Positions 1 through 64,000 of a stretch of DNA of 64,000 bases are shown here, in pieces. Where the stretch lies: NCBI GenBank assembly GCA_018433245.1, contig JAHDRN010000007.1:1-64000 (forward strand), in the 5' to 3' direction. This stretch comes from Candidatus Proruminimicrobium quisquiliarum (GTDB taxonomy: Bacteria > Elusimicrobiota > Endomicrobiia > Endomicrobiales > Endomicrobiaceae). The notes under the pieces were generated by a model that made no database searches, had not been told where the DNA came from, and worked only from the letters and a program-made list of their open reading frames with translations. Made by a program: the position numbers and the translations under genes. Numbering within the stretch: the stretch's first letter is position 1; each line of letters starts with the position of its first letter.

Positions 1-1
1 A

Positions 2-145
2 ACGGAAATGGTAATGCCCGGCGATAATATAACGATGGATATAGAGCTTATAATGCCTGTAGCAATGGAACCGCAATTGAGATTCGCGATAAGAGAAGGC
101 GGAAGAACTGTAGGTTCAGGCGTTGTAACTGAAATAAAAGAGTAA
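2..145 (+). CDS. tuf: Elongation factor Tu, C-terminal end (partial)
   Basis: The first 47 readable codons are the last part of EF-Tu, the GTPase that delivers aminoacyl-tRNA to the ribosome. The reading frame enters from outside the window and stops at TAA 143-145. The residues match the conserved end of domain III: MVMPGDN, then the [20 protein letters not shown] segment and a short VVTEIKE tail. It sits directly before rpmG, tRNA-Trp, secE and nusG, the usual bacterial order. The start and the GTPase domain are outside the window. Confidence 0.97.
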
Positions 146-171
146 TTTGTATATAACTGGAGAAAAGTAAA

Positions 172-324
172 ATGGGCGACAGAGTAATTATCACAATGGC
201 TTGCACCGAATGTAAAAATAGAAACTATTATTTTGCAAGAGGCAAGAAACAGGAAGGGAAGTTAGAAGTGAAAAAGTTTTGCAGATCATGCGGAAAACAT
301 GTTTTGCATAAAGAGACTAAATAG
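172..324 (+). CDS. rpmG: 50S ribosomal protein L33
   Basis: A 50-residue protein of the large ribosomal subunit, starting MGDRVIITMACTECKNRNYY. Two CxxC pairs (C11/C14 and C37/C40) make this the zinc-binding (C+) form of L33. Length and position between tuf and secE are typical. The ATG at 172 is preceded by a GGAG-type site at about 159-163. Being so short, it is easily missed by length-filtered gene calls. Confidence 0.96.
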   Translation: MGDRVIITMACTECKNRNYYFARGKKQEGKLEVKKFCRSCGKHVLHKETK

Positions 325-332
325 TTTAAATT

Positions 333-373
333 AATTCCCGGTTCTTTCATTAAAAAATGAAAGAACCGGAATT
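333..373 (+). other. Long hairpin between rpmG and tRNA-Trp
   Basis: A near-perfect inverted repeat: 333-350 (AATTCCCGGTTCTTTCAT) pairs with 357-373 (ATGAAAGAACCGGAATT), with one bulged C and a 6-base loop. Only five A residues follow, not a T run, so it is not a classical intrinsic terminator on the plus strand. It may be a processing or stability hairpin separating the L33 mRNA from the tRNA that starts 11 bases later. Confidence 0.6.
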
Positions 374-383
374 AAAAAGCCAT

Positions 384-454
384 GGGGGCATAGGCTAACG
401 GTAAACTTCTGGTCTCCAAAACCAGCTTTGTTGGTTCAAATCCAGCTGCCCCCG
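384..454 (+). tRNA. tRNA-Trp (anticodon CCA)
   Basis: A cloverleaf can be folded by eye. The acceptor stem GGGGGCA (384-390) pairs with TGCCCCC (447-453), followed by discriminator G454. The anticodon stem CTGGT/ACCAG (409-413 with 421-425) encloses the loop CTCCAAA, giving anticodon CCA at 416-418. The T stem GTTGG/CCAGC closes the loop TTCAAAT. The 3' CCA is not encoded. A tRNA-Trp between rpmG and secE is a common bacterial arrangement. Confidence 0.96.
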
Positions 455-486
455 CTTTATTAAAAAATAGAAGTAGAGGATGAAAT

Positions 487-684
487 ATGTCTTTTTTTAA
501 CAGTGCAATTCAGTTTTTTAAAGAAGCTTATGTTGAATTAACGAAAGTTACATGGCTTGGCAAAAAAGAAGTCGTGGCTACTACCGTAGTGGTTATTATA
601 TTCATTATAATACTTTCTATTTTTGTCAGTTTTGTTGATTTAATATTGTCGACAATTTTAGGCATAATATTAAAATTGGGGTAA
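487..684 (+). CDS. secE: Preprotein translocase subunit SecE
   Basis: A 65-residue single-span membrane protein, the short bacterial form of SecE, which clamps the SecY channel. The conserved amphipathic segment ELTKVTWLGKKEVVATT (about residues 17-33) precedes one hydrophobic helix (about 33-60). The site AGAGGATG before the ATG is a reasonable ribosome-binding site. nusG follows after 3 bases, so the two are probably translationally coupled. Confidence 0.97.
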   Translation: MSFFNSAIQFFKEAYVELTKVTWLGKKEVVATTVVVIIFIIILSIFVSFVDLILSTILGIILKLG

Positions 685-687
685 AAA

Positions 688-1218
688 ATGGCTAATCAAT
701 GGTACGTTGTCCATACATATTCTGGGCATGAAGATAAGGTAAAAAACAGTATTGAAAGAACGGTAGAAAATTTGGGAATGAAGAATATGATTTCTCAGAT
801 TTTGGTTCCTACCGAGGAAGTTGTTTCCGTAAAAAACAATAAGAGAAAAATAAGAAAGAAAAAATTTTATCCCGGATATGTTTTTATTGAAATGACTATA
901 AATAACGAAACTTACTGGCTTATAAGAAATACAACCGGCGTAACCGGATTTTTAGGCGGAGTAAAACCTATTCCTATGGCTGAAAATGAAGTTGCAAATT
1001 TAATTAATGCCATAGTAAATCCGGACAGCGCAAAACCGAGACCGGCTGTTATGTTTGAAAGAGAAGAAAACGTAAGAATAGCAGAAGGTCCGTTTAAACA
1101 TTTTATAGGCGTTGTTGATGAAATAAATCAGGAAAAGGGAAAACTGAAAGTTATGGTTACGATTTTCGGAAGACCTACTCCTGTAGAACTTGATTTTTTA
1201 CAGGTTGAAAAAATATAA
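688..1218 (+). CDS. nusG: Transcription termination/antitermination protein NusG
   Basis: A 176-residue NusG, which binds RNA polymerase and links it to the ribosome or Rho. The N-terminal NGN domain starts QWYVVHTYSGHEDKVKNSIE and contains the PGYVFIEM segment. A C-terminal KOW domain (about residues 120-176) carries EGPFKHFIGVVDEI and ends in VELDFLQVEKI. Length is standard. It is cotranscribed with secE. Confidence 0.98.
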   Translation: MANQWYVVHTYSGHEDKVKNSIERTVENLGMKNMISQILVPTEEVVSVKNNKRKIRKKKFYPGYVFIEMTINNETYWLIRNTTGVTGFLGGVKPIPMAENEVANLINAIVNPDSAKPRPAVMFEREENVRIAEGPFKHFIGVVDEINQEKGKLKVMVTIFGRPTPVELDFLQVEKI

Positions 1219-1230
1219 CCTGTTATAATA

Positions 1231-1295
1231 TTTTTTGCCGTGTTACGACGGTAAAAAAATAAGTATTTTTAAATTTGCTCTGAATTTGAAAATAC
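1231..1295 (+). promoter_or_regulatory. Two consecutive hairpins upstream of rplK
   Basis: Hairpin 1 pairs TTTTTTGCCGT (1231-1241) with ACGGTAAAAAA (1248-1258) over a 6-base loop. Its T run lies in the 5' arm, so it would act as a terminator only on the minus strand. Hairpin 2 pairs 1263-1275 with 1283-1295 (GTATTTT with AAAATAC at its base) over a 7-base loop. They fill most of the 107-base gap between nusG and rplK. A processing or leader role is inferred; no known motif is recognised. Confidence 0.4.
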
Positions 1296-1325
1296 AAACA
1301 TCGTAAAAATTAGGAGAAAAATAAA

Positions 1326-1757
1326 ATGCCACCAAAGAAAGTTAAAACACAAATTAAATTACAAATACCCGCAGGAGCAGCAAATCCTGCGCCGCCCGTA
1401 GGACCGGCTCTCGGACAGCAGGGCGTAAATATAATGGATTTCTGCAAACAGTTTAACGAAAGAACAAAAAAAATGGAACAGGGTATGGCCACGCCTGTAG
1501 TTATAACGGTGTATGAAGACAGATCTTTTACGTTTATCACAAAAATGCCTCCGGTTCCCGCATTGATAAAAAAAGCCGCAGGAGTAGCGACTGCTTCCGG
1601 AATGCCCAACAAAAATAAAGTCGGTTCTATAACGGCAAAACAAGTTGAAGAAATAGCAAAACAAAAAATGCCTGACTTAAACGCAATAGACTTGGAAGGC
1701 GCAAAACTAATGGTTGAAGGAACGGCAAGAAGCATGGGAATTGAAGTAAAAAAATAA
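1326..1757 (+). CDS. rplK: 50S ribosomal protein L11
   Basis: A 143-residue L11, which binds the GTPase-associated region of 23S rRNA. The N-terminal domain shows the proline-rich signature [20 protein letters not shown] near residues 17-36. The C-terminal rRNA-binding domain has [14 protein letters not shown] and ends with the conserved [10 protein letters not shown]. The site TTAGGAG lies about 8 bases before the ATG. It pairs with rplA downstream. Confidence 0.98.
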
Positions 1758-1770
1758 TATTTTAAATAAA

Positions 1771-1808
1771 GTGGGAGCGGTATTTTAATATTGCCGCAAT
1801 TGTACCAC
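1771..1808 (+). promoter_or_regulatory. Probable L1-binding translational operator
   Basis: The 62-base gap between rplK and rplA holds an RNA that resembles the L1-binding part of 23S rRNA (helix 76). GTGGGAG (1771-1777) and TACCAC (1803-1808) form an outer GTGG/CCAC helix with the asymmetric internal loop typical of L1 sites. The inner stem GCGG (1777-1780) pairs with CCGC (1794-1797). The shine-dalgarno CAGGAG (1808-1813) begins at the last outer pair, so L1 binding would block rplA translation. L1 autoregulation is known widely in bacteria; this instance is inferred from motif and position. Confidence 0.65.
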
Positions 1809-1819
1809 AGGAGAAAAAA

Positions 1820-2503
1820 ATGGCAAAAAGATTTAATGAAGTATCAAAATTGGTGGATATAAATAAATTATATTCCGTCAACGAAGCGGCGGCATTGATA
1901 AAACAAACCGCAAAAGCAAAATTTGATGAATCGGTTGAGGTTCATGTACGTCTCGGAATTGATCCGAAAAAAAGCGACCAGAGCGTAAGAGGTACGGTTT
2001 CTCTTCCTAATGGAATAGGAAAAACCAGAAAAGTTGTGGTTATCGCAAAAGGCGAAAAACAAAACGAAGCTAAAAATGCCGGAGCAGACGCTTTCGGCTC
2101 AAATGATATCATTGACGAAATAGCAAAAGGCTGGCTTGATTTTGATATTTTGGTCGCAACACCGGATACAATGAAAGACTTGTCAAAAGTCGCAAAAATA
2201 TTAGGACCTAAGGGTTTAATGCCTAATCCTAAATCCGGAACTGTTACGTTTGATATAGAACAAACTGTTAAAGATTTGAAAAAAGGAAGAGTTGAATATA
2301 AAAATGACGCTTACGGAATAATACATTGCGCCGTAGGCAAAGCTTCTTTTGAAGCGGAAAAAATCGCCGAAAACATAAAAACTCTCCTTGAAGCCGTACA
2401 AAAGGCGAAACCGTCAGTATCAAAAGGACAGTATATAAAAAGTATTTCGGTATCTTCAACGATGGGACCGGGCATATATATAGATCACAATCAGAAATTT
2501 TAA
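1820..2503 (+). CDS. rplA: 50S ribosomal protein L1
   Basis: A 227-residue L1, the L1-stalk protein and the usual translational repressor of its own operon. It starts AKRFNEVSKLVDINKLYSV, contains VRGTVSLPNGIGKTRKVVVI and LGPKGLMPNPKSGTVT (about residues 130-145), and ends SSTMGPGIYIDHNQ, all standard. The start is fixed by CAGGAG 7 bases upstream, which abuts the operator-like RNA described above. An intrinsic terminator follows, so rplJ/rplL are not in the same unit. Confidence 0.98.
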   Translation: MAKRFNEVSKLVDINKLYSVNEAAALIKQTAKAKFDESVEVHVRLGIDPKKSDQSVRGTVSLPNGIGKTRKVVVIAKGEKQNEAKNAGADAFGSNDIIDEIAKGWLDFDILVATPDTMKDLSKVAKILGPKGLMPNPKSGTVTFDIEQTVKDLKKGRVEYKNDAYGIIHCAVGKASFEAEKIAENIKTLLEAVQKAKPSVSKGQYIKSISVSSTMGPGIYIDHNQKF

Positions 2504-2529
2504 TATTCCGGTTTAAATATATATTCAAC

Positions 2530-2570
2530 AAAAACAAGAAGATATCACTTTTTCGGGTCTTCTTGTTTTT
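2530..2570 (+). terminator. Intrinsic terminator after rplA
   Basis: AAAAACAAGAAGA (2530-2542) pairs perfectly with TCTTCTTGTTTTT (2558-2570) over a 15-base loop. The 3' arm ends in five T and more T follow at 2575-2578. This closes the secE-rplA unit and separates it from argF. Confidence 0.85.
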
Positions 2571-2610
2571 GCAGTTTTAGGCAGTTAAAAAAAGTTGTAA
2601 AGAGTCTATT

Positions 2611-3540
2611 ATGAAAAAATTTAAAAAAGATTTATTGTCTATATACGATTTAGACATGCAGCAGATATGGTCGCTTATCGGTAAAGCCGTAAAACTTAAA
2701 AAATCGGGATATACCGATAAATTTAAAGGCAAAGTTTTCGGGCTTATATTTGAAAAACCTTCTACAAGAACAATGGTCTCATTTTCTACGGCCATCGCAC
2801 AAGCAGGAGGAACTCCTCTTGTTCTGGATCCTCAGAAATTACAAACTAAACGAGGCGAATCTGTTTCGGACACGGCAAAAGTTTTGTCAAGATATCTGGA
2901 CGGAATCATTATAAGGGCATTTAAACATGAATATGTTGAAGAATTTGCAAAATATTCAACTATTCCTGTAATAAACGCTTTAACCGATGCTGAGCATCCG
3001 TGCCAGATATTGGGCGATTTGATGACGATTATTGAAAAATTTAATATAAAATCATTTAAAGAATTAAAAAAGTTAAAAATCGCTTTTGTAGGCGATGCCA
3101 ATAATGTGGCAAATTCGTGGCTTGCCTTATCGGCGGTTCTCGGGCTTAATTTAACTTTACTGGGGGCAAAACAATATGCTCCGAAAAAAGATTTATTGGA
3201 TAAAGCTTTAATTACGGCAAAAAAAACAAATGCGGTAATAAATGTTTCAACTGATTTGGACGATATTAAAAATTCAGACGTTATTTATACAGACGTCTGG
3301 ACTTCAATGGGAGCCGAAAAAGAAGAAAAGAAAAGAATAAAAGCCCTGAGTCCTTATCAGGTTAATATCAATATGCTGAAAAAAGCAAATAAAAATTGCA
3401 TAGTAATGCATTGTCTGCCCGCCGTGAGAGACGAGGAAATATCAACGGAAGTTATGGATATTCAGGAAACAAATATACTTGATCAGGCGGAAAACAGACT
3501 GCATATACAAAAAGCGATATTGCTTGAACTTGTAAAATAA
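2611..3540 (+). CDS. argF: Ornithine carbamoyltransferase
   Basis: This enzyme makes citrulline from ornithine and carbamoyl phosphate. The 309 residues show the carbamoyl-phosphate loop STRT (51-54), HPCQ (129-132), the ornithine-side SMGAE (232-236) and HCLPA (267-271), and the standard length. These signatures favour OTCase over aspartate carbamoyltransferase. No other arginine gene is adjacent; the carbamoyl-phosphate synthetase genes lie about 54 kb away in this window. The ribosome-binding site is weak (AAAGAG). Confidence 0.95.
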   Translation: MKKFKKDLLSIYDLDMQQIWSLIGKAVKLKKSGYTDKFKGKVFGLIFEKPSTRTMVSFSTAIAQAGGTPLVLDPQKLQTKRGESVSDTAKVLSRYLDGIIIRAFKHEYVEEFAKYSTIPVINALTDAEHPCQILGDLMTIIEKFNIKSFKELKKLKIAFVGDANNVANSWLALSAVLGLNLTLLGAKQYAPKKDLLDKALITAKKTNAVINVSTDLDDIKNSDVIYTDVWTSMGAEKEEKKRIKALSPYQVNINMLKKANKNCIVMHCLPAVRDEEISTEVMDIQETNILDQAENRLHIQKAILLELVK

Positions 3541-3559
3541 AAATAATATATAAACCGGG

Positions 3560-3640
3560 TTCAAAACCGTATTGAGGTTTTTGAAGATTTGTGAAATGGT
3601 TGGGTCACCATTTGGATTTTATCCTAATGGTGGCTTTTTT
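3560..3640 (+). terminator. Tandem hairpins with T-run between argF and the GT-HAD gene
   Basis: Hairpin 1 pairs TTCAAAACC (3560-3568) with GGTTTTTGAA (3576-3585). Hairpin 2 pairs GTCACCATT (3604-3612) with AATGGTGGC (3626-3634) and is followed by six T (3635-3640), a proper intrinsic terminator. It ends only 25 bases before the next ATG, with no promoter visible in that gap. It could therefore be either the argF terminator with read-through or an attenuator for the next gene. Confidence 0.75.
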
Positions 3641-3665
3641 CTTGAAACTTGGAGGAGGTTAATCC

Positions 3666-4958
3666 ATGAAAATAAGCTGCGTAATACCTGCGTTTAATGA
3701 AGAATCTACGATTATTTCTCTTATACGAAACGTAAAAAAAGTAGAATCTATAAATGAAATTATTGTCGTTGACGACGGTTCGGCCGACAATACTTATAAT
3801 TTTGCAAAATCTGAAAATGTAACCGTTTTGAAACATTCTAAAAATAAAGGAAAAGGCGCTTCAATAAAAACCGGAGCGGCGTATGCTTCCGGCGAAATAA
3901 TACTTTTTCTGGACGCCGATTTGTCAAACATATCTCCGAAAAAAATAGCCTCTTTGCTTCAACCGCTTGAAAATGACGACGCCGATTTGGTTAAAGCTTC
4001 TTTTTCACGCGCAAGAGGAAGAGTCACGGAACTTGTCGTTAAACCGCTTTTTCAGGTAATAATGCCGTTCTTAAATTTCAACCAGCCGTTAAGCGGACAA
4101 TTTGCCATAAAATCTTATCTTATGAAAGAATTGGCAATTGACGATAAATGGGGAGTTGATATTCAAATTCTGCTTCAATCGGTGAAAAAAGGACTTCGTA
4201 TTATGGAAGTTGATATAGGAAAACTAATACATAAAAAACAACCGATTGAAAATCTTGCAATAATGTCAGAGCAGGTCATTAAATCAATTCTATCGGAAAT
4301 AGGAATGATAGCAAATAAACATAAACTTATTATTTTTGATTTTGACAAAACGCTTATACAAGAAAGCAGCATTGAATTTTTCGCAAGCCAATTCGGTTTT
4401 ACGAAAACGCTTAATGATCTCAGATATAAATACCGGCAGCATATTATAAGAGACTCTGAAATCACGCTTACTCTTGCGCAGTTTTTTAAGGGTAAAACTG
4501 ATGCCGATTTAAAACCCGTTTACGGCAAACTGCACCTTCAGGACAATCTAATCAAAGTTATTGAACGGCTTAAAAAAAGAAGATATGAACTTGCGGTAGT
4601 TTCTCACGCTTTTTCGCCTGTTGTTTTTTATTTTACGGAACTGCTCGGAATTCCCAAAGAAAACGTTATATGCCCCGTTCTTTTAAAAAACAAAAAAGGC
4701 GTTTATAACGGCGAAGTTCTTGCCAAAACTCATCACAATGCCTCATGCTGCGATAATATAATCTGCAAGGGAGACGCCGCGACCGAATTAATGGCGAAAC
4801 TTGACGTTAAACCTGAAGAATGCATAGCAGTGGGAGACGGACGCTCCGACGAATGCCTGTTCAGAGTTTCCGGTCTTGCTTTGGCGTATAAACCGGCTCA
4901 AAAAATCGGAGACATAACAATATCTCACATGAGCGAGATTTTAATATATGCAGAATAA
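3666..4958 (+). CDS. GpgS-like glycosyltransferase fused to a HAD-IB phosphatase
   Basis: A 430-residue two-domain protein. Residues 1-210 are a GT-A glycosyltransferase: CVIPAFNEE near 5-13, VDDGSADNT (35-43) and the DxD motif DAD at 83-85. Residues 118-205 (GRVTELVVKPLF, QPLSGQFA, WGVDIQILL, then HKKQPIENLAIMSEQVI) resemble glucosyl-3-phosphoglycerate synthase (GT81) more than ordinary GT2 enzymes. Residues 220-430 form a SerB-like HAD-IB phosphatase: motif I DFDKTL (225-230), motif II S313, motif III K368, motif IV GDGRSDE (390-396). The pairing suggests synthesis and dephosphorylation of a sugar-phosphoglycerate, giving glucosylglycerate. The substrate is inferred; a polyprenyl-phosphate glycosyltransferase is the alternative. 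A strong GGAGGAGG site precedes the ATG. Confidence 0.7.
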   Translation: MKISCVIPAFNEESTIISLIRNVKKVESINEIIVVDDGSADNTYNFAKSENVTVLKHSKNKGKGASIKTGAAYASGEIILFLDADLSNISPKKIASLLQPLENDDADLVKASFSRARGRVTELVVKPLFQVIMPFLNFNQPLSGQFAIKSYLMKELAIDDKWGVDIQILLQSVKKGLRIMEVDIGKLIHKKQPIENLAIMSEQVIKSILSEIGMIANKHKLIIFDFDKTLIQESSIEFFASQFGFTKTLNDLRYKYRQHIIRDSEITLTLAQFFKGKTDADLKPVYGKLHLQDNLIKVIERLKKRRYELAVVSHAFSPVVFYFTELLGIPKENVICPVLLKNKKGVYNGEVLAKTHHNASCCDNIICKGDAATELMAKLDVKPEECIAVGDGRSDECLFRVSGLALAYKPAQKIGDITISHMSEILIYAE

Positions 4959-4963
4959 ACAGA

Positions 4964-4992
4964 TTGTATTAACTTTTAAAATTTAGTATAAT
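4964..4992 (+). promoter_or_regulatory. Promoter of the rpsB operon
   Basis: TTGTAT (4964-4969), a 17-base spacer, then a perfect TATAAT (4987-4992). It lies about 140 bases before rpsB, leaving room for the structured leader that follows. Confidence 0.75.
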
Positions 4993-5027
4993 TTTCGCCA
5001 AGTTTAGTCTTAGAAGCTAAATACACA

Positions 5028-5102
5028 CACAAACGGATTATTCAGCGGTCCCTCGTTCAGGGGTTGAATTCGGAAGTTTGTGGAGGCATTCTTTTTAGAA
5101 TG
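5028..5102 (+). promoter_or_regulatory. Structured 5' leader of rpsB
   Basis: Nested pairings are visible in the untranslated leader. The outer helix is CACAAAC (5028-5034) with GTTTGTG (5076-5082), the middle helix ATTCA (5040-5044) with TGAAT (5065-5069), and the inner hairpin CCCT (5050-5053) with AGGG (5059-5062). A separate hairpin, CATTCT-TTTT-AGAATG, occupies 5087-5102, just before the ribosome-binding site at about 5113-5119. The leader probably serves autogenous control by S2. I cannot match it to a named S2 leader class. Confidence 0.5.
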
Positions 5103-5129
5103 AAAAAAAACCAAGGAGAGTAAGAGAGT

Positions 5130-5903
5130 ATGGCAAACGTAACGATGAAGTCATTGCTGGAATCAGGCGTTCATTTCGGACATCAGACAAGAAGATGGAA
5201 CCCGAAAATGGGAAAATTTATTTTCGGAAGCAGAAACAAAATCCACATTATTGACCTTCAAAAAACTTTGAAGGAACTCAAAAAGATTTATAAAGTCGTA
5301 AGAGATTTTTCCGCAGAGGGAAAAGAATTCCTTTTTGTGGGAACTAAAAAACAGGCTCAGGAACCTATCAAGGAAGAAGCATTAAGATGCAGTTCTTATT
5401 TTGTTTCCGAAAGATGGCTCGGCGGCACTCTTACAAACTACGATACGCTAAAAAAATCCATAGCAAGACTTAAAGAACTTGAAGCAATGAAAGAAAACGG
5501 AATTTTTAAAGTCCTTTCAAAAAAAGAACAATCTCAAAAAGAAAAAGAAAGAATAAAACTTGAAAAGTCCTTGGAAGGCTTGAAAAATATGTCAAAACTT
5601 CCGGACGTAATGTTTATTATAGACCCGGTTGAAGAAGCAACCGCGCTTGCAGAAGCAAAAAAACTCGGCATTCCGGTAGTTGCGGTTTGCGATACAAACT
5701 GCGATCCCGATTTAATAGATTATCCCGTACCGGGAAATGACGACGCAATAAGAGCCGTAAAACTTTTCTGCTCAGTTATAGCAGATGCGGTATTGGAAGG
5801 AAAGGGAATTGAAAACAAACAGGAAAACGCCGAAAACCCGATAGAAGAAGTTGCGGAAGCAAAACCGGCTGTTGAAGAAAAAAAAGAAGAAACAATTCAA
5901 TAA
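5130..5903 (+). CDS. rpsB: 30S ribosomal protein S2
   Basis: A 257-residue S2. It begins with [20 protein letters not shown], followed by [13 protein letters not shown], and has the [13 protein letters not shown] segment. The C-terminal core has [10 protein letters not shown] and ends in [21 protein letters not shown] charged, glutamate-rich tail of about 35 residues follows the core. First gene of the rpsB-tsf-pyrH-frr series, with AAGGAGAG before the ATG. Confidence 0.98.
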
Positions 5904-5915
5904 GGAGAATTTAAA

Positions 5916-6764
5916 ATGTCAGTTGAACTTATATCAAAACTCAGAGAAATGACGGGCGCGGGCATAAAAGACTGCAATAACGCCCTTAAAGAAGCAAATA
6001 ACGATATAGAGCAGGCCGTTAAAATATTGAGAGAAAAAGGAATAGCTTCGGCCGTAAAAAGAGCCGACAGATCCGCAAAACAGGGAACAGTCGTAGCAAG
6101 AATAAGCGCGGATAAAAAAACAGGAGTCCTTGTTGAATTAAACTGTGAAACCGATTTCGTAGCAAAAACGGATAATTTCAAAAAACTTGCAAACGATATT
6201 GCCGTTCATGTTGAAAAGTCAAGTTCGCAGGATAATATACTTGAACAGAAATATGACGCAGCCCAAACAGTAAAAGACCTTATAACCAACGCAATTGCGA
6301 CGATAGGTGAAAATATAGTTTTAAAAAGAGCCGTCAAATTTACATCAACCGGCGTTATAAGTTCCTATATTCACGGAGAATTCGGCACGCTTGGCGTTTT
6401 GGTAAATTTTGAATGCAGCGATGAAGTAGCAAAATCGGAAAAATTCCAAACATTAACAAAAGAAATAGCGATGCAGATTGCGGCCGTAAGTCCCTCTTAT
6501 GTAAAAAGAGATCAGGTTCCGCAGGAAGAATTGGCTAAAGAAAAAGAAATTTACGTTAAACAGTTGCAGGAAGAAGGAAAACCGGCAAATATAATTGAAA
6601 AAATAGTAGTAGGAAAATTAGATAAGTATTATTCTCAGGTATGTCTGCTTGAACAGCCTTACATGAGAGATACGACCGGCAAACAGAAAGTTCAGGAAAT
6701 TATAAATCAGGCCGGTGCAGGAATTTCAGTAAAAGAATTCGCAAGATTTAAAATAGGTGAATAA
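5916..6764 (+). CDS. tsf: Elongation factor Ts
   Basis: The nucleotide-exchange factor for EF-Tu, 282 residues. The N-terminal UBA-like domain reads LREMTGAGIKDCNNALKEA, and the core EF-Tu contact TDFVAKTDNFKKL follows near residue 80. It lies 12 bases after rpsB with AAGGAG, and its stop codon shares one base with the pyrH start. Confidence 0.98.
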   Translation: MSVELISKLREMTGAGIKDCNNALKEANNDIEQAVKILREKGIASAVKRADRSAKQGTVVARISADKKTGVLVELNCETDFVAKTDNFKKLANDIAVHVEKSSSQDNILEQKYDAAQTVKDLITNAIATIGENIVLKRAVKFTSTGVISSYIHGEFGTLGVLVNFECSDEVAKSEKFQTLTKEIAMQIAAVSPSYVKRDQVPQEELAKEKEIYVKQLQEEGKPANIIEKIVVGKLDKYYSQVCLLEQPYMRDTTGKQKVQEIINQAGAGISVKEFARFKIGE

Positions 6765-7456
6765 TGAAACCACAAAGAGTTTTGCTTAAACTTTCCGGCG
6801 AAACATTATCGGGCGGTAAAAATGTTATTGATAATGCAAGTTTGCAAAATATAGCGGAAGAGTTAAAAGAACCTTTGTCGCACAAAATAAAATTCGGAAT
6901 TGTAGTCGGAGCAGGCAATATTTGGCGCGGAGCAGGCAAAGAAATTGAAAGAGTTTCGGCCGATAAAATGGGAATGCTGGCCACAACAATAAACGCAATT
7001 GCAATAACTGAAATTTTGAAATCAAATAATATAAAAACCGTAATGCTTTCGGCTGAAAATGTTACGGATTTTTACGAAACTGTTTCGGTTCAAAAAGCAA
7101 ATGAATATTTGGATGACGGATATGTTGTTGTTTTCGGCGGAGGATTAGGAAAACCTTATTTTACGACCGATACAACTTCAGCGGTAAGAGCGTCTGAAAT
7201 TAATGCCGATGTGATATTGAAAGCCACGCAGGTAGACGGAGTATATACGGCTGACCCCAAAAAAGATCCTGCGGCAAAAAAATATGACAAACTGTCGTAC
7301 AAAGAAGCGATAGATAAAAAATTAAAAATAATGGATTTAAGCGCTTTTGAAATATGCATGAAAAATAAAATCGCCGTCTATGTTTTTGATTTTTACAAAA
7401 AAGGCAATTTGCAGAAAATATTAAACGGACAAAATATCGGAACAATTGTTTCTTAG
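6764..7456 (+). CDS. pyrH: Uridylate kinase (UMP kinase)
   Basis: Phosphorylates UMP to UDP in pyrimidine nucleotide synthesis. The 230-residue amino-acid-kinase-fold protein starts RVLLKLSGETLSGG, has GIVVGAGNIWRG near residues 44-55, the GGGLGKPYFTTDT phosphate-binding segment near 125-137 and ATQVDGVYTADPKKDP near 157-172. All fit bacterial hexameric UMP kinases. The TAATG overlap with tsf indicates translational coupling. Confidence 0.97.
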   Translation: MKPQRVLLKLSGETLSGGKNVIDNASLQNIAEELKEPLSHKIKFGIVVGAGNIWRGAGKEIERVSADKMGMLATTINAIAITEILKSNNIKTVMLSAENVTDFYETVSVQKANEYLDDGYVVVFGGGLGKPYFTTDTTSAVRASEINADVILKATQVDGVYTADPKKDPAAKKYDKLSYKEAIDKKLKIMDLSAFEICMKNKIAVYVFDFYKKGNLQKILNGQNIGTIVS

Positions 7457-7465
7457 GGGGGAAAA

Positions 7466-8026
7466 ATGTTACCAAAAGAACTTTTAGCAGCAGGCGAAGA
7501 AGCAATGAAAAAAACAATAGAAAAAGTAAAACATGATTTTTCTGCGATAAGAACAGGCAGAGCAAACCCTGCTATACTTGAAACTCTCAAGGTTGAAAGT
7601 TACGGGTCAATGATGGCTTTAAACCAGCTTGCCGGAGTAAGCGTGCCTGATGCAAGAACTCTTGAAATAAGACCCTGGGATATATCCCAATTAAACGCTA
7701 TAGAAAAAGCCATACAAAAATCGGATTTGGGATTAACGCCTGTAAACGACGGCAAAATCATAAGGATATCAATACCGCCTTTGACGGAAGACAGAAGAAA
7801 AGAAATTATCAAAACAATAAATAAAATGTCGGAAGATTATAAAGTCGCAGTAAGAAATGAAAGAAGACATATTGTAGACGGCATAAAAAAATCGGAAAAA
7901 GAAAAATTAATAACTGAAGATGACAGAAAAAAATATGAAACGGATTCTCAGAAACTTACCGATTCATACATTAAAAAAATTGAAGATCTCGTTCTTTTAA
8001 AAGAACAGGATTTAATGAAAATATAA
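7466..8026 (+). CDS. frr: Ribosome recycling factor
   Basis: Splits post-termination ribosomes together with EF-G. The 186 residues show SAIRTGRANPAILETLKVE near 25-43, the ISIPPLTEDRRKEI stretch near 98-111 and ARRHI-like NERRHIVDGIKK near 130-141. Length is normal. It follows pyrH after 9 bases with a GGGGGG-containing ribosome-binding site. Confidence 0.97.
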   Translation: MLPKELLAAGEEAMKKTIEKVKHDFSAIRTGRANPAILETLKVESYGSMMALNQLAGVSVPDARTLEIRPWDISQLNAIEKAIQKSDLGLTPVNDGKIIRISIPPLTEDRRKEIIKTINKMSEDYKVAVRNERRHIVDGIKKSEKEKLITEDDRKKYETDSQKLTDSYIKKIEDLVLLKEQDLMKI

Positions 8027-8043
8027 ACGGGAGGGTTTGTAAA

Positions 8044-8217
8044 ATGGCATATGTAATTAATAAAGAAGTCTGTGTAGGATGCGGAGCATGCGAATCTACA
8101 TGTCCTGCAAGCGCAATAAGCGCAACTGACGACAATAAATACGTTATCGGCGATGCATGTGTTGATTGCGGAGCATGCGAATCTGCATGTCCTGTTTCAG
8201 CAATATCCCAAAAGTAG
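8044..8217 (+). CDS. Small 2[4Fe-4S] ferredoxin
   Basis: A 57-residue protein with two complete CxxCxxCxxxCP cluster motifs: CVGCGACESTCP near residues 10-21 and CVDCGACESACP near 38-49. It is a classical clostridial-type 2[4Fe-4S] ferredoxin, a low-potential electron carrier of the cytoplasm. It starts MAYVINKEV with GGGAGGG about 9 bases upstream and ends SAISQK. It fills the gap between frr and uppS exactly, with uppS starting 6 bases later. It could supply electrons to IspG, encoded 4 kb downstream in the same run of genes; that link is inference. Confidence 0.95.
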   Translation: MAYVINKEVCVGCGACESTCPASAISATDDNKYVIGDACVDCGACESACPVSAISQK

Positions 8218-8223
8218 AGTAAA

Positions 8224-8931
8224 GTGTCTTTAAGGGAAAAAATTGATTTTTCAAATTTGCCGGTGCACGTTGCCATAATTATGGACGGCAACGGAAGATG
8301 GGCAAAGAAAAAACTTTTACCAAGAAATTTAGGACATACAAACGGGGTCAAAACAGCGAAAAATATTGTTGAACTTGCAAGGTCAATTAATATTAAAGTT
8401 TTGACCCTGTATGCTTTTTCAACGGAAAATTGGAAGAGGCCCGAAGAAGAAATATCAGGGCTTATGTGGCTTTTAAAAAAATATCTTAAAAGCGAACTTG
8501 CGACGATGCAAAAAAACAATATATCGTTCAGAGTTATCGGAGATATTTCAAAGTTTCCGGAAGATATAATAGCGGAAATTAAGAACGTATGCGAAAAAAC
8601 AAAAAATAACGACGCAATGATTTTTAATTTCGCGTTAAATTACGGATCCAGACAGGAAATATTAAGAGCGGTTAAAAACATAATAGATAAAAAAATAGAT
8701 ACCCCGAGCGAACAAGATATCTCGGACAATTTATATACCGCCGGCCAGCCTGATCCCGATTTACTTATAAGAACTTCCGGTGAAATGAGAATTTCAAATT
8801 TTCTTTTATGGCAGATAGCTTACAGTGAAATTTACATAACCGACGTTTTATGGCCTGATTTTTCGGATGAAGAGTTTTACAAGGCAATTATAGCATACCA
8901 GCAGAGAGAAAGAAGATTCGGCGGAATTTAA
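8224..8931 (+). CDS. uppS: Undecaprenyl diphosphate synthase (isoprenyl transferase)
   Basis: Cis-prenyltransferase that builds the lipid carrier for peptidoglycan and glycan export. The 235 residues contain IIMDGNGRWAKKK (catalytic Asp21), the TLYAFSTENWKRP segment near 60-72, and the C-terminal DLLIRTSGEMRISNFLLWQ and WPDFSDEEF motifs. The start is GTG at 8224, preceded by GAGTAAA. First of a run of envelope and isoprenoid genes (uppS, cdsA, dxr, rseP, ispG). Confidence 0.97.
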   Translation: MSLREKIDFSNLPVHVAIIMDGNGRWAKKKLLPRNLGHTNGVKTAKNIVELARSINIKVLTLYAFSTENWKRPEEEISGLMWLLKKYLKSELATMQKNNISFRVIGDISKFPEDIIAEIKNVCEKTKNNDAMIFNFALNYGSRQEILRAVKNIIDKKIDTPSEQDISDNLYTAGQPDPDLLIRTSGEMRISNFLLWQIAYSEIYITDVLWPDFSDEEFYKAIIAYQQRERRFGGI

Positions 8932-8943
8932 GAGGATTACAAA

Positions 8944-9732
8944 ATGTTATTGCAAAGAATTTTAGTGGCAATTGTCGGAATCCCGTTAATGTTATGGTGT
9001 ATTTATATAGGCGGAATATCGTTTTTTTTAATGTTTTTTGCAATAATATTTTTTTCAATAATTGAATTTTACGGAATATGTAAAAAATACAATCCTATGT
9101 CTTTTACCGGAACGGTAATAGGTTCTGTTTTTTTCGTCTCTCTTTATCTTAATTACAACGTGCAGTTGGTATTGATATCGTCTTTTTTCGTAATTTTTTT
9201 ATTTCAAATGCTGGGAAACAGAATAAATAATGCAAGTTCCGAAATAGCGGTTACTTCCTTCGGAGCATTTTTTATTCCTTGGACGCTGTATCATATGATT
9301 TTAATAAGAGACATTCCGTCTTTCGGAACGCAGTATATAATATTTTTATTTATAAACGTATGGCTGTTGGATACGGCAGCGATGTTTGCCGGTAAAAAAT
9401 TCGGCAAACATAAATTAGCTCCGAATATAAGCCCTAAAAAAACTCTTGAAGGCGCTCTTGCCGGAATATTAACCGCTTTGCCGGTTTCGGTTTTATGCAG
9501 GGAAATTTTTATGAAAAATATAATTACATTAAATGAAGCGGTAATTTTTGCTTTAATAATATCAGTAATCGCGCAATTTTCGGATTTGGCGGAATCATTG
9601 TTTAAACGAGACTGCAATATAAAAGATTCCGGCAATATATTGCCCGGACACGGAGGAATGCTTGACAGATTTGATTCTTATCTTTTTTGCGCTCCTTTAT
9701 TTTATTATGCGATAACAATTTTAAAAGGTTAA
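8944..9732 (+). CDS. cdsA: Phosphatidate cytidylyltransferase
   Basis: Makes CDP-diacylglycerol, the precursor of anionic phospholipids and phosphatidylethanolamine. The 262-residue protein has six to eight hydrophobic spans. The C-terminal signature DSGNILPGHGGMLDRFDSYL is at about residues 230-249, preceded by ISPKKTLEGALAG. The uppS-cdsA-dxr order is common in bacteria. An AGAGGA site precedes the ATG. Confidence 0.96.
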   Translation: MLLQRILVAIVGIPLMLWCIYIGGISFFLMFFAIIFFSIIEFYGICKKYNPMSFTGTVIGSVFFVSLYLNYNVQLVLISSFFVIFLFQMLGNRINNASSEIAVTSFGAFFIPWTLYHMILIRDIPSFGTQYIIFLFINVWLLDTAAMFAGKKFGKHKLAPNISPKKTLEGALAGILTALPVSVLCREIFMKNIITLNEAVIFALIISVIAQFSDLAESLFKRDCNIKDSGNILPGHGGMLDRFDSYLFCAPLFYYAITILKG

Positions 9733-9733
9733 T

Positions 9734-10897
9734 ATGAAAAAAATAGCGGTATTAGGGTCATCGGGCTCAATAGGAATACAAACCTTAGATTTCATAAGAA
9801 AAACAAAAAATGAATTCAAAGTGTGCGGATTATCCGTCAATTCCAATATTGAACTTTTAAAACGACAAATAAAGGAATTTAATCCGTCGTCAGTGTCAAC
9901 CGGAACTAGTGAAGACGCAGAAGTTCTTAAGAAATGGTGTAAAAAAAACAACATCAATACAAAAGTTTATTACGGAATAGACGGATTGAACAAAATAGCG
10001 ACTCTTAAAGAAACGGATTTAGTATTATTTTCAGTTGTCGGCGCCGTAGGGCTTGAACCTCTTTTAAAAGCCATAGAAGCGCGCAAAAATATAGCAATAG
10101 CGAATAAAGAATCTCTCGTAATGTCAGGTTCGGTTATAATGCAAATCGCTAAAGAAAAAAACGTAAAAATTCTTCCTGTTGACAGCGAGCATTCGGCTGT
10201 TTTCCAATGTATCGGAGAGGAAAAAAAAGAATTCGTAAAAAAAATAATTTTAACCGCGTCAGGCGGTCCTTTTTATAAATCAAACAAGAAACTTTCAAAC
10301 ATAACCGTTGAGGACGCTTTGAAGCACCCCACATGGAAAATGGGAAAAAAAATAACCATAGATTCGGCTACTTTAATGAACAAAGGTCTGGAAGCGATAG
10401 AAGCCTCCGTTTTATTCGGTGTTCCAATAGAAAAAATTGAAATAGTCATACATCCTCAGTCAATAGTTCATTCAATGGTTGAATTTAACGACGGATCGGT
10501 TATAGCGCAATTGTCAAACCCCGATATGACTCTTCCGATCCAATATGCGTTATCTTATCCGGAAAGAAAAAAATGTTTCATAAAACCTCTTAATCTTGCG
10601 GAAGCGGGCAAACTTGAATTTTACAAGCCTGACTTTAAAAAATTTGAATGTTTAAAAATAGCATACGACTGCGCAAAAGCGGGCTGGACTATGCCTGCGG
10701 TTATGAATGCCGCAAACGAAATAGCGGTTAAATATTTTCTTAACGGAAAAATTTCATTTGACGCTATACCGAAAATAGTCAAAACCATAACTTCAAAACA
10801 CAAAGTAATAAAAACTAAAGACATAAATAAATATATCAAAATTGATAAAAAGGCAAGGTTTCAAACCGTCAATTTAATAGAGGAGCGTTACATTTAA
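9734..10897 (+). CDS. dxr: 1-deoxy-D-xylulose 5-phosphate reductoisomerase
   Basis: Second enzyme of the MEP isoprenoid pathway, converting DXP to MEP with NADPH. The 387 residues show the nucleotide-binding GSSGSIGIQTLDF near 8-20, ANKESLVMSG near 121-130, the metal-site PVDSEHSAVFQ near 148-158, and HPTWKMGKKITIDSATLMNK near 198-217. It starts one base after cdsA and its stop overlaps the rseP start. Confidence 0.97.
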   Translation: MKKIAVLGSSGSIGIQTLDFIRKTKNEFKVCGLSVNSNIELLKRQIKEFNPSSVSTGTSEDAEVLKKWCKKNNINTKVYYGIDGLNKIATLKETDLVLFSVVGAVGLEPLLKAIEARKNIAIANKESLVMSGSVIMQIAKEKNVKILPVDSEHSAVFQCIGEEKKEFVKKIILTASGGPFYKSNKKLSNITVEDALKHPTWKMGKKITIDSATLMNKGLEAIEASVLFGVPIEKIEIVIHPQSIVHSMVEFNDGSVIAQLSNPDMTLPIQYALSYPERKKCFIKPLNLAEAGKLEFYKPDFKKFECLKIAYDCAKAGWTMPAVMNAANEIAVKYFLNGKISFDAIPKIVKTITSKHKVIKTKDINKYIKIDKKARFQTVNLIEERYI

Positions 10898-11988
10898 TGG
10901 AAATAGTAAAACTTTTTTCAGGTTCATATTCCGTGTTTTTACAAATACTCGGAGTTGTTTTCGGATTAGGCGTTTTAATTTTTGTACACGAATTAGGGCA
11001 TTTCGTAATGGCGAAATTATATAAAGTACGTGTTTTAAAATTCGCTTTCGGGTTCGGTCCGGAATTGTTTGGTTTTACAAAGGGAGAAACAAGGTATGCC
11101 GTATGTACATTTCCTCTCGGCGGTATGGTTGAAATGGCGGGAGAATATTCAGATGAAAAAGGCAAAATAGAACCTAAAGAAGGAGATTATCTCTATTGCA
11201 AGTGGTATAAAAGAATAATGATCGCCGTTATGGGTCCTCTTATGAATTACATTTTAGCTATATTTTTATTTTGGACTCTTTTTACGGCATGGGGAATAAC
11301 GGTTATATCAGAAGAATCTTTTATAGGAAAACTGGCTCCGGAAATGGCAGCCCAGAAAGCAGGTATGCAGGAAGGGGATAAGATTATTTCAATAGACAAC
11401 GTTGAAATAAAATCATGGGATGACATATTGGACAATATGCAGGATAAGGCCGACAAACAGGTTAATATTTCGGTTTTAAGGAATAATGAAAAAATAGATT
11501 TTACTTTTGTCGCAGATAAAAATCCTATAACGGATGTCGGAATGCTTGGCATACAGCCGAAGGTAACGATGGAAAAAACTTCTTTTCTAAGGGCTGCGTA
11601 TTTAAGCGCCCAGATGGTATGGATCCAAACGGCAGTCACGGTTTTATATTTATGGGACAAACTTGTAACTTGGGAAAAACCGGAACTGGCCGGTCCTGTA
11701 GGCGTAATACAAATTATGGCAAAATCAGCCGATGCCGGATTATCAAGTTATATAAGACTGATAGCGATTATTTCAGTCGCGCTCGGTTTATTTAATTTGT
11801 TCCCGATTCCTCTTGTTGACGGCGGAATGATAATATTATTTGCCGTTGAAGGTATAATCCGTAAAAGAATAAGTATAAAAGTTATACAAATATATAATAC
11901 TATCGGTGTCGGAATAATATTGTTAATTTTGATTTTTGCCACTTACAGCGATTTAATAAGGCTGGGAATAGGGAAATTGTTTCATTAA
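10897..11988 (+). CDS. rseP: Site-2 intramembrane zinc metalloprotease (RseP/RasP family)
   Basis: Membrane protease that cuts anti-sigma factors and signal-peptide remnants. The zinc motif HELGH lies in the first membrane span (near residues 32-36) and the third ligand motif LFNLFPIPLVDGG near 301-313. One PDZ domain lies between them (about 145-220: AAQKAGMQEGDKIISID). The 363-residue length fits a single-PDZ member, shorter than two-PDZ E. coli RseP. It shares one base with dxr. Confidence 0.95.
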   Translation: MEIVKLFSGSYSVFLQILGVVFGLGVLIFVHELGHFVMAKLYKVRVLKFAFGFGPELFGFTKGETRYAVCTFPLGGMVEMAGEYSDEKGKIEPKEGDYLYCKWYKRIMIAVMGPLMNYILAIFLFWTLFTAWGITVISEESFIGKLAPEMAAQKAGMQEGDKIISIDNVEIKSWDDILDNMQDKADKQVNISVLRNNEKIDFTFVADKNPITDVGMLGIQPKVTMEKTSFLRAAYLSAQMVWIQTAVTVLYLWDKLVTWEKPELAGPVGVIQIMAKSADAGLSSYIRLIAIISVALGLFNLFPIPLVDGGMIILFAVEGIIRKRISIKVIQIYNTIGVGIILLILIFATYSDLIRLGIGKLFH

Positions 11989-12015
11989 CCAAATATAGTG
12001 TAAAATATTGTTAAT

Positions 12016-13086
12016 ATGAAAATGTTTACAAGAAAAAATACCAAAATCATAAACATAGGCGGAATAAAAATCGGAGGAGGAAATCCGATAAGAGTCCAGT
12101 CTATGACAAATACCGACACAAGAGACTGGAAAGCAACGGTAAGACAAATAAAAGAACTTGAAATGTACGGCTGCGAAATCGTGCGCATTTCCGTGCCTGA
12201 TATGGAATCTGCGCAAAATATCAAAAACATTAAAAAAAACATTTCAATTCCTCTTGTCGCCGATATTCATTTTGACCACAGAATCGCAATAGAAGCTGTA
12301 AAACAAGGCGTTGACAAATTAAGAATAAATCCCGGAAATATAGGTTCCAAAGAAAAAGTTGTGGAACTTGTAAAAGAAGCAAAAAAAGCAAAAATTCCTA
12401 TAAGAATAGGAGTAAATGCCGGTTCTTTAAAAGATGTCCACAATTTTAATAATCCGTGTGACAGAGCCAAAGCTCTTGTAAGAGGAGCAATGGAACATGT
12501 TAAAATACTGGAAGATTGCAATTTTTATGATATAGCAGTATCCTTAAAAGCTTCTGACGTTTCTACAACCGTTGAAGCGCATAAAATATTCGCGCAAAAA
12601 AGAAATTATCCGCTTCATCTGGGAATTACTGAGTCCGGTTCAATGTTCAGAGGAACTATAAAATCATCTTCGGGCCTTGCAATTATGCTTTATTCCGGAA
12701 TAGGGGATACAATCAGAGTTTCTCTTACCGCAAATCCCGTTGAAGAAGTAAAAGTAGCTTATCAAATACTGCAGTCTTTAAATTTAAGAAACACGGGAGT
12801 TGACATCGTATCATGTCCGACATGTTCCAGATGCAAAGTTGATTTAATAAATATTGTAAACAAGCTTGAAGAAGAACTGGCAAAAATAAAAAAAACAAAT
12901 AAAAAAGAAATAAAAATAGCCGTTATGGGATGCGTCGTAAACGGTCCCGGTGAAGCCAAAGACGCGGATTTCGGAATAGCCGGCGGACACGGAGAAGGAA
13001 TTTTATTCAGAAAGGGTAAAATTATAGGAAAAATTCCTCAGGACTTATGGGTAAAAAAACTTATTTCTTTATACAAAAGCATATGA
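12016..13086 (+). CDS. ispG: 4-hydroxy-3-methylbut-2-en-1-yl diphosphate synthase
   Basis: Penultimate enzyme of the MEP pathway, an iron-sulfur reductase. The 356 residues begin with PIRVQSMTNTDTRD (24-37). The [4Fe-4S] ligands lie at CPTC (267/270) and C306 in VMGCVVNGPGEAKDAD. C273 also lies close by. It is the two-domain bacterial form without the plant-type insertion. It needs a low-potential electron donor, and a ferredoxin gene lies 4 kb upstream in the same cluster. The start codon follows a weak ribosome-binding site. Confidence 0.97.
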   Translation: MKMFTRKNTKIINIGGIKIGGGNPIRVQSMTNTDTRDWKATVRQIKELEMYGCEIVRISVPDMESAQNIKNIKKNISIPLVADIHFDHRIAIEAVKQGVDKLRINPGNIGSKEKVVELVKEAKKAKIPIRIGVNAGSLKDVHNFNNPCDRAKALVRGAMEHVKILEDCNFYDIAVSLKASDVSTTVEAHKIFAQKRNYPLHLGITESGSMFRGTIKSSSGLAIMLYSGIGDTIRVSLTANPVEEVKVAYQILQSLNLRNTGVDIVSCPTCSRCKVDLINIVNKLEEELAKIKKTNKKEIKIAVMGCVVNGPGEAKDADFGIAGGHGEGILFRKGKIIGKIPQDLWVKKLISLYKSI

Positions 13087-13113
13087 AGAAGACTTCATAA
13101 AAGGGGCAGTAAA

Positions 13114-13578
13114 ATGGCTGAAATTTATTTAACGAGAGAAGGCAGAAATAAACTTATAGAAGAACTTGACAGGCTACAAAAAAGAAAACCTCAGATACAG
13201 GATGAAATCGCAAGAGCAAGAGAACATGGCGATTTAAGAGAAAATGCCGAATATCATGCGGCAAAAGAATCTTTGACTAATTTAATGCAGCGCATTGCCG
13301 AAATAGATTCAAAATTATCAAGAGCCAAAATAATTGAAGAACAAAATATAGATCCCGATAAAATTTTTATAGGGGTTACGGTTACAATTAAAGATGAAGA
13401 CGGCGATGAATATGAGTACTCCATAGTAGATGAAGAAGAAGCAAATCCTTTAGAAATGAAAATATCAATAGGCTCGCCTCTTGCGCAGGGATTATTGGGA
13501 CATAAAGCCGGTGAAACGGTAGCCGTTAATTTACCGGCCGGAATAACTAAATTTACAATTTTAAAAATAACAAGGTAG
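13114..13578 (+). CDS. greA: Transcription elongation factor GreA
   Basis: Rescues backtracked RNA polymerase by stimulating transcript cleavage. The 154 residues form the N-terminal coiled coil with the acidic tip (AREHGDLRENAEYHAAKE near 42-59) and a C-terminal FKBP-like domain (SIVDEEEANPLEMKISIGSP, then AGETVAVNLPAG). Standard length and motifs. AAAAGGGGCAG precedes the ATG. Confidence 0.97.
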   Translation: MAEIYLTREGRNKLIEELDRLQKRKPQIQDEIARAREHGDLRENAEYHAAKESLTNLMQRIAEIDSKLSRAKIIEEQNIDPDKIFIGVTVTIKDEDGDEYEYSIVDEEEANPLEMKISIGSPLAQGLLGHKAGETVAVNLPAGITKFTILKITR

Positions 13579-13618
13579 ATTAAACAAACATTAAAAAAAT
13601 ATTCTAATGAAATAAAGA

Positions 13619-15148
13619 ATGAAAATATTTGATTTCTTTCTTAAAATAACAAATAAACAAGCTATTATTGTAATTATACTGATAGCTTGTTTTCATTTTA
13701 TAAACACTTTAATCGTTTTAAAAACCAATAATTTTTATTCTTCCATGGATGAATCAGTCGTTGGCATTGTTGATATGTCAACTTCATTTGCACATGAATA
13801 TAAGCTGATAAATATTATAAACGAAAGAAATATATCCGACCTAATGGAAACGCTTATTTCTTATTGGAAACCTCCGGCATATTTCGTACTGGCTTTTCCT
13901 TTTTTATTCTTTATATCTGATATAGCCGTTTTTTTAGGCGTATTTAATTTTTTTTTATCTCTTATAACACTGCTGTCAGTTTATGGTATAGTATCAAAAA
14001 TAATTTCAAAACAGGCGGGTTTGCTTGCAAGTTTTATTCTAAGTTTTCTGCCGTTATTTTTTATAATACACCGTACATTTTTTATTGAAACGCTCTTGGC
14101 TTCCGCTTTCGCGCTGTCAATATATCTGATACTACCCTCACAAAAAAACGGTAAACTTCCGAATGTGAAAATTATTTTTGCAATTGCTTTAGGATTATTG
14201 ACGAAAGAACAATTTTTTCTTTATCTGCCTTTTATTATAATATTTGCTTTTTATAAAAGTCCGGTTAATAATACAAAAAAAATTATAAATATAATATTGT
14301 CATTTGGATTTTCATTAATTACTGCATATATACTTTGGTATTATTATCTTCCTGATAACCTATTTTATCATTTAATAAAATATGCGAAGGACAACATACA
14401 AACAGATTATTTTTTTTATTTAAAAGATTTCTATTATTTCAGTATTTCGCCTTTTATATGCATTTCTTTTATCTTTGCAGCCGTATATTTTATTTTTAAG
14501 AAAAAATATTTGCTTTTTATTTTAACGCCTTTGTTAATACTTTTTATCTTTTCGCTTTCGCCAAACAAAGTTACAAGACACATATATCCGGTAATAATAT
14601 TCATCCCGATTTTAATAACTTTTTTTATATATGAAATTAAAAATACCGTTCTAAGAAATGCATTTGTTTTAATATTCGTATTTTTTATGGTTTTGCAATT
14701 TATTCTTATAAATTATTCAGAAAACACATATTACAGAGAAAAAAAATTTAACGATTATAATCAATTTAAAGGATTAGCATATGCTTTTGCCATACCTAAA
14801 ACCGAAACATATAAAATGCAGCACCTTATGTTTAAAAGATTGCTGGGAGATTCTTTTATTAGAAACACTGTTTTTATTAATGTTTTTACGCCGCTTGTAT
14901 ATAATTTTTTAATTTTACAAAAAGAAAGAACCGATATTTTACTTAATATTATAACTTATGAAGGCATACCATATTTAAAAAATGATATAAATTTATACAA
15001 TAACATTGTGATAAGTGACTATAATACAGCCGTATTTGAAAATTTTGACGGTTTTTTGAAAAAAAACACTAATTTCAAAAAAACTAAAGAAATAAAAATA
15101 TATAATCATAATAATGCCAAAGCTTGGCTGTATCAAAATCAATATTAA
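13619..15148 (+). CDS. Multi-span membrane protein, probable GT-C glycosyltransferase (PMT/ArnT-like)
   Basis: A 509-residue AT-rich integral membrane protein with roughly ten to twelve spans. An acidic motif, SMDESVVG (about residues 42-49), sits in the first external loop, where PMT/ArnT enzymes carry their catalytic Asp. It is followed by a SYWKPPAYFVL segment resembling the H/KPPL region of that superfamily. The last 100 residues form a soluble tail. It probably moves a sugar from a polyprenyl-phosphate donor to an envelope acceptor. The family is inferred from topology and motifs, not from strong similarity. Confidence 0.55.
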   Translation: MKIFDFFLKITNKQAIIVIILIACFHFINTLIVLKTNNFYSSMDESVVGIVDMSTSFAHEYKLINIINERNISDLMETLISYWKPPAYFVLAFPFLFFISDIAVFLGVFNFFLSLITLLSVYGIVSKIISKQAGLLASFILSFLPLFFIIHRTFFIETLLASAFALSIYLILPSQKNGKLPNVKIIFAIALGLLTKEQFFLYLPFIIIFAFYKSPVNNTKKIINIILSFGFSLITAYILWYYYLPDNLFYHLIKYAKDNIQTDYFFYLKDFYYFSISPFICISFIFAAVYFIFKKKYLLFILTPLLILFIFSLSPNKVTRHIYPVIIFIPILITFFIYEIKNTVLRNAFVLIFVFFMVLQFILINYSENTYYREKKFNDYNQFKGLAYAFAIPKTETYKMQHLMFKRLLGDSFIRNTVFINVFTPLVYNFLILQKERTDILLNIITYEGIPYLKNDINLYNNIVISDYNTAVFENFDGFLKKNTNFKKTKEIKIYNHNNAKAWLYQNQY

Positions 15149-15174
15149 ATTAAAAAAAAACTATGTTTTTTATA

Positions 15175-15203
15175 TTGACAATACCGTTATATAATAGTAA
15201 AAT
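15175..15203 (+). promoter_or_regulatory. Promoter of tig-clpP-clpX-lon
   Basis: A perfect TTGACA (15175-15180), a 17-base spacer and TAAAAT (15198-15203), about 70 bases before tig. A TATAAT at 15190-15195 lies inside the spacer but has no -35 box at the right distance. No heat-shock inverted repeat (CIRCE) is seen. Confidence 0.75.
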
Positions 15204-15274
15204 AAAAAAGTTATTTAAAATCTGTAAATCCAACGATAAAAAAATAATATAATTTTAATATAAGAGGGGATAAA

Positions 15275-16591
15275 ATGAGTACGCAAAAATGCGAATTTCA
15301 ATCGAAAGTTTTGGAGAAAAAACCTTGTGGTTTGGTAATGGAGATAGAAATACCGAAATCAGAAACGGATACTGAACTGGAAAATATATATCAATCTATA
15401 CAGGCTACCGCAAAAGTTCCCGGTTTTAGAGCCGGTAAAGTTCCGATGGATCTTGTAAAAAAAGAATATACGGGAATTGCAAGAGAAAAACTTGTTGAAA
15501 ATATGATTAAAAAGACTGTTTTTTCGGCTCTTGAAAAAGAAAATTTTTCACCGATAGATATGCCTTCCGTAAAAGATATTAACTTTGAAGACGGCAAAAA
15601 TCTGAAATATGTATTTGAGGCCGAATGCCATCCGGAAATAACCGTAAAAAATTATAAAGGTATTGATATTAAAAAAGAAAAACTGAGAGTGACGGATTCA
15701 AATATAGATGAAAACATAAATATCATGCTTGACAGAAACGCAAAACTTGCAGTATCGGAAGACGGAGTTGTAAAAAATGACAGTTTTGTTATAGTTAATT
15801 ATCAGGGTTTTTGTGACGGAGCGGAAATTAAAGAAATTAAGGCTGATGATCATATGATTGATCTCGGCGCCGAAAATACATTAAAAGGATTTAAAGATTT
15901 GGCAGGCTCAAAAAAAGGAGAAACAAAAGATATTGAAATTGAATATCCTGCAGATTATCCTAACAAAACATTAGCCGGCAAAAAAGTTATATTTAAAACC
16001 ACGGTAGTTGAAATAAAGAATAAGCATCTGCCTGAGCTAAACGATGATTTTGCAAAAGACATGGGGCTTGAAAATCTTGAAGATTTAAAGAAAAAATTAA
16101 AAGAAACTCTGGAGCAGGAAGAAATAAAAAGACAAAATGCCGAAACTGAAAAACAAATAGTTGAGCATCTGTTAAATCACAATAAATTTGACGTTCCTTC
16201 CGCAATGATTGCTCAGCAAAAGGAATATTTAATAAAAAGAATGTCGGAATATATGAAAAATCAGGGAGCTCCCGGGGATTACGTAGCAAAACAAATTGAA
16301 TCCAATCAGGAAAAATATAACGATGAAGCCGAAAAAAATGTAAGATTGTCATATATTCTGAATTCCATTTACACAACCGAGAAACTGGAAGTTTCAGAAC
16401 AGGATTTGGAAGCCGAAAAACAAAAAATGTTTGATTCAAATCCTACAAGAAAAGATGAAGTAGAAAAATATTTTAAAGAACACAAAAACAATATATCGGC
16501 TTCAATGAAAGAAGAAAAATTATTTAAATTTTTAACCGATAATGCAAAAGTCACCGAAAGCGAAAAAGATATGCCTGTAAAAGTAAAATAG
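15275..16591 (+). CDS. tig: Trigger factor
   Basis: Ribosome-associated chaperone and peptidyl-prolyl isomerase. In the 438 residues, the ribosome-binding domain carries the signature VPGFRAGKVPMDLVKKEY (about 48-65), close to the canonical GFRxGKxP. An FKBP-like domain (about 165-250) and a C-terminal helical chaperone region follow. tig-clpP-clpX-lon is a widespread gene order for protein quality control. GAGGGG precedes the ATG. Confidence 0.96.
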   Translation: MSTQKCEFQSKVLEKKPCGLVMEIEIPKSETDTELENIYQSIQATAKVPGFRAGKVPMDLVKKEYTGIAREKLVENMIKKTVFSALEKENFSPIDMPSVKDINFEDGKNLKYVFEAECHPEITVKNYKGIDIKKEKLRVTDSNIDENINIMLDRNAKLAVSEDGVVKNDSFVIVNYQGFCDGAEIKEIKADDHMIDLGAENTLKGFKDLAGSKKGETKDIEIEYPADYPNKTLAGKKVIFKTTVVEIKNKHLPELNDDFAKDMGLENLEDLKKKLKETLEQEEIKRQNAETEKQIVEHLLNHNKFDVPSAMIAQQKEYLIKRMSEYMKNQGAPGDYVAKQIESNQEKYNDEAEKNVRLSYILNSIYTTEKLEVSEQDLEAEKQKMFDSNPTRKDEVEKYFKEHKNNISASMKEEKLFKFLTDNAKVTESEKDMPVKVK

Positions 16592-16600
16592 GAGGCCCGA

Positions 16601-17209
16601 ATGCCGAATTTTATACCTACGGTTATAGACAAAAGCGGAAATACTTCAGTCGGATATGATATTTATTCCAGATTACTGAAAGACAGGATTATTTTTGTAG
16701 GCGGACATGAAGGAGCCGTTACGACAGATTCCGCGAATTCTCTTATCGCACAGCTTTTATTTCTTGATGCCGAGGATAATACAAAAGATATAACTTTATA
16801 TATAAATTGTCCCGGCGGAATGGTAACGGCAGGGCTTGCCGTTTATGACACAATGCAGTATATAAAAAGCCCGGTTACCACTATATGCATGGGTATGGCA
16901 ATGTCTTTCGGAGCAGTACTTCTTGCAGCAGGCGCAAAGGGAAAAAGATACGCATTGCAGCATTCGAGAATAATGATACACCAGCCTCTTATTTACGGAG
17001 GGGGAATTTCCGGAACTGTATCGGATATTGATATTGAAACAAGAGAATTAGTATTAACAAAAGAAAAATTATCGGTAATTATCGCAAATCACACCGGGCA
17101 AACGAAAGAAAAAGTAATGGCTGATACCGAAAGAAATTATTATATGTCAGCGGAAGAGGCAAAAAATTACGGAATAATAGACGACATTATAATATCGGGG
17201 AAAAAATAA
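16601..17209 (+). CDS. clpP: ATP-dependent Clp protease proteolytic subunit
   Basis: Barrel-forming serine protease partner of ClpX. The 202 residues carry the full catalytic triad: S102 in [12 protein letters not shown]127 in HSRIMIHQP and D176 in [10 protein letters not shown]. The length and the NCPGG oxyanion-region motif near 69-73 are standard. It sits 9 bases after tig and one base before clpX. Confidence 0.98.
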
Positions 17210-17210
17210 T

Positions 17211-18458
17211 ATGGAAAAAGATACGGAACAAAAATGTCTTTTTTGCGGCAAACCAAAATCCAAAGGCAAAAGATTTGTCGGCGGAGGAGGAACTATAATT
17301 TGTTCCGATTGCATAAAGAGTTCAAATGAAATTTTAAACCGTCTTGAACAATCAGAGACAGTGGAATCTTTTAAAAAAGTGCCGAAACCCAAAGAAATAA
17401 AAAAAATATTGGACAGTTATGTGATAGGTCAGGAACAGGCAAAAAAAATACTGTCGGTCGCGGTTTATAATCATTATAGAAGAATAGAAAACAATTCATC
17501 GGATGACGTTGAATTGCAAAAATCAAATGTATTGTTATTAGGTCCTACCGGAACCGGAAAAACTTTACTTGCGCAAACGCTTGCAAAAATGCTTGATGTT
17601 CCTTTTGCCATTACCGACGCAACGACTTTGACGGAAGCCGGCTATGTAGGAGAAGATGTTGAAAATATTCTTTTAAGACTTCTTCAAAACGCAAATTTTG
17701 ACATAAAAAAAGCGCAAAGAGGAATAATTTACATAGATGAAATAGATAAAATTTCAAGAAAGTCGGAAACTCCTACAATAACAAGAGATGTTTCAGGAGA
17801 AGGAGTCCAGCAGGCTTTATTGAAAATAATAGAAGGTACTGTTGCAAATGTTCCTCCGCAGGGAGGCAGAAAACATCCCCAGCAGGAATTTATACAGATA
17901 GACACGACAAATATCTTGTTTATATGCGGCGGAGCTTTTGACGGTTTGGAAAAAATTATTGAAACGAGAATGAATAAAAAAATCATTGGTTTTTTAAACA
18001 GCAAAGAAAATTTAAATAATGAAGAAAAATTAAAGAATAAAGATAAAATATTCGCAAATGTTGAAACTCAGGATTTGATTAAATACGGACTTATACCGGA
18101 ACTTGTAGGAAGACTTCCTGTAATATCAACGTTAAATCACTTAACCGCAGAAGATTTTATTCATATTTTAACTGAACCGAAAAATTCTCTTGTAAAACAA
18201 TATACAAAGATTTTTAAACAGGAAAACATTGAACTTGTTTTTGAAAATGAAGCTTTGCATGCAATAGCTTCTCTTGCGATAAAAAGAAAATCCGGCGCAA
18301 GAGGATTGAGATCAATGATTGAAAATATTCTTATGGAAACAATGTTTGACAAATTTCAGGAAAATAAAGTAATAAAATGTATAGTTGACGCAGATACAGT
18401 AGTTAAAAATAATCAGCCGAAATACGTTTATAAAGACGGAACGAAGGAGATCGCATGA
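17211..18458 (+). CDS. clpX: ATP-dependent Clp protease ATP-binding subunit ClpX
   Basis: AAA+ unfoldase that feeds proteins to ClpP. In the 415 residues, the N-terminal zinc finger uses C9, C12, C31 and C34. Walker A GPTGTGKT is at 111-118 and Walker [10 protein letters not shown] near 177-185. The sensor/arginine region [10 protein letters not shown] is near the end. It overlaps lon by 4 bases (ATGA). Confidence 0.98.
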
Positions 18459-20830
18459 GCGAACTAGATAAAGTGGCAAGTGAAGGCAATTTGCAGGATA
18501 TTCCTAAAATGTTACCCATGCTTCCCGTCAGGGATATAGTCGTTTTTCCGGCAATGGTGCTTCCTTTGGCTGTCGGAAGAGAAAAATCAATAAGAGCTTT
18601 GGAAGAAACGATGACCGGCAACAGATTAATATTTGTTGTGTCTCAGAAAAACTTACAAATAGAAGATCCCACTCCGGACGATATATATAAAATTGGAACG
18701 GTATGCGAAATTTTGCAAATGCTTAAAATGCCCGACGGCACGTTAAAAATACTTATTGAATGTATCGCAAGAGCCGAATGGACGGAATTTAAATTAAACG
18801 ACAAAGGCTACGTTGAAGTAGGACTAAGCGTTTTTGACGATATTACCGATAAAACTCCGGAAATAGAAGCAATAATGAGAAGAACCGTTTCTTTGTTTGA
18901 ACAATATGTAAAATTAAATCCGAGAATGCCTATGGAAATTTCAATATCCGTTTCAAATATACAGGAACCGTCAAAACTGGCAGATACAATCGCTTCGCAT
19001 ATATCAATAAAGAATAATGAAAAACAGTCCATATTGGAAGCCACTAACCCCGAAAAGAGGCTAAATAAAATAATCCAGATTTTAAACGCCGAAATAGAAA
19101 TTTTAAATATTGAACGCAGAATACAAAACAGAGTCAGAACACAGATAGAAAAAAACCAAAAAGAATATTATCTTAACGAGCAAATGAAAGCCATTCAAAA
19201 AGAGCTGAAACAAAAAGACGATAATTCAAAAGAGATAGATGAACTGAGAGAAAAAATAAAAGCAAGTTCAATGTCAAAACAGGCAAGAGAAATAGCCGAA
19301 AAAGAGCTTAACAGAATGGAAAAAATGATGCCGATGTCTCCGGAGGCAAGCGTAATAAGAACCTATGTTGAATGGCTTCTTGACATTCCCTGGCAGCATC
19401 TTACCGAAGACAACCTTGATTTAATAAGAGCCAAAGAAATACTTGACGAAGACCATTACGGTCTTGAAAAAGTCAAAGAACGCGTAATTGAATACTTAGC
19501 CGTATTATCAAGAGTAAAAAAAATAAAGGGTCCTATTTTGTGTTTTATAGGTCCTCCGGGAGTAGGTAAAACCTCCATAGCAAAATCAGTTGCAAGAAGT
19601 CTCGGAAGAAGTCTGGTAAGAATTTCAATGGGAGGCGTAAAGGACGAAGCCGAGATCAGAGGGCACAGAAGAACATATATCGGCTCAATGCCCGGAAAAA
19701 TAATACAGTCTATGAAAAAAGCCGGATCGAGCAATCCTGTTTTTGTTCTTGACGAAATAGACAAAATGGGCAGCGACTGGAGAGGAGATCCTTCTTCGGC
19801 TCTGCTTGAAGTTCTTGATCCCGAACAAAACTATTCTTTTAACGATCATTATCTTGACGTAGATTATGACTTATCCGACGTTATGTTCATAACTACGGCA
19901 AATACGCTTAACAATATACCGACTACTTTGTTGGACAGGCTTGAAGTTATCCGATTTTCCGGTTATACCGATGAAGAAAAACTTTCTATTGCGACAAAAT
20001 ATTTAATCCCGAAACAGATAAAAGACCATGGTCTGAAAGAAAACGAATTATCAATAAAAGACGATGCGATAAAAGTTATAATATCAAGTTATACTCATGA
20101 GGCCGGCGTAAGAAATTTAAACAGAGAAATCGCAAATCTATGCAGAAAAATCGCAAAACAGCTTTCATTGGAAAAAGATAAAAAAACAATTATCGTAACA
20201 TCCGAAAATGTTGAAACTTATCTGGGTATTCCGCATTATGAAAGAGACAGAATCGCCGAAAACGACATAGGAGTAGTAACGGGTCTTGCATGGACGGAAG
20301 TCGGAGGGGAAACTCTGACGATTGAAGTCAATAAAATGAAAGGCAAAGGAATGCTCAATCTTACCGGAAAACTCGGAGACGTGATGAAAGAATCTGTTCA
20401 GGCAGCCCTTACTTACGTAAAATCTTCCGCTAAAAAACTGGGTATTAAAGATGAAATTTTTAAAGACACGGATTTCCACGTGCATGTGCCGGAAGGCGCT
20501 GTTCCGAAAGACGGTCCGAGCGCAGGACTTGCTATGGCAACGGCGCTTGCTTCGGTCTGTATGAATATTCCGGTTAAGAAAAAAATAGCAATGACAGGCG
20601 AAATAACTTTAAGAGGAAGAGCTCTTGCAATCGGCGGGTTAAAAGAAAAAGTTCTGGCGGCTTACAGAGAGGGCATAACGACGATATTATTTCCCATAGG
20701 CAACAAAAAAGATTTGGCCGATATTCCTGAAAATATCAAGAAAAAAATAACAATGATTCCCGTTAAGCATATGGACGAAGTAATAGATATAGTTTTTGAC
20801 AGAAAAAAATATAAAAATAAAACAAAATGA
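18455..20830 (+). CDS. lon: ATP-dependent protease Lon
   Basis: AAA+ serine protease of 791 residues for damaged and regulatory proteins. The N-terminal substrate domain starts [17 protein letters not shown], Walker A GPPGVGKT is near residue 365, and the C-terminal protease domain holds the Ser-Lys dyad. Ser lies in [12 protein letters not shown] near 688 and Lys in [10 protein letters not shown] near 731. Its stop overlaps the next gene by 4 bases, which links an unrelated membrane-protein gene to the quality-control operon. Confidence 0.97.
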
Positions 20831-22227
20831 TAAAAATTTTCAATTTGTTTGAAAAACATGTGCTCGAAAAACTACCGCAAATTACATTTGTATCTTTGAC
20901 GGTAGTTTTTTTAATTATTTCTTTATTCAATATTGGATTACTAGCAGATGGAACATGGATTTTTATAAATATACTAACCAGGCCTTTCTCTGATATTTCT
21001 TATAGATTATTTGCTTTAATTCTTTTAACTTTTCCGCAAGTAGTATCTATAAAACTGGGAATTATTAATTTTAATTTTCTAATTATACTACATGCCTTTT
21101 GGTATTATTTAGTTCCTCTCATATGTTTGTTTATAACATATAAAAATATACCGAGAAAATATATAAATTTGTTTGATTTTGTATTACTGTCTTATCTGAT
21201 ATGTATAAATTTTATAGGTTGTTTTATTACAAGCGAAAGTTTTTTGTGTGCCGGTTTATTCTGGATAATATCAATTATATTTATGTTTGAAAATTTTAAC
21301 GATATTTCCTATAAAAAACTTTTTTTAATATTAATATCCGCATTTCTTTTAATACAAAATTATCAATGGTCGGCTGTTTTTGCGCTATTATTTATGTCAT
21401 ATTTGATTATAAAAATAAGAGAATTAAATTTTAAAAAAAATACACTTCATAAAATTATTAAAGTTTTAATATTATTCCTTATTTTGATAATGTTTTTTCT
21501 AACAATACGCCAGAATATTGTCATTTATTCTCAATATAAACAAATGATTATTCCTGATATAATCAGATTTTATACAGATCAAAGATTTATACAATTTATT
21601 TTCATAATGTTGTTTATAAGTTTTATTTTAGTATCAGCATTTATTAAACAAACAAAATTTATATGCATACTTTTAAAAATTGTTTTTATTTATACAATAT
21701 TTTTATTATTTAAATATAATTTTCTATATTCTATCGCTATATATAAAGTATTAAATTTTGCTATACCATTAATATTTTTATTTATTTTATTTTATGTTTA
21801 TAAAAGAAATATTTTATTGAACTATAAAATAATTAAAATTTTAAATTTATCATTATTAATTATTTTTATATTAAATATTTTTATTATAACTAATAAGTGG
21901 AATAAAGAACTGAATACTTTTAGCACATATCTTACCAACACCCGAGGAATATTATTAGAAAATGAAACATTTTTAAAAACACATTATAAATTACAAGAAA
22001 AATATTATCATTTAAATCCATACATTTCAATTATTTTGCAAAGGCAAAAAGGAATATCTGAATTATTTTCAATTGCATATCTTGATCATTGTTTTGAATA
22101 CGAAAATCCTTTATTTAATATTGCAATATCAAAAGAAACTCTTCCTGACTTAACAAAATTTAATATTATATATAGTGATGAATTATTGAAAAAAATAGAA
22201 CAAAAAGAATTCATTTATAAAAATTAA
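20827..22227 (+). CDS. Membrane protein of unknown function, tandem family copy 1
   Basis: I do not recognise this family. The 466 residues comprise an N-terminal amphipathic segment, about ten to eleven hydrophobic spans and a soluble C-terminal tail of about 95 residues (ISIILQRQKG, then LLKKIEQ). D41-G42-T43 lies just after the first span in the first external loop, where GT-C glycosyltransferases have a catalytic acidic residue. A GT-C-like role is therefore possible but unproven. The base composition is more AT-rich than that of neighbours. It is the first of three tandem paralogs (with 22231 and 23648); a fourth lies at 61584-62921. Confidence 0.6.
   Translation: MIKIFNLFEKHVLEKLPQITFVSLTVVFLIISLFNIGLLADGTWIFINILTRPFSDISYRLFALILLTFPQVVSIKLGIINFNFLIILHAFWYYLVPLICLFITYKNIPRKYINLFDFVLLSYLICINFIGCFITSESFLCAGLFWIISIIFMFENFNDISYKKLFLILISAFLLIQNYQWSAVFALLFMSYLIIKIRELNFKKNTLHKIIKVLILFLILIMFFLTIRQNIVIYSQYKQMIIPDIIRFYTDQRFIQFIFIMLFISFILVSAFIKQTKFICILLKIVFIYTIFLLFKYNFLYSIAIYKVLNFAIPLIFLFILFYVYKRNILLNYKIIKILNLSLLIIFILNIFIITNKWNKELNTFSTYLTNTRGILLENETFLKTHYKLQEKYYHLNPYISIILQRQKGISELFSIAYLDHCFEYENPLFNIAISKETLPDLTKFNIIYSDELLKKIEQKEFIYKN
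20863..20917 (+). repeat. 55-bp exact repeat, unit A
   Basis: Bases 20863-20917 in copy 1 are identical to 23684-23738 in copy 3, while the flanking coding sequence has diverged. The block encodes the junction of the amphipathic segment and the first membrane span. Recent gene conversion or partial duplication is the likely cause. Confidence 0.9.
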
Positions 22228-22230
22228 AAA

Positions 22231-23619
22231 ATGAAAACATTTTTTACACTCTTCAACAAATATGTGCTTGAAAACCTCCCGAAACTTACTTTTATAACGT
22301 TAACGGTAGTTTTTTTAATTAATGCTTTTTATAATATCGCATTACTAGGCGATGGAACTTGGGATTTTATTAATATATTAAATAATATATTTTGGGATAA
22401 TGAGAATAGAAATTATGCAACCTTTATTGTAAATTTACCAATGATTTTGGCTATCAAACTAGGCTGTAAGGATTTTAATTTATTCATACTTTTGCAAGGG
22501 TTTTGGTTCTTTTTCGTAACTTTAATATGTCTTTTTATCGCATATATTAATATACCCGCCAAAAATAAAAATTATTTTCATTTCATTTTATTGTCTTATT
22601 TAATTTCCATGAATTTTGTCGGGACATATTTTTCAAATAAGAGTTTTTTATGTGCCGGTTTATTTTGGATAATAGCAATTATATTCATATTTGAAAATTT
22701 TAATACCATATCATTTAAAAAATTAATGCTACTTTTAATTTGTTCCTTTGCTATGATAAAAAATTATCAATGGTCTGCAATTTTTATATTTTTATTGCTC
22801 ATATATTGGTTTATAAAGATTAAAGAAATTGATTATACCAATATTGAAACAATTAAAATTTTTAAATTTTTTTTATTAATAGTTTTATTTATTATATTTA
22901 TTTTAACGATACTATGGGTTTATAATAGTTATTATTACTATGCCTCATTTCTATTTAATCCTATCATTGAATTTTATACGGATTCAAATTTTATTATTTT
23001 TTCAATTACATTGTTATCTATATTATTTATAGTGATGAAACCGTTCATTAAAGTTAATAATTTATTGTTCAAACTATTATTATATCTATCATTCATTTTT
23101 ATTCCATATTCTATGTTGAAAAATAATTTTTTATATTTTATAGGTAATTTTAGATTACTTAATTTTATCATGCCTCTACTATTATCATCCATCATATTTT
23201 ATATTTACAAGAAAAAAATCGTTATGAATTTCACTACAATAAAAATTTTAAATTTATTGTTATTAATAATATTTATAATAAATATTTCAGTAATAGCTAA
23301 AATTTGGAATTATGAACTTAATGATTTTTACAAGTTGATTTCAAAAACTCAAGGCATTATTTCATCAGCCAATACGAAAACTTTACGATTACAAGAAGGG
23401 GATCATTTAAATCCTTGGCTTTCGATAATTTTACAAAAACAACGAGGACAATCTCATATAAAATCAGTAATATATATTGAGGATAAACAGAATCGAGTTT
23501 TTCATCTTACTTTTTTCAACATTGCATTGTTCGTAGAAACGATGCCGAATCTAAAAAAATTTGAGATATCCTACGATAATGAATTATTAAAAAAAATAGC
23601 AGAAAAAAATACAAACTGA
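22231..23619 (+). CDS. Membrane protein of unknown function, tandem family copy 2
   Basis: A 462-residue paralog of the genes on either side, with the same layout: LTFITLTVVFLINAFYNIAL as first span, then D41-G42-T43, many spans and a soluble tail with LNPWLSIILQKQRGQSHI. The gene starts 3 bases after copy 1. It shares FWFFFVTLICLF and NFVGT segments with copy 3. The retained reading frames and the conserved DGT and ISIILQ/LSIILQ motifs suggest all copies are functional. Substrate and role are unknown. Confidence 0.6.
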   Translation: MKTFFTLFNKYVLENLPKLTFITLTVVFLINAFYNIALLGDGTWDFINILNNIFWDNENRNYATFIVNLPMILAIKLGCKDFNLFILLQGFWFFFVTLICLFIAYINIPAKNKNYFHFILLSYLISMNFVGTYFSNKSFLCAGLFWIIAIIFIFENFNTISFKKLMLLLICSFAMIKNYQWSAIFIFLLLIYWFIKIKEIDYTNIETIKIFKFFLLIVLFIIFILTILWVYNSYYYYASFLFNPIIEFYTDSNFIIFSITLLSILFIVMKPFIKVNNLLFKLLLYLSFIFIPYSMLKNNFLYFIGNFRLLNFIMPLLLSSIIFYIYKKKIVMNFTTIKILNLLLLIIFIINISVIAKIWNYELNDFYKLISKTQGIISSANTKTLRLQEGDHLNPWLSIILQKQRGQSHIKSVIYIEDKQNRVFHLTFFNIALFVETMPNLKKFEISYDNELLKKIAEKNTN

Positions 23620-23647
23620 ACAAAAAAAATATTGTTCAAAAAATAAA

Positions 23648-25054
23648 ATGATAAAAACTTTTAAATTATTAAAAAAACATATACTCGAAAAACTACCGCA
23701 AATTACATTTGTATCTTTGACGGTAGTTTTTTTAATTAATGCTTTTTACAATATTGCTCTTTTAAATGACGGTACTTTTAACTTTGCCAATATTTTATTA
23801 AATGTTTTGTGGACTGAAGAAAGATTTTTTGCAACTTTTATAGTAAACCTGCCTATGATCATTGCAATAAAGTTAGGCAGCACCGATTTTAATTTATTAA
23901 TAATTCTACAGGGTTTTTGGTTCTTTTTTGTAACTTTGATATGTCTTTTTACTGCATATGTAAATATACCCTCAAAAAATAAAGATTACTTTCAATTTGT
24001 TTTATTATCTTACTTGATTACCATGAATTTTGTGGGAACATTTATTTCGAGTAAAAGTTTCATTTGCGCGGGATTATATTGGATAATTGCCGTAATATTT
24101 ATATTTGAGGATTACAACAAAATCACATATAAAAAATTATTATTGCTGATTATTGTTTCATTGTTGTTGATAAAAAATTATGAATGGAATGTTATTTTTG
24201 TCTCATTACTTGCCGTTTATCATATATTTAAAATAAAAACGCTTAACGCCGATACGAAGATATTAAAAGAACTATTTTTATATATAATATTTTTTATCTT
24301 TTTGTTGACGATATATTTATTTTTAAAAAACTTTTTCACCGACAAAGATTTTTTTATTTATATAGCAAAAAATCCTCTAATTGAAGCGTTTGAAGGCTGG
24401 AAACCGCGTCAGGTCTTAATCACTTTTGCGATTATTGCGTTAATTTGTTCGTTATCATTTTTTAAAAACAAAAACAAACTCATATTTGCTATTTTAGTTT
24501 CATGTTTTTTATGTTTGATTTTGTTGTTTATAAAATATAATTTTCTCTATGCCATAGCTAAATACAGATTATTGAATTTTTTTGTTCCGTTATTTTTTTC
24601 AGTTTCGCTTTTTTTAGTTTTCAAAAAAAATATTTTTATTAATTTTAAAATAATAAAGATTCTAAATATAATTCTGCTTGTGTTTTTTATAATAAATATA
24701 TCTATAATTGCGTACAATTGGAATAAAAGCCTTAATAATTCATTTGCGGTTTTAAACAATAGCAAAGGTATTGTGAAAGCCGAAGATTATCCGCTGTCTC
24801 TTCAGGAAGGATTTCAACTTCATACGTGGATTTCAATTATTATACAGAAACAAAGAAATATATCTTACATTGAATCTGTATTCGGCAACTTTGATCCTAA
24901 AAAACCTAAAAACAATGCAGTATTAAAAACTGTAGAAAATATTTTATATATACCTGATCTTAGAAAATTCGGAATAACTTACAGCGATGATTTATTGAAA
25001 AAAATACAAGAAAATAGTAAACTAAACTCTAAAATTAATGAAATATTAAAATAG
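23648..25054 (+). CDS. Membrane protein of unknown function, tandem family copy 3
   Basis: A 468-residue third tandem paralog. Its first 30 residues match copy 1 nearly perfectly (LEKLPQITFVSLTVVFLI), while the following NAFYNIALL matches copy 2, so it reads as a mosaic. D41-G42-T43 is conserved. The tail contains LHTWISIIIQKQRNISYI, equivalent to the tail motif of the others. A 28-base gap separates it from copy 2, and no terminator is visible before serA. Confidence 0.6.
   Translation: MIKTFKLLKKHILEKLPQITFVSLTVVFLINAFYNIALLNDGTFNFANILLNVLWTEERFFATFIVNLPMIIAIKLGSTDFNLLIILQGFWFFFVTLICLFTAYVNIPSKNKDYFQFVLLSYLITMNFVGTFISSKSFICAGLYWIIAVIFIFEDYNKITYKKLLLLIIVSLLLIKNYEWNVIFVSLLAVYHIFKIKTLNADTKILKELFLYIIFFIFLLTIYLFLKNFFTDKDFFIYIAKNPLIEAFEGWKPRQVLITFAIIALICSLSFFKNKNKLIFAILVSCFLCLILLFIKYNFLYAIAKYRLLNFFVPLFFSVSLFLVFKKNIFINFKIIKILNIILLVFFIINISIIAYNWNKSLNNSFAVLNNSKGIVKAEDYPLSLQEGFQLHTWISIIIQKQRNISYIESVFGNFDPKKPKNNAVLKTVENILYIPDLRKFGITYSDDLLKKIQENSKLNSKINEILK
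23684..23738 (+). repeat. 55-bp exact repeat, unit B
   Basis: Identical to 20863-20917. The right part of this block plus the following bases also matches copy 2: 29 bases, starting ACGGTAG near 22303, are shared, so copy 3 carries pieces of both neighbours. Confidence 0.9.
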
Positions 25055-25120
25055 AGAGTATACCGGATAAATCCATAGTGCAATTTAAAGATTTTTATTA
25101 AATAATAAAAGAGGATTAAA

Positions 25121-26698
25121 ATGTACAAAATTTTGATGACTTACGACAGCCAGGAAGGATTAGATGAATTATTGAAACATCCGGAATTTAAAATTGAAGT
25201 ATTCAACAAACCGTCTCCGGAAAAATTTAAAGAACTGATAAAAAATTATGACGGTCTTTTAATACGTTCGGAAGTAAAAGTCACCGCAGACATTATTGAA
25301 GCGGCCGATAAACTAAAATTTATAGGAAGAGCCGGTACCGGCGTAGACAATGTAGATAAAAATGCCGCAACCCAAAAAGGAATAGTAGTAGCGAATGTTC
25401 CGGGCGGCAATACGATTTCAGCTGCCGAACATACAATAGGTCTCATGCTTTCTCTGGCAAGGAATATCCCGGAAGCGCACAAATCTCTTAAATCAAAAAA
25501 GTGGGACAGAAAAAACTTCATGGGCTGTGAAATGCAGGGAAAAACTCTCGGACTTATAGGGCTTGGCAGAATAGGCACCGAAGTCGCAAAAAGAATGATA
25601 GCATTCGGCATGAAAGTCATCGCTTATGATCCGTTTGCAAATGCCGAAATAGCTTCAAGTTACGGCATAAAAATTAAATCGCTTGACGAAGTTTACGCGC
25701 AGGCCGATTATATTTCTCTTCATTCTCCCTTAAACGATTCAACTAAAGGAATGATTAATACTGAATCAATCAAAAAAATGAAAAAAGGCGTATGCATAAT
25801 AAACTGCGCAAGAGGTCCTATTATAAACGAAAAAGATCTGTCGGACGCTATAAAATCAGGACAGGTAAAAGGAGCGGCTCTTGACGTTTTTGCAAAAGAA
25901 CCGCCGGAAGACTGGACGATCATTGAAACGGACAATGTAGTCGTAACCCCTCATTTGGCGGCTTCAACGGAAGAAGCCCAGATTAAGATAGCCGAAGAAA
26001 TGAGCGGAGTTATCATAGATTACTTTACAAAAGGTTTAATAAGAAACGCAGTTAATGTTCCGACTGTTGACTGGGAAACTTATAAAAAACTTGTTCCTTA
26101 CATTGATTTATCCGATAAAATAGGCGCTTTTCAGGGACAGACAATAGACGGCGGAATATCGGAAATAGAAATTACTTATCAGGGAACTATTTCAACTTTA
26201 AACACAAGTTCTCTTACGGTCGCTTATTTAAAAGGTATTTTAAGCCAGATTCTTGATTTAAAAGTTAATTTTGTAAATGCACCTTCAGTCGCAAAAGAAA
26301 GGGGAATAAAAATAAAAGAAGCTCTTATAAGAGACTGTTCCGACTATTCAGGATTAATTATCGCAAAAGTAAAAACATCAAAAGGCGAATACTCAATATC
26401 GGGAACTCTGTTTGATAAAAACCAGAGAATAATTGAAATTAACGGACTTGCCGTTGACGTAATGCCTTCGGGAAACAAAATATTCATAACAAACACAGAT
26501 AAACCGGGCGTAATCGGGAATCTCGGCACCGTAATAGGCGCCGCAAACGTCAATATTGCCGGTATGACAGTCGGCAGAAAACAAATAGGAAAAGAAGCTA
26601 TAACAATAGTTGAAGTTGACAGTTCGGTATCAAATGATTTAATTGATAAAATATCAAAAATTGAAGGCGTAACAAAAGTTAAAAATGTTTCTCTTTAA
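25121..26698 (+). CDS. serA: D-3-phosphoglycerate dehydrogenase
   Basis: First step of serine synthesis, NAD-dependent oxidation of 3-phosphoglycerate. The 525-residue long form has a substrate/NAD core with GRAGTGVDNVD (near 68-78), GLIGLGRIGTEVAKRM (near 145-160) and the catalytic His in VVTPHLAAST. The intervening (ASB) domain and a C-terminal ACT domain (about 455-525, KIFITNTDKPGVIGNLGTVI) follow, suggesting serine feedback control. AGAGGA precedes the ATG and an intrinsic terminator follows. Confidence 0.96.
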   Translation: MYKILMTYDSQEGLDELLKHPEFKIEVFNKPSPEKFKELIKNYDGLLIRSEVKVTADIIEAADKLKFIGRAGTGVDNVDKNAATQKGIVVANVPGGNTISAAEHTIGLMLSLARNIPEAHKSLKSKKWDRKNFMGCEMQGKTLGLIGLGRIGTEVAKRMIAFGMKVIAYDPFANAEIASSYGIKIKSLDEVYAQADYISLHSPLNDSTKGMINTESIKKMKKGVCIINCARGPIINEKDLSDAIKSGQVKGAALDVFAKEPPEDWTIIETDNVVVTPHLAASTEEAQIKIAEEMSGVIIDYFTKGLIRNAVNVPTVDWETYKKLVPYIDLSDKIGAFQGQTIDGGISEIEITYQGTISTLNTSSLTVAYLKGILSQILDLKVNFVNAPSVAKERGIKIKEALIRDCSDYSGLIIAKVKTSKGEYSISGTLFDKNQRIIEINGLAVDVMPSGNKIFITNTDKPGVIGNLGTVIGAANVNIAGMTVGRKQIGKEAITIVEVDSSVSNDLIDKISKIEGVTKVKNVSL

Positions 26699-26715
26699 TT
26701 TTTAAAAATAAAAGT

Positions 26716-26752
26716 AAAAAACCGGCGGATTATACGTTTCGCCGGTTTTTTT
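26716..26752 (+). terminator. Intrinsic terminator after serA
   Basis: AAAAAACCGGCG (26716-26727) pairs perfectly with CGCCGGTTTTTT (26740-26751) over a 12-base loop, ending in seven T. The A-rich 5' arm makes it potentially bidirectional. A TATAAT at 26756-26761 lies only 9 bases before the next ATG and is probably chance. Confidence 0.92.
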
Positions 26753-26769
26753 ATGTATAATAACTGCAT

Positions 26770-28311
26770 ATGCTACAAAATTTTTTTGAAAAGAATCTAA
26801 ATATAAAAGTTTTTTTCATACTTGCCGCCGTTGTTTTTTCATTATACGGCAAAACCATTTTCTATAATTTTGTTTATTTTGACGACGATGTTCTGATTTT
26901 AGACAAACAGAATTATTTAAAAGCGGCAAATATAAAAAATATCGTTACAGACACTGTTTTTGCCAGAGAAAACGACAAATACTACAGACCGGTTTTAAAT
27001 CTGTCTTTTCTTTGCGATAAAATAGTTTATAACGTAAAACCTTACGGGTATCATTTAACAAACGTTTTAATTCATTTATCCGCGGTATTTTCAATATTTC
27101 TTATGTTTTCGCTGTTAAAATATGACAAAATCTTATCTTTTTTGTTTACGCTTCTTTTTGCCGTTCATCCCGCTCTTGTTAAAGCGGTCGCATGGATCCC
27201 GGGAAGAAACGACAGTCTTTTGGCTTTATTCTGCGTATTATCATTTTATTTCTTTGTCAAATATTGCAATAATAACGGACGGGATAATTTATTTTTTCAT
27301 ATTTTATTCTTTATACTTTCGCTGTTTACAAAAGAAACGGCCGTGGTAAGCGTTTTTATTTACATATTTTATCTTATCGCCGAAAAATATAAAATAAAAC
27401 AATATCTTAATATTATATATGTATGGTTAGGACTCATAACCGTCTTTTTTGTTATCAGACATTTTATTTTCAGCTATCAGCCCGCGGATACTCCGATTGA
27501 TATTTTATTTAATTCTGCTTTAACAAATATACCGGTGTTAATCCGTTATACCCAACTTATAATTTTTCCTACTGACATTTCAATTCTTGCTTCCAAAATA
27601 GATATTAATTACTTTCATTTTTTATATACCGTTATTTTATTTATATTACTGTTTTTTACGGCAAAAAACAAAATAAGATTAAGATTTGTTATTTTTTATA
27701 GTTTATGGTTTCTTTTGTATATTATTCCGTCATGCCTCGTTCCAAATAACAATTACGATGTTCACAGAATTTATTTACCTATGGCAGGCATATTTTTGTT
27801 ACTGTCCGAAATATCTGAAGATTTTTATAAAAAAAATACAAAAATGATAAGTATTTTTTTAATCGTTATATCTTCAATATTTTTTTTAATATCATTTTAT
27901 CAGACCGATAAATTTAAAAACAAACAAATTTTTTGGGTAAACGCTCTTATTGATAATCCGGAATCAGACGTTGCAAATGCCAACGTTGCCGGATTGCTGT
28001 CAGATTCATACAGATATAAAGACGCCGAAAAAAAATATTTAAAAGCAATTTCTCTGAATCCTAAAGAATCAAAACATTATGTAAATCTCGCCGTATTGTA
28101 TATTCATATGAATAATATTAAAGCGGCGGAAACTTATCTTTTAAAAGCATTGAATTTAAACGCTTATAACGAAATGATATATTATAATTTGGCGCAGATG
28201 TATAAACATGAGGGGAAAAAAGAAGCGGCCATTGCAATGAAAAATAAATACCTTGAAATTTTTAAGACGCAAAATAGATACGATAAACCTTTGGAGATTA
28301 AAACAGAATGA
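26770..28311 (+). CDS. TMTC-like membrane glycosyltransferase with C-terminal TPRs
   Basis: A 513-residue protein with about ten membrane spans. An acidic FDDDVLI motif (about residues 37-43) lies in the first external loop. The GYHLTNVLIHLSAVFS and FAVHPALVKAVAWIPGRND segments are typical of the TMTC/DUF1736 group of GT-C protein O-mannosyltransferases. Two to three TPR units occupy the last 110 residues (DAEKKYLKAISLNP, AETYLLKALNLN). It probably glycosylates envelope or secreted proteins; the acceptor is unknown. It overlaps pgpA by 4 bases. Confidence 0.72.
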   Translation: MLQNFFEKNLNIKVFFILAAVVFSLYGKTIFYNFVYFDDDVLILDKQNYLKAANIKNIVTDTVFARENDKYYRPVLNLSFLCDKIVYNVKPYGYHLTNVLIHLSAVFSIFLMFSLLKYDKILSFLFTLLFAVHPALVKAVAWIPGRNDSLLALFCVLSFYFFVKYCNNNGRDNLFFHILFFILSLFTKETAVVSVFIYIFYLIAEKYKIKQYLNIIYVWLGLITVFFVIRHFIFSYQPADTPIDILFNSALTNIPVLIRYTQLIIFPTDISILASKIDINYFHFLYTVILFILLFFTAKNKIRLRFVIFYSLWFLLYIIPSCLVPNNNYDVHRIYLPMAGIFLLLSEISEDFYKKNTKMISIFLIVISSIFFLISFYQTDKFKNKQIFWVNALIDNPESDVANANVAGLLSDSYRYKDAEKKYLKAISLNPKESKHYVNLAVLYIHMNNIKAAETYLLKALNLNAYNEMIYYNLAQMYKHEGKKEAAIAMKNKYLEIFKTQNRYDKPLEIKTE

Positions 28312-28826
28312 AAAAACAACATGCCTTTGCGGTTTCAACTCTTTTCGGAGCCGGTTATTTTCCGGTGGCGCCCGGCACGGCAGGGTCTCTGGTAAGCCTG
28401 CCCCTTATTTGCCTGATCTGTTATTATTTCGGATTAACAGGTTTGATATTGGCAATAATTATTTCATTTTTAACCGGATTAAGCGCTGTTAAAGAGGTTT
28501 TAAAATATACAAAACATGATCCTTCTTTTATTGTTATAGACGAGTTTATAGGTCAGGCCATCACTTTTATTCCTGTAGCTTATATTTTAAAAAACGATTT
28601 ATCAAACTGGTGGATTTATCCCGTAGGTTTTATGTTTTTCAGAATGTTTGACGTTTGGAAACCTTTTCCTATAAGATACATAGATAAAAAAATGACGTCT
28701 GCTTTCGGCGTTATACTTGATGATATGGTCGCCGGTTTGTATGCTTCTTCTCTTTTGCACATAATCGTATATATTTATATAGTCCGTTTTAAAGAATTAA
28801 ACGAGCTTATGAAGCTTGGGCAATAA
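28308..28826 (+). CDS. pgpA: Phosphatidylglycerophosphatase A
   Basis: Removes phosphate from phosphatidylglycerophosphate to form phosphatidylglycerol. In the 172 residues, the family signature GAGYFPVAPGTAGSL occurs near 14-28, the acidic site VIDEFIGQ near 76-83, FRMFDVWKPFPI near 112-123 and ILDDMVAGLYA near 139-149. Several membrane spans are predicted. It connects functionally to cdsA at 8944. Confidence 0.95.
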   Translation: MKKQHAFAVSTLFGAGYFPVAPGTAGSLVSLPLICLICYYFGLTGLILAIIISFLTGLSAVKEVLKYTKHDPSFIVIDEFIGQAITFIPVAYILKNDLSNWWIYPVGFMFFRMFDVWKPFPIRYIDKKMTSAFGVILDDMVAGLYASSLLHIIVYIYIVRFKELNELMKLGQ

Positions 28827-29022
28827 AACAGATATCCCGTTTGTATTCGCAACCATTAATTTATTAATCATAAGTTTATAATAGAAAATACTGATAGCCG
28901 GCTGCGCGCCGATGAAAGAAAATCTATCATTTAAAGCAGGAAAATTCACCCGTAGAATAAACTGATACCGGTAAATTGAAATAAGTATGAATAAGAACTG
29001 AATTTACCAATGTTAACCGATA
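28827..29022. other. Convergent intergenic region without recognisable content
   Basis: These 196 bases separate the convergent genes pgpA (plus) and the RND pump (minus). I see only short imperfect inverted repeats and no good terminator hairpin with a T run on either strand. There is no ORF of note. Confidence 0.6.
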
Positions 29023-32000
29023 TTATTTATTAATAAACTCGCTGTCTATCCTGTTTCTCATTCCTTTAGCGTATAAATAAATATACGGAACAAATAAAAG
29101 AGCAAGAGCAAGTGCAAAAGATAATCCGCCGCAAACGGCTATGGCCATAGGCTGATTTGTCGTAGCGCCTTCTCCTAAACCAAGAGAAAGAGGCAAAAGC
29201 CCTACAACAGTAGTTAAAGTTGTCATAGTTATGGGTCTGATATGTTCCACGGTAATTGTTATTATCATTTTTTTAAGAGACAGAATATCTCCGTATTTAT
29301 CAGGTTCTTTATTGTAATGAAAATTATATCTGTCTATCAATAAAATTGATATATTAACAACGTTTCCTATCAACATTATTATGCCGAGCATTGAAATAGA
29401 GTTTATTGACTGACCCGTTATAAACAAAGTACAGATTGCGCCGATAACTCCCATAGGAACCGCGGTCATAACAAGAATAGGCTGCAACAGCGATTCAAAC
29501 TGAGACGCAAGAATCATAAATATAATTACAATACCCAGTATCATGGCAAAAGATGTTTGAGAAAGAGATTCTTTCATCGCAAGCATTTCTCCGGTTATTA
29601 CGGACGTAACATGCGTATTATTGTAAGAATCGTCAAGTATTTCCTGTAATTCTTTAACGGCTTTCATAAAATTTCCGTTAACATTTGCCGTTATAAGATA
29701 CGTTCTTTCCCTTTCAATTCTCTTAATTGCGGGCAATGTTTTAACAAAAGTCGCCTGCGCTATCTGCTTTAACTGTATAGTCATACCCCATGAAGAATAA
29801 GCCGTCATTTCCATAACTTTGTCAAGAGTATCCCTGTCTTCGGGTTTCATTCTGACTCTTATATCCATTTCATCATCTTGCAATTTCAGTTTCGTTGCAA
29901 CAAAACCTTTGATACCCGCCAGCGTCATAGCGGCAATATCCTGCGTTGAAAGTCCGAATAAAGAAGCTCTTTCCCTGTCAATAGTAAGCCTCAATTCCGG
30001 CACTTCGTCTGAAGGATCAACTTTAATACCGTAAAATGCGGGCATAGTATCCATAGTTTTTCTCAATTTTATAGAATACTCTCTTAATTTAGATAAATCT
30101 TTTCCTTTAAGTTCAACAGTTACGCCTGAACCGCCCCCTACGCCGGAACCAAAAAGCCCTTGTTGAGTAACGAATTCCGTATCAAGATTTTTAATATTCA
30201 TTTTTTTAATTTCATCGCTTAGTTCCGTTACAATACGTTCTGTAGACAATCCCTTAGGCGTCAGATTTGTTATTATTCTTGCCTGATAGCTGCCCAGAGT
30301 TTCAACTGAAGCCGAACCGACCTGATCGCCGGTTGATCCGATGCTTGTAGCGATATCGGTAACTTCGTCATATCTGGATATAGCCTTTTCTATTTTTTTA
30401 ACGACATCATTTGTTATTTCCAAAGGAGTATCCGGATGCAGAGATACATTTAAAACAAACCTTCTTTCATCTGTTTTAGGCATAAATTCTTTAGGTATCA
30501 AATACATTGCCAATACGCCTATTAAAGCATAGATAAAAATATATAAAAAAATCTTTCCCGGTTTAAAATCAAGAGTTGATTTTAATAGCGGAGTAAAATA
30601 TCTGTTAATGCTTTCCATACCGGCTGTCACTGATTGATTTGCAAGATTAGCCTGCAGTGCAAGCCTCGGAACAAGAAACATAGCCGCAAAAATAGACGCC
30701 AACATTGAAAATGTAATCGTAAAAGCAAGCTGAGAAAATAACTGCCCTATCATACCGGCTACGAATATAAAAGGAATAAAAATCGCAACGGTTGTAAAAG
30801 TTGAACTGAGTATAGGCGCCAATAAAGTTGATGAAGCGGCATATATGCTTTCTTTTTTCGGAATACCGGTTCTCTTATTTTTGTGGATTGTCAGCAGAAT
30901 ATTTTCAAGAATTATATTTGAGTTGTCAACAACCATTCCTATACCTATTGTAAGGCCTCCCAGAGACATTGAGTTGATTGAAATATTATTGAAATACATT
31001 AAACTCAAAGTAACGCACAAAGTTATAGGAATCGCAATATTTATTATCGTAGAACCTACAAAGCTTTTCATAAAAAAATAAAGAAGTATAAAAGACAACA
31101 TCGTCCCCTGTATCGCAGACTGGTAAATATTATTTAAAGATTTTTTTATAAATATTGACTGGTCATAAGTCGTAATAATTTCAACATTTTCTGGTATTTT
31201 ATCTTCAATTGATTTTAATTTATCATGAATAAGCTTTGACATGTTTATCAGATTTGCGCCTGATTGGGGAAAAATTCCTATTGAAATATTTTCTCTTGAA
31301 TTGTATCTTGAATATCCCTTTATGTCTTTAAGAGTTTCTTTAATGTCGGCAACATCTCTCATATAAACTATTTTCTCACCGGTTTCGTCTCTTGTCGTTC
31401 TGTCTCTTCTGTAATTTATGTTGCGTTCCTGCTGGGCCTGTTTACTGAAAGAAAGAGATTCTATATCGTTAAGATTTTTAAATTCTCCGACTGTTTTGAC
31501 TATATATTCGTGTTTTTCTTCCTTTATCGTTCCGGCCGGATAAGTAATGTTTGCGGTTTGAAGAGAATTAATTACATCCGTTATTGACACCTGGTTTGCA
31601 AGAAGACGTCCTTTGTCAATTTCTACAAGCACTTCTTTTTGTTCGCCGCCTCTTATTTCAACTTTCGCCACGCCTTCAAGTCTTTCAAGTTCGTCTTTTA
31701 TATTTTTTTTAACAAAAGTTCTCAATTCTGCCATTTTAAGAGCAGAAGCTTCTTCATTTTTATAATTTGCGGATAATATTATGGCTTCAACCTGCATAGG
31801 ATTATATTTCAATACTATCGGATCTAATGCGTCTTTAGGAAGAGATTCCTTAATTAAATCTATCTTTTCTCTTATGTCCATTGAAGCAAAATCCATATTT
31901 GTGCCCCAAATAAACTCGCATGAAACAATAGAAACGCCTTCTTTTGAAATTGATGAAACTCTCTTGATTCTTTTTGCGGTGCCGGCTGTTTCTTCTATCA

Positions 32001-32196
32001 GTTTGCTGACAAGTTTTTCAGATTCTTCGGGACCTGCTCCCTCGTATTTTGTCACAATAGTTATCTGAGGATATTCCATAGCCGGAAATAATTCCTGCGG
32101 AATTCTAGACCATGATATAAGCCCCATTAAAATTATTCCGAGAAATATCATTACTGTCGTTACCGGCCTGTCTACGGGAAGTCTTAATAAACTCAT
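29023..32196 (-). CDS. RND efflux transporter, second pump of the operon
   Basis: A 1057-residue inner-membrane RND permease of the AcrB/MexB (HAE1) type, with twelve spans and two large periplasmic loops. It starts with SLLRLPVDRPVTTVMIFLG. The proton-relay span reads GIGMVVDNSNIILEN: the first Asp of the usual DD pair is kept and the second is Asn. In span 10 (IGNVVNISILLID) the usual Lys is Asn, as in a number of RND subfamilies. It overlaps the upstream RND gene by 4 bases. A drug, lipid or metabolite export role is likely; substrate unknown. Confidence 0.9.
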   Translation of the reverse strand: MSLLRLPVDRPVTTVMIFLGIILMGLISWSRIPQELFPAMEYPQITIVTKYEGAGPEESEKLVSKLIEETAGTAKRIKRVSSISKEGVSIVSCEFIWGTNMDFASMDIREKIDLIKESLPKDALDPIVLKYNPMQVEAIILSANYKNEEASALKMAELRTFVKKNIKDELERLEGVAKVEIRGGEQKEVLVEIDKGRLLANQVSITDVINSLQTANITYPAGTIKEEKHEYIVKTVGEFKNLNDIESLSFSKQAQQERNINYRRDRTTRDETGEKIVYMRDVADIKETLKDIKGYSRYNSRENISIGIFPQSGANLINMSKLIHDKLKSIEDKIPENVEIITTYDQSIFIKKSLNNIYQSAIQGTMLSFILLYFFMKSFVGSTIINIAIPITLCVTLSLMYFNNISINSMSLGGLTIGIGMVVDNSNIILENILLTIHKNKRTGIPKKESIYAASSTLLAPILSSTFTTVAIFIPFIFVAGMIGQLFSQLAFTITFSMLASIFAAMFLVPRLALQANLANQSVTAGMESINRYFTPLLKSTLDFKPGKIFLYIFIYALIGVLAMYLIPKEFMPKTDERRFVLNVSLHPDTPLEITNDVVKKIEKAISRYDEVTDIATSIGSTGDQVGSASVETLGSYQARIITNLTPKGLSTERIVTELSDEIKKMNIKNLDTEFVTQQGLFGSGVGGGSGVTVELKGKDLSKLREYSIKLRKTMDTMPAFYGIKVDPSDEVPELRLTIDRERASLFGLSTQDIAAMTLAGIKGFVATKLKLQDDEMDIRVRMKPEDRDTLDKVMEMTAYSSWGMTIQLKQIAQATFVKTLPAIKRIERERTYLITANVNGNFMKAVKELQEILDDSYNNTHVTSVITGEMLAMKESLSQTSFAMILGIVIIFMILASQFESLLQPILVMTAVPMGVIGAICTLFITGQSINSISMLGIIMLIGNVVNISILLIDRYNFHYNKEPDKYGDILSLKKMIITITVEHIRPITMTTLTTVVGLLPLSLGLGEGATTNQPMAIAVCGGLSFALALALLFVPYIYLYAKGMRNRIDSEFINK

Positions 32197-35100
32197 ATAT
32201 TTTCTCTCAGTATAGGATTATCTTCTTTTTTCCTATGTTTATTATAAAATTTTTGCAATATTTTTAACAGCGCACTTAATTTCAGATTTTTAAAGAACGC
32301 GTTTATGCTTTCTTTCGGTCTTTCCAAAACGTAATATGCCGTCGGAATAATTATCATAGTTAAAATTGTGCCCGTTACAGTTCCGAATAAAACCGTAAGG
32401 CCCAGAGATCTCCACATGCTTGCCGATTCGTCTCTGCTTAAAACCATAGGCAAAAGCCCGAGAGTTTTCATTAAAAATGTGATAAGTTCCGGTCTTAATC
32501 TTTCTTTGCAAGATTCAAAAATAACTCGCAATAAATTTTTTCTGCCGACGCGTCTCTGGTTTATTTTATCAACGATAATAATTGAACTGTAAACTATTGA
32601 ACCGAATAAAATCATCATTCCTATCCATACGCCGAGACTGATAGGTTTTTTAAACACCCATAATGCAAAAGAAACTCCTATAATGCTAAGCGGCAGCGAA
32701 AACATAATTAAAGTCGGCTGAATATACGATTCAAAAATAGAAGCAAGCACAAAAAATATCAATATAACCGTAAGAGAAACCGCAAGAAGAAACTGTCCTT
32801 TATTTTTGACTGTTTTTTCATAATCTCCGGATATATTAAACGAATAATCCTGAGGGAAAGCTACTCCTTTTAAAGTTGCGTTTATTTTTTCTGCAGCCGT
32901 AGTCAGACCTATTTTTGCTCTGTTTGCGCTGATTTGTATAAATCTTTTCTTGTTTTTATGCCATATTTCCTGATTGGTTTTAATTTTTTCAAGGTTTGCT
33001 ACCTGTCCGACATATACTATATCTTTGCGAGGATTGACTATGCCTAAAAAAGGCAGTTCGTCAACTCTGTTTATGCTGCCGGGAGTAAGTCTGCATATAG
33101 TTTCTATTTGCTTGCCTTCACTTCTGTACTGAGTGGCGATAAGGCCTCTTATCTGGCAGTGAAGAGTATTGCTGAAATAATAAGTAGTCAGTCCGAATAT
33201 TGACAGTCTGGCATAATCAACGTTTATTAAAACTTCAGGTTCGTCTTCTCTCATTCTTATTTTCACGTCGGTTAATCCTTTTACCTGCTGTAATCTGCCT
33301 GAAGAAGAAAAAGCTAGCTGTTTTAAAGTTCCGTAATCCTGCCCGTAAAAATCAACAAAAATTTCTTTTGAAGTGCTGCTTTGCGAATCCTGGTAATATA
33401 CAAAAGCCGGGGAAAATTCGCCGAACCGTTTTCTAAATTCTTCTTTAAATTTATCCGCGTCTTTATATACCGTAACTTCAACAAAAGTATGCAGTTTTTC
33501 AACTTTTGAAGAAACTCTTTTTACGTCATCGCTGTAACTTAAAAGAGCTTCTTCCATCTTTTTAACTATTTCGTTTGATATTTCTATTCTTGTTGCAGGC
33601 GGGAATTGAATACCTATGCGGAAAGTATTAACATCGCCGGGATCCATAAACTCGGAATCTCTCGTCATCAAAATGTGAACCGCAAAAATAAAAGCCGCTA
33701 AAGTTATAATCCACACCCATGTTTTTCTTCTAAAAGCAATTTTAAGGATACGTCCGTAATAATGGCGCACTTTTATATACCACTTTTGAAAGTCAAGCTC
33801 AAATTTATTCTGCCACTTATATATCTGAGGGGGAATAAATAACATCGTACCGACTAAAGAAGCGACGAGCGCAAACGTAATAACCAAGGCAAACGGAACA
33901 TACATCTGCCTTATTTCAGGTTCCAAAAACACCAAAGGCAAAAATACGACTATAGTCGTTACGGTTGAAGCAAATATCGGCTGCCACAGTTCTTTTGTGG
34001 CATTAACGATAAGTTCAAGTTTATTTTTAAATGTTTTCCTGTGGTAATGAAATGATATATTTTCTATAACGACAATAGAATTATCCATAACATTAGCCAT
34101 GCCCATGGCAAGTCCGCTTAAAGTCATTATGTTAAAAGTCTGATTTGTAAAATGCATCAATAATATTGACATAAAAAGACTCAGAGGCATTGTAGTCGCT
34201 ACAATAAAAATGCTTCTGATATTTTTCATAAATAAAAACAAAATGCTGGCAAGAAGTACTCCTCCGACGATTAACGCTTCAACAAGAGAAGAAATAGCTT
34301 TTGTTATATATTCGGAATCGTTTTTTACGGTTGTAATGACTATATCTTTATCTATATCTTTTTTAAGTTTATCCAGTACTCTCATAACTTCATTTGCAAT
34401 TTTTATGGTATTTCCGGTAGATTCTTTCTGTATATAAACAGACACTACCGACTGAAGATTTAATCTTGAAAATGAAGTCGGTTCATAAAATGAATCTCTG
34501 ACTGTGGCGATATCGCCTATTCTGACGATTGAACCGGACGGAGTTATGGCTATTGCGGTATTTTCTATTTCGGCGATACTGTTATATTCGCCTGTGGCTC
34601 TGATTACAAAATCCTGATTATATTGTCTGATTTCGCCTGCCGATATTGATAAATTGGCTAAATTTATTTTCTGAACGACTTCAAGTATTGAAAGTTTATA
34701 TCCCAAAAGTTTCTCATTGTCCATTTCTATAAGAAATTTTCGTTCTCTGCCGCCGCCGAATTCAACGTTGGCAACCCCGGAAACTCTCAATATTTTTTCT
34801 TTTATCTGTTCTTCCGCGATAATCCTTAATTGCTCGGTGGTCTTTTCATTTGAACTTAAAGACAAAATAACAACGGGGGAATCCGATTGCTCAAATTTGG
34901 CGATAATAGGTTTTTCTGTTTCTTTCGGCAGCAGATGTTTGACCATCGCAATCTTTTCTCTTATATCAATAACTATAAAATCCGTATCCACATTGTGATG
35001 AAACATCATCATAATGTTTGATTCGGATTCTTTTGAAGAAGAAATCATTTCCTTTAAACCGTTTAATTCAGAAAAGACTTCTTCCATCGGTCTTGTTACA

Positions 35101-35282
35101 TATTTTTCAACTTCACTGGAAGCGACTCCGCCTCTTAATCTTGTAACGACGCTTACAAGTCCGGACTGTGCGCTGGGATATAATTCTACGGGGATTCTCA
35201 TTGTAGAAATTGCAGAAAACAGCAACATAGCAATAACAAGCATTAAAGTCGTTATTGGTCTTCTAATTCCGAATTCTATCAT
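32193..35282 (-). CDS. RND efflux transporter, first pump of the operon
   Basis: A 1029-residue RND permease starting MIEFGIRRPITTLMLVIAML. The span-4 relay reads MANVMDNSIVVIENI (D-N rather than D-D), and span 10 reads LFGSIVYSSIIIVD, with Tyr where AcrB has its essential Lys. Together with the 4-base overlap to a second, divergent RND gene, this suggests a heteromeric pump like MdtB/MdtC, with this subunit less active in proton transfer. That is inference from residues and context. Confidence 0.88.
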   Translation of the reverse strand: MIEFGIRRPITTLMLVIAMLLFSAISTMRIPVELYPSAQSGLVSVVTRLRGGVASSEVEKYVTRPMEEVFSELNGLKEMISSSKESESNIMMMFHHNVDTDFIVIDIREKIAMVKHLLPKETEKPIIAKFEQSDSPVVILSLSSNEKTTEQLRIIAEEQIKEKILRVSGVANVEFGGGRERKFLIEMDNEKLLGYKLSILEVVQKINLANLSISAGEIRQYNQDFVIRATGEYNSIAEIENTAIAITPSGSIVRIGDIATVRDSFYEPTSFSRLNLQSVVSVYIQKESTGNTIKIANEVMRVLDKLKKDIDKDIVITTVKNDSEYITKAISSLVEALIVGGVLLASILFLFMKNIRSIFIVATTMPLSLFMSILLMHFTNQTFNIMTLSGLAMGMANVMDNSIVVIENISFHYHRKTFKNKLELIVNATKELWQPIFASTVTTIVVFLPLVFLEPEIRQMYVPFALVITFALVASLVGTMLFIPPQIYKWQNKFELDFQKWYIKVRHYYGRILKIAFRRKTWVWIITLAAFIFAVHILMTRDSEFMDPGDVNTFRIGIQFPPATRIEISNEIVKKMEEALLSYSDDVKRVSSKVEKLHTFVEVTVYKDADKFKEEFRKRFGEFSPAFVYYQDSQSSTSKEIFVDFYGQDYGTLKQLAFSSSGRLQQVKGLTDVKIRMREDEPEVLINVDYARLSIFGLTTYYFSNTLHCQIRGLIATQYRSEGKQIETICRLTPGSINRVDELPFLGIVNPRKDIVYVGQVANLEKIKTNQEIWHKNKKRFIQISANRAKIGLTTAAEKINATLKGVAFPQDYSFNISGDYEKTVKNKGQFLLAVSLTVILIFFVLASIFESYIQPTLIMFSLPLSIIGVSFALWVFKKPISLGVWIGMMILFGSIVYSSIIIVDKINQRRVGRKNLLRVIFESCKERLRPELITFLMKTLGLLPMVLSRDESASMWRSLGLTVLFGTVTGTILTMIIIPTAYYVLERPKESINAFFKNLKLSALLKILQKFYNKHRKKEDNPILRENI

Positions 35283-35319
35283 AAGAGTAATTTACCAATT
35301 TTCTATTTAAGGATAGCTT

Positions 35320-36552
35320 CTAGTTTTGAGCCGGCTCGTCTACTTTGTCTTCTATTGCTTCAAGGAATTTAACTTTTATGCCGTCTGACAGCTGTCCCTG
35401 TGTTTCAATAACGACAAGATCGTCAACCTGCAAACCCTGAGTAATTACGGTTTTATCGGTAAGTTTGTCGCCGATCTGGCACGGTCTCATCTGAACAACG
35501 CCTTCGCCGGGCGTTCTGTAATCAGGCGCGACTACCGGAACCAAAAATACGTTATCATTAAGTGAAATTATACTCTCGGAAGGAACCAGCATTACGTCTT
35601 TTAATTCTTTAAGTATTATGACTCCTCTTCCGAACATTCCGGATCTTAACAGACCTTCGTCATTTTCAACTCTGACTTTTACCGTTGCGGTTCTTGTTCT
35701 TTCTTTAACGGTAGGGGCTATTTCCGTTAACTTGCCGGTAAATGTTTTTCCCTGATGAGAATCGCATGTTATATTGACGGTCTGTCCGACTGCCAATTTA
35801 TAAACGTCTTTTTCGGGTACGTCAACTTCAAAATTTGTGCCTTTATCGCTTATAAATTTAGCCACAACGTCCTGGGGCGTTATATAATCGCCGGGTTTTA
35901 TTATTATTTCTGCAAGAATTCCGTCGCTGGGAGCCATAAGATTTGTTTTTGCCAAATTTGACTGGGAAAGTTCAACCTCGGACAAAGTCGCTTTTACCTT
36001 TGATTCCGCCGATTCTATTTCATATTTTGCCTCGTATAACTTGCTTTCGGAAAGAGCTTTCATCGTATAAAGTTCTTCGTATACTTTGTACCTTTCTCTT
36101 GCCGAATTATAAGCCGATACTTCGCTTTTATATTTGCTTTTGGCGTAATCTGCTTTTGTCATAGCATCTTTAGGGTCAAGAGAACATATAACGGCGCCTT
36201 TCGGTATTTTGGAACCTTCTTTATAATTATATGAAGCAAGCTGCCCGTCAATTTCAAATCTCATTTCGTTTTCAACCGCGCCTTTTATCGTACCCATTGT
36301 CGTATACGTATCGGTATAATCCTGTTTCGCCGCTTTTTTGACTTTAACGCTTATCATTTCCTGTTTTTCTTCAACGATTTTCTCTTTTTTGAAGAAAACA
36401 AAATACACTACAAGCGCAATTAAAGCCGCCAGCACGGATATTACCGCTATTTTAAAATATTTTTTAAATTTTGGATTTGATTCCGAAAGCTGTAGATATT
36501 TGTATTTTACATTCTCTATAAATTTGTAGTAATAATGTTTTAAAATTGACAA
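35320..36552 (-). CDS. Membrane-fusion protein (periplasmic adaptor) of the RND system
   Basis: A 410-residue HlyD/AcrA-type adaptor. A short cytoplasmic N-terminus is followed by one membrane anchor (about residues 32-50) rather than a lipobox. It has a lipoyl-like half motif near 95-125, a coiled-coil hairpin (about 130-195, KADYAKSKYKSEVSAYNSAR), then beta-barrel and membrane-proximal domains with APTVKERTRTATVKVRV. It lies 37 bases upstream of the first RND gene on the minus strand. Confidence 0.93.
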   Translation of the reverse strand: MSILKHYYYKFIENVKYKYLQLSESNPKFKKYFKIAVISVLAALIALVVYFVFFKKEKIVEEKQEMISVKVKKAAKQDYTDTYTTMGTIKGAVENEMRFEIDGQLASYNYKEGSKIPKGAVICSLDPKDAMTKADYAKSKYKSEVSAYNSARERYKVYEELYTMKALSESKLYEAKYEIESAESKVKATLSEVELSQSNLAKTNLMAPSDGILAEIIIKPGDYITPQDVVAKFISDKGTNFEVDVPEKDVYKLAVGQTVNITCDSHQGKTFTGKLTEIAPTVKERTRTATVKVRVENDEGLLRSGMFGRGVIILKELKDVMLVPSESIISLNDNVFLVPVVAPDYRTPGEGVVQMRPCQIGDKLTDKTVITQGLQVDDLVVIETQGQLSDGIKVKFLEAIEDKVDEPAQN

Positions 36553-36571
36553 GATGATCCTCCAAATTTTT

Positions 36572-37984
36572 TTATCTTAAACTCATAAGAGTTAATCTTT
36601 CAAGTTCCGTTACAGAAGCGTGATTCGTATAAGCTGCTCTGGTAAAAGAAGAAATTGCTTCGGCATACTGCCATGATTCTTCCATAAGCGATACAGTAGG
36701 CACTTCGTATAAATCATTTCTTTTCTGCATAAGAGCAAGTTTTCTTTCCTTTAAAGTAATTTCCTGCCTCAAAGTTTTTGCGTTATTTAAAGAAATCAAA
36801 TACTCGTTATAAGTTTTTTCAACGCTTAATCTGCTGTTTTTAAGAATATCAATGAGTTCCGATATCGTTTGTTTTTTACCGATACTGCTTTCTTTTGCGT
36901 CAACAAAATACTGCAAATCATCCAAAATTGACAATTGAATGTCAAAAGTCGTCGTCTCTACTCTTTTGCTGGCGTCAACAATCGTCGCAGGTTCGGTTTT
37001 ATCGGTGCTGTATGAGGCGTTCAGTGAATTACCCCATAAACCCCACGACATTTTTGCCGAAATATTCCATGAAGCGGTAAGTTCCAAAGGAATTGTTGTA
37101 AACGCCTCTCCGCTTCTTCCGTAAAATCCGTCAAGATATAATTTAGGCAGAACTTTTGCCCTGTTAATTTTAATTTTTGTATCTGCCATCTCAATTTGTA
37201 TTTTTGCTATTTTTACGTCAAGATTATTGGTCTGTACAAAACTGACGCAGTCCTGAAGCGTAAACGAAATTCCCGGCATATCCGTAGGTAATTCTGCTGA
37301 AACCGTCGCAGGTATGTCCTCAAGTCCGTAAACTCCTATTATTTCAACAAGTTTTTTTGTCGCAAAATCTAAATTTACTCTTGACGCATTTAAAAGATTT
37401 GTTACTTTATCCCTGAATGTTTTGGACTCCATTAAATCAAGTTCCGAAATCGCTCTGGCTTTATATTCAACCTGTGTTTTTAAATAAAGTTTTTCAACTT
37501 TCTCATAAGCTCTGCTCAAAGCCAAATATTCCATTTTAAGCGTAAGATATTCATAATAAGCCAATTTAACTTTGGTATACAATTCTTCTTTTGTTTTCGT
37601 ATAATTGTACTTAGCGGCATCCATCATTAATCTGTTGTATTTATAACCGCCTCTGGAGCCGCCGCCTTCGTATATGGCCTGAATGGCTCTGACGCCTAAT
37701 TCTTCGGAATTATATTCTTCATCTCTGTATCCTCCTGTTCCTTCACCCAGTTTTGTTTTACCTTTTGAAAATCTTCTCTGCAGCATAATTTGTGGAAAAA
37801 ACGAACGTATTGAACTGGTAACTCTTGACTGAGCAAGTTCTATTTGCTCCTGAGCCACCGTAATTTTTAAATCTCTGGCCGTGGCGATTTTTAAACAGGC
37901 ATCTAAAAATTCATCGGCATAAACGGATGATGATAAAGAAACAAAAAAACATGTCGTAACGGCAATTAAAAATTTTGTATTCAC
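36572..37984 (-). CDS. TolC-family outer-membrane efflux protein
   Basis: About 470 residues. A signal peptide (MNTKFLIAVTTCFFVSLSSS, then VYA) precedes two outer-membrane-efflux repeats rich in long helices (AQEQIELAQSRVTSSIRSFF; KIAKIQIEMADTKIKINRAK). It forms the exit duct for the RND pumps downstream. I place the start at the GTG ending at 37984: GAGG lies 5 bases upstream, whereas an upstream in-frame GTG at 37990 directly touches that site. Only the diderm envelope explains this gene. Confidence 0.9.
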   Translation of the reverse strand: MNTKFLIAVTTCFFVSLSSSVYADEFLDACLKIATARDLKITVAQEQIELAQSRVTSSIRSFFPQIMLQRRFSKGKTKLGEGTGGYRDEEYNSEELGVRAIQAIYEGGGSRGGYKYNRLMMDAAKYNYTKTKEELYTKVKLAYYEYLTLKMEYLALSRAYEKVEKLYLKTQVEYKARAISELDLMESKTFRDKVTNLLNASRVNLDFATKKLVEIIGVYGLEDIPATVSAELPTDMPGISFTLQDCVSFVQTNNLDVKIAKIQIEMADTKIKINRAKVLPKLYLDGFYGRSGEAFTTIPLELTASWNISAKMSWGLWGNSLNASYSTDKTEPATIVDASKRVETTTFDIQLSILDDLQYFVDAKESSIGKKQTISELIDILKNSRLSVEKTYNEYLISLNNAKTLRQEITLKERKLALMQKRNDLYEVPTVSLMEESWQYAEAISSFTRAAYTNHASVTELERLTLMSLR

Positions 37985-38021
37985 AATCACCTCGTGTCAG
38001 TTAAATATAAATACAGTTAGA

Positions 38022-38050
38022 AGTATATAAGAAAAAACATTTTTTGTCAA
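38022..38050 (-). promoter_or_regulatory. Promoter of the efflux operon
   Basis: On the minus strand, a perfect TTGACA (38050-38045), a 17-base spacer and TATACT (38027-38022), about 35 bases before the channel gene. The operon should therefore be transcribed independently of the two minus-strand genes upstream. Confidence 0.8.
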
Positions 38051-38117
38051 TGAAATATATGTCTGAAAATCATTAGTATTACAGTATATTTTGCCGATAA
38101 TTTTCACAAAAAACATA

Positions 38118-38462
38118 TTATTTTTTTTTGGATTTTTTTATAACTAAATTTTTTAGAAGTTTTTTGAATATTTGCTTTCTGAAAAAATAAATAAACGCTA
38201 AAATCGTTAAAATCAACGCAATAATCAGATAAGTATACTTTACGACATATTTTTCAATTATAAATTTAGAATATGTCTCGCCGCATAAAAAAACTCCGGC
38301 AAAAAGCATAACCCAGGAAATCAGGTAAGTAAGAAAGGCGATATAGTAATATATTTTATTTTTATATTTTCTTCCTATATAAACAAAATATATAAAACCG
38401 CCCAGACCAAAAGGAACGTTAATGAAAAGTAGTATGATTCCTATAATAACATCTGGTGTCAT
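38118..38462 (-). CDS. Small membrane protein of unknown function
   Basis: A 114-residue protein with three or four hydrophobic spans and a lysine-rich end (VIKKSKKK). I recognise no family. Its start overlaps the stop of the CpXC gene by 4 bases, so the two are probably cotranscribed and may act together. Confidence 0.65.
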   Translation of the reverse strand: MTPDVIIGIILLFINVPFGLGGFIYFVYIGRKYKNKIYYYIAFLTYLISWVMLFAGVFLCGETYSKFIIEKYVVKYTYLIIALILTILAFIYFFRKQIFKKLLKNLVIKKSKKK

Positions 38463-39154
38463 TTTTTTGATTTATGCATTAAAATTTCATCTAAACAGGA
38501 AGGATTCTGTTTAATTCTTACCAAAAACTTCTCGTACTCCATTAAATTCTCATTATATGAAAGCAGTTTTTCCAAGCCTGCAATAATATCTTTTATATTA
38601 TTACCCGAAGATTTTTTAATTTGCGGTATTAAATGAGGTATGCATAAATTTCTTGCTTTTGAATGTTTTATTTCTATTAAATTCAAACCTATACGCTTTG
38701 ATATAAATTCGGCTATCTGAATTTCGTCGTTTAAAAAATCCTCATTTTTTAAAGTTTCCGTAAGATCTTCTATGCCGAAAAACAATACCGGCTCAAAATT
38801 TATATCTTTTGCCTCTTTCATTGACTTAACAATTTCTTTAAACTCGTCCAACATCTGTTTTCTGTAATATTTTGCCTGTTTTTCATAATCTTTAGGATAA
38901 ACATAAGCTATCAATTCACTTGATATATCCTGATAAATAAAGAAAATTTCATGATAGAACAAATGTTTGCATTTAGGGCATTCAACAACGTTGAACATTC
39001 CGGAAGTTATGATGTCTTTTAATTCCGGATTTTCAGAAATACTTACGGCTGTCCATAGATCTGCTTCAAAAACTTCACCGCAATGGCAGGTAATTTCGGA
39101 ACTTGATAATATTGACATGTTTGGAATAATACCACATTGCCATTTTTTTTGCAA
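38459..39154 (-). CDS. CpXC-domain protein
   Basis: Up to 231 residues, the N-terminal half matching the CpXC domain: a CHCGEVFEADLW zinc-finger-like start, then FNVVECPKCKHLFYHEIFFIYQD. The C-terminal half is helical without a recognised domain. The start is uncertain. A TTG at 39154 has a CAGGA site just upstream, while the ATG at 39118 (MSILSSSEITCHCG) begins nearer the conserved part. The function of CpXC proteins is not established. Confidence 0.7.
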   Translation of the reverse strand: MQKKWQCGIIPNMSILSSSEITCHCGEVFEADLWTAVSISENPELKDIITSGMFNVVECPKCKHLFYHEIFFIYQDISSELIAYVYPKDYEKQAKYYRKQMLDEFKEIVKSMKEAKDINFEPVLFFGIEDLTETLKNEDFLNDEIQIAEFISKRIGLNLIEIKHSKARNLCIPHLIPQIKKSSGNNIKDIIAGLEKLLSYNENLMEYEKFLVRIKQNPSCLDEILMHKSKK

Positions 39155-39169
39155 ATTCCTGCTCTATGT

Positions 39170-39213
39170 TTGATTTATGAAGTCAAATCTTGTATCATAT
39201 TCAGCGAATATGA
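39170..39213 (+). promoter_or_regulatory. Promoter with overlapping palindromic operator before tpiA
   Basis: TTGATT (39170-39175), a 17-base spacer and TATCAT (39193-39198) form a good promoter 45 bases before tpiA. A perfect palindrome TCATATTC-AGC-GAATATGA (39195-39213) covers the -10 box and the start region, the position expected of a repressor operator. No regulator gene is adjacent. It would control the whole nucleoside-catabolism run of genes downstream. Confidence 0.65.
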
Positions 39214-39242
39214 GTAATTTAAAATAAAAAGGAGATGTTCTT

Positions 39243-39998
39243 ATGAGAAAACCGTTGATGGCCGGTAATTGGAAAATGCACAAAACTATACCTGAAGCGA
39301 TAGCCATGGTAAAAGAATTAAAGCCTCTTGTTGCTGACGTAAAAGATGTTGATATTTTGATATGTCCTGTTTTTACCGCAGTTTATCCTTTGGCAAACGA
39401 ATTAAAAGGCTCAAACATAAAAGTAGGAGCACAGAATGTTTACTGGGAACCGAAAGGAGCTTTTACGGGTGAAATAGCCGTAAATATGCTTCTTGACGCC
39501 GGATGTTCTTTCGTTATTATAGGCCATTCCGAAAGAAGACAATATTTCGGAGAAAGTGACGAAACTGTAAATAAAAGAACAAAAGCCACGCTTGCGGCAG
39601 GTCTTATTCCGATAGTCTGCGTAGGGGAAACTCTTCAGGAAAGAGAATCTAATGACACTTTTAAAGTGATTGAAAAACAGGTTAAAGACGGAATCAAAAA
39701 TTTTTCAAAAGAAGAAGCTGAAAAAATAGTTATAGCATACGAACCCGTTTGGGCGATAGGCACGGGAAAAACCGCAACGCCTCAGCAGGCTCAGGAAGTT
39801 CACGAATTTATAAGAAAAACATATTCGCAAATGTACGGAAATGACGCCGGCGGAAAAGTAAGAATTTTGTACGGCGGGTCCGTAAAACCCGATAATGTAA
39901 GCGAATTAATGAAACAGCCTGATATTGACGGCGGACTTGTAGGCGGAGCAAGCCTTGAAGCCGCATCTTTTGCCAAACTTGTTAAATTTAACGGATAA
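39243..39998 (+). CDS. tpiA: Triosephosphate isomerase
   Basis: Interconverts DHAP and glyceraldehyde 3-phosphate. In the 251 residues, NWKMHKT is near 9-15, the catalytic His is in FVIIGHSERRQYFGESDE near 90-107, the catalytic Glu in AYEPVWAIGTGKTA near 165-178, and YGGSVKPDN lies in the phosphate loop. As first gene of the long nucleoside cluster it handles the glyceraldehyde 3-phosphate made by DeoC and transketolase. Confidence 0.98.
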   Translation: MRKPLMAGNWKMHKTIPEAIAMVKELKPLVADVKDVDILICPVFTAVYPLANELKGSNIKVGAQNVYWEPKGAFTGEIAVNMLLDAGCSFVIIGHSERRQYFGESDETVNKRTKATLAAGLIPIVCVGETLQERESNDTFKVIEKQVKDGIKNFSKEEAEKIVIAYEPVWAIGTGKTATPQQAQEVHEFIRKTYSQMYGNDAGGKVRILYGGSVKPDNVSELMKQPDIDGGLVGGASLEAASFAKLVKFNG

Positions 39999-40012
39999 AA
40001 AAGGATATAAAT

Positions 40013-40597
40013 ATGGAAAATTATAAAGAAAATAACCCGGTATTGGTAAATGTGTCCGCACGACATATTCACTTGTCAAAAGATATTTTGGAAATTCTAT
40101 TCGGAGAAGGCTATCAACTGACAAAAACGAAAGATTTGCTTCAGCCCGGAGAACACGCCTGCGCCGAAACGCTCACAATCGCAGGGCCCAGAAATTCAAT
40201 AGAAAAAGTAAGAATTCTGGGACCTTTAAGAAACCAAACTCAAGTTGAAGTTTCAATAACCGACACGATAAAACTCGGAATTGTTCCGTGCGTCAGATTA
40301 TCCGGAGACATCGCAAACACGCAGCCCATAAAATTAATCGGACCGAAAGCAAGCGTTGATTTAAAAGAAGGCTGCATAGTCGCCAAAAGGCATATACATT
40401 TTTCAACAGAACAGGCGTTAAATTACGGTATAAAAGATAAAGAAACTTTGTCCATAAAACTTACCGGTGAACGCGGATTAATATTTGAAAATGTTATTGC
40501 AAGAGTAAGCAACAACATGATTTCGGAATGTCATTTGGACGCTGACGAAGCAAACGCCGCGGGAATAAAAAGCGGAGCAATGGCAGTAATACTATAA
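40013..40597 (+). CDS. pduL: PduL-type phosphotransacylase
   Basis: Interconverts acyl-CoA and acyl phosphate (acetyl or propionyl). The 194 residues form the two-repeat PduL fold with metal-binding histidine motifs ARHIHLSKD (near 18-26) and AKRHIHFSTE (near 125-134), plus ECHLDADEAN near the end. No N-terminal encapsulation peptide and no microcompartment shell genes are seen, so it is probably a cytosolic phosphotransacetylase. In this cluster it could turn acetyl-CoA from DeoC-derived acetaldehyde into acetyl phosphate and ATP. Confidence 0.92.
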   Translation: MENYKENNPVLVNVSARHIHLSKDILEILFGEGYQLTKTKDLLQPGEHACAETLTIAGPRNSIEKVRILGPLRNQTQVEVSITDTIKLGIVPCVRLSGDIANTQPIKLIGPKASVDLKEGCIVAKRHIHFSTEQALNYGIKDKETLSIKLTGERGLIFENVIARVSNNMISECHLDADEANAAGIKSGAMAVIL

Positions 40598-40611
40598 GGA
40601 TACTTAACTTT

Positions 40612-41046
40612 ATGAAAATATCTTTGGGAACCGACCACGCCGGATTTGAAGTTAAAAACAATATTATAAATTTTTTAAAATCATTAGGGCATGAAGTGAT
40701 TGACTGCGGAACGTTTTCAAAAGACAGCTGCGATTATCCTGATTTTGCAAAAGAAGTTGCGATGAATATAATAAACGGAAAATCCGATAAAGGAGTTTTA
40801 ATATGCGGAACCGGAATCGGAATGGCGATAGCCGCAAATAAAATTAAAGGAATCAGAGCCGGCGTATGCTGGAATGTTGAAACGGCAAGACTTATATCTT
40901 TGCATAATAACGCAAATATAATATGTCTGGGCGCAAGGTTTTTGTACATAGAAGAAATGTTTGATATGATTAAGATGTATTTGGAGACAAAATTTGAAGA
41001 AAGGCATTCAAAAAGGATATTGAAAATATCCGAAATGGAAAAATAA
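40612..41046 (+). CDS. rpiB: Ribose-5-phosphate isomerase B
   Basis: Isomerises ribose 5-phosphate and ribulose 5-phosphate. The 144 residues of the RpiB/LacAB family start SLGTDHAGFEVKN, with DYPDFAKEVA near 42-51, GVLICGTGIGMAIAANKI near 63-80 and GIRAGVCW. It suits this cluster by bringing ribose 5-phosphate from DeoB into the pentose phosphate pathway. Confidence 0.97.
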   Translation: MKISLGTDHAGFEVKNNIINFLKSLGHEVIDCGTFSKDSCDYPDFAKEVAMNIINGKSDKGVLICGTGIGMAIAANKIKGIRAGVCWNVETARLISLHNNANIICLGARFLYIEEMFDMIKMYLETKFEERHSKRILKISEMEK

Positions 41047-41047
41047 C

Positions 41048-41464
41048 ATGAAAAAAATCATATATGCTTTTTTTTGTCTCTTTTTTGTATCCTCAACCTA
41101 TGCTTCGTCTCAATATCTTGAAGATACTCTTCAGATGATAAATGACGGCAAAACAGACCAGGCGATAGAAACAATCAAAAAAAATCTTGAGGAAAATAAA
41201 TCCGCAGACAATTATGTTTTGATGGGAATCGCCTATCTTGAAAAAAATGACGCAAAAAATGCCGAAGAGAACTTTAAAAAAGCTCTGCTTTTAGATAAAA
41301 AAACCGTATCGGCGCATTATATGCTTGCCATGCTGTACGAAAAAGAAAAAAAATATGAACAGTCTATAGAAAAATGGAAAAAAATATGTAAGTATACAAA
41401 AAACGAAAAATTAAAAAATCTGGCCGTTAAACATCTGGAACAACTCAAAGGCATAACAAAATGA
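41048..41464 (+). CDS. Small secreted TPR protein
   Basis: A 138-residue protein with a signal peptide (KKIIYAFFCLFFVSSTYA, cleavage after about residue 19) and about three TPR units (ADNYVLMGIAYLEKNDAKNA; VSAHYMLAMLYEKEKKYEQS). It is probably periplasmic or exported and mediates protein contacts. It overlaps the following lipoprotein gene by 4 bases and begins one base after rpiB, so it belongs to the same unit. Its link to nucleoside use is unknown. Confidence 0.75.
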   Translation: MKKIIYAFFCLFFVSSTYASSQYLEDTLQMINDGKTDQAIETIKKNLEENKSADNYVLMGIAYLEKNDAKNAEENFKKALLLDKKTVSAHYMLAMLYEKEKKYEQSIEKWKKICKYTKNEKLKNLAVKHLEQLKGITK

Positions 41465-42018
41465 AAAATCTGCTTCTGCTATTATTTTTTACACTATTTG
41501 TCTGCGGATGTGCTTCAGGACCGGTTTATAAGCAGGATTATGATTTCTCAAAAGCAAAAACCGCGTATGTTGACAGTTCTCAGGGCGCAAACAACGCAAT
41601 AGTAACAGCGATTATAAAGCAGTTAATGATAAAAGGATTTACTGTAAAAACAGACAAAGCGGCAAATGTTGATATAATAGTCAACTGTTCAATCACGGAA
41701 TATCAGCCGGCTAAAAAATATCTTTTGCGCAAACCGCCTGAAGACCGAAACAAAAGCGCGCGGGATATCGTTATTTACAATACCGATCCTATTGAAATAA
41801 GCGGTTCTTCCGTTTATGATTTGGGATCTGCGTTCGGAATGGATGCAAATATAATAGCAAGCAATGCGACTATAGGCGTATCTTTGTACATAAAAGACGC
41901 TAAAAACGGCGAAGTCGTATGGACAAATTCGTATACATATGAAGGTTTGGATTTATCATCGGCAATAGACGGAGTGGTAAGATATATTTTAAAATCATTT
42001 CCGCCAATCAAAAAATAG
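41461..42018 (+). CDS. Lipoprotein of unknown function
   Basis: A 185-residue protein whose signal peptide ends in a lipobox, FVCGC (lipidated Cys at about residue 17). The mature part has alternating beta and alpha elements (VDIIVNCSITEYQPAKKYLL; VSLYIKDAKNGEVVWTNSY), like small lipoproteins such as the DUF4136/DUF4823 or LpoB-like groups. I cannot assign it to one. It is coupled to the TPR gene upstream and the DUF4139 gene downstream. Confidence 0.65.
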   Translation: MKNLLLLLFFTLFVCGCASGPVYKQDYDFSKAKTAYVDSSQGANNAIVTAIIKQLMIKGFTVKTDKAANVDIIVNCSITEYQPAKKYLLRKPPEDRNKSARDIVIYNTDPIEISGSSVYDLGSAFGMDANIIASNATIGVSLYIKDAKNGEVVWTNSYTYEGLDLSSAIDGVVRYILKSFPPIKK

Positions 42019-42034
42019 GAGCGTGTAAATTATT

Positions 42035-43381
42035 ATGAAAAATATTATTTCGGTTATTTTTGTTTTGTTTATCGCTGCCCAATTTTTATATGCGGTTTCA
42101 GTAACAATTTATAATAATGATCTGGCGCTTGTAAGAGATACAAAAAACGTAAAATTGACAAAGGGCGTCCAAAATATTGAACTTGACGAAGTGGCGGCAA
42201 AAATTGATCCAACCAGCGTTCTGCCTAAATTTTTATCTAATGCGAATAAAATCAAAATTTTGGAACAAAACTTTGATTTTGATCTTGTAAATACGGATAA
42301 ACTTCTTAGCAAATATATCGGTGAAACTATAGAAATTGAAAGGACGGGAGAAGATAAAAGAGGCAAATTAACGGGGAAACTTCTTTCTGCATACGGCGGA
42401 CTTGTAGTACAGAACGAAAGTAAAATAGTTTTAAATCCGCAGGGAGAAATTTCTTTATCAAAACTTCCCGAAGATTTAAAATTAAAACCGACTTTAATAT
42501 GGCTTGTGGAAAGCGAAACTGAAGGAAACAGCCAGATTGAAATTTCATACCAGACAGGTGGAATAAGCTGGAATGCGGATTATGTTTTAGTGACAAACGA
42601 AAAAGATACGGCAGCCGATATTACAGGCTGGGTAACTATCAATAATAACTCGGGAGCTGTGTTTAAAGACGCAAAACTTAAACTTATTGCCGGAGACATT
42701 AACAGAGTTTCTCAAAACAAATATGCCCAGAAAAGGATGATGGCTCCTCTTATGGCGGAAGCTGCCGCAGTTGACTCTTCTTTTGAAGAAAAATCTTTTT
42801 TTGAATACCATATGTACGAACTGCAAAGAAAGTCAACATTAAAAGACAGAGAAATAAAACAGATTCAATTTATAAGCGCAAAAAACATACCCGTAAAAAA
42901 AGTTTTTACTTATAATGCCGATATTGATCCCGTAAAGATAAAGATAACCCTTGATTTAAAAAATTCAAAAGAAAATAATTTGGGAATACCTCTGCCTAAA
43001 GGAAGAGTCAGAGTAAGCAAATATGATTCCGATTCCATAGAATTTATCGGAGAAGACAGCATTGACCATACGGCAAAAGACGCAAAACTTTCAATAAATA
43101 TAGGCAATGCTTTTGATATAACCGGTAAAAAAATACAAACTAACAGTAAAACTGAAGGAAAAACTTCATATCAGAGTTTTTCAATAAATATAAAAAACAG
43201 TAAAAATACGTCAGTTGACGTAAATGTTGAAGAAATGCTTAATGCGTGGTCAAATTGGGAAATAAAAGAAAATTCGGTTCCTTTTGTAAAAAAAGACAAA
43301 TCAACAATTGAATTTTCCGTTAATATTCCGGCAAATACCGAAAAAGAGATTAAATATACCGTAAAATATTGGTGGAAATAA
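42035..43381 (+). CDS. DUF4139-domain exported protein
   Basis: A 448-residue protein with a signal peptide (about residues 1-20). Its N-terminal part (VTIYNNDLALVRDTKNVKL) and core (ISYQTGGISWNADYVLV near 170-186, then GWVTINNNSGAVFKDAKLKL) are typical of DUF4139/mucoidy-inhibitor-like proteins. It is probably periplasmic or outer-membrane associated and rich in beta structure. No enzymatic activity can be claimed. It is the third of three envelope genes placed inside the nucleoside operon. Confidence 0.8.
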   Translation: MKNIISVIFVLFIAAQFLYAVSVTIYNNDLALVRDTKNVKLTKGVQNIELDEVAAKIDPTSVLPKFLSNANKIKILEQNFDFDLVNTDKLLSKYIGETIEIERTGEDKRGKLTGKLLSAYGGLVVQNESKIVLNPQGEISLSKLPEDLKLKPTLIWLVESETEGNSQIEISYQTGGISWNADYVLVTNEKDTAADITGWVTINNNSGAVFKDAKLKLIAGDINRVSQNKYAQKRMMAPLMAEAAAVDSSFEEKSFFEYHMYELQRKSTLKDREIKQIQFISAKNIPVKKVFTYNADIDPVKIKITLDLKNSKENNLGIPLPKGRVRVSKYDSDSIEFIGEDSIDHTAKDAKLSINIGNAFDITGKKIQTNSKTEGKTSYQSFSINIKNSKNTSVDVNVEEMLNAWSNWEIKENSVPFVKKDKSTIEFSVNIPANTEKEIKYTVKYWWK

Positions 43382-43389
43382 AGGATTTT

Positions 43390-44037
43390 ATGGCAAAAAT
43401 AAATATTGCCAGTATTATAGAACATACATTGTTATCGCCTGTTGCGACGATTGAAGATTTTAGAAGGCTGTGCGACGAAGCCGCCGCTAATAATTTTTAC
43501 GCCGTATGCGTTCCTCCTTTTGTAGTAAAAAGCTGCAAAGAAGCTCTTGCCGAAACAGACGTAAAAGTATGTTCCGTCGCGGGATTTCCTTTAGGCTACA
43601 ATTTTTATCTTTCAAAAGCCGTTGAAGTAAAACAATTAATAAATCTCGGAGCCGACGAAGTTGACTGCGTTATAAATTTATCCGCGCTAAAATCAAAAGA
43701 TTATTCTTACATTGAAAATGAAATAAGGTTTTTAAGAAAAGCCGCCGCAAAAAAAATATTAAAAATAATAATAGAAACATCATACTTGTCGGAAGGTGAA
43801 AAGATTAAAATATCAAAAATAATTTTAAAATCAGGAGCCGATTTTATAAAGACGTCAACCGGATTTGCCCAAAAAGGAGCTGACGTTGAAGATATAAAAC
43901 TGATAAAATCAATAATCGGAAACAATATGCGAATTAAAGCTTCGGGGGGAATATCGGCATACGGACAGGCCGTGGCGATGATAAATGCAGGCGCAAGCAG
44001 ACTGGGAACATCAAAAAGTTTAAAAATTATACAATAA
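43390..44037 (+). CDS. deoC: Deoxyribose-phosphate aldolase
   Basis: Splits 2-deoxyribose 5-phosphate into glyceraldehyde 3-phosphate and acetaldehyde. I start it at the ATG at 43390, which has AAGGA 5 bases upstream; an earlier in-frame ATG overlaps DUF4139. About 215 residues: VDCVINLSALKS holds the catalytic Asp, ADFIKTSTGF the Schiff-base Lys, and RIKASGGIS the third catalytic Lys. Standard class I DeoC. Confidence 0.96.
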   Translation: MAKINIASIIEHTLLSPVATIEDFRRLCDEAAANNFYAVCVPPFVVKSCKEALAETDVKVCSVAGFPLGYNFYLSKAVEVKQLINLGADEVDCVINLSALKSKDYSYIENEIRFLRKAAAKKILKIIIETSYLSEGEKIKISKIILKSGADFIKTSTGFAQKGADVEDIKLIKSIIGNNMRIKASGGISAYGQAVAMINAGASRLGTSKSLKIIQ

Positions 44038-44055
44038 CATATTGGGGGAAGTCTC

Positions 44056-44880
44056 ATGGAATTAGGCGATTTAAAAATCATGTCCGCATCGGTAAGAAAA
44101 GACATATTAAAGATGCTTGAACTAGCCGGTTCAGGCCATCCCGGCGGCAGTTTATCATCGGTTGAATTAGTCGTAGATTTATATTTTAATCACATGAGGT
44201 TTGATCCTAAAAATACTAAGGATAAAAACAGAGATTATTTTATTTTATCAAAGGGACACGTCTGCCCGGTTTTATATTCGGTGCTAGCGCAGCTTGAATG
44301 CATAAACGGCGACGAACTCTGTACGCTCAGGCAGGCCGGAAGCAGATTGCAGGGACATCCGGCGGCCGATAAAGGACTTCCCGGAGTTGAAGTTTCAACA
44401 GGATCGCTGGGATACGGTCTTTCCATAGGAGTCGGAGTTGCAAAAGCAATGAAAACTTTAAAACAGAAAAACAGAGTCTACGTCCTTATGGGCGACGGCG
44501 AACAGCAGGAAGGAACTATTTGGGAAGCCGCTATGGCGGCATCTCATTTTAAACTTGACAATTTATGCGCAATTGTTGATTGTAACGGACTTCAGATTGA
44601 CGGAAACGTATCCGATGTTTTAAATATTGAACCTATAGCCGACAAATATAAAGCTTTCGGATGGAATGTTATATCACTGGACGGACACGATTTGGCTCAG
44701 ATTGACAAAGCCTACTCGGATGCAAAACTTAAAAAAGACAAGCCGACCGTATTAATAGCTAAAACTGTTAAAGGCAAAGGCGTATCTTTTATGGAAAATA
44801 TCGCAGACTGGCATGGGAAAGCGCCTTCAAAAGAACAAATGTTGCAGGCTATAAGCGAAATAGACGCATCAATAAAATAA
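44056..44880 (+). CDS. Transketolase, N-terminal (TPP-binding) subunit
   Basis: A 274-residue half-size transketolase carrying the thiamine-diphosphate site: SGHPGGSLSSVELV (near 27-40), ILSKGHVCPVLY (near 67-78), and the TPP motif GDGEQQEGTIWEA (near 147-159) with VDCNGLQIDG. The partner with the pyrimidine and C-terminal domains follows 21 bases later. Split transketolases are common in anaerobes and archaea. GGGGGAA precedes the ATG. Confidence 0.95.
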   Translation: MELGDLKIMSASVRKDILKMLELAGSGHPGGSLSSVELVVDLYFNHMRFDPKNTKDKNRDYFILSKGHVCPVLYSVLAQLECINGDELCTLRQAGSRLQGHPAADKGLPGVEVSTGSLGYGLSIGVGVAKAMKTLKQKNRVYVLMGDGEQQEGTIWEAAMAASHFKLDNLCAIVDCNGLQIDGNVSDVLNIEPIADKYKAFGWNVISLDGHDLAQIDKAYSDAKLKKDKPTVLIAKTVKGKGVSFMENIADWHGKAPSKEQMLQAISEIDASIK

Positions 44881-44901
44881 TAAAAAATATAGAGGACAAT
44901 T

Positions 44902-45852
44902 ATGGTTAAGGTTTACGGCAATAAGGCAACGAGATTCGGGTTCGGCGAAGCGCTTGTTGAACTCGGCAAAAAAGATGAAAAAATTTTTGTATTGGGCGCT
45001 GATACAGTTTCATCCGTGGCAATAAACGGTTTTCAAAAATCATTTCCGGAAAGATTTGCAAACGTCGGAATAGCCGAATCCAATATGCTCGGAATGGCTT
45101 CCGGACTTGCTTTGGCGGGTTTTGTTCCGTTTGTCGCTACATACGGCGTTTTCGCTTCGGGAAGACCCTGGGAACAAATAAGAACAACAATATGTTATTC
45201 TAATTTAAACGTAAAAATAGGAGGCTCTCATTCCGGACTTATGGTTGGTCCCGACGGAGCAACACATCAGGCTCTTGAAGAAATAGCAATCATGAGATGT
45301 CTTCCGAAAATGACTTTATTGTCTCCGTGCGACGCTATTGAAACAAAAAAAGCAACAATGGCGGCGGCTTATTTCAACGGCCCCGTCTATATAAGATACG
45401 GAAGAGAAAATATTCCCGTAATAACCGAAGAAACAGCTCCTTTTGAAATAGGAAAAGCGCAAATTATGAAAGAAGGACAAGACGTTTGCATAATGGCGAC
45501 CGGTACTATGGTTTATGAATCTCTGATGTCCGCGGAAATTCTTGAAAAAGAGGGAATAAACGCAAAAGTAATAAATATCCATACAATTAAACCTATCGAT
45601 GAAAAAGCTATAATTGACGCAGCAAAAGAATGCGGAGCAATCGTTACAGCCGAAGAACACCAGATTTTCGGAGGATTCGGTTCGGCAGTCGCCGAAGTCG
45701 TGGTTAAAAATATGCCTGTTCCGATGGAATTTATAGGAATGAAAGATTCCTTCGGAGAATCCGGAAAACCTTCGGAATTGATGGCAAAATTTGGATTAAA
45801 AGACGTTAATATCGTCAATGCCGTGAAAAAAGTTCTTTCAAGAAAGTCTTAA
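44902..45852 (+). CDS. Transketolase, C-terminal (PYR) subunit
   Basis: A 316-residue partner of the gene upstream. The pyrimidine-binding domain has FVLGADTVSS near 29-38, RFANVGIAESNMLGMASGLA near 51-70 and FATYGVF-like VPFVATYGVFASGR. The C-terminal transketolase domain (about 190-316) contains VITAEEHQIFGGFGSAVAEV-like sequence near 250. Together the subunits move C2 units between pentose and triose phosphates. Confidence 0.95.
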   Translation: MVKVYGNKATRFGFGEALVELGKKDEKIFVLGADTVSSVAINGFQKSFPERFANVGIAESNMLGMASGLALAGFVPFVATYGVFASGRPWEQIRTTICYSNLNVKIGGSHSGLMVGPDGATHQALEEIAIMRCLPKMTLLSPCDAIETKKATMAAAYFNGPVYIRYGRENIPVITEETAPFEIGKAQIMKEGQDVCIMATGTMVYESLMSAEILEKEGINAKVINIHTIKPIDEKAIIDAAKECGAIVTAEEHQIFGGFGSAVAEVVVKNMPVPMEFIGMKDSFGESGKPSELMAKFGLKDVNIVNAVKKVLSRKS

Positions 45853-45907
45853 ATCCTTATTGTAAATTATTGCGCTTTTAATACTATACCAATTTTAAGG
45901 CGGACAA

Positions 45908-47158
45908 ATGTCTGATACGAATAAAATTATATTAATAGTTTTAGACAGTTTGGGAGTCGGAGAACTGCCTGATGCACAAAAATATAAAGATAAAGGGTCA
46001 AATACTCTCAAACATATTTTTGAAAGCATGGATGAATATTTTACGCTTGACAATTTAGGCAAACTCGGACTTTATAATATCGTAGAATCTCCTTACGGAT
46101 ACAAACCGGAAGAAATCATAGGCAATTACGGCAAGATGGCTACACTGTCTCCTGCAAAAGATACGACTGCCGGACATTGGGAACTTGCCGGAATAGTACT
46201 TGATAAACCGTTTCCTACTTATCCTAACGGATTTCCCAAAGACTTGATTGAAGAATTTGAAAAAAGAATAGGGACAAAAACTTTAGGAAACTGCGTTGCT
46301 TCAGGCACAGAAATCATTCAAAGACTCGGCGATGAACATTGTAAAACGGGATTTCCTATCGTTTATACTTCGGCGGATTCCGTTTTTCAGATAGCCTGCC
46401 ACGAGGATCCTCAGATATTCGGATTTAAAAAACTTGAAGATATATGTCAAACAGCAAGAGAACTTTTACAAGGCGAACATGCAGTAGGCCGCGTAATAGC
46501 GCGTCCTTTCATAAAAATAAATAACGAATATATAAGAACGCCCAGACGCTTTGACCTTTCGCTTCTGCCTCCGGAAACGACAGTACTTGATAAAATAAAA
46601 AATACCGGCGGAAACGTAATAGCAATAGGCAAAATATCCGATATATTTGCCAAAAAAGGCATTACGCTTGAAAAACATACAAGCGGCAACGTAATAGGTA
46701 TTACAAACACGATAGAATATATTGTTGAGCCTAAAAAAATAAAAGAACTGCCTTACGGACTTTTTGAAGAAACTCCCGAAACAAATCCTTTTAAAAAAAA
46801 TTTAATATTCACTAATTTAGTTGATTTTGATATGTTGTGGGGACACAGAAGAGACGTAAATCTTTACGCTCAGGGGTTAAAATTTTTTGACAGACAGTTG
46901 CCTGATATAATGAATGCGATGTCGGAAGACGATATACTTATCATAACAGCCGACCACGGATGCGATCCGACGTATATGCAGCATACGGATCATACAAGAG
47001 AATATGTTCCTTTGCTTGTTTACGGAAAAAGTTTAAAACAAAATATAAATCTCGGTACAAGGAAAACTCTGGCCGACGTTGCCCAGACAATTGCCGACAT
47101 TTTTGAACTGACTCCTATGAAAAACGGCAAAAGTTTTAAGGATGAAATATTATTATGA
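45908..47158 (+). CDS. deoB: Phosphopentomutase
   Basis: Converts (deoxy)ribose 1-phosphate to the 5-phosphate, feeding DeoC and RpiB. This 416-residue alkaline-phosphatase-superfamily enzyme has the metal site VLDSLGVGELPDA near residue 11, the phosphoacceptor Thr in DTTAGHWELAG near 85-95, and TADHGCDPTYMQHTDHTRE near 340-360. It overlaps the next gene by 4 bases. Confidence 0.97.
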   Translation: MSDTNKIILIVLDSLGVGELPDAQKYKDKGSNTLKHIFESMDEYFTLDNLGKLGLYNIVESPYGYKPEEIIGNYGKMATLSPAKDTTAGHWELAGIVLDKPFPTYPNGFPKDLIEEFEKRIGTKTLGNCVASGTEIIQRLGDEHCKTGFPIVYTSADSVFQIACHEDPQIFGFKKLEDICQTARELLQGEHAVGRVIARPFIKINNEYIRTPRRFDLSLLPPETTVLDKIKNTGGNVIAIGKISDIFAKKGITLEKHTSGNVIGITNTIEYIVEPKKIKELPYGLFEETPETNPFKKNLIFTNLVDFDMLWGHRRDVNLYAQGLKFFDRQLPDIMNAMSEDDILIITADHGCDPTYMQHTDHTREYVPLLVYGKSLKQNINLGTRKTLADVAQTIADIFELTPMKNGKSFKDEILL

Positions 47159-47985
47159 AAAAACAAAATATATTGTTAAATTTAAAAAAAACAAAATCGT
47201 ATATTATAAAATTTTCAAAGTTTAAACCTAAAACCGCGATTATTTTAGGTTCCGGGCTTTCCGGAATTAAGGATTTAATAAAAGAACAAACTTCCATACC
47301 GTATTCAAAAATACCCGGTTTCAAACAAACAACCGTCAAAGGACATAAGGGAGAACTTGTTTTCGGAAAAATAAACGATAAGGAAGTTCTTTTGTTAAAC
47401 GGAAGATTCCATTATTACGAAGGCAACAGCATGAATGATATAACCTATCCTATACGGGTAATAAAAGAATTGGGCATCAACACGCTTATTATAACCTGCG
47501 CGGCAGGCGCAATAAATAAAAAATACTCAAACGGCGATATTGTCGTCATAAAAGACCATATAAACTTCATGTTTGATAATCCTTTGATAGGAGAACACTT
47601 TGAATATTTCGGAGAAAGATTTCCTGATTTAAGCGCCGTTTACGATATAAATTTAATAAATTCGGCAAAAAAAGCGGCCCGCACCGGTAAAATAAAATTG
47701 CATACGGGAGTTTATTTTGCCGTTAAAGGTCCGTCTTACGAAACAGCATCGGAAATATCGGCTTTTAGAAAATTGGGAGCAGACGTTATAGGAATGTCGC
47801 TAGCGCCTGAAGCGATTGTCGCCGGACAGGCAAACATGAAAGTTTTAGCTTTGGCGTATGTTTCAAATAAAGCGGCAGGCGTTTCAAAAAACAAAACAAC
47901 CCATTGCGAAGTGCTGGATACAGGCAAAAAAACAGGAATAAAAATGGCAAATCTCATAAAAAATATTCTAAAGGACATCGTGTGA
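47155..47985 (+). CDS. punA: Purine nucleoside phosphorylase (trimeric class)
   Basis: Phosphorolysis of purine (deoxy)nucleosides to base and (deoxy)ribose 1-phosphate. In the 276 residues, AIILGSGLSGIKDL is near 28-41, NGRFHYYEG near 83-91, TCAAGAINKKY near 119-129, and VYFAVKGPSYETASEISAFR near 190-209. Motifs fit the trimeric PNP/XapA class rather than hexameric DeoD. It overlaps deoB and the pyrimidine phosphorylase by 4 bases each. Confidence 0.94.
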   Translation: MKKQNILLNLKKTKSYIIKFSKFKPKTAIILGSGLSGIKDLIKEQTSIPYSKIPGFKQTTVKGHKGELVFGKINDKEVLLLNGRFHYYEGNSMNDITYPIRVIKELGINTLIITCAAGAINKKYSNGDIVVIKDHINFMFDNPLIGEHFEYFGERFPDLSAVYDINLINSAKKAARTGKIKLHTGVYFAVKGPSYETASEISAFRKLGADVIGMSLAPEAIVAGQANMKVLALAYVSNKAAGVSKNKTTHCEVLDTGKKTGIKMANLIKNILKDIV

Positions 47986-49283
47986 GAGCGTACGACATCA
48001 TTTTCAAAAAAAGAAATAACAAAAAACTTACTCAAAAAGAAATATTGTTCTTAATAAACGGTTATGCAAATAATGAAATCGCCGATTACCAGATGTCGGC
48101 TTTTTTAATGGCGGTCTATTTTTCCGGATTAGACGACGATGAGCTTTTTTATCTGACCGAAGCAATGGCAAAATCAGGAAAGATACTGAATCTGAACTCT
48201 TTAAAAACAACGGCGGATAAACATTCCACCGGCGGAGTCGGAGACGGAACGTCTCTTGTAGTCGCTCCGATAACGGCAAGCTGCGGGATTTACGTTCCGA
48301 TGATGTCCGGAAGAGCGTTGGGCCATACCGGAGGAACTCTTGACAAATTGGAATCAATTCCGGGGTTTAACGTTAATTTAGACATAAACAGTTTTATCGA
48401 TTTACTTAAAAAAAACAAAGCGGCTCTGATAGGCCAGACAAAAGAGATAGCTCCTGTTGATAAAAAAATGTACGCTTTAAGGGATGTTACCGCGACTGTT
48501 GAATCAATCCCGCTGATATGCGCAAGCATTATGTCAAAAAAAATAGCAGAAGGCGCCAAACATATAATCTTAGACGTAAAATTCGGAAACGGAGCGTTTA
48601 TTGAAAATTACGACGACGCAAAAAAACTCGCTGAAAAAATGGTAAATATAGGAAAAATGTTTAAAAGAAAAATGACCGCAATATTATCGGATATGAATAC
48701 TCCTTTGGGAAACGCGATAGGAAATTCTCTTGAAGTCATACAGGCTGTTGAAGTCTTAAAGGGAAATATAAAAAATGATTTTTACCAATTATGCATAGAG
48801 CTTTCTTCTCTTATGATTTATTCGTCCGGCGCGGCAAAAGACAAAGAAACCGCAAAAAAACTCGCTGAAAAACAAATAGTTTCAGGCAAGGCTCTCAAAA
48901 AATTCAGGCAAATAATTGAATCTCAAAACGGGAATTCAAAAGTTATTGACGATTATTCTTTATTCGGCCAATCTAAAAATATACTTGCCGTAAAATCCGA
49001 AAAAAGCGGTTTTGTCAATTCAATGAACGCAAGAAATTTCGGCATAGCCTCATGCATGCTTGGTGCCGGAAGATTAAAAAAAGAAGACGCCGTTGACCAT
49101 GCGGCGGGAATTACTCTAAATAAAAAAACAGGCGATTTCGTAAAATCCGGAGAAACTCTCGCAAAAATTCATTTCACAAATTGCGAAAATCCCGATAACA
49201 TTAAAAAAATGATAAAATTATCGTATAATATTTCCGATGTAAAACCTGATAAAGTAAATTTATTTAAAGATATAATAACTTAG
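47982..49283 (+). CDS. pdp: Pyrimidine-nucleoside phosphorylase
   Basis: Phosphorolysis of thymidine, deoxyuridine and perhaps uridine. About 433 residues from the GTG at 47982 (GTGA overlap with punA), which gives the usual N-terminus RAYDIIFKKRNNKKLT. Markers are ADKHSTGGVGDGTSLV near 80-95, the signature GRALGHTGGTLDKLESIPG near 109-127, and DVKFGNGAF near 190-198. A C-terminal phosphorylase domain (AAGITLNKKTGDFVKSGE) is present. Longer in-frame starts upstream lie inside punA and are rejected. Confidence 0.94.
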   Translation: MRAYDIIFKKRNNKKLTQKEILFLINGYANNEIADYQMSAFLMAVYFSGLDDDELFYLTEAMAKSGKILNLNSLKTTADKHSTGGVGDGTSLVVAPITASCGIYVPMMSGRALGHTGGTLDKLESIPGFNVNLDINSFIDLLKKNKAALIGQTKEIAPVDKKMYALRDVTATVESIPLICASIMSKKIAEGAKHIILDVKFGNGAFIENYDDAKKLAEKMVNIGKMFKRKMTAILSDMNTPLGNAIGNSLEVIQAVEVLKGNIKNDFYQLCIELSSLMIYSSGAAKDKETAKKLAEKQIVSGKALKKFRQIIESQNGNSKVIDDYSLFGQSKNILAVKSEKSGFVNSMNARNFGIASCMLGAGRLKKEDAVDHAAGITLNKKTGDFVKSGETLAKIHFTNCENPDNIKKMIKLSYNISDVKPDKVNLFKDIIT

Positions 49284-49291
49284 AGGACTAA

Positions 49292-51295
49292 TTGCAGCCG
49301 AACAAATGGATACTGCCAGAAATTAATAAAGAAGAATTATCGGTTCTTACGCAAAACAACAGTATAAGCCCTGTTGTCGCAAGGGTTTTGCTGTCCAGAG
49401 GTTTAACGTCAGCCGAAAGCATAAATGATTTTTTATTCCCTAAAAAAGAAGATTTGTTTAATCCGTTTTTGCTTGACGATTGTTATAAAGCCGTTGTAAA
49501 AATAAAGGATGCCGTTGAAAACCAGCAGTCCGTTCTTATTTATGCCGACAGAGACGTTGATGGCATAACATCGCTTGTAATTTTATTTAATACCATTAAA
49601 ACTTTAGGCGGAAACGTTGATTGGTATATTCCTTCCGACGAAGGATACGGAATTTCAAAGGATGTTCTTGATAAATATAGCAAATCCGGAATTAAACTTG
49701 TAATAAGCGTTGACTGCGGAATATCATCCGTTGACGAAATAGCATACGCAAACAGTTTGGGGATGCAGGTTATAGTAACAGACCACCATGCTCCTCCTGA
49801 AATTCTGCCGGACGCTTACGCTATAGTAAATCCTAAAAAACTCACATGCTCATATCCTTTCAAAGAACTTGCCGGATGCGGCGTTTCCTTTAAAGTTTCT
49901 CAGGCGCTTATGCAAACTTACGGCAGAAATTTTGATAAAAATCTTTTTGCCGTTTCCGTAAGAGAACAAAACGGGGATTTTGAATTGTTTGCGATAAAAT
50001 TACGGAACGATATTATAATTGAACAAAAAGAATTTCATCTGCAAAAAAAAGACATAAAAACTTTTTTTGATTATGCCGGAGATTCGCTTATTATAACTAA
50101 CGGCAATAATCCTTTATTTGAAAACACGGATAATAAAATTATTTTAGTAAATTATTCCGAAAATCCGCCGTCGTTAAAAGAAGAAGCTTTCGGAATTTTA
50201 TCTGAATACAGAAAAAACGAACTTGCGCAGGACAGAAGAATGTCCGCTTTTTACGATGATAACGTTGATTTGACAGCACTCGGAACAATCGCAGACATTG
50301 TCCCTCTTACAAGCGAAAACAGAATATTCGTAAAATCAGGGCTCGATATTATAAATAAAAATCCGGCAAAAAGACACGGTTTGTCTTTTATAATAGAAGA
50401 ATATATAAAAAATTCAAACACCATATCGGCAAAACTTATATCATGGAATATAACGCCCGTATTAAACGCCGCAGGCAGAATGTCAAAAGCCGATATCTCG
50501 GCAAAATTACTGCTTGCTGAAGACAAAAATCAGGCCGAAGATATTTTTGTCGAACTTAAAAAATTAAATAACGACAGGAAGCATCTTCAGGTTGAAAATA
50601 TAAAACATTTTGAAAATATAATTAATCAGCAGTGCGATATTGAAAAAGATAAGATTTTGGTCGTTCTTGCCGAAGGGCTATGCCACGGCGTAACGGGAAT
50701 TGTCGCCTCACAATTTGTAAAACTATACTCAAAACCTACAATTTTATTAATTTCCGACGGGCAATATGCCGTAGGGGCATGCAGATCAATAGAAGGATTT
50801 GACATAGTCAGCGCTCTTGAAAAAACAAAAGATTTGCTTGTCAAATACGGCGGACACTGCCAGGCGGCGGGTTTTACCATAGAAATTTCCAAATTGGACG
50901 AATTCAGAAAAAGGCTGAAAGAAATTTCGGAAAATTTAATATCAACGGAAATGGTCGCAAAAAAAATATATATTGACTGCGAATTGAAAATAACCGATAT
51001 AAACAAAAAAACATATACCGATTTGAGTCTGCTTGAACCGTTCGGAAGCGCAAATAATACTCCCGTATTTATGATGAAAAACGTTGAATTTACGGAAATT
51101 TCAAACATAGGACAGACAGGAGAGCATTTAAAACTTAAAGTTTTGCAGAACGGAACTTCCGTAAACGCATTATTTTGGCATGGAGTTAAATACGAAGATA
51201 TGTTAAAATATAAAGGAAAGTTTGATATTGTTTTTAATATGGAAATGAACAGAGACAATATACAGTTGTCAATTATTGACATAAATAATATATGA
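49292..51295 (+). CDS. recJ: Single-stranded-DNA exonuclease RecJ with an internal insertion
   Basis: A 667-residue 5'-3' ssDNA exonuclease. DHH domain: DRDVDG (86-91), VDCG (140-143) and TDHH (163-166). DHHA1 domain: GVTGIVASQ, KYGGHCQAAGF, and a C-terminal OB-like domain. About 118 residues (207-324) separate GCGVSFKVSQAL from DLTALGTIADIVPL, some 80 more than usual; the extra part starts FAVSVREQNGDFELFAIKL. The start is TTG at 49292 with AGAGGA 6 bases upstream. Lying among nucleoside-degrading enzymes, it might feed DNA breakdown as well as repair; that role is inference. Confidence 0.92.
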   Translation: MQPNKWILPEINKEELSVLTQNNSISPVVARVLLSRGLTSAESINDFLFPKKEDLFNPFLLDDCYKAVVKIKDAVENQQSVLIYADRDVDGITSLVILFNTIKTLGGNVDWYIPSDEGYGISKDVLDKYSKSGIKLVISVDCGISSVDEIAYANSLGMQVIVTDHHAPPEILPDAYAIVNPKKLTCSYPFKELAGCGVSFKVSQALMQTYGRNFDKNLFAVSVREQNGDFELFAIKLRNDIIIEQKEFHLQKKDIKTFFDYAGDSLIITNGNNPLFENTDNKIILVNYSENPPSLKEEAFGILSEYRKNELAQDRRMSAFYDDNVDLTALGTIADIVPLTSENRIFVKSGLDIINKNPAKRHGLSFIIEEYIKNSNTISAKLISWNITPVLNAAGRMSKADISAKLLLAEDKNQAEDIFVELKKLNNDRKHLQVENIKHFENIINQQCDIEKDKILVVLAEGLCHGVTGIVASQFVKLYSKPTILLISDGQYAVGACRSIEGFDIVSALEKTKDLLVKYGGHCQAAGFTIEISKLDEFRKRLKEISENLISTEMVAKKIYIDCELKITDINKKTYTDLSLLEPFGSANNTPVFMMKNVEFTEISNIGQTGEHLKLKVLQNGTSVNALFWHGVKYEDMLKYKGKFDIVFNMEMNRDNIQLSIIDINNI

Positions 51296-51306
51296 CAGGG
51301 GGAAAA

Positions 51307-52188
51307 ATGCAGAAAACAATTGAGCCGGTAAAAATCGCGGTAATAGGCGGCAGCGGAATCAGCGAATTAAGCGGAATCGAAAATGTCTCGGAAATAGAAA
51401 TAGACACTCCTTTCGGAAAACCTTCTGCGCCGGTTACGGTCGGAACGCTTGACGGCGTAAGATGCGCTTTTTTGCCCAGACACGGAAAAGGCCATGTCAT
51501 TTTGCCTAATGAGATAAACGTAAGGGCGAATATATACGCTTTGAAATTGATAGGAGTTGAACAGATTATAGCTCTTACGGCCGTCGGTTCTTTGCAGGAA
51601 TCAATAAAACCAAAAGATTTTGTAATACCGGAACAGGTATTTGACAGAACTAAAAACAGAATCAATACGTTTTTCGGAAACGGCATAGTTGCCCATGTCG
51701 GAATGGCAGATCCTTTCTGTAACGGAGTAAGAGATATAATTCATAAAACAGTTACTGAACTCGGAATAAACCATCATTTCAGCGATACGACTTACGTCTG
51801 TATTGACGGACCGCAGTTTTCAACAAGAGCTGAATCAAAAGTAAACAGAGAAAACGGATTTTCAATAGTAGGAATGACTGCGCTGCCGGAAGCAAAATTA
51901 GCCAGAGAAGCCGAAATTTGTTACGCAAATATATCTTTGGTTACAGATTATGACGTTTGGAAAATAGGAGAAGAAGTCGGCGTTGAAAAAGTTTTGGAAG
52001 TAATGTCCGCCAATATAAATACCTGCAAAAAACTTATAAAACAGCTTATACCGAAACTTGCCCAAAGAGAAATTTCATGTCAGTGCGGTTCGGCCCTAAA
52101 ATATGCCGTACAATCGGCGCCTGAAACAATCAAAAAAGCGCCTTCATATCCGGCTCTTAAATTACTTTTGGATAAATATTTTAAATAG
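51307..52188 (+). CDS. mtnP: S-methyl-5'-thioadenosine phosphorylase
   Basis: Cleaves methylthioadenosine to adenine and methylthioribose 1-phosphate. About 293 residues: VIGGSGISELSGI near the start, FLPRHGKGHVILPNEINVRA near 57-76, TAVGSLQ near 96-102, CIDGPQFSTRAES near 165-177 and GMTALPEAKLAREAEICY near 187-204. I start it at the ATG at 51307 because AGGGGG lies just upstream; an in-frame ATG at 51292 would overlap recJ. It could also act on other 6-aminopurine nucleosides. Confidence 0.93.
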   Translation: MQKTIEPVKIAVIGGSGISELSGIENVSEIEIDTPFGKPSAPVTVGTLDGVRCAFLPRHGKGHVILPNEINVRANIYALKLIGVEQIIALTAVGSLQESIKPKDFVIPEQVFDRTKNRINTFFGNGIVAHVGMADPFCNGVRDIIHKTVTELGINHHFSDTTYVCIDGPQFSTRAESKVNRENGFSIVGMTALPEAKLAREAEICYANISLVTDYDVWKIGEEVGVEKVLEVMSANINTCKKLIKQLIPKLAQREISCQCGSALKYAVQSAPETIKKAPSYPALKLLLDKYFK

Positions 52189-52197
52189 AGGCATTTC

Positions 52198-53103
52198 ATG
52201 TCCGTTATAATAGTCGGCTCCGTTGCTCTTGATACGATTGAAGCCGGCGGAAAAAAAGTGAAAGAAGTATTGGGCGGATCTGCGGTTTACGCTTCCGTCG
52301 CTTCCTCTTTTTTGTCAAAAACGTCAATAATATCCGCCGCCGGAAAAGATTTCCCCGAAAAATATATAAATATGTTTAAAAAACATAGAATAGATGTTTC
52401 AGGCCTTCAAATAGCCGACGGCAAAACTTTCAGATGGAAAGGAAAATATTCATGCGACTTCAATAATGCCGTGACGTTGCATACAAAATTAAATGTTTTT
52501 AAAAATTTTAAACCGATAATACAAAATAAAAACGGCGGATATCTGCTTTTGGCGAATATTGATCCCGATATACAGTTTCAAGCGCTGAAAAATCTGTGCA
52601 ATATAAAACTTGTCGCTTTGGACACAATGAATCTGTGGATAAAAACAAAAATAAAAAAACTGAAAAATCTTTTCAAATTAACGGATATTTTGTTTGTAAA
52701 CGAGGAAGAAGCAAAACAGTTTACAGGTAAAAAAAATATAATTGCGGCAGCAAAAGCATTGTCTGAAACAGGCCCCGCAATTATAATAATAAAAAGAGGG
52801 GAATACGGCTCGTTTCTGTTTAAAAAAAATGAGATGTTTTTTGTTCCGTCCTATCCCGTAGAAAAAGTTACCGATACGACCGGCGCAGGCGATACATTCG
52901 CAGGAGCTTTTATTTCATATGTTGAATCCGAGAAAAACTTATCTTCGCCTGTTTTGAAACATGCAATGTTTTACGCCGCCGTTATGGCTTCTTTCAATAT
53001 TGAATCTTTCAGCATCAGCAGATTGTCAAATCTTACAAAAAAAGAAATATCGGCAAGACTTTATTCGTTAAAAAAAATAACGGAGTTAAGCCATGAAAAA
53101 TAA
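52198..53103 (+). CDS. PfkB-family kinase, probable nucleoside or sugar kinase
   Basis: This 301-residue ribokinase-fold enzyme opens with VIIVGSVALDTIEAGG and LGGSAVYASVASSFL, and the anion hole with catalytic Asp is in DTTGAGDTFAGAFISY near 220-235. The RWKGKYSCDFNNAVTLHTKL region is a feature of PfkB proteins I associate with mtnP neighbourhoods. The likely substrate is a nucleoside, ribose or a methylthioribose-related sugar; the sequence does not decide. It overlaps cdd by 11 bases. Confidence 0.85.
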   Translation: MSVIIVGSVALDTIEAGGKKVKEVLGGSAVYASVASSFLSKTSIISAAGKDFPEKYINMFKKHRIDVSGLQIADGKTFRWKGKYSCDFNNAVTLHTKLNVFKNFKPIIQNKNGGYLLLANIDPDIQFQALKNLCNIKLVALDTMNLWIKTKIKKLKNLFKLTDILFVNEEEAKQFTGKKNIIAAAKALSETGPAIIIIKRGEYGSFLFKKNEMFFVPSYPVEKVTDTTGAGDTFAGAFISYVESEKNLSSPVLKHAMFYAAVMASFNIESFSISRLSNLTKKEISARLYSLKKITELSHEK

Positions 53104-53488
53104 AAAAGAACTTTATAAAAAATTGATGGCTATTGCGAAGAAAGCCTCAAAAAACAGTTACAGCCCGTATTCAAAATTTAAAGTGGGATGCGCCGTGCTT
53201 TGCTCAAACGGCGAAATTTATACCGGAACAAATATTGAAAATGCATCTTACGGACTGTCAATATGCGCGGAACGAACTGCTATATTCAACGCGGTTTCAA
53301 ACGGCAATACAAAAATTGAAGCCGTCGCGGTTTATACTCCTTATAAATACGTTACTCCGTGCGGAGCATGCAGACAGGTTATTTCGGAATTTACAAAAAA
53401 CGCCGATATTATTTATAATTCAAAAATAGGCATAAAAATAACAAATATTAAAAAGCTTTTACCTGATTCATTTTGTTTAAAATCATAA
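53093..53488 (+). CDS. cdd: Cytidine deaminase
   Basis: Deaminates (deoxy)cytidine to (deoxy)uridine so that the pyrimidine phosphorylase can act on it. The 131-residue tetrameric form has the zinc site CAERTAIFNAV near 55-65 (Cys ligand, catalytic Glu) and PCGACRQV near 86-93 (two Cys ligands). SYSPYSKFKVGCAV is the usual N-terminal motif. It lies inside the operon, directly before the phosphate transporter. Confidence 0.97.
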   Translation: MKNKKELYKKLMAIAKKASKNSYSPYSKFKVGCAVLCSNGEIYTGTNIENASYGLSICAERTAIFNAVSNGNTKIEAVAVYTPYKYVTPCGACRQVISEFTKNADIIYNSKIGIKITNIKKLLPDSFCLKS

Positions 53489-53489
53489 A

Positions 53490-55520
53490 ATGAAAAGAAT
53501 ATTTTTAACTATCATATTTTTATTTATTGTCTCTCTTGCCACGGCACAGAGCAATTTAATTTTAAAAATATCGGGCGATAAACAGCTCGGATTAAAGGGA
53601 ATAGAATTAAAAGAAGATTTTAAGGTTCTATTGACAGACACGCAAAATATACCGTTGAAAAACATTGAAGTTGAATTTTCTGTAATACAGGATTCACTCT
53701 TCAATGATACGAAAAATCTTTCATATCTCCAAAAATCAAAAATTAAAACTGACGATAACGGTTATGCAAAAACAAGGCTTGTCATAGGTAAAAAATCAGA
53801 AGACAAAATAACGGTTTTAGTAACTTCTGAAAATGCAAAGCCTGCGTATTTTACTGTTTCTGTTATGGGAAAAAACTGGCTGCTTATGATGATTGCCGGT
53901 ATTTTAGGCGGGATTTCATTTCTGCTTTACGGAATATTTAAGATTAATACGTCTTTTCAAAAAATAGCCGGTCCCAATATAAGAACGATTCTTACAAAAT
54001 TTACTTCAAACAAATATAAAGGATTTTTGACCGGTTTGACGATTACTGCTCTGAATCAGTCAAGCTCCGCTACGTCTTTATTTCAAATCGGGCTTGTAAG
54101 CGCCGGGCTTTTATCTTTTCAACAGTCAATGGGAGTTACGGTAGGAGCTTCGGTAGGTTCAACAATAACAGGGCAACTAGTTGCTTTTAAACTTGTAAAT
54201 TATGCGCTGTTTATAATAGCCTTCGGTTTTTTGTTGGCTTTTTTTGCAACAAAAAAAAGACTTGTATCTATAGGAAACGCAATTTTCGGATTCGGATTGA
54301 TATTTTTCGGTTTAAAGCTGATGTCGGAAGCAATGATACCGATAACTTTGAACTCTGATTTACTGGAAATGATTGCCCGAGTACAGTATCCTGTTTTTCT
54401 GCTGTTTATGGGTATTGCTCTTACGATAATGCTTCATTCAAGCGCTGCAACATTAGGTATAGCGATAGTTCTTGCCTCTTCCGGAATACTTTCTCTTTTG
54501 CAGGCAGTATGTATATGTTTAGGCGCTCAAATAGGAACATGTACCACTGATATAATAGGCTCCATAAATCAGCCCAGAAACGCAAAAAGAGTAATGTTAT
54601 GGCATTTGACTTTTCAGACTCTAGGGGCAGTTATAGTTCTTCCTTTGATTTTTATAAAGTTTGACGGAACTCCGGTATGGCTTCATTTTGTAAAATTTGT
54701 TACGCACAAAATATTTATGTCAACCGATGTAGCCAGAGAAGTTGCGATGTCTCACACAATGGTCGCCTTAACAACTGCATCTTTAGTTTTGCCAATTCTT
54801 TCCGTTTTCCGCAAATTCATATTATTTATATATCCGTGCAAAACGTGCGAAAATATGAATGAACCCATATTTATAGACGAAAAGTATATCTCTCAGCCGA
54901 ATAAAGCTCTTGACCTTTCAAAAAAAGAACTTATACGAATATCTGAAATGCTCCTTCAAACGGTAAAAGACTCCTTGAAAATAATTGAAACTCGTTATGA
55001 AGATGTGGCGGATTCAATTGCGCAAAAAGCTTTTGACATAAGAGTTCTTTCCGGAAAACTTGAATCTTATCTTTCAAAAACAGGACAAAACAAATTATCT
55101 ACCGAACAGTCAAAAAAAGAAATCGCTCTTTTATACATAGTCGCCGATTTTGAACAGATTGCCGATATCATAGAACGTAATTTTATGTTTATATCTCATG
55201 AAAAAATAAAAAGAAATCTGAGATTTTCAGATGACGGGATGAATGACATTAAAGATTTGCACTCTATAATTTACATAAACTGTTCAAAAACGATAGATTC
55301 TTTTGAAAAAGACGATATATTATCCGCAAATGAAATAATACATACGGCAGCCGAACTGCATAATACGGTTCATGTTTTTAAGAAAAAACATATATCCAGG
55401 CTTCAGGCTGATTTAAAAGAATCTGTAGAAACGTCAGGTCTACATATGGACGTTCTTGACCAATATACAAGAATTAATGATATATTGGTTGATATCGCCT
55501 CAACTATTTCCAAACAATAA
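53490..55520 (+). CDS. Na/Pi cotransporter family protein with exported N-terminal Ig-like domain
   Basis: A 676-residue protein in four parts. A signal peptide covers residues 1-20. A bacterial Ig-like (Big) domain follows (about 20-128: PLKNIEVEFSVIQDS, NGYAKTRLVIG). Eight or nine spans form the NptA/PhoU-type core, with the paired QSSSATS (about 191-197) and HSSAATLG repeats that bind ion and phosphate. A C-terminal PhoU-like helical domain (about 470-676) completes it. As last gene of the nucleoside cluster it would import phosphate for the phosphorylases. The Ig-like extension before the transporter is unusual. Confidence 0.88.
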   Translation: MKRIFLTIIFLFIVSLATAQSNLILKISGDKQLGLKGIELKEDFKVLLTDTQNIPLKNIEVEFSVIQDSLFNDTKNLSYLQKSKIKTDDNGYAKTRLVIGKKSEDKITVLVTSENAKPAYFTVSVMGKNWLLMMIAGILGGISFLLYGIFKINTSFQKIAGPNIRTILTKFTSNKYKGFLTGLTITALNQSSSATSLFQIGLVSAGLLSFQQSMGVTVGASVGSTITGQLVAFKLVNYALFIIAFGFLLAFFATKKRLVSIGNAIFGFGLIFFGLKLMSEAMIPITLNSDLLEMIARVQYPVFLLFMGIALTIMLHSSAATLGIAIVLASSGILSLLQAVCICLGAQIGTCTTDIIGSINQPRNAKRVMLWHLTFQTLGAVIVLPLIFIKFDGTPVWLHFVKFVTHKIFMSTDVAREVAMSHTMVALTTASLVLPILSVFRKFILFIYPCKTCENMNEPIFIDEKYISQPNKALDLSKKELIRISEMLLQTVKDSLKIIETRYEDVADSIAQKAFDIRVLSGKLESYLSKTGQNKLSTEQSKKEIALLYIVADFEQIADIIERNFMFISHEKIKRNLRFSDDGMNDIKDLHSIIYINCSKTIDSFEKDDILSANEIIHTAAELHNTVHVFKKKHISRLQADLKESVETSGLHMDVLDQYTRINDILVDIASTISKQ

Positions 55521-55565
55521 AATCAACAAGTAGTATAAAACTCAAAAACTCCGTCAATCTGTTGT

Positions 55566-55594
55566 TTGACAAAATCTAAATATTTTTGTACTAT
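55566..55594 (+). promoter_or_regulatory. Promoter of purA-carA-carB
   Basis: A perfect TTGACA (55566-55571), a 17-base spacer and TACTAT (55589-55594), about 130 bases before purA. No promoter is visible between purA, carA and carB, which overlap, so all three are probably transcribed from here. Confidence 0.78.
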
Positions 55595-55600
55595 ACACAA

Positions 55601-58092
<2,492 letters not shown>

Positions 58093-58100
<8 letters not shown>

Positions 58101-61100
58101 ACGCACAGATATTGAAAAAATTCTTATTATAGGTTCAGGACCGATTGTAATAGGCCAAGCATGCGAATTTGATTATTCAGGCGTTCAGGCTATAAAGGCT
58201 CTTAAAAAAGAAGGATACAAAGTTATACTGGTAAACTCCAACCCGGCAACTATTATGACCGACCCGGAATTTGCGGATTCAACATATATCGAACCGCTGG
58301 CATCTGAAATTATTGAAAAAATTATTGAAAAAGAAAAGCCCGATGCAATTCTTCCGACTCTCGGAGGACAAACGGCTCTTAATCTTGCTTGTGAACTGGC
58401 CGAAAAAGGAATTCTTCAAAAACATAATGTTGAACTTATAGGCGCTGATTTTGAAACAATAAGCAAAGCCGAAGACAGAAAACTGTTCAAAAAAATGATG
58501 ATGAGCATAGGTCTGGATCTGCCTAAGAGCGGATATGCCTATTCGCTTGAAGAAGCTGTTAAAATTTCTCAGGAAATTGATTTTCCTCTCATTGTAAGAC
58601 CTTCTTTTACGCTCGGCGGAGTAGGTTCCGGAACAGCTTTTACAAAAGAAGAATTTATAGAAATCGTAACGTCAGGTCTGCAGGCAAGTCCTATAAAAGA
58701 AGTTTTAATCGAAGAATCCGTTCTGGGCTGGAAAGAACTTGAAATGGAAGTTATGCGCGATGCAAAAGATAATTGTATCGCAATTTGTTCAATTGAAAAT
58801 TTTGACCCTATGGGTGTACATACGGGCGATTCCATAACCGTTGCTCCGGCAATGACGCTGACTGCCAAAGAATATTCAAAAATGAGAGAAGATTCTTTCA
58901 GAATTTTAAGAATTATAGGAATGAAAACAGGCGGCGCCAATATTCAATTTGCGCAAAATCCTAAAGACGGCAGAATGGTTGTAATAGAAATGAATCCTAG
59001 AGTAAGCAGATCATCTGCTCTGGCCTCAAAAGCTACCGGATTTCCTATAGCAAAAATATCAACACTGCTTGCGATAGGATATAATCTTGATGAGATAAAA
59101 AATGATATTACAAGTCCAAATCCGGCCAGTTTTGAACCGACTGTTGATTACCATGTAGTTAAAGTTCCACGCTTTGCTTTCGAAAAATTCTCGGATACAA
59201 ACCAAACACTCGGCACTGCAATGAAATCAGTCGGAGAAACCATGGCTTTGGGAAGAACTTTTAAAGAAGCTATTCAAAAAGCAATCAGAGGACTTGAAGT
59301 GGGAAGAAGCGGCTACGGTTTAGATAAAACCGCTTTGGATATATCTTTTGAAAAACTTATTAATGAAAATACTGACGAATCTTTAAAAAAAGCCAAAGAT
59401 CTTGTAAGAGCAAAACTCGGAACTCCCAACTGCGACAGACTTTATGTTATAAGATTTGCCTTTAAACTGGATATGACTATTGATGAGATATTTGAAATTT
59501 CAAAAATAGATCCTTGGTTTTTAAATCAATTAAAAGAAATTGTTGAAGCCGAAAAAGAAATTCCCGAAATTTTTAATCTTGACGGGGAAAATCAAAAGCA
59601 GCTTTTGAAAAAAATAAAAGAATACGGTTTTTCCGATAAGCAGATTGCATTCGCAACAGGTAAAACACCGGAAGAAATAAGAACATTCAGAAAAAGCTTA
59701 AATGTTGTTCCGGTATATAAACTTGTCGACACATGCGCGGGAGAATTTAAGGCAAATACCGCCTATTACTATTCAACATACGAGCAGGAAGATGATGTTC
59801 CGGTAACAAAAAATAAAAAGAAAATAATGATTTTAGGTGCAGGCCCAAACAGAATAGGACAAGGTATTGAATTTGATTATTGTTGCGTTCATGCCGTGTT
59901 TGCTCTTAAAGAAGAGGGATATGAAACTATAATGGTTAATTCAAACCCTGAAACAGTTTCAACCGATTTTGATACGGCAGATAAATTGTATTTTGAACCT
60001 CTGACTACGGAAGATGTTTTAAATATCGCCGAAAAAGAAGGAATTGAAGGAGTGGTTGTTCAATTCGGAGGGCAAACTCCTTTAAATTTGGCAAGTTCGC
60101 TTAATAAAGCCGGAATTAAAATTATGGGGACTTCCGTTGAATCAATAGATATGGCTGAAGACAGAAAAATTTTCAGTAAAATTTTAAATAAAATAAATAT
60201 TCCGCAGGCAGAATCAGGTACGGCTGTAAGTTTTGAAGAGGCAAAAGAAATTGCAAAACAGATAAGTTATCCCGTAATGGTAAGACCTTCCTATGTTCTT
60301 GGCGGAAGAGCAATGAAAGTTGTTTATGACGAAACAGAGCTTAAAGAATACATTACTCTTGCCAGCGATGTTACTGAAGGCAAACCTATTCTTATAGATA
60401 AATTTCTTGATAACGCTATTGAAATAGACGTAGATGCTCTTTCTGACGGAAAAGACGTTTATATAGCCGGCATCATGGAACATATAGAAGAAGCAGGAAT
60501 TCATTCAGGCGACTCTGCATGTGTGCTTCCGACACATACGTTGAAAAAAGAAATAATAACGCAAATTAAAAAATATACTATTGATTTGGCAAGAGAAATA
60601 AATGTAAAAGGGCTGATTAATATTCAGTTCGCCGTTAAAGACGGTGTTGTTTATATTCTGGAAGCAAATCCCAGAGCGTCAAGAACAGTTCCTTTTGTTT
60701 CAAAAGCAATGGGAATTCCTCTTGCAAAACTTGCTTCTAAAATTATGACCGGCAAAAAACTTTCTTCTCTTATACCGGAAGATTTGTTAAACGGGCAGTT
60801 AAAACATATTGACTACTACTGCGTAAAAGAAGTTGTGTTGCCATGGATAAGATTTTCAAACGTTGACACAGTGCTCGGCCCTGAAATGAAAAGCACCGGA
60901 GAAGTTATGGGAATAGACAAAGATTACGGGCAGGCTTATGCCAAGGCCTCGCTTGCCGCCGCAACCCGTTTTCCGGATAAAGGCACAGTATTGATAAGTT
61001 TGGGAGAGAGATCAAAGTCAAAAGCTCTTCAAATAGCAAGAGATTTTATTTCTTTGGGTTTTGATATTCTTGCGACAAAACATACTGCTGAATATTTTAT

Positions 61101-61377
61101 TAAAAATCAAATTGCCGCAAAAGAAGTGCACAAAATTGAAGAGGGAAGACCTAATGTTACCGATGTTATAAAAAACAAGGATGTTTGTCTGATTATAAAC
61201 ACTCCTTCAGGATCTAAAAGCAGAAAAGACGGTTATCAAATAAGAAGGACTGCTGTTATGCACGGAGTTCCTATTCTTACGACTTTGGCGGCTGCCGTTG
61301 CGGCTGTTGAAGCGATAAAATCAAGGAAACAAATGGATTGGTCAGTTTGTCCTATACAGGAATATTACAAGAAATAA
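58093..61377 (+). CDS. carB: Carbamoyl-phosphate synthase large chain
   Basis: Makes carbamoyl phosphate from bicarbonate, ammonia and two ATP for arginine and pyrimidines. The 1094 residues duplicate an ATP-grasp module: [18 protein letters not shown] near 11-28 and its repeat [18 protein letters not shown] near 578-595. [18 protein letters not shown] in the first half matches [18 protein letters not shown] in the second. A C-terminal MGS-like allosteric domain (about 950-1094) includes [20 protein letters not shown]. Both synthetase halves look intact. It overlaps carA by 8 bases and would supply ArgF. Confidence 0.97.
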
Positions 61378-61403
61378 TTTGTTTTCATTTTAATATGTAT
61401 TTT

Positions 61404-61524
61404 TCAAATTTTTCAGTGCAAAACCAGTGTTACGTTAAATTTAAAAATAGCATAGAATACATTATGCATCCGGCGGTCTCAAAAAAAACAATTTTTGTTA
61501 AAAAATATAATAATTTATTAAGGT
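61404..61524 (+). pseudogene. Decayed fragment of thyX
   Basis: Translation here reads FSVQNQCYVKFKNSIEYIMH, which lines up with FSVQSQRYVKFKNGIDCVVP of the intact thyX at 63326-63385, and the DNA matches at roughly three of four bases over 63 positions. The ThyX residues Ser and Arg of the RHRx7SxRY motif are replaced by Asn and Cys, and everything before the motif and most after it is missing. It is therefore a relic of a second thyX copy, not a gene. It lies between carB and the inverted membrane-protein gene. Confidence 0.75.
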
Positions 61525-61583
61525 GTCGCAAAATTTTTAAAAATTTAACAATTAAAAAATAAATTTATACGACTTATGAAATT

Positions 61584-62921
61584 TTATTTACTGTCTTTTA
61601 TAATAAGAAGTTGTCCAATATCCATTCCAAATTTTTTAAATCTTTCTTCATTAATGAACAAAGTATGATATTTATCATTTAAATCTATTTCTATTTTACA
61701 AAAATTAGGATTTGGGAATATATTTAAAAACAATATAGCTGCATACTCATCATTCTTATTTTTCACATTATCTCTTATAAAATGTGATACCGGTATTGTT
61801 TTATTTTTTGAGATATAATCAACAATTTTTAAATTGAAAGCATTATTCTTATTTGCATAAACAACAGTACTTATTAAAAGCGATAAAATAAGCATAACAT
61901 TAAGAATTCTTATATAAGTATAATTTATTTTATTTTTAAATATTGATATAAAAGTTATAAAACCCATAAATATTATTGTAATATAAAGATTTAGCATCCT
62001 GTAAAAAACGCCGTAAACCGGCTTTATGTTAATGACAATATAACAAATTATAAAACATACTAATATTGTAATTATTATAAATATCTTATTTGTTTTTGCT
62101 TTAAAAAAAGATAAGCCTATAATAAAGCAAACTGATAAAATAAAATATATAAATTTTAAATCTTTCAACATAGTCAATTCCAAATATTCATGATAAGGAG
62201 CAAAAGGATATACTATACAAAAAACATTAAAAACAAATGCCTGAATTAAAATTAGAAAACTGGTTATTATTACTATATTATTTTTAAAACAAATATTCTG
62301 AGTTTTTAAATATTTTGAAACACCTACATAAATAAAAAATGGTATAAAAATTATAACATTGGGATGACTACTAAATAAAAATATTGAAAAAATTGATAAG
62401 CACAATAAATTAAATATCGTTAATTTATTGAAATCAATATAAAAATATATTACAAAAACAATCCATAAAAATAATATGGTTAAAAAACTTTCGCTTAATA
62501 CAAAATATTTCATATAAACAAAACATATTAAAAAGGATAATAGAATAATATTAAATATATGTTTTTTGTTTTCAGGAATATTTAAATATAATATAATCAA
62601 AAAAATAACAGGCGAACAGTATATTGCAAATGTAAAAATTGTTAATAGTATTTTTACATTTGTAATTCCTATTAAAACACTTAAAAAAATTGAAACCTGT
62701 GGTATCATGCTTGGAAAATATCTAACAATATAGACATAATTTCCGATATGTTCTTTACCGTAGAAAACATCATTAACCATTAACGCAGAAAAGAATTGAC
62801 GCGGACCATCAATAACCAATCCTATATTAGAAAAAGAATTTATAACAGCAATTATAAACAAAACAATAACCGGCAATAGTATAGAGACATGATTTTTTAA
62901 TATTGTAAAAAATTGTTTCAT
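61584..62921 (-). CDS. Membrane protein of unknown function, dispersed fourth copy of the tandem family
   Basis: A 445-residue AT-rich membrane protein with about eleven spans. It shares the layout of the copies at 20827-25054: the start KQFFTILKNHVSILLP, one span, then IDGPRQFF (D38-G39) in the first external loop. Further shared features are an LSFLICF/SESFLTILFLWI region, a FYRMLNLYITIIF segment matching KVLNFAIPLIF in the others, and a soluble tail ending ERFKKFGMDIGQLL. It is inverted relative to all neighbours and flanked by a thyX relic and intact thyX, which suggests that it was inserted here. Function unknown. Confidence 0.6.
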   Translation of the reverse strand: MKQFFTILKNHVSILLPVIVLFIIAVINSFSNIGLVIDGPRQFFSALMVNDVFYGKEHIGNYVYIVRYFPSMIPQVSIFLSVLIGITNVKILLTIFTFAIYCSPVIFLIILYLNIPENKKHIFNIILLSFLICFVYMKYFVLSESFLTILFLWIVFVIYFYIDFNKLTIFNLLCLSIFSIFLFSSHPNVIIFIPFFIYVGVSKYLKTQNICFKNNIVIITSFLILIQAFVFNVFCIVYPFAPYHEYLELTMLKDLKFIYFILSVCFIIGLSFFKAKTNKIFIIITILVCFIICYIVINIKPVYGVFYRMLNLYITIIFMGFITFISIFKNKINYTYIRILNVMLILSLLISTVVYANKNNAFNLKIVDYISKNKTIPVSHFIRDNVKNKNDEYAAILFLNIFPNPNFCKIEIDLNDKYHTLFINEERFKKFGMDIGQLLIIKDSK

Positions 62922-63071
62922 AAATTTTTAATTCATGTAAAAAACTATAAATAAAGTGGGTTTTATGATACAATTTAAAAAACAAAAAGACAATAAATCT
63001 TGTTTTTATTTTATTTTTTCAATAGAATAAACAGAATAAAATGGAATTGAATATTATCAAAAGAGGACATA

Positions 63072-63746
63072 ATGATAGTGAAACTTTTAAAGCATACGAA
63101 AGAACCTGAAAAAACATGCGCTATAGCCGGAAGACTCTGCTATTCGGCTTCAAATATAGAAGAACTTGAAAAAAAACTTGACGAATCTAAAATAAAAGAC
63201 ATTTTATCTAAAATAATAAAATCCGGACATTTGTCAGTTCTTGAACACGCTTCGTTTACTTTTGCAGTTGAAGGCGTTTCAAGGGCATTGCTTGCCCAGC
63301 TCACAAGACACAGAATTGCATCTTTCTCAGTTCAAAGCCAGCGTTATGTTAAATTTAAAAACGGCATAGACTGCGTTGTTCCTCCGACAATTTTAAAAAA
63401 TAAAGCTTTGTATGCCGAATATGCTGATTTTTTAAAAAATACTCAAAAATTATATCTTAAAATGCTTGATGCTGAAATACCGGCCGAAGACGCAAGATAT
63501 GTTTTGCCTAATGCCGCCTCAACAAAAATAGTTATGACTATGAATGCAAGAGAATTAAGACATTTTTTTGCTTTAAGATGCTGTAACAGAGCGCAGTGGG
63601 AAATACGGGATATGGCATGCAGAATGTTAAAACTTGCAAAAGAAGTCGCTCCTGTTCTGTTTGAAACGTCAGGGCCTGATTGTGTTTCCATAGGATGCAC
63701 GGAAACAATGCCGTGCGGAACTCCTTGGAAAAAGAAAATACTGTAA
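63072..63746 (+). CDS. thyX: Flavin-dependent thymidylate synthase
   Basis: Makes dTMP from dUMP with FAD, NADPH and methylenetetrahydrofolate. In the 224 residues, the signature RHRxxSxxxxSxRY is present as R79-H80-R81 ... S84 ... S89-Q90-R91-Y92, followed by a C-terminal NARELRHFFALRCCNRAQWE segment near 157-176. It is the intact copy. AAGAGGA lies just before the ATG. It replaces ThyA, none of which is seen in this window. Confidence 0.97.
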   Translation: MIVKLLKHTKEPEKTCAIAGRLCYSASNIEELEKKLDESKIKDILSKIIKSGHLSVLEHASFTFAVEGVSRALLAQLTRHRIASFSVQSQRYVKFKNGIDCVVPPTILKNKALYAEYADFLKNTQKLYLKMLDAEIPAEDARYVLPNAASTKIVMTMNARELRHFFALRCCNRAQWEIRDMACRMLKLAKEVAPVLFETSGPDCVSIGCTETMPCGTPWKKKIL

Positions 63747-63805
63747 ATTATAGATTTTTTTTGATATCATATCGTTGCGGTTTATATCGTTCACAGAGGT
63801 GAAAA

Positions 63806-64000
63806 ATGGCAAAGAAAAATCGTAGAAATGATAAAACTGTTAAAAAAGACGAACAATCCGAAATAAAAAACACCGAATCAACCCAAAAAGACAAACAGCA
63901 AAACAACACCGTAAACATTCATTATTCTGCGCCCGGTTCATCTTTACGTTCGGATAAAAATCTTATAATTGTTATAATATGTTTTGTAATAATTTTTTCA
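63806..64000 (+). CDS. Start of a membrane-anchored protein (partial)
   Basis: An ORF beginning at the ATG at 63806 (AGAGGT upstream) runs off the window end after 65 codons. The N-terminus is very hydrophilic and lysine/glutamine-rich (MAKKNRRNDKTVKKDEQSEI), then at about residue 52 a hydrophobic stretch starts (NLIIVIICFVIIFS), probably a membrane anchor. The family cannot be told from this part. Confidence 0.7.
   Translation, partial: MAKKNRRNDKTVKKDEQSEIKNTESTQKDKQQNNTVNIHYSAPGSSLRSDKNLIIVIICFVIIFS

Follow-up and report, generated by a model that had tools for sequence, protein, structure and literature searches.

A single reading frame between argF and rpsB in an Endomicrobiaceae genome raises the question of whether one protein can both build a glycosylated 3-phosphoglycerate and remove its phosphate. 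The window analyzed comprises 64,000 nt of Candidatus Proruminimicrobium quisquiliarum (contig JAHDRN010000007.1). Its first-pass annotation proposed a one-protein route to glucosylglycerate, with a glucosyl-3-phosphoglycerate synthase (GpgS)-like glycosyltransferase (GT) joined to a SerB-like HAD phosphatase. We favor, at a probability of roughly 0.6, a bifunctional glycosyl-3-phosphoglycerate synthase/phosphatase whose predicted product is glucosyl- or mannosylglycerate, a function that we infer from the two domains.

The gene and its surroundings

The open reading frame list and translation of the whole window give one intact frame at 3666-4958 on the forward strand, from ATG to TAA. Its contig spans 276 kb (genome size 1.94 Mb), and the gene order is nusG-rplK-rplA-argF-fusion-rpsB-tsf. 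The features of the gene and its leader are as follows.

3602..3636, + strand: terminator-like hairpin that ends in a T run ~15 nt upstream of the Shine-Dalgarno (kept in the congener)
3651..3658, + strand: Shine-Dalgarno-like GGAGGAGG, 7 nt upstream of the fusion start (sequence)
3666..4958, + strand: coding sequence, fused glycosyltransferase/HAD phosphatase, 430 aa (reading frame and orthologues)

A congener encodes an equivalent 430-aa protein (85% identity), likewise in the order argF-fusion-rpsB. Nucleotide identity between the two genes by codon position is 0.86/0.94/0.54, and dN/dS is ~0.05 (0.05 for the GT part alone; dS is saturated in the HAD part). Given the congener copy between the same genes, the codon-position identities and the dN/dS, the frame is a real gene under strong purifying selection. 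A chance frame or assembly artefact is ruled out by the congener copy, the low dN/dS and ten full-length copies in DPANN archaea. No clean empty insertion site was found for comparison: argF is absent from the 1.5 kb upstream of rpsB in all 17 more distant relatives.

The hairpin upstream of the gene is strong (z -4.6; -6.0 in the congener) and could be either the argF terminator or a leader attenuator of the fusion gene. Searched against Rfam, the leader matched no known riboswitch, and its sub-threshold matches to the PyrR and L10 leaders were at chance level. Downstream, the rpsB leader (window positions 4985-5129) is 93% identical between the congeners, and about a dozen rpsB leaders from Elusimicrobiota share the pattern CACACA...GGATT...GTCCC...TGTGGAGG. 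The leader's best Rfam match is t44, which we take to be the rpsB/S2 leader, at 21.8 bits (under the gathering score of 44), and it is probably a divergent S2 leader.

The glycosyltransferase domain

Pfam assigns the N-terminal half to Glycos_transf_2 (2e-27). The top NCBIfam model is GpgS (NF010496; 4e-46, 157 bits), compared with 1.8e-17 for a dolichol-type family. The 157 bits fall under the equivalog cutoff of 262, and other fusions score 171-199 bits. The closest PDB chains are mycobacterial GpgS at 1.5e-25, versus 3.9e-11 for dolichyl-phosphate-mannose synthase (DPMS). An AlphaFold2 model built from 33 fused homologues has a mean pLDDT of 87.8 and a pTM of 0.57, so the relative orientation of the two domains is not fixed by the model. 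Searched with Foldseek, its first 36 PDB matches are all GpgS, followed by SerB2 and MpgS; a structural comparison of this kind had been suggested in the first-pass annotation. Compared with mycobacterial GpgS, the domain lacks an N-terminal extension and an insert in mid-domain.

In a tree that included 36 GT2s (the best non-GpgS matches from the phylum; which of them are dolichyl-type is not established), the fusions, methanogen homologues and GpgS fall on one side of a 98/96 branch. Together with the PDB matches, this branch rejects membership in the DPMS group, the placement that had been named as fatal to the original proposal. A tree of 82 domains places the fusions and methanogen proteins in a clade (100/100) apart from classical GpgS, and the tree with GT2s roots the GpgS/compact group differently. 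The GT domain is of GpgS-type ancestry, in a compact clade outside validated GpgS. The nearest domains outside the fusions are GT81-like and come from Methanobacteriaceae (39-48% identity). In the Methanobacteriaceae proteins (L067, L073, L074, L085-L088, L090-L093), the place of the phosphatase is taken by roughly three membrane segments plus a domain of unknown function.

All of the motifs quoted in support of a GT81 assignment are present: GRVTELVVKPLF (residues 118-129), QPLSGQ (140-145), WGVDI (162-166) and MSEQVI (200-205). The domain and its mapped residues are listed here, with Mt GpgS numbering as in PMC2581804.

3666..4307, + strand: GpgS-like (GT81-type) glycosyltransferase domain, residues 1-214 (profile, PDB sequence, fold, tree)
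3912..3920, + strand: DxD motif D83-A84-D85, metal/nucleotide, equivalent to Mt GpgS D134-S135-D136 (alignment; PMC2581804)
4017..4031, + strand: GRVTE, residues 118-122, acceptor-carboxylate motif, equivalent to Mt GpgS 184-188 (alignment; PMC2581804)
4083..4097, + strand: QPLSG, residues 140-144 (alignment)
4149..4160, + strand: W162-G-V-D165; Y229..E232 in Mt GpgS, W189 and D192 in mannosylglycerate synthase (alignment; PMC2581804)
4230..4232, + strand: H189, equivalent to the putative metal ligand H258 of GpgS (alignment; PMC2581804)

In Mt GpgS, V186 and T187 contact the carboxylate of the acceptor 3-phosphoglycerate, R261 the UDP phosphates and Y229 the uracil, and W189/D192 of Rhodothermus marinus mannosylglycerate synthase (MgS) are the counterparts of Y229/E232 (PMC2581804). 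The query keeps E54, K114, D134, D136, G184-R-V-T-E188, Q207-P-L209 and H258. Across the alignment of GpgS and fusions, the equivalents of K114, D134, D136, GRVTE and QPL are invariant or nearly so, GRVT strictly. S81, R101, Y229, E232, R256, N260 and R261 become D37, H57, W162, D165, L187, K191 and Q192. R256 is invariant in 31 classical GpgS and is L, I or V in HAD fusions and methanogen homologues; N260 is nearly invariant in classical GpgS, and both it and R261 are changed in HAD fusions. Judged as a candidate GpgS, then, the protein has the catalytic and acceptor-carboxylate residues (E54, K114, D134, D136, V186, T187, H258) and lacks those of the base and phosphate loop (S81, R101, Y229, R256, N260, R261). 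Because GRVT is kept and the nucleotide/phosphate-loop residues are changed, the alignment leaves a predicted carboxylate acceptor well supported, and the nucleotide and sugar not fixed.

The phosphatase domain

The C-terminal half had been called a complete HAD-IB phosphatase, and this description holds: it matches Pfam HAD at 3e-14 and the HAD-IB model TIGR01488 at 60.7 bits (cutoff 45), and motifs I-IV are intact, with D225, D227, T229, S313, K368, D391 and D395 all present.

4314..4955, + strand: HAD-IB SerB-like phosphatase domain, residues 217-430 (Pfam, TIGR01488, fold)
4338..4352, + strand: HAD motif I, D225-F-D227-K-T229, nucleophile and general acid (alignment)
4602..4604, + strand: HAD motif II, S313 (alignment)
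4749..4769, + strand: family signature C362-x4-C367-K368, K368 being the HAD motif III lysine (alignment)
4836..4850, + strand: HAD motif IV, D391...D395 (alignment)

Against the SerB model TIGR00338, the domain scores 74.8 bits, under the equivalog cutoff of 144. Its substrate pocket is not that of SerB. E20, M43, F49 and R56 of Methanocaldococcus jannaschii phosphoserine phosphatase (MjPSP), of which E20 and R56 are the serine-binding residues, are S, R, D and L in the query; they are replaced in every intact fusion and retained in three true SerBs. A C-x4-C-K motif surrounds the catalytic lysine in nearly all intact fusions. Because the phosphoserine-specific residues are lost and C-x4-C-K is gained, the domain looks like a phosphatase that has left the phosphoserine substrate rather than SerB.

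The HAD domains of the two fusion groups form one clade (95/88) apart from the SerB references; the sole "reference" inside it (L172) is, on inspection, a second Terrimonas fusion. This common clade and the shared C-x4-C-K fit a single, long-kept pairing of the GT and HAD domains. Both motif I aspartates are lost in the fusion of a Brachyspira MAG (L075 3922-5343), and the second of them in the second Terrimonas fusion (L172 53-1546), which suggests pseudo-phosphatase versions. A separate 425-aa protein (L148 1873-3150; G000:C26) combines a HAD phosphatase-like domain with degenerate motif I and a long coiled-coil-like stretch.

Distribution and probable lateral transfer

The genomes were scanned with a GT81-focused alignment, and the resulting counts are lower bounds. 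The search for the same fusion elsewhere, suggested in the first-pass annotation, found it at no fewer than about 40 loci. Among the matches listed, full or near-full fusions occur in Woesearchaeota, Pacearchaeota, Diapherotrites, many Bacteroidota, three CPR bacteria and the Brachyspira MAG; the fusion is thus kept across phyla. Cultured carriers include Niastella, Terrimonas and Longitalea. Among sampled genomes, the fusion was found in 10 of 371 from the DPANN phylum, 8 of 395 Bacteroidota and 2 of 341 Elusimicrobiota, both of the latter from the window's genus.

Ten DPANN genomes encode the full-length fusion at 57-69% identity. With Bacteroidota as outgroup, the two Endomicrobiaceae proteins are nested within the DPANN sequences (97/99 and 88/87), and constraining the ten DPANN sequences to one group is rejected (p-AU 0.015, or 0.018 with the long Diapherotrites sequence removed). 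This nesting suggests archaea-to-bacteria transfer, and we regard it as moderate evidence favoring transfer of the fusion from DPANN archaea to this genus. Beyond the original proposal, then, the fusion is a family of wide distribution, and DPANN archaea are the probable source of the copy in this genome. Phage and plasmid collections yielded no full-length fusion, and alignment-guided scans of viral contigs recovered ordinary GpgS and no fusion. A single-protein scan of the viral contigs gave no match because the chosen peptides are lineage-specific.

Of 37 Bacteroidota loci, 18 have a universal stress protein next to the fusion and 8 an envelope-stress-like response regulator/histidine kinase pair; the loci are related, so neither count is of independent events. 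Such neighbors are as expected if the product is a stress solute. In DPANN and Elusimicrobiota, the neighbors of the fusion are housekeeping genes with no pathway hint, and the DPANN neighborhoods are not conserved. In Pseudarcicella hirudinis (L096 5995-7362), a stop codon separates the GT and HAD parts, which share a reading frame, and universal stress protein and two-component genes lie alongside.

Proposed function

We predict that the N-terminal domain is a retaining GT-A enzyme that would bind a sugar nucleotide and a divalent metal via D83/D85 and probably H189, and would place a hexose on O2 of 3-phosphoglycerate, with the acceptor carboxylate sitting on the GRVT loop. The HAD-IB domain would then remove the 3-phosphate of the intermediate via a phospho-aspartate at D225. 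This domain probably descends from a phosphoserine-phosphatase-like enzyme. Phosphoserine is the 2-amino analogue of 3-phosphoglycerate, so a domain of this type is a natural source for a glycosyl-3-phosphoglycerate phosphatase. The end product would be glucosyl- or mannosylglycerate, a compatible solute, and the fusion would couple the two steps. The acceptor, sugar, product and any stress or osmotic role are inferred. Counted against this reading are the GpgS score under its cutoff, the changes at R256, N260 and R261, the failure to find GalU or GlgC, the lack of pathway neighbors in DPANN and Elusimicrobiota, the membrane segments of the methanogen homologues and the loosely placed domains of the model.

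Regarding the sugar donor, we identified RmlA and GlmU over cutoffs, along with two ManC-like nucleotidyltransferases, both under curated cutoffs and one fused to a phosphohexomutase. Neither GalU nor GlgC exceeded its cutoff in profile searches of the genome, which leaves no evident UDP- or ADP-glucose donor, and the UDPGP family (PF01704), another potential UDP-glucose source, gave only a marginal match in a 1635-residue frame. With RmlA, GlmU and ManC-like enzymes found but no GalU or GlgC, glucose is a guess and mannose a real alternative, and the product is more safely named glycosylglycerate. Of the glucosylglycerate route, the joining of a GpgS-type GT to a SerB-like HAD domain stands; glucose itself is put in doubt by placement outside validated GpgS, the R256/N260 changes, MgS-like W162/D165 and the missing GalU/GlgC.

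The same mechanism could run on mannose, with GDP-mannose and 3-phosphoglycerate giving mannosyl-3-phosphoglycerate and then mannosylglycerate. We consider this possible, if the less expected outcome. W162 and D165 match W189/D192 of R. marinus MgS (PMC2581804), the Pfam mannosylglycerate synthase domain is matched at or above cutoff in some relatives, Rubrobacter xylanophilus MpgS is a close structural match, and a fused mannosylglycerate synthase/phosphatase is already known (mgsD; PMC6240254). The two ManC-like enzymes and the lack of detectable GalU/GlgC point the same way, but those enzymes are under curated cutoffs, D37 and H57 in the nucleotide pocket leave the base undecided, and both sequence and structure are nearer GpgS than MpgS. 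The acceptor could also differ, since the methanogen proteins with the nearest GT domains (Methanobacteriaceae, 48%) carry three membrane segments and no phosphatase, and these homologues and the fusions alike have lost the equivalents of R256 and N260, which lie close to the acceptor/phosphate loop. In that case the GT would modify some other acceptor, either phosphorylated or in the membrane, and the phosphatase would hydrolyze the resulting product or an unrelated phosphate ester. The invariant GRVT acceptor-carboxylate motif and the fit of a phosphoserine-family phosphatase to a 3-phosphoglyceryl substrate make this rather unlikely.

A role for the HAD domain as the cell's missing phosphoserine phosphatase, fused to the GT without functional coupling, has some appeal: the genome encodes SerC (G000:C6:107022-108089; L150) and no SerB over cutoff, and the fusion's own HAD domain is its best SerB match. 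The absence of SerB is not tied to the fusion, because 40 relatives, all but one of which (the congener) are without the fusion, also have no SerB over cutoff. The congener keeps the fusion without a clear SerC, and the DPANN hosts tested have no SerC. On these distributions a role in serine synthesis appears unlikely; with E20, M43, F49 and R56 all replaced as well, we reject the candidate and give it very little weight. The idea of a plain GT2 at the N terminus, akin to dolichyl/polyprenyl-phosphate-sugar synthases, for which the generic Glycos_transf_2 match speaks, is less credible still, given that GpgS is far ahead by profile, PDB sequence, fold and tree.

For the bifunctional synthase/phosphatase, there is an even chance that these proteins constitute a widespread, undescribed family, each member making a glycosylglycerate on its own, that moved between domains through gene transfer. 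Its phosphatase would be a former phosphoserine phosphatase put to a new use and marked by C-x4-C-K, forming a class apart from both the mycobacterial histidine phosphatase and the MpgP type. If so, many uncultured lineages, including tiny-genome DPANN archaea, would have a one-gene glycosylglycerate route where nobody would look for it, and phosphoserine phosphatases would have been co-opted for a sugar-acid substrate new to them. The easy crossing of domains would be explained by a self-contained single gene, which could also be a handy part for osmolyte production. In any case, the fusion proteins should not be annotated as SerB or plain GT2.

Comparison with known systems

Mycobacterium GpgS (GT81; Rv1208, PDB 3e25/4y6n/7p5l) shares with the query the fold and the DxD, K114, GRVTE, QPL and H258 equivalents at ~33% identity. 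The query differs in being compact, in E232 to D, Y229 to W, R256 to L and N260 to K, in its separate clade and in its fused phosphatase. MpgS of R. xylanophilus (PDB 3f1y, 3o3p) has the same fold at 28% identity by Foldseek, but is larger (318 aa modelled), without a phosphatase domain and more distant than GpgS.

As the first-pass annotation noted, a fused mannosylglycerate synthase/phosphatase is known; it is MgsD of Dehalococcoides (PMC6240254). Like the query, it carries synthase and phosphatase for a glycosylglycerate on one polypeptide. We take its domains to be GT55 and HAD-IIB MpgP, so the architecture would be analogous rather than a homologous fusion. M. jannaschii PSP (SerB, PDB 1f5s) has its catalytic residues and the HAD-IB fold (TM-score 0.80-0.83 by target) in common with the query domain, which differs in its lost serine-recognition residues, its gained C-x4-C-K and a score under the SerB curated cutoff.

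We found no report in the open-access papers searched of this fusion or of a SerB-like domain as this phosphatase, which is in line with the earlier suggestion that the latter would be new and is weak evidence of novelty. The mycobacterial phosphatase GpgP (Rv2419c) is a histidine phosphatase (PMC3866925), of a fold unrelated to the HAD domain that is predicted to catalyze the same reaction here.
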